The notes beneath the pieces were generated by a model that was not told the origin of the DNA, did not search any database, and worked only from the letters and a program-made list of their open reading frames with translations. This document shows, one piece after another, positions 1 through 34,147 of a DNA stretch of 34,147 nucleotides. The stretch lies in contig CACZJZ010000019.1 of assembly GCA_902781655.1 (NCBI GenBank), positions 1 through 34,147 of the forward strand, read 5' to 3'. Position 1 is the stretch's first letter. Each line of letters opens with the position of its first letter. The translations under genes were made by a program, and so were the position numbers. The DNA is from an uncultured Lachnospiraceae bacterium (lineage in GTDB: Bacteria; Bacillota; Clostridia; Lachnospirales; Lachnospiraceae).

Positions 1-330
1 CCTTCGCACCAGGCTATTCAGAATGGACTCAAAATCTCCGAGAAGCTGCACCTCGTCCAACAGCACATAGTATTGATCCTGGTCGTTAATTCGTTCGTTT
101 AAATAAGGAAAGAATATTTCCGGATCCCGATACTTTTTATTCTCATAGACATCAAAAGCCATCTCTATAATATGATCGTCCGGAACCTGGTTCTTCCTGA
201 GATACTCTCTGAACAACTCAAAAAGCAGATACGTTTTTCCGCATCTTCGAACCCCGGTAATGACCTTAATCAACCCATTATGACGCTTGGAAATCAGCTT
301 GTTCAGATAGGTATCCCTGCGAATTTTCAT
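1..330 (-). CDS. AAA_14/DUF4143-type ATPase, N-terminal part (runs off the left edge)
   Basis: Only the first 110 residues are inside the window. A Walker A (TGVRRCGKT, residues 25-33) and a Walker B followed by DEVQ (YYVLLDEVQ, residues 87-95) are visible. The GxRRxGK(T/S) form and the LDEVQ ending are typical of the AAA_14 domain of the AAA_14-DUF4143 proteins, which are abundant in Clostridia and Bacteroidetes and lack a settled function. I chose the ATG at 330 because it aligns with the start of the paralogue at 33983 (YLNK-ISK--NG-IK-ITG-RR-GK) and has AGGG at a usable distance; ATGs at 336 and 339 are alternatives. The gene is preceded by a promoter framed by two palindromes. Whether the DUF4143 domain follows cannot be seen. 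Base use is AT-richer than the central genes. Confidence 0.85.
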   Translation of the reverse strand, partial: MKIRRDTYLNKLISKRHNGLIKVITGVRRCGKTYLLFELFREYLRKNQVPDDHIIEMAFDVYENKKYRDPEIFFPYLNERINDQDQYYVLLDEVQLLGDFESILNSLVRR

Positions 331-360
331 TTTCATCATCCCTGTCTAATAATGATACAG

Positions 361-379
361 AAATGCGGAATCCGCATTT
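361..379 (-). promoter_or_regulatory. Downstream palindromic operator of the left ATPase promoter
   Basis: This is a perfect inverted repeat with a single central base: core TGCGGA-N-TCCGCA at 364-376, extended to 9-bp arms at 361-379. It lies about 10-22 nt after the predicted transcription start of the 1-330 gene, so a bound protein would block clearance or elongation. A second copy lies at 439-451. The binding protein is unknown; autoregulation by the ATPase is inference. Confidence 0.7.
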
Positions 380-391
380 TTGTCCATTTAT

Positions 392-420
392 ATTGTAACC
401 CACATCACACTGGTCGTCAG
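392..420 (-). promoter_or_regulatory. Promoter of the left ATPase gene
   Basis: On the minus strand, -35 CTGACG (420-415) is separated by 17 bp from -10 TACAAT (397-392). The predicted start is near 385, leaving a leader of about 55 nt. The promoter sits between the two palindromes with the same geometry as the promoter at 33902-33931. Confidence 0.55.
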
Positions 421-438
421 CGCTTCATGTGATATTTT

Positions 439-451
439 TGCGGATTCCGCA
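439..451 (-). promoter_or_regulatory. Upstream palindromic operator of the left ATPase promoter
   Basis: TGCGGATTCCGCA is a 13-bp palindrome with a one-base centre. Exactly 18 bp (421-438) separate it from the -35 element. Centre-to-centre distance to the downstream copy (centre 370) is 75 bp. The flank on one side (TTTTTGTCCAT on the plus strand) is also duplicated with the downstream copy. Confidence 0.7.
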
Positions 452-469
452 TTTTTGTCCATCTTATAT

Positions 470-737
470 GAATTGACGTTTTGCACCACCTGCAAACGAA
501 ACATAAAAAGAGGTTCCTCTCTCAGATTGATTTTGAAAAATGAGTGCATCTTTGCGCATTTAACATATGCATTTTTGACTTTCGATCAATATCGCACATG
601 TTATTTTTGTCATGATATCTGGATTGTCATGATTTCTGGATAAGGAAGCTCTTTCCAAAAACGTTCCGACATATAGTTCTGAAGAACACCGCCGCAGAAA
701 TATTAAAGATTCTTCTTATAGCCATCAGATTTGTCAC
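470..737. other. AT-rich intergenic region without a recognised gene
   Basis: I see no gene with a credible start and ribosome site here. The region contains a 17-bp tandem duplication at 608-641 (TGTCATGATATCTGGAT, then the same with one change). It separates the left ATPase promoter from the terminator at 738-767. Composition differs visibly from the arg genes. Confidence 0.5.
608..641. repeat. 17-bp tandem repeat, two units
   Basis: Units at 608-624 and 625-641 differ at one position (TGATATCTGG versus TGATTTCTGG). No gene or promoter is clearly linked to it. Confidence 0.6.
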
Positions 738-767
738 ACAAAAAAGAACAGACGATAATCTCATCTG
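738..767 (-). terminator. Intrinsic terminator after the MerR-like gene
   Basis: On the minus strand, stem CAGATGA/TCGTCTG (one G-U pair, 5-nt loop, 767-749) is followed by TTCTTTTTT. It lies about 20 nt after the stop codon at 789-791, which suggests the short upstream gene is a real transcription unit end. Confidence 0.65.
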
Positions 768-788
768 CTCTCCTTTATATTTGGTCAT

Positions 789-1013
789 TTATTGGGACAA
801 TCTCGCGTCCTGAATATTTTCAACAGATGTATCAAGACTACGCAAAAGCGAAATCTTTTTCAGCTCTTCAACATCTTCATCAGAAAAAAGTCTGTATTCC
901 TTATCAGACCATGCCGGATTCAACAATACTTTCTGGCAGTAGTATTCGATCGCTTTCTTGGTTGTTCCGGACAATTTAGCGGCTTCATTGATATACGCAG
1001 ATATGCCTGCCAT
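789..1013 (-). CDS. Short MerR-type helix-turn-helix protein
   Basis: A 74-residue product matches the N-terminal DNA-binding part of MerR regulators. The pattern is AAKLSGTTKKAIEYYCQKVLL, then a wing-like segment ending in YRLFSDEDVEELKKI and LLRSLDTSVENI. MerR proteins are usually more than 110 residues with a dimerisation helix and effector domain; here the reading frame stops just after the HTH. The gene is either a truncated remnant or a minimal HTH-only regulator. The stop is followed closely by a terminator, which favours expression. The ATG at 1013 has GAGG 11 nt upstream. It lies 72 nt behind argD on the same strand with no terminator seen between, so it may be co-transcribed with the arg genes. 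Confidence 0.65.
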   Translation of the reverse strand: MAGISAYINEAAKLSGTTKKAIEYYCQKVLLNPAWSDKEYRLFSDEDVEELKKISLLRSLDTSVENIQDARLSQ

Positions 1014-1085
1014 GTGCTCTTATTCCTCATGGCGCCTTGCTTCCCGTCACGCGTTCTTACACGGCTCTTCGTTTCGCAGCCTTTG

Positions 1086-2258
1086 TCAGTCCGCCAGAAC
1101 CTCTTTCAGTATCTCCGTTCCCTCCTGCAGCAGGCTGTCCGGAATATTCAGCGCCGGCAGCAGCCGCAGCCGGTTCTGCCCGGCGGTGAGCACGAGAAGT
1201 CCCCTTTCGAGGCAGCGCCCTGCCAGTTCCGCCGCGCTCCCCTTTTCCGGTTCCACTCCGATCATCAGTCCCATGCCGGTCACCTGCTTCACGCCGGGCG
1301 CCTTCGAAAACGCGCGGAACAGATAGTCTGATTTTGCGCGCACCTCCGCGAGAAAATCGTCGTCCAGCCGCTTCAGAACAGACAGCGCACCTGCGCAGAC
1401 GACCGGATTGCCGCCGAATGTCGAGCCATTATCGCCGGGATGAAAGATATCCTGCACCTTCTCCCCCAGCATTGTCACGCCGATCGGCAGGCCGCCGCCC
1501 AGCCCCTTCGCCGTCGTCGCCACATCCGGCGTGACGTCGTCATTCATGTACGAGTAAAGCTGTCCGCTGCGTCCGTTCCCGGCCTGTACCTCGTCGCACA
1601 GAAGCAGAATATCCTTCTCCCTGCACAGCTTCGCGATCCCCTGGACAAAATCCCTGCTGAGGGCGTTCACGCCGCCCTCGCCCTGAATACACTCGATCAG
1701 GATACCGCAGACCTTATGGGAAGCCGTCAGCTCCGTAAGTCCCTCGAGGTCCTCCGGCTCCGCATAGAGAAAGCCCGGCGTCAGCGGCTGAAAGAGCTCA
1801 TGGAAGTGATCCTGCCCGGTCGCGGCCAGCGTCGTCAGCGTTCTCCCGTGGAACGAATTTTTCAGCGTGATGATCCAGTACGCGTCCCTGCCGTGGTGCT
1901 CCGCGCCGTATTTTCTCGCCGCCTTGATCGCGCACTCGTTCGCCTCGGCGCCGCTGTTCGAGAAGAATACCTTCTTCATGCCCGTGCGCCGGCACAGCTC
2001 CGCCGCGAGCGCAGAACAGGGCGCCGTGTAATACAGGTTCGAGGTGTGCTGCAGCGCATCAAGTTGGCTCTTCACTGCCTCCTGCCAGACCGTATCGCAG
2101 TACCCGAACGTGTTCACGGCAATCCCGGCGCCAAAATCAATGTAACGCTTTCCCTGTTCATCCTTAGCCAACGATCCCTTTCCGCTGACCAGTGTCACCG
2201 GAAACCGTCCATAGGTAGAAGCGATATATTCTCTGTCGAGCTGTTGAATTGTATCCAT
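1086..2258 (-). CDS. argD: Acetylornithine aminotransferase
   Basis: PLP-dependent class III aminotransferase of 390 aa. It converts N-acetylglutamate semialdehyde to N-acetylornithine in cytosolic arginine synthesis. Visible family marks are NSGAEANE (residues 101-108) for cofactor phosphate binding, SFHGRT (135-140), IECIQGEGG (188-196), CDEVQ (221-225) and the PLP lysine in TTAKGLGGGLPIG (K251). Length is normal. It is last in the arg cluster, 100 nt after argB; that gap can form an 8-bp CGCCGCGC/GCGCGGCG stem. Ornithine aminotransferases share the fold, but the context with argC, argJ and argB supports ArgD. Confidence 0.95.
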   Translation of the reverse strand: MDTIQQLDREYIASTYGRFPVTLVSGKGSLAKDEQGKRYIDFGAGIAVNTFGYCDTVWQEAVKSQLDALQHTSNLYYTAPCSALAAELCRRTGMKKVFFSNSGAEANECAIKAARKYGAEHHGRDAYWIITLKNSFHGRTLTTLAATGQDHFHELFQPLTPGFLYAEPEDLEGLTELTASHKVCGILIECIQGEGGVNALSRDFVQGIAKLCREKDILLLCDEVQAGNGRSGQLYSYMNDDVTPDVATTAKGLGGGLPIGVTMLGEKVQDIFHPGDNGSTFGGNPVVCAGALSVLKRLDDDFLAEVRAKSDYLFRAFSKAPGVKQVTGMGLMIGVEPEKGSAAELAGRCLERGLLVLTAGQNRLRLLPALNIPDSLLQEGTEILKEVLAD

Positions 2259-2358
2259 GCCTGTCTGAATTCCTTCCTCATTCCGGTCGCCGCGCGTAAT
2301 CTATTCTCCCGGCGCGGCGCACTGCTTTTTTTCTTTTCTCCGCACCGGCTCCGCACCG

Positions 2359-3234
2359 TCAGCAGCTCCCGCTGCTGCGGATCATCGTGCCCGCGCCCTC
2401 ATTGGTGAGAATTTCCATAAGCAGCGCGTGCGGCACGCGTCCGTCAATGATGACGACTGCCTTCACGCCGTGCTCCAGCGCATCGATGCAGCACTCCACC
2501 TTGGGGATCATACCGCCCTGCACCACGCCGTTCTGACAGAGTTCCTGCGCCTCCGACACGGTCAGCTCCTGAATAAGCGAGTCCGGATCGTCCTTATCCC
2601 GCATGATGCCGGAGATGTCCGTCATCATGATCATGCGCTCCGCCCCGATGGCCGCCGCGATCGCGCCTGCTGCCGTATCGCCGTTGATGTTATAGATATG
2701 CCCTTCCTTATCCCAGCCAAGTGTGGAAACCACCGGAATATATCCGTCATCCAGCATGTCCGTGATCATCTGCGGATTGATGCGCGTTACGTCGCCGACA
2801 TAGCCGTAGCGGGGATCTTTTAATTTTGCCTCGATCAGGCGCCCGTCCATGCCGGAGACGCCGATCGCCCGTCCGCCCTTGGTCTGCAGCAGCGAGACAA
2901 GGGACTTGTTGACCTTGCCCGCAAGGACCATCTCCGCGATATCCACGGTCTCCTGGTCCGTCACCCGCAGTCCGTCGATGAATTGCGGAACCTTGCCGAG
3001 ACGCTTCATCAGACTGGAGATTTCCGGCCCGCCGCCATGCACGACGACCACCTTCACGCCGACCATCGTGAGCAGCACAATGTCCTCCATAACCTGCTCC
3101 TTGAGCACCTCGCTGGTCATGGCATTGCCGCCGTATTTGATGACGATCGTGCGCCCGTTGTAGCGCTGAATGAAGGGCAGCGCCTGAACCAGCACCTCCG
3201 CCCTGTTCCGGTTCGTCAGTTCATCTGTTTTCAT
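2359..3234 (-). CDS. argB: Acetylglutamate kinase
   Basis: Amino acid kinase family, 291 aa. It phosphorylates N-acetyl-L-glutamate, the committed and usually arginine-controlled step. Seen are the nucleotide and substrate signatures VIKYGGNAM (31-39), VVVVHGGGPEI (62-72) and NINGDTAAGAIAAAI (about 182-196). The start ATG overlaps the argJ stop in an ATGA arrangement (3231-3234), implying translational coupling. ArgJ in the same cluster recycles the acetyl group, so ArgB is the likely flux-controlling enzyme. I did not try to decide whether the N-terminal helix needed for arginine-sensitive hexamers is present. Confidence 0.95.
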   Translation of the reverse strand: MKTDELTNRNRAEVLVQALPFIQRYNGRTIVIKYGGNAMTSEVLKEQVMEDIVLLTMVGVKVVVVHGGGPEISSLMKRLGKVPQFIDGLRVTDQETVDIAEMVLAGKVNKSLVSLLQTKGGRAIGVSGMDGRLIEAKLKDPRYGYVGDVTRINPQMITDMLDDGYIPVVSTLGWDKEGHIYNINGDTAAGAIAAAIGAERMIMMTDISGIMRDKDDPDSLIQELTVSEAQELCQNGVVQGGMIPKVECCIDALEHGVKAVVIIDGRVPHALLMEILTNEGAGTMIRSSGSC

Positions 3235-4451
3235 GTCCGGTAATCTCCATTGATTTTGACGTAATCGTAGGTGAGATCGCAGCCCCAGCAGGTCACAGCC
3301 GCCTCACCCTCGTGCATGTCCACGAGAATCTCCACCTCTTCCTCGCTCAGAATCTTCTTTGCTTTGTCCTCATCGAACACGATGCCCACGCCGCCCGCGC
3401 AGACCTCAATCTGTCCCGCTTTGGAGGCAAACGCGACATCCACATCCTTCGGGTCAAAATCCACGCCGGAGTAGCCGAGGGCACAGAGGACGCGGCCCCA
3501 GTTCGCGTCGCACCCGAAGATCGCCGCCTTCGTCAGCGTGGAATGGATCACGGATTTCGCGAGTGTCTCTGCTTCCTCCTTGCTCCGGGCACCGCTGACC
3601 GTGCAGGTGATGAGATGCTTCGCACCCTCGCCGTCTCTGGCCATCCGTCTCGCAAGCTCCGTGCACAGCGTCTTAAGCGCATCCACAAAGGCAAAATAAT
3701 TCTCATTTTCCGCCGTGATCTCCGGGTTGCCGGCAAGGCCATCCGCGAGAATGATCAGACTGTCGTTTGTGGAGGTGTCGCCGTCCACGGAAATGCGGTT
3801 GAACGTCACGCGGCAGACCGCGAGCAGCGCCTTCCGCAGCATGTCCGGCGCGATGGCCGCATCCGTCGTGAGATAGCACAGCATCGTCCCCATATTGGGA
3901 TGAATCATGCCAGACCCTTTCGAAATTCCGCCGATGGTCACGGTCTTTCCCGCGATTGTGGTTCGGACAGCGAGTTCCTTCTTGCGCGTGTCCGTCGTCA
4001 TGATGGCGTGGGCCGCCGCGTCGCTCCCCTCCGGTTTCTCCGTGAGAAGCGCCTTCAGCTCTCCGATGTGGTCGCGGACAGGTCCGATGGGAAGCTCCTG
4101 CCCGATGACACCGGTGGAACCGACCAGCACCTTGTCCGGAGATAGTCCGAGCGCCTTTGCTGCGAGCGCCTGCATCTCCTCCGCGTGCTTTCTGCCGTTC
4201 GGCGCGCAGGCATTGGCAATGCCGCTGTTCGCCAGAATAGCCTGGCAATGCCCGCCCCGGATCGTCTCCATATCGAGCATCACCGGATCCGCCTTGACCT
4301 TGTTAGTCGTAAACAGTCCGGCGGAGGTGCACGGTGCCTCCGCGCAGATCAGCGCCAGATCATTCTTCGCCTTGTTTGGCCGGATGCCGCAGTGCATGCC
4401 TGCTGCCATAAATCCCTTCGCGGCTGTCACGCCGCCCCCGATCCACTCCAT
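3231..4451 (-). CDS. argJ: Glutamate N-acetyltransferase / ornithine acetyltransferase (ArgJ)
   Basis: ArgJ family, 406 aa, a self-cleaving Ntn-type enzyme. It transfers the acetyl group from N-acetylornithine back to glutamate, giving the cyclic arginine pathway. The autocleavage site KGSGMIHPNMGTML is present with nucleophile threonine at about residue 189; family members usually have an A-T-M-L there, this one G-T-M-L. Other conserved segments are FTTNKVKADPV (47-57) and ANSGIANACAPNG (74-86). The ATG at 4451 is preceded by GGAGGAG. Whether it is mono- or bifunctional (also using acetyl-CoA) cannot be read here; no argA-like gene is in the window. Confidence 0.94.
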   Translation of the reverse strand: MEWIGGGVTAAKGFMAAGMHCGIRPNKAKNDLALICAEAPCTSAGLFTTNKVKADPVMLDMETIRGGHCQAILANSGIANACAPNGRKHAEEMQALAAKALGLSPDKVLVGSTGVIGQELPIGPVRDHIGELKALLTEKPEGSDAAAHAIMTTDTRKKELAVRTTIAGKTVTIGGISKGSGMIHPNMGTMLCYLTTDAAIAPDMLRKALLAVCRVTFNRISVDGDTSTNDSLIILADGLAGNPEITAENENYFAFVDALKTLCTELARRMARDGEGAKHLITCTVSGARSKEEAETLAKSVIHSTLTKAAIFGCDANWGRVLCALGYSGVDFDPKDVDVAFASKAGQIEVCAGGVGIVFDEDKAKKILSEEEVEILVDMHEGEAAVTCWGCDLTYDYVKINGDYRT

Positions 4452-4577
4452 TTTCTATTCTCCTCCTGCCGCGGATTCTGTCTCCGGTTCATTCCCATAA
4501 GTCTTCATCCGGGTCGTACATGCCTTTGCTCTTGCCGGGTTCCTGCATATTGTCCTCTTGCTTCGTTTTTGCCCGGT

Positions 4578-5516
4578 TCATAGACGCAGTCCGCTTGTCT
4601 CATCAAACCCGAAGACCAGATTCATGTTCTGGATGGCGGCGCCGGAAGCGCCCTTCCCCAGATTGTCGAACCGTGCCACCAGCAGCACCCGTTCCTCGTT
4701 TCCGGAGACCGTCACTTCCATATCGTCCCTGCCTTCGAATGCCGCCGCGGAATAAAACCCGCTCTCATCCGCCGTCTCCCGATATCGGATCACCGGTCCC
4801 TGATAAACACTCCGGTAGACCTCCCGGATTTCCTCCACAGACCCTCTGAGATCCTCCGCGAACACCGGGATTAAACTCTCCATGCCGGAGTAGAAATCCG
4901 CCACCACCGGCAGAAATGCCGGCTCGTGCAGAAGACCAGTTTCCCTGACCATCTCCGGCAGATGCTTGTGATGCTGCGAGATGCCATATAATCTCGGCGC
5001 AGAGAGCAAATCCGTGCCGGCAGCTCCCTTGCTCCGATCCTCCGCCTCATACTGCGCGATCATCTTCTTGCCGCCGCCGGAGTATCCTGTGAGACTGGTG
5101 CAGGACAGCCGCGCGTCCTTCTTCAGAATTCCCGCCGCAATGAGCGGTGCGGTCAGTACGATAAAGCCCGTGGCATGACAGCCCGGATTGGCGATTCTTT
5201 TTGCGTGGCCGATCCGCTCTCTCTGCCCCGGAAGCTCCGGAAGACCGTAGGTCCAGCCCTGCTGCACCCGGTGCGCCGTGCTCGTATCAATCACCACCGT
5301 ATCCTTTGGAATGATTTCCGCGATCTCTGCGGCCGCCGCATCCGGCAGACACAGAAACGTCAGATCCGATTCCGCTGCCGCTTCCCGCCTCGCTTCCAGA
5401 TCATGCCTTCGCTCCTCCGGCAGCGTGATGAGCTCGATATCCTTCCGATCCGCAAGCCTTTCCCTGATTTTCAATCCCGTCGTTCCAGAAGAACCGTCTA
5501 TAAATACCTTCTTCAT
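4578..5516 (-). CDS. argC: N-acetyl-gamma-glutamyl-phosphate reductase, type 2
   Basis: NADPH-dependent reductase of 312 aa making N-acetylglutamate semialdehyde. The N-terminus MKKVFIDGSSGTTGLKI is the Rossmann loop. The catalytic cysteine is in NPGCHATGF (C113), and the downstream GISQHHKHLPEM matches the conserved His/Glu motif. The short length and GSSGTTG loop fit the type 2 class rather than the 340-residue type 1. I chose ATG 5516 because AGGA lies 8 nt upstream; ATG 5522 (MNMKKV) is possible. The reading frame stays open upstream to 5621 through a repeat element, so a TTG-initiated extended form cannot be excluded. First gene of the arg operon. Confidence 0.93.
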   Translation of the reverse strand: MKKVFIDGSSGTTGLKIRERLADRKDIELITLPEERRHDLEARREAAAESDLTFLCLPDAAAAEIAEIIPKDTVVIDTSTAHRVQQGWTYGLPELPGQRERIGHAKRIANPGCHATGFIVLTAPLIAAGILKKDARLSCTSLTGYSGGGKKMIAQYEAEDRSKGAAGTDLLSAPRLYGISQHHKHLPEMVRETGLLHEPAFLPVVADFYSGMESLIPVFAEDLRGSVEEIREVYRSVYQGPVIRYRETADESGFYSAAAFEGRDDMEVTVSGNEERVLLVARFDNLGKGASGAAIQNMNLVFGFDETSGLRL

Positions 5517-5523
5517 GTTCATT

Positions 5524-5637
5524 CCTCTACCCCGCTGAGGCAAAACCCGCGTATGCGGTTTTGCCGAATGCGGCAGCACCGTTGCTGCTGTTTGAAAGTT
5601 CTGCATCAGCAGAACTTTCAAACCTCTACCCCGCTGA
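5524..5637 (-). repeat. Hairpin element flanked by a duplicated ribosome-binding stretch, copy 1
   Basis: Positions 5524-5538 and 5623-5637 are the same 15 bases (minus strand TCAGCGGGGTAGAGG, an SD-like sequence). Between them lies a structured core. On the minus strand it begins with a 15-bp perfect hairpin (arms GTTTGAAAGTTCTGC/GCAGAACTTTCAAAC, 4-nt loop), followed by a GCAGC/GCTGC pairing and a GGCAAAACCGC/GCGGGTTTTGCC hairpin. The core is nearly identical to 18118-18218. It sits between argC and its promoter, and the proximal duplicate is the ribosome site of argC. The flanking duplication looks like a target-site duplication. Confidence 0.75.
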
Positions 5638-5716
5638 AGCAGGACATTTGTGCCTTCTCCTCGCTCTACTCAGCTTTATCAGCCTTAATCCAGCCCCTGT
5701 CCAAGCGGTTATGTAT

Positions 5717-5744
5717 ATTATAGTTATAATTATGCATTTTTAAA
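5717..5744 (-). promoter_or_regulatory. Promoter of the arg operon
   Basis: On the minus strand, -35 TTTAAA (5744-5739), a 16-bp spacer and -10 TATAAT (5722-5717). The predicted start near 5710 gives a leader of about 190 nt containing the hairpin element. One arm of the 13-bp inverted repeat (5724-5736) lies in the spacer, fitting repressor control. Confidence 0.6.
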
Positions 5745-5766
5745 GGGGTAAATTGCATAATTATAA
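5724..5766. promoter_or_regulatory. Candidate ArgR operator (ARG-box pair) before argC
   Basis: A perfect 13-bp inverted repeat TTATAATTATGCA ... TGCATAATTATAA (5724-5736 and 5754-5766) with a 17-nt spacer. The arms resemble ARG boxes (TGAATAATTATTCA-like, AT-rich). The position over the argC promoter spacer and just upstream of the -35 suits arginine repression. No argR gene is in the window, so assignment rests on motif and location. Confidence 0.6.
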
Positions 5767-5871
5767 AAAATAATCTGCGGGACGATTTCGTTCAAACTGC
5801 TTCAAACTACCTGCTCGGGTGTAACAGTTTTGCCATCTGCATTTTTTGTGGTTTCTCACAGAAAATCCGGA
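5767..5871. other. Short AT-rich spacer between the arg promoter and the yitT terminator
   Basis: No gene is visible. The stretch only separates the ARG-box region from the terminator serving the upstream minus-strand gene. Confidence 0.4.
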
Positions 5872-5913
5872 AATAAAAAAGCCGGAGTCGCAATCTAACG
5901 GCGAATTCCGGCT
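5872..5913 (-). terminator. Intrinsic terminator after the YitT-family gene
   Basis: On the minus strand, AGCCGGA ... TCCGGCT (7-bp outer stem, 5913-5880) with an inner TCGC/GCGA pairing is followed by six T residues. It is about 93 nt after the stop codon. The gap contains a short direct repeat (TACTGGAATCTATTAT, then TACTGGGAATCTATTAT, about 5931-5965). Confidence 0.8.
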
Positions 5914-6005
5914 GGCAATCACTATTCATTTACTGGAATCTATTATTACTGGGAATCTATTATTACCGATATAGGAAGTGGTGGTTCCTCGTAACCGGGT
6001 GATTT

Positions 6006-6908
6006 TCACCCCAGCTCCTCATGAGAATAGTCGAGGAAGCCCTCGCCCCGGATTTCTCCCGCGTCCGTCAGAATCAGGAACGCAGCCGGATCGATAGCAG
6101 AAACAATTTCCTTCACAATGACCGTCTGCCGCTTGCTGACAGCACACATGAGCACAGAGCGCTCTGTGTCCGTATACATGCCCGTACCCCTGAGTCTTGT
6201 CACGCCGCGGTTCATGTCCTGGAGAAGCGCATCCGCAATCTCATCATTGTGATCGGAAATAATAAATGCCAGATTCGCGTTCCGCACACCATAGAGAACA
6301 TGATCAGAGAGATATCCGGAGATTGCCACGGACACAATCGCATAGAGCGTGTTGCGGACTCCGAAGATCCAGACGGAGAGCAGAATGATCGCGCCGTCAA
6401 GTACCGGGAGGATTTTCGCGGAGGAGATATGTGGCTGGACCTTGTTGATCAGGGCCGCCACGGTATCCGTTCCGCCGGTCGTTCCCTTTCCCAGGAAAGT
6501 GAGACCAACCCCGAATCCCATCAGAGCGCCGCCGATCACAGCGGTCAGAAACAAATCGTCCTCCACCAGCGGAATCTCCGGTATCACAAACAGCCACACT
6601 GAAAAAAGAACGGTAGTAAAGATTGTCCGGGACATAAAACGGAAACCGCGGATTTTGATAACAATGAGAAACAGCGGAATGTTCAGGACCAGGTTGGTGA
6701 ACCACAGCGGCACCCCGCCTTTGATCAGAGGCTCCGTCACTTCCTGAATAATAATCCCAAGGCCGGTAAAGCCGCCCGGAATCACGCCCGCCGGAGCATA
6801 AAACAGATTGGAGGAAACTGCCATCAGCGCCGTGCCCAGAAGAATCCAAAGATAATCAATCTTTTTCTCATGCGAAATTGCCCTGGAAATCATCTGCCTG
6901 GCTGTCAT
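6006..6908 (-). CDS. YitT family membrane protein (DUF161 plus DUF2179)
   Basis: A 300-residue protein with several N-terminal membrane segments (for example DYLWILLGTALMAVSSNLFYA, LVLNIPLFLIVIKI, TIFTTVLFSVWLFVI). It carries the family glycine-rich motifs APAGVIPGGFTGLG (about 37-50) and FLGKGTTGGTDTVAALI (about 142-158). The C-terminal 90 residues form a soluble DUF2179 domain (AFIISDHNDEIADAL to the end) with the GVTRLRGTGMYT segment. Function in the family is not established; transport or signalling roles are guesses. I chose the ATG at 6908 because GGAGG lies 7 nt upstream; the open frame extends upstream without a better start. It has its own promoter and terminator and is divergent from the sigma factor gene. 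Confidence 0.88.
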   Translation of the reverse strand: MTARQMISRAISHEKKIDYLWILLGTALMAVSSNLFYAPAGVIPGGFTGLGIIIQEVTEPLIKGGVPLWFTNLVLNIPLFLIVIKIRGFRFMSRTIFTTVLFSVWLFVIPEIPLVEDDLFLTAVIGGALMGFGVGLTFLGKGTTGGTDTVAALINKVQPHISSAKILPVLDGAIILLSVWIFGVRNTLYAIVSVAISGYLSDHVLYGVRNANLAFIISDHNDEIADALLQDMNRGVTRLRGTGMYTDTERSVLMCAVSKRQTVIVKEIVSAIDPAAFLILTDAGEIRGEGFLDYSHEELG

Positions 6909-6964
6909 TGGCACACCTCCCGATCCGATCAATACGGCGAATTCCTTCCGCCGCAAACGACATT

Positions 6965-6993
6965 ATCGTACCGCGGAATGCTGGCGGGTGCAA
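6965..6993 (-). promoter_or_regulatory. Promoter of the YitT-family gene
   Basis: On the minus strand, -35 TTGCAC (6993-6988), a 17-bp spacer and -10 TACGAT (6970-6965). A start near 6958 gives a leader of about 50 nt. Matches are moderate, spacing ideal. Confidence 0.45.
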
Positions 6994-7133
6994 ACTGGCT
7001 GCCTCTACCACAGTTTTTCAAATTTTGCTTTCTCACCGCTTTTAGACTTGCTCCATTCCACATCATTTGTGACACTCACCCTCTCGCTGTCAAAAATCAC
7101 AAGCCCGCTCTCCCGTGCGTGAATGGCCTTTTG

Positions 7134-7160
7134 TGAAATTTTGCGAGACCAAATCCCGTC
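7134..7160 (+). promoter_or_regulatory. Candidate ECF-type (autoregulated) promoter of the sigma factor gene
   Basis: TGAAAT (7134-7139), 17 bp, then CGTC (7157-7160) resembles ECF promoters of the SigW type (TGAAAC-N16-CGTA). The following gene is an ECF sigma factor, and these commonly control themselves. A perfect 12-bp palindrome GAAGGATCCTTC lies at 7179-7190, between the expected start site and the ribosome site. No housekeeping promoter stands out. Confidence 0.4.
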
Positions 7161-7211
7161 CTGGATTGTATCTTAGATGAAGGATCCTTCAGAGAGGAGC
7201 AAAGCAATGAG

Positions 7212-7694
7212 ATGAGGTTATCGGCAGAATATCTGGTTGAAAAATATCAGGAAAACATCTTTCGTGCCGCATTCAGCATCTGCCGGAATCGGGAGGACGC
7301 AGAGGATGTTGTGCAGAACACGTTCCTGCAGTATCTGCACACGAAGCAGGAATTTGACAGCGAGGAACACATCAGGGCCTGGCTGCTCCGGACAGCAGTC
7401 AACCAGTCCAAAAATATGGTGAAGGCGTTCTGGCGCAGGAACCGGACCTCCCTCGAGGAATATATGGCGGAGGTTCCCTTCCGAGAGCCGCAGGACCGGT
7501 CTCTCGTGGAAGCCGTTCTCGCTCTGCCCGAATCCTGCAGGATTGTCATTCACCTGTACTATTACGAGGGCTACTCCGTGTCAGAAATCAGCCGGATGCT
7601 GGATCTCTCACAGACCGCCGTGAAAAACCGGCTTCTGAGAGGCAGAAAGCAGCTCAAACAGACGCTGAAGGAGGGATGGACAGATGACGAATAG
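7212..7694 (+). CDS. ECF-type RNA polymerase sigma factor
   Basis: A 160-residue protein with sigma-70 region 2 (YLVEKYQENIFRAAFSICRNREDAEDVVQNTFLQ, about 8-42) and region 4 (LPESCRIVIHLYYYEGYSVSEISRMLDLSQTAVKNRLLRGRKQLKQ, about 106-152). There is no region 1 or 3, which defines the ECF class. It would direct core polymerase to a small regulon; the trigger is unknown. The ATG at 7212 is preceded by GAGAGGAG; an ATG at 7207 stops after two codons. Its 3' end overlaps the next gene by 11 nt, the usual arrangement for a sigma factor and its membrane regulator. Confidence 0.92.
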   Translation: MRLSAEYLVEKYQENIFRAAFSICRNREDAEDVVQNTFLQYLHTKQEFDSEEHIRAWLLRTAVNQSKNMVKAFWRRNRTSLEEYMAEVPFREPQDRSLVEAVLALPESCRIVIHLYYYEGYSVSEISRMLDLSQTAVKNRLLRGRKQLKQTLKEGWTDDE

Positions 7695-8289
7695 AGAAAA
7701 CTACCAGAGAGCGTTTTCCTCATTGCACACATCGGAAAGCTTTTCATGCAGACTGGAGGAAACTAAAATGGCAAAATCAGGATCAATTAGTTGGCGCAAA
7801 GCACTGGCCGCCGCGGGCATCCTGCTCGCGGTGATGGCAGGCGGAAGCACCGCCTACGCGGCAAACGTCGGCGGCATCCAGCGCACCATACAGATCTGGC
7901 TCCACGGCGATCAGACCGAAGCGGTGCTGACGGTCGATGAAACCGCCGGAACCTATACCATTAACGACAAGGATGGATCAATGATCGAGGGAGGAGGCGG
8001 CGTGGTGATTGATGCGGATGGAAAGGAACGTCCTCTGACCGCGGAGGAGATCGCACAGGAGCTTGCGAACGATGTCGCCACGGACACCATCGACGGGCGG
8101 ATGTACCTCCTCTACCACAGCCAGAAATTTGACATCACGGACAAATTCGCGGGCAGCGATTACTACTATGTGACCCTGAAGGACGGAGACTCTACGCTCT
8201 ACGTCACCGTGTCAAAGGATGGTGCCGTCGCGTCAAGCCCGGACCGATACCCGCAGCCTGGCAAAGACTTCTTCAATGATGCGGAATAA
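7684..8289 (+). CDS. Membrane-anchored partner of the ECF sigma factor (putative anti-sigma factor)
   Basis: A 201-residue protein with a short cytosolic N-terminus (about 1-36), one membrane segment (KALAAAGILLAVMAGGSTAYAA, about 39-60) and an extracellular remainder. The layout and the overlap with the sigma gene point to an anti-sigma factor that holds the sigma at the membrane. I see no zinc-finger ZAS motif (HxxxCxxC), so it would be a non-canonical type. The segment ANVGGIQRTIQIWLHGDQT recurs, as I recall, in partners of Clostridial ECF factors of unknown signal. A second start at 7768 has a very good ribosome site (GGAGGAAAC) and would give a protein lacking the N-terminal region. Unique in the window; it ends just before a strong terminator. 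Confidence 0.65.
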   Translation: MTNRENYQRAFSSLHTSESFSCRLEETKMAKSGSISWRKALAAAGILLAVMAGGSTAYAANVGGIQRTIQIWLHGDQTEAVLTVDETAGTYTINDKDGSMIEGGGGVVIDADGKERPLTAEEIAQELANDVATDTIDGRMYLLYHSQKFDITDKFAGSDYYYVTLKDGDSTLYVTVSKDGAVASSPDRYPQPGKDFFNDAE

Positions 8290-8295
8290 AAGAAG

Positions 8296-8339
8296 AAAAA
8301 ATGAGCGGCAGATCCTTACGGATCTGCCGCTCATTTTTT
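8296..8339. terminator. Bidirectional intrinsic terminator
   Basis: A 20-bp perfect stem (arms 8296-8315 and 8320-8339) with a TTAC loop; A-runs become U-runs on either strand. It ends the sigma/anti-sigma unit (stop at 8287-8289) and the sugar operon from the other side. The stop codon of the minus-strand oxidoreductase (8338-8340) overlaps the stem by two bases. Confidence 0.92.
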
Positions 8340-9522
8340 ACCACCGCACGCTCCAGCGCTTCTCGTACTCTCCGTTCATGATCTGCGGTCTGATACAGCG
8401 TCCCTTCTCCAGCTCCACACCATCCGCATTCTGACGCTTTTGCAGTTCTGCAAGGAAACGCGCTCCGTCCAGCGGAAGCTCGACCCAGGATCCCGTCCAG
8501 GCGGAGAGATATGCCGCATTGGCGAGCGACAGACCACGGATTCCTTCGATCCCCGGCGCGAGCAGCGGAGAGCCGGTGCGAACCGCCCGGCTGAAATCAT
8601 TCAGGATTCCGACATGGCCCGATTCCGGGCCTTTCTGCTCCAACTCCACCGTGCGCGTCGGATACTCCGGCATGCTGATATTGCATTCCTTCGTGATCTG
8701 CCGCACATCCTGATCGAGAAACTGCATGGTCAGCCTGCCGTTCTCAATGACTGCCTTCCCCCTGGTTCCGGCAAGCTCCATACGGTTTGTTCCCGGATAT
8801 TCGCCTGTCGTCGTGATAAAGACAGCAGTCGCCCCATTCGGATACTCCGCATATATCTCCGCCTCGTCCTCCACCTCGATATCATGATATTTTGCCCTGT
8901 GGCAGTCAGCCAGCACACGGCACGGCATGCCGGTGATCCACTGCCAGAGATCGAGATTGTGAGGACACTGGTTCATGAGCACACCGCCGCCTTCCCCTTT
9001 CCAGGTTGCGCGCCACGATCCGGAATTATAGTAGAACTGCGTCCGGTACCAGTTCGTGATCGTCCACTGAAAGCGCATGAGCTCTCCGAGCGCTCCCGCC
9101 TGCATCTGCCTGCGCAGTTCGGCATACAGCGGGTTGGTTCTCTGGTTATACATGATGCCGAACACGACGCCGCTCCGCTCCGCCTCACGGTTTTCCTGCT
9201 CCACACTTAAGACGTCAATGCCCTCCGGCTTCTCCGATAAAACATGAATTTTCCGGTGAAATGCCGCCTCCGCGATGACCGGATGAAGCGGGTGCGGCGT
9301 TGCGATCAGGACGGCATCCACCGTCCCTGCATCCAGCATCTCCCGGTAATCTTCGTAGATCAGTACACCCGGCAGATGCTCCTCCGCCCAGCTTCTGCGC
9401 TCCTCCCGGATGTCACAGACTGCGGCAAGCTCCATTCCTTCGACGAGTCCCTCCGCAATGTGTTCCGCGTGCGCCGTGCCCATGCTGCCGATTCCGATGA
9501 CTCCCATTCTAACCTTGTCCAT
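8338..9522 (-). CDS. Gfo/Idh/MocA family oxidoreductase (1, operon-distal)
   Basis: A 394-residue NAD(P)-dependent sugar or polyol dehydrogenase-type protein. The N-terminal Rossmann motif is MGVIGIGSMGTAH (6-18). The EKP motif (SEKPEG) contributes the active-site lysine, and NQCPHNLDLWQW gives the catalytic-site histidine. Aromatic residues before it (WTITNWYRTQFYYNSGSWRATW) suggest a sugar-binding pocket. The substrate is unknown. I preferred ATG 9522 because the Rossmann strand begins there, although the ribosome site (GGGGTGG) is weak. ATG 9549 (MRSAAWGG) has AAGGA and is an alternative. Last gene of the sugar operon; its stop lies in the terminator stem. Confidence 0.88.
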   Translation of the reverse strand: MDKVRMGVIGIGSMGTAHAEHIAEGLVEGMELAAVCDIREERRSWAEEHLPGVLIYEDYREMLDAGTVDAVLIATPHPLHPVIAEAAFHRKIHVLSEKPEGIDVLSVEQENREAERSGVVFGIMYNQRTNPLYAELRRQMQAGALGELMRFQWTITNWYRTQFYYNSGSWRATWKGEGGGVLMNQCPHNLDLWQWITGMPCRVLADCHRAKYHDIEVEDEAEIYAEYPNGATAVFITTTGEYPGTNRMELAGTRGKAVIENGRLTMQFLDQDVRQITKECNISMPEYPTRTVELEQKGPESGHVGILNDFSRAVRTGSPLLAPGIEGIRGLSLANAAYLSAWTGSWVELPLDGARFLAELQKRQNADGVELEKGRCIRPQIMNGEYEKRWSVRW

Positions 9523-9611
9523 TACGCCACCCCATGCCGCGCTTCTCATGCTGTCCTTCGCACCGCGTCCTCCGCGGCATACCCGCGCGGGAATGCCATA
9601 TAGGCTTTTCC

Positions 9612-10772
9612 TCAAATATGCTCGATCCTGATGCCGCTCTTCCCCAGGCTTTCCCTGGACACGGTCTTCTCATGGAAATGAACCGCGTGCCGCTGGATTC
9701 CTTCCGGCCGGTAGAAATCATCATCCGGTCCGAGCGGAAGCGTCACCATATTCCCTGTGAAACCGGATTTGTAAATGGCTGTGATGAGTTCCACCGTCCG
9801 GATTCCATCCTTGCCCGTAATGAGTGGCTCGGTATGCTGCTCCAGTGCCGTGAGCAGATTGTCGATCTCCCCAGTGTGCCCGGTATACCGGAGCGGCGGA
9901 ATTGCCTCAGCCATCCGGTTCAGTTCCGTGAGCAGCTCCTGATTGTGATGCTCCTCTGGAAAGCCATTGTCCATCGAAATTTCCGCCTTCGGATCCCACG
10001 GGGCGGAAATCTTCGCATGCTCGCACTGCACGATGATGCTCTGCTCCTCTCCGTGATGAACCACCGAGCTGGTCAGCTGCGCCAGACTCCCATCCGCATA
10101 TTTCATGACCGCCATCGACAGATCCTCCACCTCGGAGTTGTCATGGCACACATTGGTCATCAGACATGCCACCTTTTCCGGCAGGCCGCCCTCCAGCCAG
10201 TTCAGCAGATCCACATGATGCACGGCGTGATTCAGAGTTGGTCCGCCGCCCTCTTTCTCCCAGGTCCCGCGCCACCAGAGATCATAGTAGCAATGTCCTC
10301 TCCACCAGGCGGAGTTCACCTGGACCGAACAGATTTTGCCGGCGATCCCGCTCTGCAAAATCTGATGCAGCCTCCAATACGGATCGGTGAACCGGTTCTG
10401 CGCGACCTGTCCCAGAATCACATGGTGCTCCCGCGCGGTGTCGAGCATCGCCTGACATTCCGAGATGCCGGCTGCCATCGGCTTTTCAACCAGAACATGA
10501 CAGCCGTGCTCCATCGCCTGGATCGCCACGGACGCATGGGCGAACGGAGGCGTGCAGACATGCACCAGATCGATCGGAATTCCGGCGTCCAGCATGTCTT
10601 CCGCCTTCTCAAAAACAGGGCAGTCAAGACCGTACCGGCGCCTCACCGCCTCCGCCTTGCCCGGAACAATATCGCAGAGCGCGACGATCCGGCACCTGTC
10701 CGGAAAGGTCAGGAGTCCCTGAATATGTGCATTGGAGATGCCTCCAGTCCCAACAACTGCTGCTCTGATCAT
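9612..10772 (-). CDS. Gfo/Idh/MocA family oxidoreductase (2)
   Basis: 386 aa with Rossmann motif VVGTGGISNAH (6-16), active-site VEKPMA (about 95-100) and NHAVHHVDLLNWL (about 181-193) carrying the histidine. It differs clearly in sequence from the flanking oxidoreductases, so this is not a recent tandem duplication. The tryptophan-rich stretch SAWWRGHCYYDLWWRGTW precedes the catalytic segment and probably shapes the sugar pocket. It lies between oxidoreductases 3 and 1 in the same operon as the ABC importer, implying catabolism of the imported compound. Specificity cannot be read from sequence. Confidence 0.9.
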   Translation of the reverse strand: MIRAAVVGTGGISNAHIQGLLTFPDRCRIVALCDIVPGKAEAVRRRYGLDCPVFEKAEDMLDAGIPIDLVHVCTPPFAHASVAIQAMEHGCHVLVEKPMAAGISECQAMLDTAREHHVILGQVAQNRFTDPYWRLHQILQSGIAGKICSVQVNSAWWRGHCYYDLWWRGTWEKEGGGPTLNHAVHHVDLLNWLEGGLPEKVACLMTNVCHDNSEVEDLSMAVMKYADGSLAQLTSSVVHHGEEQSIIVQCEHAKISAPWDPKAEISMDNGFPEEHHNQELLTELNRMAEAIPPLRYTGHTGEIDNLLTALEQHTEPLITGKDGIRTVELITAIYKSGFTGNMVTLPLGPDDDFYRPEGIQRHAVHFHEKTVSRESLGKSGIRIEHI

Positions 10773-10811
10773 GTTACCTCCTTGCTCATCCCACTCTTTC
10801 GGCAGTCATTT

Positions 10812-11903
10812 TTAAGATTTGTCTTCCCCGGCCACATGCCGCGCGGCGAGCTCCGCCTTTACCGCCAGCTCCGCCGCCTTGAAGCAGTGTGCCTGCGTCA
10901 TCGCGTTTTCTGTCCGGTTGAGGCAGTCGAGAATGAGTTGCCCGAAATACGGATACCCGATCTTCCCGTCCACCTCAAAGTGTTGCTCCCCATCCCGGTT
11001 GACCAGGAATACATGATTTCCGGTATGCGACGCCGCGACATTGACATACTTGCGGAGCTCGATATAGCCATCAGTCCCGAGGATAAAGGTTCTGCCGTCT
11101 CCCCAGGTGGAGAGGCCGTCCGGCGTGAACCAGTCCACGCGGAAATGCTGCGTAGCGCCGTTGTCTCCGAGCAGAACGGCCTCGCCGAGATCCTCCAGCT
11201 CCGGATAATCCGGATGATTGTAATTTCCCACCTGGCTGTACTGCACCGAAGCATCCTGACAGCCGCAGTAGAAGAGGAACTGCTCGATCTGATGGCTTCC
11301 GATATCACAGAGAATGCCCCCGTACTGCTGTTTCCGGTAAAACCAGTCCGGCCTCGAGGCAGGATCTCCGATCCGGTGCGGGCCGAAGCCGTCCACGTGG
11401 ATCGGTCTTCCAATCGCGCCCTGTTCCACAAGATATCCGGCATAGACCGCCGCTTCCACATGGATGCGCTCGCTGTAGTAGCACATGTATTTCTTTCCGG
11501 TCTTCTGCACCATCGCCTTCGCGTCCGCAAGCTGCTCCAGGGTGGTCAGCGGCGCCTTGTCCGTGAAATAATCCTTTCCCGCCGCCATAGCCCGCAGCCC
11601 CAGCGCGCAGCGCTCACTCGTCACCGCCGCGCCGCACACCAGCTTCACCTCCGGGTCGGACAGAATTTCTTCCTCCGACCTTGCCGCGCGCACGCCCGGA
11701 TAGGTCTTCTGAAACTGCGCAACCTTTGCCGGGTCCCGGTCATAGACCCACTTCAGCGTGGCGCCCGCCTCAATCAGGCCGTTGCACATCCCGTAGATGT
11801 GGCCATGATCCAGCGCCGCCGCCGCGATCACAAATTCCCCGGGTCCGACAACCGGCACCGGTTTCCCTGTAGGAGCATAATTCATGCCATCCTTGCTGTT
11901 CAT
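10812..11903 (-). CDS. Divergent Gfo/Idh/MocA family oxidoreductase (3)
   Basis: 363 aa. Fold-level features of the family are present (Rossmann N-terminus, C-terminal sheet, DIGSHQIEQFLFY in place of the catalytic His segment), but two hallmarks deviate. The nucleotide loop region reads ALDHGHIYGMCNG rather than GxGxxG, and the EKP motif is replaced by TDKAPLTTLEQL, keeping the lysine but losing the glutamate. This fits a separate clade and possibly a different redox or lyase-like role. The start at 11903 has GAGG 9 nt upstream; the frame continues upstream with no good ribosome site. It is the first oxidoreductase after the solute-binding protein, from which it is separated by a large hairpin. 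Confidence 0.82.
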   Translation of the reverse strand: MNSKDGMNYAPTGKPVPVVGPGEFVIAAAALDHGHIYGMCNGLIEAGATLKWVYDRDPAKVAQFQKTYPGVRAARSEEEILSDPEVKLVCGAAVTSERCALGLRAMAAGKDYFTDKAPLTTLEQLADAKAMVQKTGKKYMCYYSERIHVEAAVYAGYLVEQGAIGRPIHVDGFGPHRIGDPASRPDWFYRKQQYGGILCDIGSHQIEQFLFYCGCQDASVQYSQVGNYNHPDYPELEDLGEAVLLGDNGATQHFRVDWFTPDGLSTWGDGRTFILGTDGYIELRKYVNVAASHTGNHVFLVNRDGEQHFEVDGKIGYPYFGQLILDCLNRTENAMTQAHCFKAAELAVKAELAARHVAGEDKS

Positions 11904-11951
11904 TCTCCTGTACCTCTTTGATGCAAAATCCGTAAACTCCATCCAAATCAG

Positions 11952-11993
11952 CTGCCGCAGACCATGGCGCATCTCTGCCATCGTCCGCGGCAG
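11952..11993 (-). other. Large intercistronic hairpin between solute-binding protein and oxidoreductase genes
   Basis: On the minus strand an 11-bp stem (CTGCCGCGGAC/GTCTGCGGCAG, one G-U) continues after a 1-nt step into ATGGC/GCCAT with an 8-nt loop. No U-run follows, so it is more likely an RNA processing or 3'-protecting structure than a terminator. Such hairpins often keep the binding-protein mRNA more abundant than downstream genes. Confidence 0.6.
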
Positions 11994-12010
11994 TCTGGTG
12001 GTACTCCGCC

Positions 12011-13687
12011 TTACTTCACACCGTAGAACGCCTCGCGCTCCCCGATGATAGTATCCATTCCGGCATCCTTCAGTTTGCCGATATATTCCTCGAAGGTGCC
12101 GTCAAATTCATCCGGCTTGCAGGTGATTAACTTCACCTGATACTCATCCTGAACCAGCTTGAGATCGGTGATCAGATTCGATGTAGAAGGGGAAGTATAA
12201 TAGCTGTCCGGAAGCTGCGTTCCCTTCAGGGCATTCTCATAGTTGTCGATGACATACTGTTCATAGCCGGGACATTCCTTGGAGGTGCAGGCGTTGAAAT
12301 CATCCACAGTCATGAAATATCCCTGGTTGCCGGTGAGGAAGAGATCCGTGCGGATCCAGTCCTTGTCCTTCGCGTTGTAGGCAGCATCCTTGACGACCGG
12401 GATGCCGTCCTGCATGGTATAATGCTCCCCCTCAAAGCCGTGATAGAGAACAAAGCCGCCGTCCTGCGAGCAAAGCCAGTCGAGATAAGTGACACAGGCC
12501 TCCACCTTCTCCTCCGATGCCGTCTTCGGGCAGAACGCGATCAGTCCTCCCTCTGAATATGCTGCGCTGTACTGATTCCCGTCGTTGACATTCTTCAGCG
12601 GTTCGATGGAAACGACATCCGCCTTCGAATTGTTCTGCTTCAAGGTCTGCAGAAGGCCTCCGCGCAGCACATCCACGCTGCCGTTGACGTTATACTCGCA
12701 GAAGCCGAGCTGTCCGGAGCAGAACAGATTTTTAAAGGAGTCGTCGTCCAGGGTGTAGTACTCCTTGTGCAGCAGTCCGTCGTTGTAAAGGCCGTTCATG
12801 TACTGATAGAACTGCTTCATGCCTTCCTGATCGTAATAATCCATGATGCAGTCCTCTGACGCCGCCACATTCCAGCGGTCCGGATCCTGTCCCAGCGTGG
12901 TGAACGCGGCTCTCATATTCCACATCTGATACAGAACCGCTCCGACGACATCCGCGGTTCCGTCGGGATTATTTTTCACAAACTGCGTCAGGACATCCTT
13001 CAGCTCGTCCGGCGTTGTCGGCGTCTCAAGTCCGAGCTCATCCAGCCAGTCCTTCCGGATGAACAGGTTTGACTTGGCCGTCGTTGCACGTCTTGCCACC
13101 ACGCCGTAGAGCTGTCCATCCGCATTGCGTCCGATATCCAGACAGCTCTTGCCGATATAGCTCTTCAGATTCTTCGCCTGATTGTCTCCGTCGATGAAGG
13201 GAGAGAGGTCCCACGTGCCGCCCTGATTGAAGTAATCCTCCGCATAGGCGTACGTATACGTGATCGTGATGTCCGGCGCCGTCTGGCTCCCGACCATGGT
13301 CTGCATCTTGGTCACCTCGTCGCTGCGCGGAACGGGGATAAATTCCACGTTGATGCCGACCTTGTTCATCTCCTCGTTCACGTATTTTGTCCAACGGTTG
13401 TCCGTGATGGTGGACCCCTCCGGCGCGTTGCTGCGGTCAAACAGCTCCACGGTGATCGTCACGTTGTCAAAATTCTTGTCTCCATACGTTGTCTGATACT
13501 GACCTGCTGCGGAAGCGCCGGTATCTCCCGCCGTCGTCTCTGCCGATGTGGCATCCGCTGCTGCCGACGTGTCCTGCCCCGTCTGCGCTGCCGGAGCTGC
13601 TCCGCCTGACGTGGAGCTGCCGCATCCCGCAAGCAGCGAGCTGATCATAGCCGCGCTCAGAAAGCCAGCCGCCATTTTCCTTTTCAT
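12011..13687 (-). CDS. Extracellular solute-binding lipoprotein of a sugar ABC importer (LplA/YtcQ-like)
   Basis: 558 aa. The N-terminus MKRKMAAGFLSAAMISSLLAGCGSS is a lipoprotein signal with lipobox LLAGC (lipidated Cys22), followed by an Ala/Thr/Ser-rich linker (to about residue 60). The mature part is a large periplasmic-binding fold (TITVELFDRSNAPEGS, TYTYAYAEDYFNQGG, NLFIRKDWLDELGLETPTTPDELKDVL) of the size seen in LplA/YtcQ proteins rather than the 420-residue malE type. It would capture a mono- or oligosaccharide outside the membrane for the two permeases upstream. ATG 13687 is chosen for the signal peptide and GGAGG. No ATPase gene is in the operon; a shared MsmX-type ATPase is usual for this class. 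Confidence 0.93.
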   Translation of the reverse strand: MKRKMAAGFLSAAMISSLLAGCGSSTSGGAAPAAQTGQDTSAAADATSAETTAGDTGASAAGQYQTTYGDKNFDNVTITVELFDRSNAPEGSTITDNRWTKYVNEEMNKVGINVEFIPVPRSDEVTKMQTMVGSQTAPDITITYTYAYAEDYFNQGGTWDLSPFIDGDNQAKNLKSYIGKSCLDIGRNADGQLYGVVARRATTAKSNLFIRKDWLDELGLETPTTPDELKDVLTQFVKNNPDGTADVVGAVLYQMWNMRAAFTTLGQDPDRWNVAASEDCIMDYYDQEGMKQFYQYMNGLYNDGLLHKEYYTLDDDSFKNLFCSGQLGFCEYNVNGSVDVLRGGLLQTLKQNNSKADVVSIEPLKNVNDGNQYSAAYSEGGLIAFCPKTASEEKVEACVTYLDWLCSQDGGFVLYHGFEGEHYTMQDGIPVVKDAAYNAKDKDWIRTDLFLTGNQGYFMTVDDFNACTSKECPGYEQYVIDNYENALKGTQLPDSYYTSPSTSNLITDLKLVQDEYQVKLITCKPDEFDGTFEEYIGKLKDAGMDTIIGEREAFYGVK

Positions 13688-13770
13688 ACCCTCAACCCTC
13701 CTTGCTTTGTCCATTTCAGTCTGTGCTGAATGGCTGTCCTGATCTCTTATACTCGTTTCCATAACCCGTG

Positions 13771-13832
13771 CCGCATCCTGTGCGGTACCTGCTCTCCCTG
13801 CGTCCCATCTCCGGCAGGCGCCTTGCCGGAGA
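13771..13832 (-). other. Two hairpins between permease and solute-binding protein genes
   Basis: A perfect 9-bp stem TCTCCGGCA/TGCCGGAGA (13808-13832, loop AGGCGCC) lies about 30 nt after the permease stop. A weaker GTACCGCAC/GTGCCGC-type pairing follows (about 13771-13790). No U-run is present. The 174-nt gap holds no gene; the hairpins may mark an mRNA processing boundary. Confidence 0.5.
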
Positions 13833-13861
13833 ACCGGGCGGCAGAAAGGCATCTGTTACCG

Positions 13862-14725
13862 TCACCCCTTGACCGAGCCGACCATAACCCCTTTGACAAA
13901 ATATTTCTGCAGCCACGGATAGACCACCAGGATCGGCAGCGTCGAGACGGCGACGGTCGCCATCTTCAGCGACTGAGACATCACCATGCTCCCAACCCCC
14001 TCCAGATTGGCTGTGCTGTTCAGCTCCCCTCCGAACAGAAGAGAGCGGAGCCTCAGCTGCAGCGTATATTTTTCCGGACTGACAATATACAAAAGCGCAT
14101 TGAAATAGGAATTCCAGTAATCTACCGCGTAGAACAGTCCGATGGTCGCGATGATCGGCAGGGAGAGCGGCAGAATGATGTGAACCAGCACCTGCAGATA
14201 GGATGCCCCGTCGATCCTTGCCGCCTCCTCGAGGGAGGACGGAAGGCTGCGGAAAAACGTCCTCATGACGATAAAATTGAATACATTCACCGCACTCGGA
14301 ATAAACAGCGCGCCAAGCGTGTCGTACAGACCTACTCCCTTCACCACCAGGAATGTCGGAATCAGACCGCCGCCAAAATACATGGTGAACAGGATGATAC
14401 CGGTGAGGAGCTTTCTCCCCGGCAGATCCGTGATCGAGAGAGCATACGCGGCGATGATGGTAAGCACAAGGCTCAGCGCCGTCCCGGCAAGCGTAACCGT
14501 GACGGTGGTCCGCATGGACTGCCAGATCTGCTTCTTCCCGAGAATCTCCTGATAGGCGGAAAGTGTGAAGTCCTTCGGATAAAAGGTGACATTGCCGGTC
14601 AGAACCGCGTTATACCCGCTGAAGGAATAAGCAAGCACGTTCAGAAACGGATAGAGACAGATGAACGTCAGTGCCGTGAGAAGCAGTACATTGATCACCC
14701 GCCCGGCTGTGATTTTATTTTTCAT
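13862..14725 (-). CDS. Carbohydrate ABC transporter permease (LplC/YtcP-like)
   Basis: 287 aa with about six membrane segments (VINVLLLTALTFICLYPFLNVLAYSF first, STLPILVVYPWLQKYFVKG last). The EAA loop EEAARIDGASYLQVLVHIILPLSLP (about 185-209) contacts the ATPase. The C-terminal KGVMVGSVKG ending is typical of YtcP/LplC. ATG 14725 was chosen because GAGAGGA precedes it and the first membrane helix begins there; the longer frame lacks a ribosome site. It pairs with the permease at 14859-15812 to form a heterodimeric channel. Confidence 0.93.
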   Translation of the reverse strand: MKNKITAGRVINVLLLTALTFICLYPFLNVLAYSFSGYNAVLTGNVTFYPKDFTLSAYQEILGKKQIWQSMRTTVTVTLAGTALSLVLTIIAAYALSITDLPGRKLLTGIILFTMYFGGGLIPTFLVVKGVGLYDTLGALFIPSAVNVFNFIVMRTFFRSLPSSLEEAARIDGASYLQVLVHIILPLSLPIIATIGLFYAVDYWNSYFNALLYIVSPEKYTLQLRLRSLLFGGELNSTANLEGVGSMVMSQSLKMATVAVSTLPILVVYPWLQKYFVKGVMVGSVKG

Positions 14726-14733
14726 GGATTCCT

Positions 14734-14816
14734 CTCCTGTCCAGCCGCCTGACGCGGCACGAAATCCGACCGTTCCGGCTGTTAAAACGGACTCCTGCCC
14801 TGCCGCCTGACGCGGC
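14734..14816 (-). repeat. Duplicated hairpin plus ribosome-site block between the permease genes
   Basis: Plus-strand positions 14734-14758 and 14792-14816 are a 25-nt direct repeat with two mismatches. On the minus strand each contains GCCGCGTCAGGCGGC (a GCCGC/GCGGC hairpin) followed by an SD-like CAGGAG. The copy nearer the gene supplies the ribosome site of the permease starting at 14725; the other has no start codon at the right distance. Period is 58 nt. Confidence 0.7.
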
Positions 14817-14858
14817 GGCGCTGGCCACGTACTGTTTCGCACGCGGTCCGTCATTTGC

Positions 14859-15812
14859 TCAGAGAATGCCGTCCTCCCCGATCGCCTTGGCAAAGCGATC
14901 GGCGGCAGCAAGAATCACCACATTGACGACTGACTGAAACAGTCCGATCGCGGTGGACTCGCTGTATTTTGCCTGCTCGATGCCCATCCGGTAGGTGTAT
15001 GTACTGATGACCTCGGAGACCTCCATGACCTTCTTGTTTCCGAGCAGGAGCGGCGCGTCGAGGCCGATCGTCATCATTTTGGAAATCTGCAGAATCAGCA
15101 TCACGACGATGACAGATTTGATCGAGGGAAGCGTCACATAAATCAGTCTCTGAAATCTTGTGGCGCCGTCGAGATAAGCCGCCTCGTACAGGCTCTCATC
15201 CACGCCGGTCAGCGCCGCGAGATAGATGATCGTTCCCCATCCGATTTCCTTCCAGATATTGCTGGCCACATAGGTGAAAATCCACCAGCCGTTGGAGGAG
15301 AGGAACGGCACCGAAGACCCGCCGAGCTTTTGAATCATCAGATTGATGGTGCCGCCGTTCTGCGAGAACATGTTGACCACAATGCTGGCCACCACCACCC
15401 AGGAGATGAAGTGAGGCAGATACAGAATCGACTGCACCACCTTCTTGAAATACCGGTTCGCGACCTCGTTGATCATCAGCGAAACGGTGATCGTCAGCGG
15501 GAAGCTGACAGCCAGTGTCAACAGATTCAGAACAAACGTATTGCGGATGCTGTGCCAGAAATTGCTGTTGGCGAAAATTTTGCGGAACACCGCAAGCCCG
15601 ACCCAGGGACTGCCTGTGATGCCCTTGAATACGTTGTAGTTCTTGAACGCAATGACAATGCCATACATCGGCGCGTACTTGAATACGGCAAAATACAGCA
15701 GAACCGGAACCAGCATGACATAAATCCAGCGGTAATTTCTGATCCTCATCATCGTCTTGTGACGGTCTGTTCCAGATCTTCCGACTCCCATAGAATTCCC
15801 GACTATACTCAT
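14859..15812 (-). CDS. Carbohydrate ABC transporter permease (LplB/YteP-like)
   Basis: 317 aa with a short cytosolic N-terminus and six membrane segments beginning WIYVMLVPVLLYFAVFKY. FKNYNVFKGITGSPWVGL (about 56-73) is the loop characteristic of LplB/YteP, and the EAA motif is YEAAYLDGATRFQRLIYVTLPSI (about 209-231). ATG 15812 has GAGG 8 nt upstream. First gene of the sugar operon, divergent from the AraC regulator. The LplB-LplC-LplA order is the classic set associated with pectin-, rhamnogalacturonan- or other plant-derived sugars, but no glycoside hydrolase is encoded here. Confidence 0.93.
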   Translation of the reverse strand: MSIVGNSMGVGRSGTDRHKTMMRIRNYRWIYVMLVPVLLYFAVFKYAPMYGIVIAFKNYNVFKGITGSPWVGLAVFRKIFANSNFWHSIRNTFVLNLLTLAVSFPLTITVSLMINEVANRYFKKVVQSILYLPHFISWVVVASIVVNMFSQNGGTINLMIQKLGGSSVPFLSSNGWWIFTYVASNIWKEIGWGTIIYLAALTGVDESLYEAAYLDGATRFQRLIYVTLPSIKSVIVVMLILQISKMMTIGLDAPLLLGNKKVMEVSEVISTYTYRMGIEQAKYSESTAIGLFQSVVNVVILAAADRFAKAIGEDGIL

Positions 15813-16138
15813 CGCCGTACCTCACATTGCGAAAAACGCTTACTCCCCGTGCACTCTTCCTTGGATTACCCGCATCATATCATCTGCAATAACGCACAAA
15901 TACACAGAACCATCCTTTTTTTATTGCATTTCCGAACCTCATTGTTCATACTATCTGATGTAAGCTCTTGAATCCGGTTCTGATCGTGCATATTCTCCAT
16001 ATAATAATCTGGATATTTGTGCAAAAATGATAAACGCGCAGGAGGAATCGAGATCGGAAATAGCCAATAGTTTTCCAATGAGCACGGCACTATTGTTTCA
16101 ATGCGGGAGAAATTCCATTCTGGCATTTCTTCCTCCGG
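15813..16138. other. Divergent intergenic region between sugar operon and AraC regulator
   Basis: No gene is supported. A minus-strand TATGAT (within about 15870-15890) could be the -10 of the sugar operon, but no good -35 is found at 16-18 bp, which would fit an activator-dependent promoter. No clear inverted repeat that I would call an AraC site was found. Confidence 0.4.
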
Positions 16139-17068
16139 ATGCTGGAAAAACAGCACTTCACAGATATGAAGAAAAATTACAGCTATTATTTTGAAACACA
16201 GGACCGCGATTTTATCGCAAATGTCAAGGATGAACCCATCGGCATCAATTCCTTTTTTCACTGCCACGACGGATATGAAATCTATCTTTTTCTCACCGGC
16301 GACACTTCCTTCTATCTGGAGCACGACGGCAAAAAGCTGAGGCGCGGCGACCTGATCCTGATTCCCCCGTACCTGTTTCATCACTGCATGGCAGTGCCGG
16401 AAACGCCGTATCGCAGGATCGTCATCAATATCAAGAGTGAATTCTGCCGCAAGAAAGGGGAGGATTTTCAGCGCCTTCTGGATCCCTTCTATCAGGAGGA
16501 CTCGACGCACATCAACATTCTGCATCTCGAGGAAGATCAGATCCGCAGCATCATCCGCACTGCCGCGCAGCTGGAACGCGTGCTGGGAGAGGACGACTCC
16601 GCAGTAGAAAAGGATATGCTTGCGGAGGCCTATCTGACCATCATTCTCATTCTCATCTGCCGCGTATCCCGCAGGGTCTCCCGTCCGCAGTACACGACGA
16701 CGCTTCCCCCTGTGCTCGCTTCCACGTTTCAATACCTGGACGATCACCTCACAGAGCCGATCCGCCTCGAGGACATCGCGGCCAGCGTCCATCTCCATCC
16801 CGGATACCTCAACCGCGTGTTCAAATCATACGTCGGCATGCCGATGCAGAAATATCTGATACAAAAAAGACTCGCCCTCTCTCAGCAGCTGCTGAAAGAA
16901 GGCAAGTCTCCCATTGATGTCTGTTATCAGTCCGGGTTCAACAATTACTCGAACTTTTCCCGCTCTTTTTCCTCTCACTTCGGCATGTCGCCGAAGCAAT
17001 ACCAGATCTCCTCCCGAAAAGAATACGCCGTCGCGAGATCCGAATTCGCGCGCGAAGCACCGCGTTGA
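16139..17068 (+). CDS. AraC family transcriptional regulator with N-terminal cupin domain
   Basis: 309 aa. The N-terminal half has a cupin-like sensor (FFHCHDGYEIYLFLTGDTSFYLEHDGKKLRRGDLILIPPYLFHH, about 39-84). The C-terminal half has two HTH motifs (IRLEDIAASVHLHPGYLNRVFKSYVGMPMQKYLIQKRLALSQQLL and SPIDVCYQSGFNNYSNFSRSFSSHFGMSPKQY, about 213-292). It probably binds a sugar and activates the divergent ABC/oxidoreductase operon. The start is uncertain: ATG 16139 has no clear ribosome site, ATG 16166 (MKKNYSYYFE) is equally poor, and the frame is open upstream to 16082 without a standard start codon. It is convergent with the next gene, 14 nt away. Confidence 0.88.
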   Translation: MLEKQHFTDMKKNYSYYFETQDRDFIANVKDEPIGINSFFHCHDGYEIYLFLTGDTSFYLEHDGKKLRRGDLILIPPYLFHHCMAVPETPYRRIVINIKSEFCRKKGEDFQRLLDPFYQEDSTHINILHLEEDQIRSIIRTAAQLERVLGEDDSAVEKDMLAEAYLTIILILICRVSRRVSRPQYTTTLPPVLASTFQYLDDHLTEPIRLEDIAASVHLHPGYLNRVFKSYVGMPMQKYLIQKRLALSQQLLKEGKSPIDVCYQSGFNNYSNFSRSFSSHFGMSPKQYQISSRKEYAVARSEFAREAPR

Positions 17069-17082
17069 TCAGCTCATCCGGC

Positions 17083-17643
17083 TCACTCCTCCCCCACCAG
17101 CGTCACGGCGGTCATGGAATGATGCACGGCCTCGAGATACCGGCCGAACACCTCCGCCGTGCGGAGCTTGAGACTCGAGGTGTTGATGCAGGGATGCGCG
17201 CCGATAAATTCGCTGTCCAGAATGTCCCGGTCCACGAGAAGACGCACCCTGTCCGCCTTGTCATTCATCAGCCCCATGATGCTGGCGGAGCCGGGCGCAC
17301 AGTCCAGCAGCTCCTCCATCTCCTCCGGCGTCCCGAAGGAAAGCCTTGCGCAGCCGAGCTGCGAGGACAGTTCCTTCGTCTTGAATTTTTTGTCGCCCGG
17401 CATCAGCAGCAGATAATAATCCGTGTGCTGCCGGTTGGTGAGAAACAGATTCTTCACCACCTGCGCATGCAGAATTTCATCGATCTTCAGACAGGCCTCC
17501 ATCGTGTATGCCTTCGCGTCCGGGTGATCCACATGCCAGTACTCCATCCCGAGCTCGTCGAGCAGATCATAGCAGCGGATTTCCTTGGGCAGACGCCCGG
17601 ACAGATCCGCCGGACGGCCCTTGATCAGTTGATATTCTGCCAT
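17083..17643 (-). CDS. Prolyl-tRNA editing protein, ProX/YbaK family
   Basis: 186 aa. Members hydrolyse mischarged aminoacyl-tRNAs in trans (ProXp-ala clears Ala-tRNAPro). Typical segments are DAKAYTMEACLKI (about 42-54), VVKNLFLTNRQHTDYYLLLMPGDKKF (about 62-87, with the conserved lysine), GCARLSFGTPEEMEELLDCAPGSASIMGLMND (about 96-127) and GAHPCINTSSLKL near the end, which is the ProX/PrdX-type extended form. It is cytosolic. Exact tRNA and amino acid specificity is not readable. A region of 33-bp tandem repeats lies just upstream. It stands at the end of a minus-strand run after the Dabb gene. Confidence 0.88.
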   Translation of the reverse strand: MAEYQLIKGRPADLSGRLPKEIRCYDLLDELGMEYWHVDHPDAKAYTMEACLKIDEILHAQVVKNLFLTNRQHTDYYLLLMPGDKKFKTKELSSQLGCARLSFGTPEEMEELLDCAPGSASIMGLMNDKADRVRLLVDRDILDSEFIGAHPCINTSSLKLRTAEVFGRYLEAVHHSMTAVTLVGEE

Positions 17644-17683
17644 TGCACAAGCCTCACTAAAACCAGAAAACCAGCAGCATGAT

Positions 17684-17802
17684 GCCGGTTCCTCTCGATT
17701 CTGCCGCTACTCTATCTGTCGGTTCCACATGCGTTTGTCGCTTTCATGCCAGCGATTCCGCATGTATTTGCCGCTTTCATGCCTGCCGGTTCAACATGAT
17801 TC
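17684..17802. repeat. 33-bp tandem repeats, about 3.5 degenerate units
   Basis: Units at 17717-17749 and 17750-17782 are clearly related (pattern GTTCCACATGCGTTTGTCGC, then TTTCATGC). A degenerate unit precedes (17684-17716) and a partial one follows (from 17783). The array fills the gap between the ProX-type gene and the Dabb gene. It is open in one plus-strand frame but has no ribosome site and is not called as a gene. Confidence 0.65.
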
Positions 17803-17803
17803 T

Positions 17804-18106
17804 TCAGATCTCAAAATCAAAGCACACCCTGTTCTTCGTGTTCGGCCGGACCACGCCGTTCGCCACCGCGAGATGGGCCGGGTGCACCGCGTATCCCTTC
17901 AGCGCCTCCGGACTCTCCAGCGTTGTGTCGAGCATCAGGTCCGCATTCGACGAGGCGAGACCGTCGATGTTCACATGCACCTCCAGAAGCCCCGGCACCT
18001 TTCCGACAAGGCCCTCGAGTCCGGCCTTGATCTGCTTCTTCACTTCCGCCTTCTGCTCCGCGGAAAGCTCATCCTTTAACTGCCACAAAATCACATGCTT
18101 TGTCAT
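17804..18106 (-). CDS. Dabb family (stress-responsive A/B barrel) protein
   Basis: 100 aa. It starts MTKHVILWQLKDELSAEQKAEVKKQIKAGLEGL and continues with VPGLLEVHVNID and DLMLDTTLESPEALKGYAVHPAHLAV, the dimeric ferredoxin-like Dabb pattern. The biochemical role in bacteria is mostly unknown. The ATG at 18106 has GAGG 7 nt upstream. That ribosome site is the gene-proximal half of a duplicated stretch flanking a hairpin element. The frame stays open upstream through the element to 18259, so a TTG-initiated extended protein is possible in principle, as for argC. Confidence 0.85.
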   Translation of the reverse strand: MTKHVILWQLKDELSAEQKAEVKKQIKAGLEGLVGKVPGLLEVHVNIDGLASSNADLMLDTTLESPEALKGYAVHPAHLAVANGVVRPNTKNRVCFDFEI

Positions 18107-18107
18107 C

Positions 18108-18228
18108 CCTATACCTCGCTGAGGCAAAATCCGCGAATGCGGTTTTGCCGAATGCGGCAGCCGGTGCGTCAGCACCGTTGCTGCCGTTTGAAAGTTCTGC
18201 ATCAGCAGAACTTTCAAACCTATACCTC
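18108..18228 (-). repeat. Hairpin element flanked by a duplicated ribosome-binding stretch, copy 2
   Basis: The 10-base stretch GAGGTATAGG (minus strand) occurs at 18117-18108 and 18228-18219. Between them the core (18118-18218) matches copy 1 (5534-5622) almost base for base. It has the same 15-bp hairpin GTTTGAAAGTTCTGC/GCAGAACTTTCAAAC, the GGCAAAACCGC/GCGGATTTTGCC hairpin, and a 12-nt insertion giving an extra CACCGGC/GCTGGTG-type pairing. The distal half-site is preceded by GGCAG, so the original ribosome site was probably GGCAGGAGGTATAGG, like that of the 25602-25817 gene. Confidence 0.78.
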
Positions 18229-18280
18229 CTGCCGCGCTCTTCGCGGCATCATAGCACATCAGTACTCTTCCGGCGAATCT

Positions 18281-19183
18281 TCACTCACTGACAGCGTCCC
18301 GCTTCTCATGAGCAAACCCTGCCCCGTCCCGGAACCGGCAGATCATCTCGTTCGTGAGGCTCATATTCTCGAACGTCTCCGTGATATCCGCGCGGCGCAC
18401 CCACTCCGCGACGGAGAGCTCGTCCTCCTCCATCGTGATGTCCGTATCACCGTCCACCTCGCAATAATAGCCCAGCAGCAGATCAGAGTCAAAGCCCCAG
18501 GGCTGCGATTTGTAATAGCGTATGTTCTTCACCCGCAGCCCGGCTTCCTCCATAACCTCCCGGCGCACCGTATCCTCGCCGGTCTCCCCGATCTCGCAAA
18601 ATCCGGCAATCAGGGCCCTTCCCCGGTATTCTCTGCCGCGGTATCTCGTCATCAGCAGGCGGTCTCCGTCAGTCACGCCCACAATCACCGCCGGCATGAT
18701 TTTAGGATACGATACATTTCCGCACACCGGACAGACCATATTCCGTTCCTTTTCTCCGAAGCGCATGACAGCGCCGCACCGTCCGCAGAAGCGGTTGTCC
18801 CGATACCAGCCGTAGAGCTGATACGCCGTCTCTCCGGCAAAGCTCAGATCCCTCGGCCTGCTGTGCCGGAGGAGCGACAGCCGCCCGTATTCATATCCCG
18901 GTATCACCGGCGGCTCCTGAGCCGCGCTGCCCGGTTCCCTGCTCATCCACAGATAATAAGCCGTCTCCTCGATCGTGAAGAGATACTGCAGGAACGCGCC
19001 GTCAAGACCGGCCGCTTTTACCTCTTTCACCATCGGAACCGCTATGTCAGTGCCAGTCTCCTCCATCCCTGTCCGGACGAGCACATTTCTGCCGCGGAAC
19101 AGAAAGACCCGGTCCTCTTCCTCAGGCTCTCTTTTCCTGCTGTATTCATTCCGGAACACCTCCGGACCGATATCCTGAATCAT
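18281..19183 (-). CDS. nudC: NADH pyrophosphatase / NAD-cap hydrolase NudC
   Basis: 300-residue Nudix hydrolase. A zinc ribbon is formed by C133/C136 and C151/C154 (FCGRCG ... VCPVCG). The Nudix box GFCEIGETGEDTVRREVMEEAG (about 194-215) follows, then the NudC-specific SQPWGFDSDLLLGYY (about 226-240). It cleaves NADH to NMNH and AMP and can remove NAD caps from RNA. It lies 51 nt after the transporter gene on the same strand; an 8-bp AATCTTTC/GAAAGATT hairpin sits just before the start codon at 19183, where the ribosome site is weak. Confidence 0.92.
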   Translation of the reverse strand: MIQDIGPEVFRNEYSRKREPEEEDRVFLFRGRNVLVRTGMEETGTDIAVPMVKEVKAAGLDGAFLQYLFTIEETAYYLWMSREPGSAAQEPPVIPGYEYGRLSLLRHSRPRDLSFAGETAYQLYGWYRDNRFCGRCGAVMRFGEKERNMVCPVCGNVSYPKIMPAVIVGVTDGDRLLMTRYRGREYRGRALIAGFCEIGETGEDTVRREVMEEAGLRVKNIRYYKSQPWGFDSDLLLGYYCEVDGDTDITMEEDELSVAEWVRRADITETFENMSLTNEMICRFRDGAGFAHEKRDAVSE

Positions 19184-19234
19184 ACGTATTACCCAATCTT
19201 TCTGCGAAAGATTCGCGATCTCTGCCTCCTTCTC

Positions 19235-20506
19235 TCAGTGCCAGACCGCCCAGATGAAGAGATACCCTGCTGTCACCGCCACCAGCGTGAAAGGTACGCC
19301 GATTTTGCAGAAATCGCCGAAGGACACCTGGTATCCTTCCTTCTTCAGCATACCGGTCGCCGCCACGTTCGCGGACGCGCCGACCGGCGTCAGGTTCCCG
19401 CCGAGCGTTGCGCCGCTCAGCAGTCCGAAGTAGAGAAGATATGGCTCAATTCCCATCCCCGCGCAGATGCTCCGGAGCACCGGCAGCATGGTGGCGACAT
19501 ACGGGATGTTGTCGATGAACGCGGAGATCAGTACGCTCATCCATACCACGATCGTATAGAGCAGGAACAGATTCCCCCTGCCGAGACCTGCGATAAACGC
19601 GGCGAGATCATCGATCACACCGACATGCGAAACGCCGCCGATGACAATGAAGATACTGACCAGCATCAGAATCGTCTGCCAGTCGAACTGCTCGACCGCG
19701 TGCTGCAGACCGCCGAAATGATGGTATTTTGCAAAATGTGCAAAAACAGCGATGACAGCATAGATACAGCAGATACAGCCGTTTGTGATGTCCGGTTTGT
19801 TCGGAACGAACGAGGCCAGAATCAGTGTGATCACCAGCGCCACGAGAAACACAGTCGGCGCATAATCCTCGACGCGGGTCTTCTCCTCGCAGGAGACAGG
19901 TTCCTTCTCTTTGCGGAAGAGAAACATAATCACCGGCACAGTCGCGAGCGCGCCCAGCTCGACGGCAAAAAAGATGCCCGGCCTGCCGTTCATCCAGAAG
20001 AATTTGGTGAAATCCATGTGCGCATAGGCGCCCAGCATGATCGACGTCGTGTCGCCCACCAGCGTCGCCGCGCCCTGCAGGTTAGAGGAGACTGCGATCG
20101 ACAAAATCATCGGCACCGGGTTGATCTTCAGTTTGCGGCAGATCGCCAGACCAACCGGCGCCACCATCAGCACCGTCGCCACATTGTCGATGAACGCCGA
20201 GACCACACCGGCGAACAGGGACATGTACACGGCCACCATCATGGCGTTTTTGGACCGGTCGAGCAGCATATCCGCGATCCGATTCGGCATCTTTGATTCG
20301 ATGAAATAATCTACCACGATCATCGTGCCGGAAATCATCAGAATCACATTCCAGTCGATCGCGGTGAACACCTCGTTCATCGGAATGATCCCGAGAATCA
20401 TGAACAGCACCGCCGTTCCGAGCGCCGCCCAGGTGCGCCACTCCGTCCGGACTACCATCAGAACATACATGGCGATAAACAAAATAATCGCTGCCGTTTT
20501 CAACAT
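19235..20506 (-). CDS. ArsB/NhaD-type ion transporter
   Basis: 423 aa with about 11 membrane segments. The two halves carry the same signature, SAFIDNVATVLMVAPVG (first) and SAFIDNIPYVATMLPVL (second), the inverted-repeat mark of the ion transporter superfamily (ArsB, NhaD, DASS). GATLVGDTTS and GATLGGNLTPVGASANV are the paired substrate and cation loops. This fits a sodium/proton or anion permease; the arsenite pump is less likely because no arsR or arsC is nearby. ATG 20506 has GGAGG 10 nt upstream. It has a leader of about 200 nt with a long hairpin, and nudC follows it. Confidence 0.85.
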   Translation of the reverse strand: MLKTAAIILFIAMYVLMVVRTEWRTWAALGTAVLFMILGIIPMNEVFTAIDWNVILMISGTMIVVDYFIESKMPNRIADMLLDRSKNAMMVAVYMSLFAGVVSAFIDNVATVLMVAPVGLAICRKLKINPVPMILSIAVSSNLQGAATLVGDTTSIMLGAYAHMDFTKFFWMNGRPGIFFAVELGALATVPVIMFLFRKEKEPVSCEEKTRVEDYAPTVFLVALVITLILASFVPNKPDITNGCICCIYAVIAVFAHFAKYHHFGGLQHAVEQFDWQTILMLVSIFIVIGGVSHVGVIDDLAAFIAGLGRGNLFLLYTIVVWMSVLISAFIDNIPYVATMLPVLRSICAGMGIEPYLLYFGLLSGATLGGNLTPVGASANVAATGMLKKEGYQVSFGDFCKIGVPFTLVAVTAGYLFIWAVWH

Positions 20507-20557
20507 TGTGCCATTTCCTCCGCTTTCATCATCGGTCCGCTTCTGCCATTGACGCAA

Positions 20558-20607
20558 AAGCGGCGGGACCTTACCACAGCCTTTGCTATGATAAAGTCTC
20601 GCCGCTT
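20558..20607 (-). other. Long hairpin in the leader of the ArsB/NhaD-type transporter
   Basis: On the minus strand a 12-bp outer stem (AAGCGGCGAGAC/GTCCCGCCGCTT, one A-C mismatch) encloses an 8-bp inner stem (ATCATAGC/GCTGTGGT with wobble pairs, AAAG loop), followed by TTTTGCG. It could be a leaky terminator between murA and the transporter, or a regulated leader structure. It lies about 50 nt before the start codon. Confidence 0.5.
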
Positions 20608-20715
20608 GGATATTCCTGCATCAGGATCTGCCCCGGGCCGGATGGCCGTCATGACGAGGACAGATACAGCATCTCCCTCCGGATCCGCTGCCAGCTACTC
20701 CCTTTAGTCAACACG

Positions 20716-20739
20716 ATTATACTCTGACAGTAACCTGTC
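20716..20739 (-). promoter_or_regulatory. Candidate promoter and operator of the transporter/nudC unit
   Basis: A perfect -10 TATAAT (20721-20716) has immediately upstream a GACAG-gtta-CTGTC inverted repeat (20726-20739) in the spacer. The -35 is weak. The layout suits control by a repressor or a spacer-binding activator. Predicted leader is about 200 nt. Confidence 0.4.
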
Positions 20740-20795
20740 CGAAAAGATTTTCTTTCGAATCAGGCTCTGTATCGCATTCCTCCGGCATCCGTCTT

Positions 20796-22097
20796 TCACA
20801 CCGCAAGGCTCATGCGCGCCTTCCGTTCCGCGTCGGGATCGTCGGTGTCGAGCACCCGAATATCCGCGCCGAGGGACCGCAGCTTCTCCGGAAAGTCCTC
20901 GTATCCCCGCTCGATATAAACCACATCGTGAATCTCGGACCAGCCATCCGCCGCCAGTGCCGCGATGACAAGCCCCGCTCCGGCGCGCAGGTCCGGCGCC
21001 GTGATATTGGCCCCGGTGTAATACGGCACACCGGTCACGATCGCGGTATTGCCCTCGACCTTGATCTGCGCCCCCATCCGGGTCAGCTCATCCACATATT
21101 TGAACCGGCTCTCGAAGATGCTCTCCGTCACGATGCTCGTGCCGTTCGCGAGACCCAGAATCACCGTGATCTGCGGCTGCATATCCGTCGGAAATCCCGG
21201 ATACGGCAGCGTCTTGACATGCGTGTTGATCAGCCGCTTGTTCGCTGTCACCCGGACCGCGTCATCCGAAATCTCCACCTGGCACCCAATTTCCTCCAGT
21301 TTCGCCGTCAGCGACTCCAGATGCTTCGGAATGACATTGTGAATCGTGACATCTCCGCGGGTCGCCGCCGCCGCGAACATATACGTCCCGGCCTCAATCT
21401 GGTCCGGGATGATGGAATATTCCGTTCCGTGCAGCTTTTCCACGCCGCGGATACGAATCACATCCGTCCCGGCGCCCTTGATCTGCGCCCCCATGCTGTT
21501 GAGGAAATTCGCACAGTCAACAACATGCGGCTCCTTGGCGGCATTCTCGATGATCGTCAGTCCCCGCGCGAGCGATGCCGCCATCATGATATTGATGGTC
21601 GCACCCACGGACACCACATCGAGGTAGATATGACTTCCGATGAGATCCTCCGCCCCCGCGACGATCATACCGTGTTCAATGCGGACGTCCGCCCCCAAGG
21701 CGCGAAATCCCTTGACATGCTGATCGATCGGCCGGAGGCCGATGTTGCATCCCTTCGGCAGCGTCACCTCCGCCCGGCGATACTTCCCGAGCAGCGCGCC
21801 GATCAGATAATAGGAACCGCGGATTTTGCGGACCGCCTCATCCATGACCGGACCGTCCACGATCCGGGATCCATTGATCCGGAAGGTATGGCGGTCTACA
21901 CGGGTAACAATGGCGCCGATACTCTCGATGGCACTGAGAATCGCGCGGATATCGCTCACATCCGGCACATTCTCCACCAGGACGGTTTCATTTGTCATAA
22001 TGGCCGCGGAGAGAATCGGCAGCGCCGCGTTCTTGGCACCCGCGATATCCACCTCTCCGCACAGGGGATTGCCTCCCTTGATCGAGTAAAACTCCAT
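20796..22097 (-). CDS. murA: UDP-N-acetylglucosamine 1-carboxyvinyltransferase
   Basis: 433 aa. First committed step of peptidoglycan synthesis: transfer of enolpyruvate from PEP to UDP-GlcNAc in the cytosol, and the fosfomycin target. Seen are the N-terminal GGNPLCGEVDIAGAKNAALPIL (8-29), the catalytic cysteine in LPKGCNIGLRP (C117, the fosfomycin-sensitive form) and PYPGFPTDMQPQ. ATG 22097 has GAGG 6 nt upstream and gives the normal length; the open frame upstream (to 22199) is probably not translated. It follows the M23 peptidase gene and has its own promoter. Many Clostridia have two murA genes, and which one this is cannot be decided. Confidence 0.95.
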   Translation of the reverse strand: MEFYSIKGGNPLCGEVDIAGAKNAALPILSAAIMTNETVLVENVPDVSDIRAILSAIESIGAIVTRVDRHTFRINGSRIVDGPVMDEAVRKIRGSYYLIGALLGKYRRAEVTLPKGCNIGLRPIDQHVKGFRALGADVRIEHGMIVAGAEDLIGSHIYLDVVSVGATINIMMAASLARGLTIIENAAKEPHVVDCANFLNSMGAQIKGAGTDVIRIRGVEKLHGTEYSIIPDQIEAGTYMFAAAATRGDVTIHNVIPKHLESLTAKLEEIGCQVEISDDAVRVTANKRLINTHVKTLPYPGFPTDMQPQITVILGLANGTSIVTESIFESRFKYVDELTRMGAQIKVEGNTAIVTGVPYYTGANITAPDLRAGAGLVIAALAADGWSEIHDVVYIERGYEDFPEKLRSLGADIRVLDTDDPDAERKARMSLAV

Positions 22098-22140
22098 GTC
22101 GGCCTCGTTCATTTCTGCTGTTTTGTCAAAATTCGAACTA

Positions 22141-22169
22141 AGGATAAACTGAAATCCATGGGTTGTCAA
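22141..22169 (-). promoter_or_regulatory. Promoter of murA
   Basis: On the minus strand, consensus -35 TTGACA (22169-22164), 17-bp spacer and -10 TATCCT (22146-22141). Start near 22134, leader about 37 nt. It lies inside the 129-nt gap after the peptidase gene, allowing separate murA expression. Confidence 0.55.
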
Positions 22170-22226
22170 CGAACCCAACGCGCGCGGAATACAGCGCACT
22201 GATTTCTCCCTGATTTCCTCCTCTGC

Positions 22227-23807
22227 TCAGTTCAGGTAATTGAGCGGATTCACAGCCTCTCCGTTGATCCGGATCTCAAAATGGCAGTGCGGCCCGGTCG
22301 AATTGCCGGTGTTGCCGGACAGTGCGATGCGCTCGCCCTGCTTTACCGTCTCCCCGACGCGCACGAGAATTTTGGACAGATGCCCGTACCGCGTCTGCAC
22401 GCCGTTGCCGTGATCTATATAGACCACATAGCCGTATCCGCTCTGCCAGCCGGCGGACGAAACCGTGCCGCCGTTCGACGCCATTACCGCCGAACCCACG
22501 GAGCAGGCGATGTCGATGCCCTTGTGATAGGTGCTCGCGCCTGCCTTCGGCCTCGACCGTGCGCCGAACCCCGAGGAGACATAGCCGCCGGAGACCGGCC
22601 AGACATACGTCGGAGGCGTCTGCGTGCCGCGCTCCACAATCTTCGGCACCGCAGCCACAGTCACCTCTTCCTTCACGATCTCGCTGCTTTCCTTCTGATC
22701 GTCCTCATAGGTGACATCGGCGATGACGCGCCGATGGCCAGCCGACGGCTCCTGCACCACCTCGGTCTTCGTCGTGTACCAGCTGTTGTTGTCGATGTAA
22801 ACCGTGTCCTCGTTATAATCCTCTTCGTAATACTCCTGCTTCGTATACCGGATCGGAAGCTTCGACTGCGGCACCGTGACGGTGATGAGATCGCCCACCC
22901 GGATCACCGCATTCTCATCGGCATAGTTCGGGTTCATCGCAAGCAGATCATCCATTGACAATCCATAATCCTCCGCAATCTGGGAGAGCGTATCGCCCGA
23001 TTTCACCTCATATGTCTGCTTCGCTGCGTTCTGTTGCAGCACATCACTGGTCGCAGCCGCCAGATCCGAGACCTGATCCTTCGGGAGATAGGACTCCGCC
23101 ACCTCGACTGTCTTGCCGAACGAAATCGACGTCAGCCCAAGCTGATAATCGTCAAAGCTGGGACTTACCACCGGCTCCGCGGAGACCAGCACATCGTCGA
23201 GCGCCTCGTTAATGCCTGCGATGGGAAGACGCGACGCCTTCGCCGCTTCCACATCCTGCTCATGCGTCGTGGTAATTTTGGTCGTGAGGCCGCCGAGATG
23301 CCGCGCCGTGTCCTGAGACAGGCTCACAAGAAACTCATGATCCGTGTCATACTGCCCAAGCGCCGTCTCCAGCAGAGAGACCACATCGTCCGATGTCGGC
23401 AGAGACACCATATATTCTCCGATTTTGACTGTGAAACAGCGCTCCAGAGAACTGCGGGCACTTCCCTTCAGGACATCCTTCATATGTCTTATGACCACAC
23501 TGCGGTCATCCACCCTGCCCCACAGCACCTGCCTACCGGAGAGCGAAAGCTCCGCCTTCATATACATCAGATCGCCGCTCCCGGACGCCACCGCCCGGCG
23601 TGCCGCGATCAGATCCCGCTCCGCTTCCTCCTCCGAACCGACGACGCCGACCTCCGTGCCGTTCAGCGTCACCGTATACATCTGACTTCCGCTGAAATCC
23701 ACGTGCTGCCAGCCCGGCATGAGAAAAATCACGGCAGCGAGCGCGAGGCAGCTGCCGAACACAAACCAAAGATGAATTTTGCGCTGATAGATTGAAAAAT
23801 ATTTCAT
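22227..23807 (-). CDS. Membrane-anchored LysM-G5-M23 peptidoglycan endopeptidase
   Basis: 526 aa. An N-terminal membrane anchor (residues 12-30, LWFVFGSCLALAAVIFLMP) precedes a long extracellular region. LysM follows (YEVKSGDTLSQIAEDYGLSMDDLLAMNP, about 265-310), then a G5-like domain (RYTKQEYYEEDY to IVERGTQTP, about 320-400) and a C-terminal M23 metallopeptidase (about 405-525). Zinc ligands are visible in HKGIDIA (His and Asp) and GPHCHFEI (HxH). It would cut peptide cross-links in the wall during growth or division. Its ATG overlaps the flavin reductase stop (ATGA, 23804-23807), so the two are translationally coupled although functionally unrelated. Confidence 0.93.
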   Translation of the reverse strand: MKYFSIYQRKIHLWFVFGSCLALAAVIFLMPGWQHVDFSGSQMYTVTLNGTEVGVVGSEEEAERDLIAARRAVASGSGDLMYMKAELSLSGRQVLWGRVDDRSVVIRHMKDVLKGSARSSLERCFTVKIGEYMVSLPTSDDVVSLLETALGQYDTDHEFLVSLSQDTARHLGGLTTKITTTHEQDVEAAKASRLPIAGINEALDDVLVSAEPVVSPSFDDYQLGLTSISFGKTVEVAESYLPKDQVSDLAAATSDVLQQNAAKQTYEVKSGDTLSQIAEDYGLSMDDLLAMNPNYADENAVIRVGDLITVTVPQSKLPIRYTKQEYYEEDYNEDTVYIDNNSWYTTKTEVVQEPSAGHRRVIADVTYEDDQKESSEIVKEEVTVAAVPKIVERGTQTPPTYVWPVSGGYVSSGFGARSRPKAGASTYHKGIDIACSVGSAVMASNGGTVSSAGWQSGYGYVVYIDHGNGVQTRYGHLSKILVRVGETVKQGERIALSGNTGNSTGPHCHFEIRINGEAVNPLNYLN

Positions 23808-24397
23808 GAATGTCGTCCGTTATCCGGCTTCTTTTTTGCCTTTTTCTTCACCGAAAAGCCGAACGTTCCGAGCTTCTCCCCGAGCGCGTAATACTCGCCG
23901 TGGGAATACGTAATGAGATCCGCCCTTTCAAGATCGAGACGCCCCTTCTCATCGAGATACCGGTCGTCCACATCCGCGCTGAGAACCCGCGCCACATACA
24001 CATCGTGACTCCCCAGACGCAGCACATTTTCCACACGGCACTCCAGACAGATCGGACTCTGCGCAATACCCGGCGCCTTCACAAACCGCGACGGCGACGG
24101 CTCAAGCCCCAGCGCAGCAAACTTATCCTCGTCGCGGCCGCTCCTCACCCCACAGTAATCCGCCGCCCGGACAAGCCCTCGCGTCGTCAGATTCAGCACA
24201 AACTCCCCCGTCTCTTCAATCATATGATGCGTGTAACGCTCCGGCCGGATCGAAACCGACACATACACCGGATCCGAACACAAATTTCCGGTCCACGCCG
24301 CCGTCATCACATTCACATGCCCCGCCGCATCCGCCGCGGTGACCAGCACCGCCGGCACCGGATTCAGCAGATTCCCCGGCTTCCAGAACTGACGCAT
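23804..24397 (-). CDS. Flavin reductase-like (FMN-binding) domain protein
   Basis: 197 aa. The FMN-binding split-barrel pattern is seen in NLLNPVPAVLVTAADAAGHVNVMTAAWTG (about 9-37), VYVSVSIRPERYTHHMIEETGEFVLNL (about 44-70) and SPICLECRVENVLRLGSHDVYVARVLSADVD. Such proteins reduce flavin with NAD(P)H or bind FMN as part of oxidoreductases. The C-terminus is lysine-rich (KKKAKKKPDNGRHS). ATG 24397 has GGGAG 6 nt upstream. It lies between a membrane coiled-coil gene and the cell-wall peptidase; no partner enzyme is evident. Confidence 0.88.
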   Translation of the reverse strand: MRQFWKPGNLLNPVPAVLVTAADAAGHVNVMTAAWTGNLCSDPVYVSVSIRPERYTHHMIEETGEFVLNLTTRGLVRAADYCGVRSGRDEDKFAALGLEPSPSRFVKAPGIAQSPICLECRVENVLRLGSHDVYVARVLSADVDDRYLDEKGRLDLERADLITYSHGEYYALGEKLGTFGFSVKKKAKKKPDNGRHS

Positions 24398-24431
24398 CCC
24401 TCTTCTCCCGATTGTCCCTGACAATCCACCG

Positions 24432-24935
24432 TCACAGCATCGCCAGCAGCCGATCGACCAGCCCCAGCTTGTCACACACCTCGAAGAGCAGCGTCAGCAG
24501 CGCCGCAAGGAAAGTCAGTACCTGCAGGGCGGATGCACCCTTCTTCGGCGCTTTTTTCTCTGCCGCCTCCTCCTGCATCTCACGGAGCGCGGCGTCCATG
24601 TTGTTCTGTGTCTGCTGCATCGCGTAAATCGCGGCCTCCAGATCCTTGGTCTGCTTGTCCAGCTCGGAAATCAGCGCTGCCTGCACGTTGCGGTAGACCC
24701 GGACGCCGTCGCGATAGGTCGCCTCGTCGGACGCCTTCAGCTGGTCCGACAGCTCCTGCTTCGTCTGGTTGATTGCCTCCAGGATCGCCCTGCCTTGTGC
24801 CGCAGAGGTCTCTGCCTGTCGCCGGAAATCCGCATTCTCACTGCGGAGCCGGTCCGCCTCTCTGGCCTCCGCCTCCCCATTCGCGCGGATCATCCCGTCC
24901 GCATCGTCAAATCCCGCAAAAAATTCAGACTTCAT
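24432..24935 (-). CDS. Hypothetical coiled-coil protein with C-terminal membrane segment
   Basis: 167 aa, family not recognised. Residues about 20-128 are charged and Ala/Gln/Glu-rich with heptad-like spacing (EAEAREADRLRSENADFRR, LEAINQTKQELSDQLKAS, ISELDKQTKDLEAAIYAM), predicted coiled coil. A Lys-rich hinge (KKAPKKG) is followed by one hydrophobic helix (LQVLTFLAALLTLLFEVCDKLGL). Topology would be a tail-anchored cytosolic rod. It sits between the HD-domain gene and the flavin reductase, all on one strand with short gaps. The start at 24935 has AAAGGAA about 11 nt upstream. Confidence 0.7.
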   Translation of the reverse strand: MKSEFFAGFDDADGMIRANGEAEAREADRLRSENADFRRQAETSAAQGRAILEAINQTKQELSDQLKASDEATYRDGVRVYRNVQAALISELDKQTKDLEAAIYAMQQTQNNMDAALREMQEEAAEKKAPKKGASALQVLTFLAALLTLLFEVCDKLGLVDRLLAML

Positions 24936-25001
24936 CTGTCAAGATTCCTTTCGCGGCGCCGCATTGTCCGGGCCGCAGCAAAATCTGTCTCATCATATCA
25001 T

Positions 25002-25544
25002 TCAGGACCCGGATTCGCAAACCTGTCCGGCCCGCGTGCGGTCCGCCTCTTCCTGCCCAGGCAGAAGGATCTCCCGGATCAGCCGCTTTCCGCTCTCCGT
25101 CCCCGCGACCGACGAGAGAAAACGGCGCACATTCTCCTCCGGCCAGTGATTCTCCTCCGCATTCGCGATATAATCCGCCTCCAGCAAAATCTGATAATCC
25201 GCGCCATCCACGCCGGTGACCGTGTGGTGATGGCTCACCAGATAGATCACCCTTCCGGCAGCCGCCTCATCCATGCCTGTTCCCCGGAGGAAATCCCTGA
25301 CAATCCACGCTCCCTCTTCTTCCTGATGCCGTCCTTCCGTGTTGCCGTATTTTGTCCGGCAGTACGGGCAGGCAATGTCATGCGTAATGGCAGCGGTCTC
25401 AAGGATGTACTGCGTCCGGCTGTCGAGTCCTTCCAGCTCCCCGATCGTCTTCGCGTACGTCCAGACCCGGATCAGATGATCAATGTCATGCAGATTGCCC
25501 TCTGAGAATACAATCATTTTCTCCAAAATCTGTGCTGTCGTCAT
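25002..25544 (-). CDS. HD domain phosphohydrolase
   Basis: 180 aa. HD-superfamily metal-ligand motifs are seen: DIDHLIRVW (His), THDIACPYC (HD pair) and VSHHHT plus LEADYIAN (His, Asp) further on. Such proteins cleave nucleotides or phosphate esters; the substrate is unknown. The Cys pair in ACPYCRTKYGN is noteworthy and may bind metal. ATG 25544 (MTTAQIL) has GGAG 7 nt upstream, better than 25550. It follows the small Cys-rich gene by 57 nt. Confidence 0.85.
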   Translation of the reverse strand: MTTAQILEKMIVFSEGNLHDIDHLIRVWTYAKTIGELEGLDSRTQYILETAAITHDIACPYCRTKYGNTEGRHQEEEGAWIVRDFLRGTGMDEAAAGRVIYLVSHHHTVTGVDGADYQILLEADYIANAEENHWPEENVRRFLSSVAGTESGKRLIREILLPGQEEADRTRAGQVCESGS

Positions 25545-25601
25545 AGCCATCTCCGTCTGTTTCTCCCCTTGCGCTTACCCCCTGCCAACAGGAGCCTCCG
25601 C

Positions 25602-25817
25602 TCAGCCCCTCACGATCCCCCGGTGATACGCCATGTTGATCTCCGCGATCTCCTTTTTGCCGTCGATATAATCCTGATACATGCCCCACGGACTGCCGCC
25701 GCCGAGCCAGCAGGAGGAACAATTCTCACAGCCGCCCTCGCAACTCAGCGACTGCCGGATGATCTCCTCTCTCTCTTCCTTTGTTGTATCCTTAATCAGT
25801 AGACTCCTGAATTCCAT
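25602..25817 (-). CDS. Small Cys-rich protein
   Basis: 71 aa, family not named. The central CEGGCENCSSCWLGGG (about 26-41) has four cysteines spaced CxxxCxxCxxC, suggesting a zinc or iron-sulfur site; the rest is charged (KEEREEIIRQSL, DYIDGKKEIAEINMAYHRG). A strong ribosome site (GGAGG, 25820s) precedes ATG 25817, so it is very likely real. It lies 16 nt after the DUF554 gene and 57 nt before the HD gene in the same direction. It resembles small hypothetical proteins I have seen in Lachnospiraceae, but I can assign no function. Confidence 0.75.
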   Translation of the reverse strand: MEFRSLLIKDTTKEEREEIIRQSLSCEGGCENCSSCWLGGGSPWGMYQDYIDGKKEIAEINMAYHRGIVRG

Positions 25818-25833
25818 CTTATACCTCCTGCCA

Positions 25834-26553
25834 TCACATCGGAAAGATCGTCCACAGCCCGGCGATCACAAGGGCAGGCAGCAGATTTGCCACCCGGATT
25901 TTCTTTCCGAAGAACAAGTTGATCCCGACACAGAATATCAGAATCGACCCGATATACGAAATATTGTCGATCACCGCATCCGTCATCACCGGCCGCATCA
26001 GGGAACTGAGCAGCGTCATCGCGCCCTGTACGATCCCGACCGGAATCGCGGCGAAACCGCAGCCCTTGCCCATCGAGGCCGCCATCACCAGAACAATGAC
26101 AAAATCCAGCACTCCCTTGGCAAACAGAATCGCATGGTTTGCAAACAGCCCGTCCTCAATGGAGCCGACGATTGCCATCGCTCCGATACAGACCGTCAGC
26201 GACGCCGTGACAAAGGCATCCACAAACTGTGCATCCTTCGCATTGCCCGTCTTCTCGCGCAGCCACACGCCCAGCCGCTCAAACCCGCGCTCCAGATTCA
26301 AAATCTCTCCGATCACGCCGCCGATGGCCAGACTGCCGATCATCATCATCGTTCCGGTCGTGCCGAACCGGCCCTCCGAGAACGTCAGCATTTTGGCGAG
26401 CGTGCCGCCGATTCCAAGAAAAATGACAGCGACCGCATTTGCGCTCATCAGCGTCTGTCTGACCCGCTCCGGCACCCGGCTTCCAACCGTGCAGCCCAGA
26501 ATCCCGCCGGCGATAATGGCTGCTACATTAAATATTGTTCCAAGACCTGGCAT
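25834..26553 (-). CDS. DUF554 family membrane protein
   Basis: 239 aa with about seven hydrophobic segments. Typical DUF554 features are the start MPGLGTIFNVAAIIAGGILGCTVG, the loop MMIGSLAIGGVIGEILNLERGFERLG (about 71-96) and FVDAFVTASLTVCIGAMAIVGSIEDGL (about 110-136). Function is unknown; a transporter role is presumed from topology. ATG 26553 has GAGG 7 nt upstream; a GTG six bases earlier is less suited. First gene of the minus-strand run that continues to the HD gene. Confidence 0.9.
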   Translation of the reverse strand: MPGLGTIFNVAAIIAGGILGCTVGSRVPERVRQTLMSANAVAVIFLGIGGTLAKMLTFSEGRFGTTGTMMMIGSLAIGGVIGEILNLERGFERLGVWLREKTGNAKDAQFVDAFVTASLTVCIGAMAIVGSIEDGLFANHAILFAKGVLDFVIVLVMAASMGKGCGFAAIPVGIVQGAMTLLSSLMRPVMTDAVIDNISYIGSILIFCVGINLFFGKKIRVANLLPALVIAGLWTIFPM

Positions 26554-26576
26554 TCCCACACCTCACGTCATATCAT

Positions 26577-26593
26577 TGACAGCATCAATGTCA
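26577..26593. promoter_or_regulatory. Small inverted repeat before the DUF554 gene
   Basis: TGACA-gcatcaa-TGTCA lies over a possible minus-strand promoter (CTGACA, 16 bp, TATGAC). It may be an operator; no other support. Confidence 0.3.
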
Positions 26594-26779
26594 GTTTGAA
26601 CATGGCGGACTGGCGTCGCTCTCAAACCATATCCGCTACGACATGGTAATGCAAAGCGGATTTCCATTCAATGCTCCACGTGATAAGATGGCACCAGCTA
26701 TCACCACGGTAGCAGCCGTCAGAAACGCGGCATCAAGGCCCTGATATGGGAGATTTCATTTCGCACATTTCTCCCGCGG

Positions 26780-26800
26780 GTGCCGCAAAATGTGCGGCAC
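26780..26800 (+). other. Hairpin abutting the ribosome site of the DUF1848 gene
   Basis: An 8-bp perfect stem GTGCCGCA/TGCGGCAC with a 5-nt loop ends one base before the GGAG ribosome site (26801-26804). The structure may limit or time translation initiation. Confidence 0.45.
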
Positions 26801-26811
26801 GGAGTATAGCT

Positions 26812-27759
26812 ATGATACTGAACACCGGAAGCAGAACAGATATCCCCGCTTTCTACAGCGAATGGTTTGCGAACCGCCTGCGGGAAGGATTCTGCCTCGT
26901 CCGCAATCCCTATAACCCGTCTCTTGTCACCCGCTACCGCCTCGATCCGTCCGTCGTGGACGTTCTGTCCTTCTGCTCCAAAAACCCACTTCCCATGCTC
27001 GCATACCAGGATCTGCTGAAACCGTACCGGCAGTTCTGGCACGTGACCATCACACCCTATGGGCGCGGCATCGAGCCTCATGTTCCGCCCGCCGCGCAGG
27101 TACTGGAGACCTTCCGGCGCCTGTCCGAAGCAGTGGGGAAGAATTCTGTGGTATGGCGCTATGACCCAGTCTTTATCAGCAAAGACTACTCTGTAGATTT
27201 TCACATCCGCGCATTCCGGCAGATGGCCCGGGCGCTGCATGGATACACCGGTCAGTGCGTCGTCAGCTTTATCGACCTCTATGAGAAAACGATGCGGAAC
27301 TTTCCGGACGTCCGCCGCGTCACACCACAGCAGCAGGAGGCTCTCATCGCGGCCTTCGCGGAAACGGCGCAGGAGAACCATATGCAGATCCACCTCTGCT
27401 GCGAAAGCGCCTCCCTCGCAAGACCCGGCGTCGATGCGGACGGCTGCTTTTCCCAGTCCGTCCTGGAGAAATCCCTCCATATCCATCTGCAGATTCCGAA
27501 AACCGCCAGAGCCCGCTCCGCCTGCCCCTGCCTCCTCGGGGCCGACATCGGCGCCTACAACACCTGCAGTCACGGCTGCCTCTACTGCTACGCCAACTAT
27601 GATGCGGAGAGCGTGCGCCAGAACAGGCTCCGCCATGACCCGTCCTCCCCGATGCTGATCGGGCATCTCCGGCCCGAAGACACCGTGAAGGAGGCAGAAC
27701 AGCGCAGCTTCCTCGATCCCCAGATGACTCTCGACGATCTGCTGTCAGGAAGAAGTTGA
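26812..27759 (+). CDS. DUF1848 family protein
   Basis: 315 aa. The start MILNTGSRTDIPAFYSEWFANRLREGFCLVRNPYNP is the conserved DUF1848 beginning, with VWRYDPVFI (about 119-127) and a C-terminal YNTCSHGCLYCYAN (about 253-266). The cysteine arrangement there (CxxxCxxC) recalls iron-sulfur or radical-SAM-like centres, but function is not established. ATG 26812 with GGAG 7 nt upstream is preferred over the longer frame from 26746, whose first 22 residues are encoded by the leader hairpin. It overlaps the convergent ATPase gene tail to tail by 15 nt. Confidence 0.88.
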   Translation: MILNTGSRTDIPAFYSEWFANRLREGFCLVRNPYNPSLVTRYRLDPSVVDVLSFCSKNPLPMLAYQDLLKPYRQFWHVTITPYGRGIEPHVPPAAQVLETFRRLSEAVGKNSVVWRYDPVFISKDYSVDFHIRAFRQMARALHGYTGQCVVSFIDLYEKTMRNFPDVRRVTPQQQEALIAAFAETAQENHMQIHLCCESASLARPGVDADGCFSQSVLEKSLHIHLQIPKTARARSACPCLLGADIGAYNTCSHGCLYCYANYDAESVRQNRLRHDPSSPMLIGHLRPEDTVKEAEQRSFLDPQMTLDDLLSGRS

Positions 27760-29478
27760 CGTTCCCCACACCAGCCCTCTGCACCGGCTGATCGCCGCCG
27801 CCAGCTCTTCCTTCCGCGGCCTCGCGAGATCGCCGGGAATATGCCCATTCTCCTCATACATCCCGAAGCCTTCCCTCTGGAAATCCAGCTCCCAGCCGCG
27901 AACCAGGGAGGCGACATTGTTTCTTCCGTTCATCTTCCCCTTTGCCATCAGCAGAAATGTCCGCGCTAGGCACTCGCTCTGCTCCCGATCCGCCAACTGC
28001 TCCACCAGCCGCAGGTCTGTCTCGCCGTGTCCGATCAGAAAACCATCCGTCCCCAGACTTTTATGCTTCACGCGGCCTCTCTCTTCGTCAAAATCCCTGC
28101 CTGGCCGCGGAAAGCGTCTCTTCTGATCCGGACAGATATCCGGACCGCCGACCGCCGGCGCTGCCGCTTCGCCTTTCTGAAACGGAACAAGGGCGCGGAC
28201 ACTGGCCGTCACATCCTTTGGCTCATACCGGTCCATCTGGATGATCGTATCCGCCTGCCCGAAGAACGCGCCGGAGCTTCCCGCCACCAGCACCGTGCTG
28301 ACGCCGGACTTCTCATAGAGCGCACGCATTCTCCCGGAGAACGGCGTGATCGGCTCCTCCTCATCCGAGACGATCTTCTGCATCAGCGCGTCCCGCACCA
28401 TGAAATTTGTGGCACAGGTATCCTCATCCATCAGCAGCGTCCGCGTGCCGCACTCCATTGCCTCCACCACAGACGCCGCCTGCGAGGTGCTGCCGCTGGC
28501 ATTTTCTGTGAAGAAGGCCGTCGTATCCTTCTGGTTCGGAAGATGATTGATGAACAGAGAAATGTCGTCGCCATTGACACAGCGCCCGTCCTCCGCACGG
28601 ACTTTGACGGCGCTGTCGTCTGTCACGACATATTCTCTCCCGTCTCCCGCGATATGATTATAGACGCCAAGCTCCAGCGCCTTGAGCAGCGTGGATTTCC
28701 CATGGTATCCTCCGCCGATGATCAGCGTGATGCCCCTTCTGACAGCCATGCCGCTGATCGTCCCGCGATGCGGAAGCTCCAGCGTGATCCGGTCCTCCTC
28801 CGGCGCGCGGAACGGCAGCGCATCCTGCATCGGTTTCTGAGAGATGCCGCTCTCCCGCGGCAAAATCGCTCCGTCCGCGACAAAGGCGCAGAGTGACCGT
28901 TTCTCAAGCTCCGCCCTGAGAAATGCCTGATCCTCCGCCAGATCAAGAACGCTCTGCACCGTCCCGCTCTGCCACGCCGCCGCACAGGCTGTCTCCCGCA
29001 CCACATCCGGCAGGAAGCGGAACAACATCTTTTCCAGTTCCCCTGCCAGCACCGTCCGCCCGGCTGCCGGGAAGCCCGCGTAAAAGCGAAGCGTCACGCC
29101 GCCCGCCCTGTCAAGCTGGCAGGCGCTCCTGTCGAGAATCTCCTGCCCCGGCCGGCTCGCGATCATCGTCCCGCTTTTCCCTGACCCGCCTGCTCTTCCG
29201 GATATGCTGCTCAGCTTTGCGCTGAACCTTCTTAATATCATATCCTGCAGCGCGACGCGCGTCTCATACCTTCCGCAGGCGCCCTTAGGCCAGCGCGCGT
29301 CCTGCGCCTTCACCGTGACTGCGAGGTCTGAGGGCGCGGCAAAAGGATCGCCCTGCACGTGGACAATATGCAGCACATACGCGCCAAAATCATAGCTTCC
29401 CTTTAGTGATTTATATGCCGGATATCCCCGGTGATCGATACTCCGCAGTGTGCGGAGCAGTTCGTCCTTCGTTTTCAC
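27745..29478 (-). CDS. Predicted ATPase of the ABC class
   Basis: 577 aa. A single ABC-type nucleotide-binding core lies in the middle: Walker A IIGGGYHGKSTLLKAL (about 265-280), an ABC signature-like ASGSTSQAASVVEAME (about 335-350) and Walker B RTLLMDEDTCATNFM (about 352-366). No membrane domain is seen. The family (predicted ATPases of the ABC class) is widespread and uncharacterised. I chose GTG 29478 because GGAG lies 5 nt upstream and the family N-terminus (KDELLRTLRSIDHRGYPAYKSLKG) follows; the longer frame would run into the SRAP gene. Third gene of GNAT-SRAP-ATPase, 19 nt after SRAP. A nucleic-acid role is possible given the neighbour, but this is inference. Confidence 0.87.
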   Translation of the reverse strand: MKTKDELLRTLRSIDHRGYPAYKSLKGSYDFGAYVLHIVHVQGDPFAAPSDLAVTVKAQDARWPKGACGRYETRVALQDMILRRFSAKLSSISGRAGGSGKSGTMIASRPGQEILDRSACQLDRAGGVTLRFYAGFPAAGRTVLAGELEKMLFRFLPDVVRETACAAAWQSGTVQSVLDLAEDQAFLRAELEKRSLCAFVADGAILPRESGISQKPMQDALPFRAPEEDRITLELPHRGTISGMAVRRGITLIIGGGYHGKSTLLKALELGVYNHIAGDGREYVVTDDSAVKVRAEDGRCVNGDDISLFINHLPNQKDTTAFFTENASGSTSQAASVVEAMECGTRTLLMDEDTCATNFMVRDALMQKIVSDEEEPITPFSGRMRALYEKSGVSTVLVAGSSGAFFGQADTIIQMDRYEPKDVTASVRALVPFQKGEAAAPAVGGPDICPDQKRRFPRPGRDFDEERGRVKHKSLGTDGFLIGHGETDLRLVEQLADREQSECLARTFLLMAKGKMNGRNNVASLVRGWELDFQREGFGMYEENGHIPGDLARPRKEELAAAISRCRGLVWGTSTSS

Positions 29479-29497
29479 AATCTCTCCTTCCTTCGTC

Positions 29498-30124
29498 TCA
29501 GAACAGCGACATCTGCTCATAGTCAGAATGCCTGCTCAGACCGGGCGGAACCTGCCGGAGAAGCCTCTCCGTCATGCTGTCATCCAGGATCCAGCCATCC
29601 AGCTGATCTTTCTCCAGAATGAGCGGCATTCTGTTGTGCACCGGCTTCATGGAGGCATTGGCAGCTGTGGTAATAATCACGAACCTCCCTGCTCCATCGG
29701 CACCCCCGGCACCAGAATCCACATCGGAATCCGCACCGGCGCCGTCAGAATAGTCCGCAAGACCCGCCATAAAGAGAATCCCTCCAGGTCTCTGAAAGCG
29801 GTTCTTCTCTTTCTCCGCATTCCACTCATAGAACCCTGCCGCTGGAACCGCGATTCTGTGATGAAGCACGCCCTCCCGGAACAGCTTCCTGTCAAAGACA
29901 GATTCTGCCCTGGCGTTGATCATCAGTTTCTGATCCCTTGTGAGAAATCCCCATCGGTCCATCGAGACAGCCAGCTCTCTGCCTCCGATTCTCCTTCCAA
30001 TGATCCAGGCAGAGTCCGACGGGCGGATATCATGCCTTGTCCCGCGCTTTCCCGGAGGGAACCCGATATGCATCCTCTCCAGCTCCTCATCCACTTCCTG
30101 ATCCACCCAGAACCTGCAGCACAT
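29498..30124 (-). CDS. SOS response-associated peptidase (SRAP/YedK/HMCES family)
   Basis: 208 aa. The family catalytic residues are present: Cys2 right after the start methionine (forms the thiazolidine DNA-protein link with abasic sites), N70 in INARAE, E100 in AAGFYEWN and H163 in HNRMPLIL. Proteins of this family shield abasic sites in single-stranded DNA. A Gly/Ala/Asp-rich insertion (ADSDVDSGAGGADGAG, about 131-146) is unusual and probably a loop. The gene begins 3 nt after the GNAT stop, so they form one unit. No LexA box could be found upstream. Confidence 0.93.
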   Translation of the reverse strand: MCCRFWVDQEVDEELERMHIGFPPGKRGTRHDIRPSDSAWIIGRRIGGRELAVSMDRWGFLTRDQKLMINARAESVFDRKLFREGVLHHRIAVPAAGFYEWNAEKEKNRFQRPGGILFMAGLADYSDGAGADSDVDSGAGGADGAGRFVIITTAANASMKPVHNRMPLILEKDQLDGWILDDSMTERLLRQVPPGLSRHSDYEQMSLF

Positions 30125-30127
30125 GAA

Positions 30128-30595
30128 TCAGTCCCTCCTGTCCAGACTCCGCCGCATCTGAATATGTGGTATCCCTGCCTCCAGGAACTCCCCAGATACC
30201 ACCACGAACCCCGATTTCACGTAAAAACCTTCCGCATGCTTCTGTGATTCCAGATACACCTCGCGCGCCCCCATAAACTGTGCAGCGCCCTGCATCGCCG
30301 CTTCCAGCAGCTTATGTCCCAGCCCCTGCCCATGTTCCCGGGTCAGCACACGGCCCATCTGGATTGTTCCAGGCTCATCCGCCTTTTGGAACATACGCAG
30401 ATAAGCGATCACCCTTCCGTCAGAATCCGTGCGGAAGACATGGATACTGTCATAGTCAACCCCATCCGCATCCGGATACAGGATTTTTTCCTCTCCCACA
30501 AATACATCCGCCCTTGCCCGCATCATTTCATACAGCTCATGTGTCGTCAACGCATCGAAAGAGCAGATCTGGAAGTCTCCGATTTTCCCCCGCAC
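30128..30595 (-). CDS. GNAT family N-acetyltransferase (ElaA-like)
   Basis: 155 aa. ElaA-type GNAT: MMRARADVFVGEEKILYPDADGVDYDSIHVF (about 24-54), then the acetyl-CoA loop MGRVLTREHGQGLGHKLLEAAM (about 80-101, containing the Q/RxxGxG/A-type GQGLG) and YVKSGFVVVSGEFLEAGIPHIQM. It transfers acetyl from acetyl-CoA to an unknown amine. First gene of the unit with SRAP and the ABC-class ATPase. Confidence 0.9.
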   Translation of the reverse strand: MRGKIGDFQICSFDALTTHELYEMMRARADVFVGEEKILYPDADGVDYDSIHVFRTDSDGRVIAYLRMFQKADEPGTIQMGRVLTREHGQGLGHKLLEAAMQGAAQFMGAREVYLESQKHAEGFYVKSGFVVVSGEFLEAGIPHIQMRRSLDRRD

Positions 30596-30641
30596 AGTAT
30601 ACCCTCCATACCATTCTGACCCGCTTTTTATTCCCGATTCA

Positions 30642-30654
30642 GGTAGATTCTACC
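30642..30654 (-). promoter_or_regulatory. Palindrome over the -10 of the GNAT-SRAP-ATPase unit
   Basis: GGTAGATTCTACC, a perfect 13-bp palindrome, contains an extended -10 on the minus strand (TGGTAGAAT; hexamer TAGAAT at 30652-30647). The GNAT start codon is 46 nt downstream of it. A repressor bound here would cover the -10. Confidence 0.45.
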
Positions 30655-30702
30655 ACAGGTAATATTGACCAGAGAATGTTGTTCCTTTACACCGGTAAAA
30701 TC

Positions 30703-30735
30703 GATTCACTTCAGATTCACTTCAAATTCACTTCA
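30703..30735. promoter_or_regulatory. Three 11-bp direct repeats, Pho-box-like
   Basis: GATTCACTTCA at 30703-30713 and 30714-30724, and AATTCACTTCA at 30725-30735. The repeated TTCACT every 11 bp places sites on one face of the helix, the arrangement bound by OmpR/PhoB-family response regulators (for example Pho boxes of TTAACA/TTCACA with 5-bp spacers). It lies between the divergent GNAT and greA promoters, 27 bp upstream of the greA -35. Confidence 0.55.
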
Positions 30736-30762
30736 GACCAACCGTATATTTTCCGCCAGCCG

Positions 30763-30791
30763 TTGACGCGGCATGGGGAATCTCTTATAAT
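30763..30791 (+). promoter_or_regulatory. Promoter of greA
   Basis: TTGACG (30763-30768), exactly 17 bp, then TATAAT (30786-30791). A near-consensus sigma-A promoter with a leader of about 85 nt before greA. Confidence 0.8.
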
Positions 30792-30882
30792 ACTGTGCAA
30801 TCTGCGCAGGGGTGTGAATTTTTCGCTGCCTGCAGCAGTTTTATCTCATTAAAAATATCACCACAGGGAGTTGCAAAAGGGT

Positions 30883-31380
30883 ATGGAAACAGCAAACGAA
30901 AATGTACAGAAAACCATTCTGACCTACGAGGGTCTTCGCAAGTACGAGGATGAGCTGCAGGATCTCAAGATCAACCGCCGCAAGGATGTCGCGGCGAAGC
31001 TCAAGGAGGCCCGCGCGCAGGGCGACCTCTCCGAGAACGGAGAGTACGATGCCGCGAAGGACGAGCAGCGCGATATCGAGACCCGCATCGCAGAGCTTGA
31101 GAAACTCCTCAAGAATGTCGAGGTCGTGGACGCCGATGAAGTCAGCACGGACAAGGTCAGCTTCGGCTCCAAGGTCAAAATCCATGACATGGAGGAAGAT
31201 GAGGATCTTGAATATCAGATCGTCGGCTCCAAGGAAGCCAATATCCTGCAGAACCGCATTTCCAATGAATCTCCGGTCGGAAAAGCCCTGATCGGTTCAA
31301 GGGTTGGCGACACCGTCTCCGTCGAGATCCCGGCCGGCATTCTGAAGTACAAGGTTCTTTCTATCGAAAGAGCATCCTGA
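30883..31380 (+). CDS. greA: Transcription elongation factor GreA
   Basis: 165 aa. The N-terminal antiparallel coiled coil (about 10-80) carries the family loop ARAQGDLSENGEYDAAKDEQ (about 44-63). Its acidic tip enters the polymerase secondary channel and stimulates cleavage of backtracked RNA. The C-terminal FKBP-like domain follows, with KVSFGSKVKIHDMEEDED and the conserved ISNESPVGKALIGSRVGDTVSVEIPAG. ATG 30883 was chosen; the frame also allows a TTG at 30871. The AAAGGG ahead is close, while GGGAG is 12 nt away. It is followed by lysS after 82 nt, a common pairing. Confidence 0.95.
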   Translation: METANENVQKTILTYEGLRKYEDELQDLKINRRKDVAAKLKEARAQGDLSENGEYDAAKDEQRDIETRIAELEKLLKNVEVVDADEVSTDKVSFGSKVKIHDMEEDEDLEYQIVGSKEANILQNRISNESPVGKALIGSRVGDTVSVEIPAGILKYKVLSIERAS

Positions 31381-31462
31381 GAAATCGCATCCTGACAAGG
31401 CGGCAGAGCGCGGGATCGCTGCTCTGCCGTTTCAATTTTACAAACTATGAGAGAGGGTTATC

Positions 31463-33196
31463 GTGACAGACAATCAGCAGAAGAACAATGCACAGACAAC
31501 CAGGGACGTTCCGATCGATGAGAATCAGCTTCGGAAGGTCCGCCGTGAAAAGCTGGAGGCGCTCCAGGCCGCGGGGCGCGATCCGTTCCGGATCACAACA
31601 TTCGATCAGACCTGGCACAGTGCCGGGATCAAGGCAAAATTTGACACGCTCTGCGGTGAGTCTGACGATGCCGGAAATGTCACGCGGGAGCCGGTGACGG
31701 TCCGCATCGCGGGCAGAATTATGTTCAAGCGCGTCATGGGAAAAGCATCCTTCTGCAATGTTCTCGACCGCGATGGGAATATTCAGGTCTATGTCTCCCG
31801 CGATGACCTCGGAGACGAGGACTACGCGGAATTCAAGCGCCTCGATATCGGCGACATCATCGGCGTAGAGGGCTTTCCTTTTAAGACGAAGACAGGGGAA
31901 ATCACCGTGCACGCGCAGAAGCTCACCCTGCTCTCCAAGTCCCTCTACCCTCTCCCGGAGAAATTCCACGGTCTGCAGAATACCGATGCCCGTTACCGCC
32001 AGAGATATGTCGACCTCATCATGAACCCGGAGAGCCGCGAGGTTTTCTACAAGAGATCGGCGATTTTGCGTGAGATCCGTAACTTCCTGGCCGGCAGGGA
32101 CTTCATGGAGGTCGAGACGCCGATTCTGGTGGACAACGCCGGAGGCGCAGCTGCCCGTCCGTTCATCACACACTACAACGCGCTCGATGAGGACAAGAAG
32201 CTCCGCATCTCGCTGGAGCTCTATCTGAAGCGCCTCATCATCGGCGGAATGGAGCGCGTGTTCGAGATTGGCCGCGTGTTCCGCAATGAAGGTCTCGATC
32301 AGCGGCACAACCCGGAGTTCACCCTGATGGAGCTCTACCAGGCGTACACCGATTACAACGGCATGATGGAGCTGACCGAGTCCATGTTCCGCGATGTCGC
32401 ACAGAAGGTATGCGGCACGACCAGCCTGTACTATGGCGATCAGAAGGCCGGCACCGGTGTCTCTATCGACCTCGGTAAGCCGTTCCGCAGACTGACCATG
32501 ACCGAAGCCATTCGGGAAGAGACCGGCATCGATTTTGACAAGGTCGAATCCGACGAGGAGGCAAAGAAAATCGCTGATGAGCACCAGGTTGCCTACGAGG
32601 CGCGCCACAAGAAGGGCGACATTGTCAACCTGTTCTTCGATGCCTTCTGCGAGGATAAGATGATCCAGCCCACCTTCATCATGGATCATCCCATCGAGAT
32701 CAGCCCTCTGACCAAGAAGAAGCCGGACGATCCGTCCAAGGTCGAACGCTTCGAGCTTTATATCAACGGCTGGGAGATGTGCAACGCCTATTCCGAGCTC
32801 AATGACCCGATCGATCAGCGCCAGCGCTTCGAGGCACAGGATGCCGCCGCTGCCGCCGGTGACGAGGAAGCCGAGCACACCGACGAGGATTTCCTGCATG
32901 CGATGGAAATCGGCATGCCGCCGACCGGCGGAATCGGCTACGGGATCGATCGCTTCGTCATGCTCCTGACGAACAGCGAAGCGATTCGCGATGTCCTGCT
33001 CTTCCCGACACTCCGCAGCGGAACCTCAGCGGCTTCGGCTGAAAACGGAGCTTCTTCATCATCTGCAAAGGCAGAGAGCGGAGAAGGCACCGACGGAGAA
33101 GCAGCCGGAGAGAAGGCCGCTTCTGAAGACAGGAGCGGATTCTTCACACCGAACGACAGCATCGATTTCTCAAACGTGAAGATTGAGCCGCTCTGA
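31463..33196 (+). CDS. lysS: Lysyl-tRNA synthetase, class II
   Basis: 577 aa. An N-terminal OB-fold anticodon domain (VTVRIAGRIMFKRVMGKASFCNVLDRDGNIQVYV, about 73-106) precedes the class II catalytic core. Motif 2 is ERVFEIGRVFRNEGLDQRHNPEFT (about 260-283) and motif 3 is GGIGYGIDRFVMLL (about 491-504). After the normal end (LLFPTL) comes an Ala/Ser/Glu-rich linker (about 513-555) and FFTPNDSIDFSNVKIEPL. In related Lachnospiraceae enzymes this leads into a tRNA-binding domain; here the frame stops at that point and the domain continues in another frame. Start is GTG with GAGAGGG upstream. The core should be fully active; the lost domain would affect tRNA affinity. Confidence 0.94.
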   Translation: MTDNQQKNNAQTTRDVPIDENQLRKVRREKLEALQAAGRDPFRITTFDQTWHSAGIKAKFDTLCGESDDAGNVTREPVTVRIAGRIMFKRVMGKASFCNVLDRDGNIQVYVSRDDLGDEDYAEFKRLDIGDIIGVEGFPFKTKTGEITVHAQKLTLLSKSLYPLPEKFHGLQNTDARYRQRYVDLIMNPESREVFYKRSAILREIRNFLAGRDFMEVETPILVDNAGGAAARPFITHYNALDEDKKLRISLELYLKRLIIGGMERVFEIGRVFRNEGLDQRHNPEFTLMELYQAYTDYNGMMELTESMFRDVAQKVCGTTSLYYGDQKAGTGVSIDLGKPFRRLTMTEAIREETGIDFDKVESDEEAKKIADEHQVAYEARHKKGDIVNLFFDAFCEDKMIQPTFIMDHPIEISPLTKKKPDDPSKVERFELYINGWEMCNAYSELNDPIDQRQRFEAQDAAAAAGDEEAEHTDEDFLHAMEIGMPPTGGIGYGIDRFVMLLTNSEAIRDVLLFPTLRSGTSAASAENGASSSSAKAESGEGTDGEAAGEKAASEDRSGFFTPNDSIDFSNVKIEPL

Positions 33197-33474
33197 TTTC
33201 CGTGCTGTAAAGGTAAAGGAGTGCTCGGCTGTTCCGAAGTCCAAGAAGCTTCTGAAGTTCGTACTGGACGATGGAACCGGCACTGACCGCATCATTCTTT
33301 CTGGAATTCATGCTTATTATGAGCCGGAAGAGCTGGTCGGAAAGACTCTGATCGCCATCACCAATCTCCCGCCGAGAAAGATGATGGGCATCGACTCCTG
33401 CGGAATGCTTCTCTCCGCTGTGAACAACAAGAAGGACAGCGAAGACCATTCCGGCAGGTGCAAAGCTGTATTGA
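33192..33474 (+). pseudogene. Frameshifted remnant of the LysRS C-terminal tRNA-binding domain
   Basis: Directly after (and overlapping) the lysS stop, another frame encodes SDFRAVKVKECSAVPKSKKLLKFVLDDG and continues to NLPPRKMMGIDSCGMLLSAV, a MetG-beta/EMAP-like tRNA-binding OB fold. That frame then ends abnormally (stop 33489-33491), but a further shift restores the family ending IPAGAKLY with a stop at 33472-33474. Two small deletions, one at the lysS junction and one near 33435-33447, would explain both shifts. It could also be translated as a stand-alone 102-aa protein from TTG 33183, but without its proper C-terminus. Sequencing error remains possible. Confidence 0.7.
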
Positions 33475-33503
33475 TCCGGGGAAAATCATAGGCAAAAACC
33501 TTC

Positions 33504-33547
33504 AAGGCACTCCTTCTCAGAATCCATCTGAGAGGGGGTGCCTTTTT
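33504..33547 (+). terminator. Intrinsic terminator after lysS
   Basis: The stem AAGGCACtCCtTCTCAGA/TCTGAGAGGgGGTGCCTT (33504-33544) with a short ATCCA loop is followed by TTTTT. It is strong and ends the greA-lysS unit. Confidence 0.85.
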
Positions 33548-33869
33548 GCGTGCAGACAGCAGGAAAAGAGGCTGAAAAGCCTTTCATCCCTGTTTGAATA
33601 GAAACCAGATTACGCAGATGCGTATGATCCTTGCATCTGCCCACAAATCCACAAGGAGGAAACGTATGGAACAGGAGTATCAGTGAAAGAACTTTCGTTT
33701 TTTCACACGACCTTCCTTTTTATACACGGGGTTGTTTGATGGCTCAGAGGAAGGGGGGAAGGTTAACCATGCTGGATCGCTTGCGATCACAATTTGTGAC
33801 CCCGGGTTTTGAAAGGAACTCGGGACACCTGAGTTTAATCAGTTCTTCTTTAGATATATATTAAAAAAA
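33548..33869. other. Intergenic region with no recognised gene
   Basis: A perfect 8-bp inverted repeat GCAGATGC/GCATCTGC (33614-33640) is followed by a textbook ribosome site AAGGAGG (33652-33658) and a six-residue reading frame (ATG 33666, MEQEYQ, stop 33684-33686). It may be a leader peptide or the cut-off start of a lost gene. A frame from 33631 to 33864 has no ATG at its start and no family resemblance, so I do not call it. Composition turns AT-rich toward the end. Confidence 0.45.
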
Positions 33870-33883
33870 TGCGGATATCCGCA
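33870..33883 (+). promoter_or_regulatory. Upstream palindromic operator of the right ATPase promoter
   Basis: TGCGGATATCCGCA is a perfect 14-bp palindrome (arms TGCGGA/TCCGCA, 2-nt TA centre). Exactly 18 bp (33884-33901) separate it from the -35, the same as at the left edge. Confidence 0.72.
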
Positions 33884-33901
33884 AAATTATCATGAATGAT
33901 C

Positions 33902-33931
33902 TTGATGGTGCAGCAGAATAAACGGTATAAT
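33902..33931 (+). promoter_or_regulatory. Promoter of the right ATPase gene
   Basis: TTGATG (33902-33907), 18 bp, TATAAT (33926-33931). Predicted start near 33938, leader about 45 nt. It is stronger than the left counterpart by consensus. Confidence 0.7.
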
Positions 33932-33945
33932 ATACGTGAAAAAGA

Positions 33946-33959
33946 TGCGGATATCCGCA
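33946..33959 (+). promoter_or_regulatory. Downstream palindromic operator of the right ATPase promoter
   Basis: Identical 14-bp palindrome TGCGGATATCCGCA at about +9 to +22, centre 76 bp from the upstream copy. It lies just before the ribosome site AGGA (33971-33974). Confidence 0.72.
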
Positions 33960-33982
33960 AAAATATAATGAGGAAACAGCGC

Positions 33983-34147
33983 ATGTATCCGAGAGAGCAG
34001 TATCTGAACAAGATCATATCGAAAAAGGACAATGGGCGGATTAAGATCATAACAGGGCTTCGCCGAAGCGGAAAATCTGTCCTGCTTTTTCAGCTATACC
34101 GTGATTGGCTTATAAGTGAAGGAATTCATGAGGATCATATCATAGCT
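33983..34147 (+). CDS. AAA_14/DUF4143-type ATPase, N-terminal part (runs off the right edge)
   Basis: 55 residues are visible. The start MYPREQYLNKIISKK leads to NGRIKIITGLRRSGKSVLLFQLYRDW, with Walker A TGLRRSGKS. It is a clear paralogue of the product encoded at 1-330: YLNK-IISK, NG-IK-ITG-RR-GK, LLF-L-R and DHII line up without gaps after the first residues. ATG 33983 has AGGA 8 nt upstream. The rest of the protein, including any DUF4143 domain, is outside the window. Confidence 0.85.
   Translation, partial: MYPREQYLNKIISKKDNGRIKIITGLRRSGKSVLLFQLYRDWLISEGIHEDHIIA

Follow-up and report, generated by a model that had tools for sequence, protein, structure and literature searches.

Lac and GalR are looping repressors that use two operators around a promoter, at distances beside which the 63-84 bp spacing described here is short. 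The genes analysed here resemble those systems in that a matched operator pair flanks one promoter in helical phase, and differ from them in that the ATPase would itself act as regulator and that the operator core varies by gene. PMC7319586 describes AbiE, in which the antitoxin represses its own promoter via inverted repeats, with Rv2827c using two sets. The arrangement predicted here shares with AbiEi and Rv2827c a defence-linked protein that represses its own promoter, but the repressor in AbiE is the antitoxin, whereas the ATPase clade has no recurrent partner gene. In the BrxR/WYL and RptR systems, according to PMC9122601 and PMC12255303, a repressor binds repeats in defence promoters, as may happen here; those repressors are encoded by separate regulator genes, and none recurs beside the ATPases of the relatives.

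The single-gene candidate defence system PDC-S01, an ATPase fused to a PD-(D/E)XK member, is thought to help fight viruses. Passages of PMC12988326 rank it fourth by frequency among the defences of all prokaryotes and note that most such candidates still await validation, and passages of PMC13356809 place it first in frequency among the individual loci of rumen genomes; the passages of both papers hold neither a mention of a PDC-S01 promoter or operators nor a functional test. A search of the open literature by title and the start of the abstract gave, among the matches listed, none on these operators, and DUF4143 appeared in one paper of the literature searched, in a single table row. We describe here a gene-specific operator-pair layout on the promoters of a PDC-S01 clade.

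Matched operators flank the promoters of two ATPase genes

The window, that is, the whole stretch of 34,147 nucleotides analysed, is the entire contig C19, one of the 53 contigs that make up a genome of 2.76 Mb. At each end of the contig lies an outward-reading AAA_14 ATPase gene that is cut there, as if paralogous copies of the same clade at positions 1 and 34147 had broken the assembly. The two protein fragments are 57% identical across 51 residues. Both match the PDC-S01 profile best (PADLOC; 5.3e-29 for the left fragment and 5.1e-15 for the right), and three full-length relatives match PDLC04787 at E 4e-106 to 4e-115 (best 4.2e-115). The promoter elements of the right gene are as follows.

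33854..33895, + strand: extended op1 repeat of 42 bp, aligned to 33930-33971, with A-tracts and outer arms
33870..33883, + strand: op1, the upstream operator, TGCGGATATCCGCA, an exact palindrome of 14 bp
33902..33907, + strand: -35 hexamer TTGATG, 18 bp after op1
33926..33931, + strand: -10 hexamer TATAAT of a sigma-70-type promoter, with an 18-bp spacer from the -35
33946..33959, + strand: op2, the downstream operator, TGCGGATATCCGCA, 14 bp after the -10, between the predicted start site and the ribosome site
33970..33974, + strand: probable ribosome-binding site GAGGA, by direct reading of the sequence
33983..34147, + strand: right-edge AAA_14 ATPase gene, first 55 codons; best PADLOC model PDLC04787 (PDC-S01)

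On the opposite strand, the left gene has the same arrangement.

439..451, - strand: op1, TGCGGAATCCGCA on the minus strand, a 13-bp palindrome with one central base
415..420, - strand: -35 hexamer CTGACG, 18 bp after op1
392..397, - strand: -10 hexamer TACAAT, with a 17-bp spacer
364..376, - strand: op2, TGCGGATTCCGCA on the minus strand, a 13-bp palindrome with one central base
1..330, - strand: left-edge AAA_14 ATPase gene, first 110 codons; best PADLOC model PDLC04787 (PDC-S01)

The preliminary description had reported identical 14-bp palindromes flanking the right-gene promoter, a downstream operator between start and ribosome site and an 18-bp gap between upstream operator and -35 common to both genes, all of which agree with our measurements; op2 lies 14-15 bp past the -10 in the two genes. 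Its further claim that the left gene has the same two-operator promoter holds for the layout but not for the palindrome, which is 13 bp there and 14 bp in the right gene, so that the half-sites are common to both genes and the whole site is not. If transcription starts 7 bp after the -10, the centre of the right-gene op1 lies ~62 bp before the start.

Promoter matches of this quality are common in themselves (2 found against 1.6 expected). The extended op1 repeat, by comparison, scored 30, reached by 0/60 shuffles, and TGCGGA-N(0-4)-TCCGCA occurs at four sites in the window against 0.01 expected from shuffles and at 13 sites genome-wide, where the reversed control pattern has none. Chance thus does not explain the operator pairs at the window promoters, in line with the preliminary description, which had called coincidence unlikely. 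Apart from op1 and op2, the window contains nothing that matches TGCGGATATCCGCA when up to two mismatches are allowed, a search in which two or more matches also arose in 3/100 shuffles, and no further exact copy was found anywhere in the 2.76-Mb genome. The nine TGCGGA sites outside the window were considered as a regulon and dropped; all are single, and they were set aside because each is covered by an open frame of at least 80 codons.

Operator pairs recur at promoters of one ATPase clade

Three clade members are present in the genome itself, and all three have an operator pair. The third, on C18, has a different one, TGTAGA-AT-TCTACA and TGTAGA-AG-TCTACA, 63 bp apart around the promoter, and the TGTAGA pattern had no other site in this genome. 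Genes of the C18 type in three genomes (L032, L034, L035) lie next to one and the same upstream gene, presumably that of ribosomal protein S9; the G049 copy has in common with them the gene and its near upstream DNA only.

Since the preliminary description had expected TGCGGA pairs to mark this ATPase family, we searched 397 genomes of the bacterial family for a complete TGCGGA palindrome with a half-site 56-80 bp further on. Matches were found in 25 genomes, in 13 of which both sites are complete, giving 16 pairs that include the window's own two and some genes of the first set below. All 16 pairs lie directly upstream of an ATPase gene, as expected; 15 were called by a scripted Walker motif and L219 by eye, from the first 26 codons, as its contig stops within the gene. 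In the 12 genomes with one operator and a stray half-site, no Walker motif was found within 420 bases after it (0/12). Three genomes (G000, G303, G330) each have one gene with a 13-bp and one with a 14-bp TGCGGA operator, the latter with one extra central base, a difference that may or may not keep the two genes of a genome apart.

Inspection of 30 relatives revealed an own pair at most promoters. For the genes of a first set, we scored the best-matching segments within 180 bp upstream of the start and compared the scores with those of 60 dinucleotide shuffles. This set was made up of these 30 loci and 60 more rows taken by score, with the lowest-scoring rows left out; fragments that were short, rows truncated where a contig begins and one row with a stop were skipped, and L053 and L089 were dropped as having no detectable start or Walker motif. 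Among the clade genes, both window genes included, 44/58 passed, and 14/58 promoters had no pair by this test. A pass does not by itself prove an operator pair: at least one of the 44, L052, is a hairpin 46 bp apart, and L080 passes with a pairing at 139 bp. More distant DUF4143 proteins passed in 6/32 cases, so the control module that had been proposed for the whole family stands for one AAA_14/DUF4143 clade and not much beyond it.

A second set of 80 named loci from another collection, with titles mostly from Lachnospiraceae, Oscillospiraceae, Erysipelotrichaceae and other Clostridia and a few from Bacteroidota, left 75 testable promoters (L159 and L200 had no gene found; L127, L173 and L199 had too little upstream DNA). 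With 40 shuffles for promoters and 20 for controls, 54/75 promoters passed and 21/75 had no pair; without L122, L139 and L187, which repeat L081, L069 and L054 of the first set, the count is 51/72. A score of at least 15 was reached by 52/75 promoters, compared with 0/75 segments inside genes, 1/72 after genes and 2/71 further upstream, and the controls beat all their shuffles in 5/75, 6/72 and 6/71 cases, respectively. Copies in plasmid and phage records, eight taken from 236 matching records, passed in 3/8 cases, and three others of the eight have weak pairs at 74-76 bp. A circular 2,630-bp record of Prevotella nigrescens (L241) has two annotated genes, an ATPase relative with a pair 76 bp apart and a gene with a TaqI-like specificity domain.

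More distant copies in the same genome, on C21 and C10, had no such pair; the C21 protein is 32% identical to a clade protein, although its best PADLOC model is the same one. On C10, the minus-strand AAA_14-DUF4143 frame L021 (348 codons) starts inside another long frame and its usual start is missing, as if truncated. Two distant paralogs lie on C25: L023 has inverted arms CGACTAATCTAAA and TTTAGATTAGTCG around the promoter region upstream of 1447, passing the repeat test with a related but different layout, and the start of L024, on the minus strand, is preceded by direct repeats of AAATAGATTCATCTCCATTTTTT. In the distant relatives L098, L103, L104 and L114, we noted a single long palindrome of similar style, AATAGTTTT ... 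AAAACTATT, rather than a pair.

The ATPase gene might also be a mobile element in its own right, with the sites as its ends or targets. Some close relatives are indeed similar from op1, or from at most ~75 bp upstream of it, to near the stop codon, with differing flanks (similarity begins at the op1 edge for L073 or L081 against the left gene and ~75 bp further up for L032 against L033), and plasmids and phage records contain copies as well. A third copy of the core (at most 3 mismatches in 16), however, was found after the gene in only 2 of 42 paired genes, in scans that covered just 73-79 bp for 18 of the 42; these are L049 (1186 bp) and the hairpin sequence L052 (61 and 333 bp). A core copy lies inside the gene in 3 of the 42. 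The upstream gene that L032, L034 and L035 have in common is also what vertical descent would give, and we regard a mobile element as extremely unlikely.

The layout is conserved and the operator sequence is not

Most relatives have a palindrome or quasi-palindrome different from that of the window genes, and the conserved feature is the layout and the match of sites within a gene, not the operator sequence, a wider finding than the control module first proposed, whose presence and spacing recur while its sequence changes from gene to gene. Re-centred sites mostly take the form AAAAATG-N9/10-CAAAAAT, often with matching outer arms; this motif is partly built in, because re-centring rewarded TG...CA and A/T-rich flanks, and an unweighted half-site model gave the same form in many genes. 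In 71 genes with distinct proteins and a re-centring score of at least 25, all chosen for having a pair, core identity averaged 0.83 within a gene, as against 0.35 between genes whose proteins are <60% identical and 0.34 for shuffled cores. The cores fall into 34 types. Addresses are not always private: two genes of G062 (L040 and L073) have a nearly equal 13-bp operator, which makes the insulation between genes imperfect.

Operators on either side of a promoter are as a rule those of a dedicated regulator, and the pairs could be bound by a host transcription factor distinct from the ATPase, or by several related ones. BrxR, for example, is a WYL-type regulator that controls defence islands (PMC9122601). 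With 34 core types, however, about as many regulators would be needed, each following its ATPase gene, and the largest cluster of neighbouring genes comprises 5/107 loci in flanks of at most 1.5-2.5 kb. Two of the three cores in the window's genome were also found only at their ATPase, the exception being the left gene's 13-bp core, with one further single copy on C11, and no further pair of the three cores was found in that genome. Control by a separate factor is very unlikely on these grounds.

Spacing between site centres in 96 pairs clusters at 63 bp (n=6), 73-77 bp (n=61) and 83-85 bp (n=21), with two pairs at 70 bp and six at other values that include mis-centred pairs (29, 107, 113, 139). 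The classes at 63, ~75 and 84 bp differ by about one helical turn, such that two matched sites lie around one promoter in helical phase. Taking as the promoter the best match between the sites, which makes single distance values uncertain, op2 follows the -10 by 12-16 bp in 51/57 genes of the 75 class, 12-13 bp in 19/21 of the 84 class and 14-15 bp in 4/5 of the 63 class, and the gap from op1 to the -35 is 17-19 bp in 48/57, 28-30 bp in 19/21 and 5-6 bp in 4/5, respectively. With op2 distances fixed and the op1 gap stepping through ~6, 18 and 29 bp, op1 shifts by about whole turns as op2 stays in place. Related genes share spacing classes, so the independent shifts are few; the 63-bp class is found in two groups that differ in their cores (L032-L035; L155 and L175).

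These distances bear on whether the two sites act together. Autoregulation could operate without a loop, with op2 alone as a roadblock and op1 serving separately, for example as an activator site or a reservoir. The fixed position of op2 relative to the -10 fits such an arrangement, as do the single palindromes of L098, L103, L104 and L114, but spacing steps of whole turns would be needless for independent sites, although an activator at op1 that touches RNA polymerase could also require phasing. We consider independent action of the two sites unlikely.

Palindromic repeats around a short promoter segment could alternatively be recombination sites at which the promoter flips. As repeats, 12/96 pairs score best in inverted orientation, and perfect palindromes are ambiguous in this respect; the other 84/96 score best as direct repeats, where inversion calls for inverted ones. 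Inversion does not require helical-turn spacing either, and the neighbouring genes include no recurrent candidate for a recombinase, making a promoter switch barely credible. Hardly more plausible is control at the RNA level, with op2 acting in the leader or both sites forming terminator hairpins. Each palindrome precedes a T-run when read on the minus strand and has a terminator-like score there, but cores such as TGTAGAATTCTACA would make weak stems without a loop, matched pairs that are not palindromic also occur, and op1, being upstream of the predicted start, would lie outside the transcript. Rfam gave no match in 33500-34147; terminator-like scores, Rfam and a 3' operator copy were all checked and dropped.

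The ATPase as a candidate reader of its own operators

AAA_14 matches the left fragment at 64.1 bits against a cut-off of 27 and the 55-residue right fragment at 26.4, just under it. In all 18 relatives examined, an AAA_14 match (E 0.01) is accompanied by a C-terminal DUF4143 region, before which both window genes end. Within DUF4143, at about residues 223-262, lies a helix-turn-helix-like stretch that may be the DNA reader. Pfam helix-turn-helix models matched it weakly in 3/9 clade members, under the cut-off (best HTH_64, E 0.025), and gave no match in 6/9; the C25 paralog of the same genome matched HTH_36 at E 6e-5, better than the clade but also under the cut-off. Searches of solved structures yielded no relative at E 0.01 and, with a limit of 10, weak matches only, at E 0.38 and above; NCBIfam had no match for three relatives.

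The C-terminal end contains a nuclease-like motif. Q-S-A is invariant in 48/48 aligned relatives, and the 10 clade members shown read E-(I/V)-D-F ... Q-(S/V)-(A/T), with the catalytic lysine missing at its motif position, unlike the PD-(D/E)XK-type region with which PDC-S01 is described. The D...(E/Q)xK motif of an active PD-(D/E)XK nuclease is absent from the relatives, in which it was sought since the window genes are cut; the lysine may be displaced elsewhere in the clade proteins. Two C25 paralogs in the same genome keep E-I-K. Loss of the lysine in the clade and its retention in these paralogs would make a binding role at least as likely as cutting.

If the protein reads its own operators, regions that contact DNA might covary with them. 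Seven protein regions were compared across 328 close pairs, and the partial correlation with operator similarity was highest for the helix-turn-helix stretch (0.37, as against -0.44 for the AAA domain). The residue range 235-243 was chosen after all ranges had been viewed. In disjoint pairs (~27 per draw) the values were 0.27 for this stretch, at a median permutation p of 0.10, and 0.24 for the C-terminal region, each being the best region in about as many draws (24/60 and 23/60); given that p, we keep this covariation as weak support only. Covariation of cores with protein columns over the whole set gave scattered best columns, and proteins with different recognition helices have the TGCGGA operator in common. 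The pair comparisons speak against the AAA domain as the site reader and do not separate the helix-turn-helix stretch from the C-terminal region.

We infer that the operators are bound by the ATPase, that the bound protein acts as a repressor and not as an activator, since op2 lies over the transcription start, and that a loop forms. An autorepressing promoter, in which the ATPase binds its own two operators and bridges the promoter through a loop, is probably the right explanation. The protein (AAA_14, then DUF4143 with the helix-turn-helix-like stretch and the degenerate nuclease-like end) would act as a dimer or higher oligomer on an operator that suits this particular protein and is present twice, upstream of the -35 and over the transcription start. 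Protein at op2 would block RNA polymerase, and protein at op1, on the same helix face, would stabilise the op2 complex through a small loop, so that the gene would repress itself.

A further reading goes beyond autorepression and is quite unlikely in our estimation. One protein would be both repressor and effector, with a DNA address that has evolved for it and is found chiefly at the promoter of its gene. The complex on that promoter would be the sensor: if an attack stripped off the bound protein, cut it or outcompeted it, both gene and effector would be freed. Were this true, the fast turnover of addresses would be driven by avoidance of cross-talk between sister copies or by phage decoys.

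Implications

PDC-S01 is among the commonest candidate defence genes in the passages of the surveys cited, hence the interest of a signature at its promoters. Autoregulation and the spacing rules are simple predictions from the layout. The signature may name the binding site of each protein, so that a protein and its own 34-bp operator would be a direct handle, and the collection would offer dozens of natural protein-site pairs for decoding DNA specificity.
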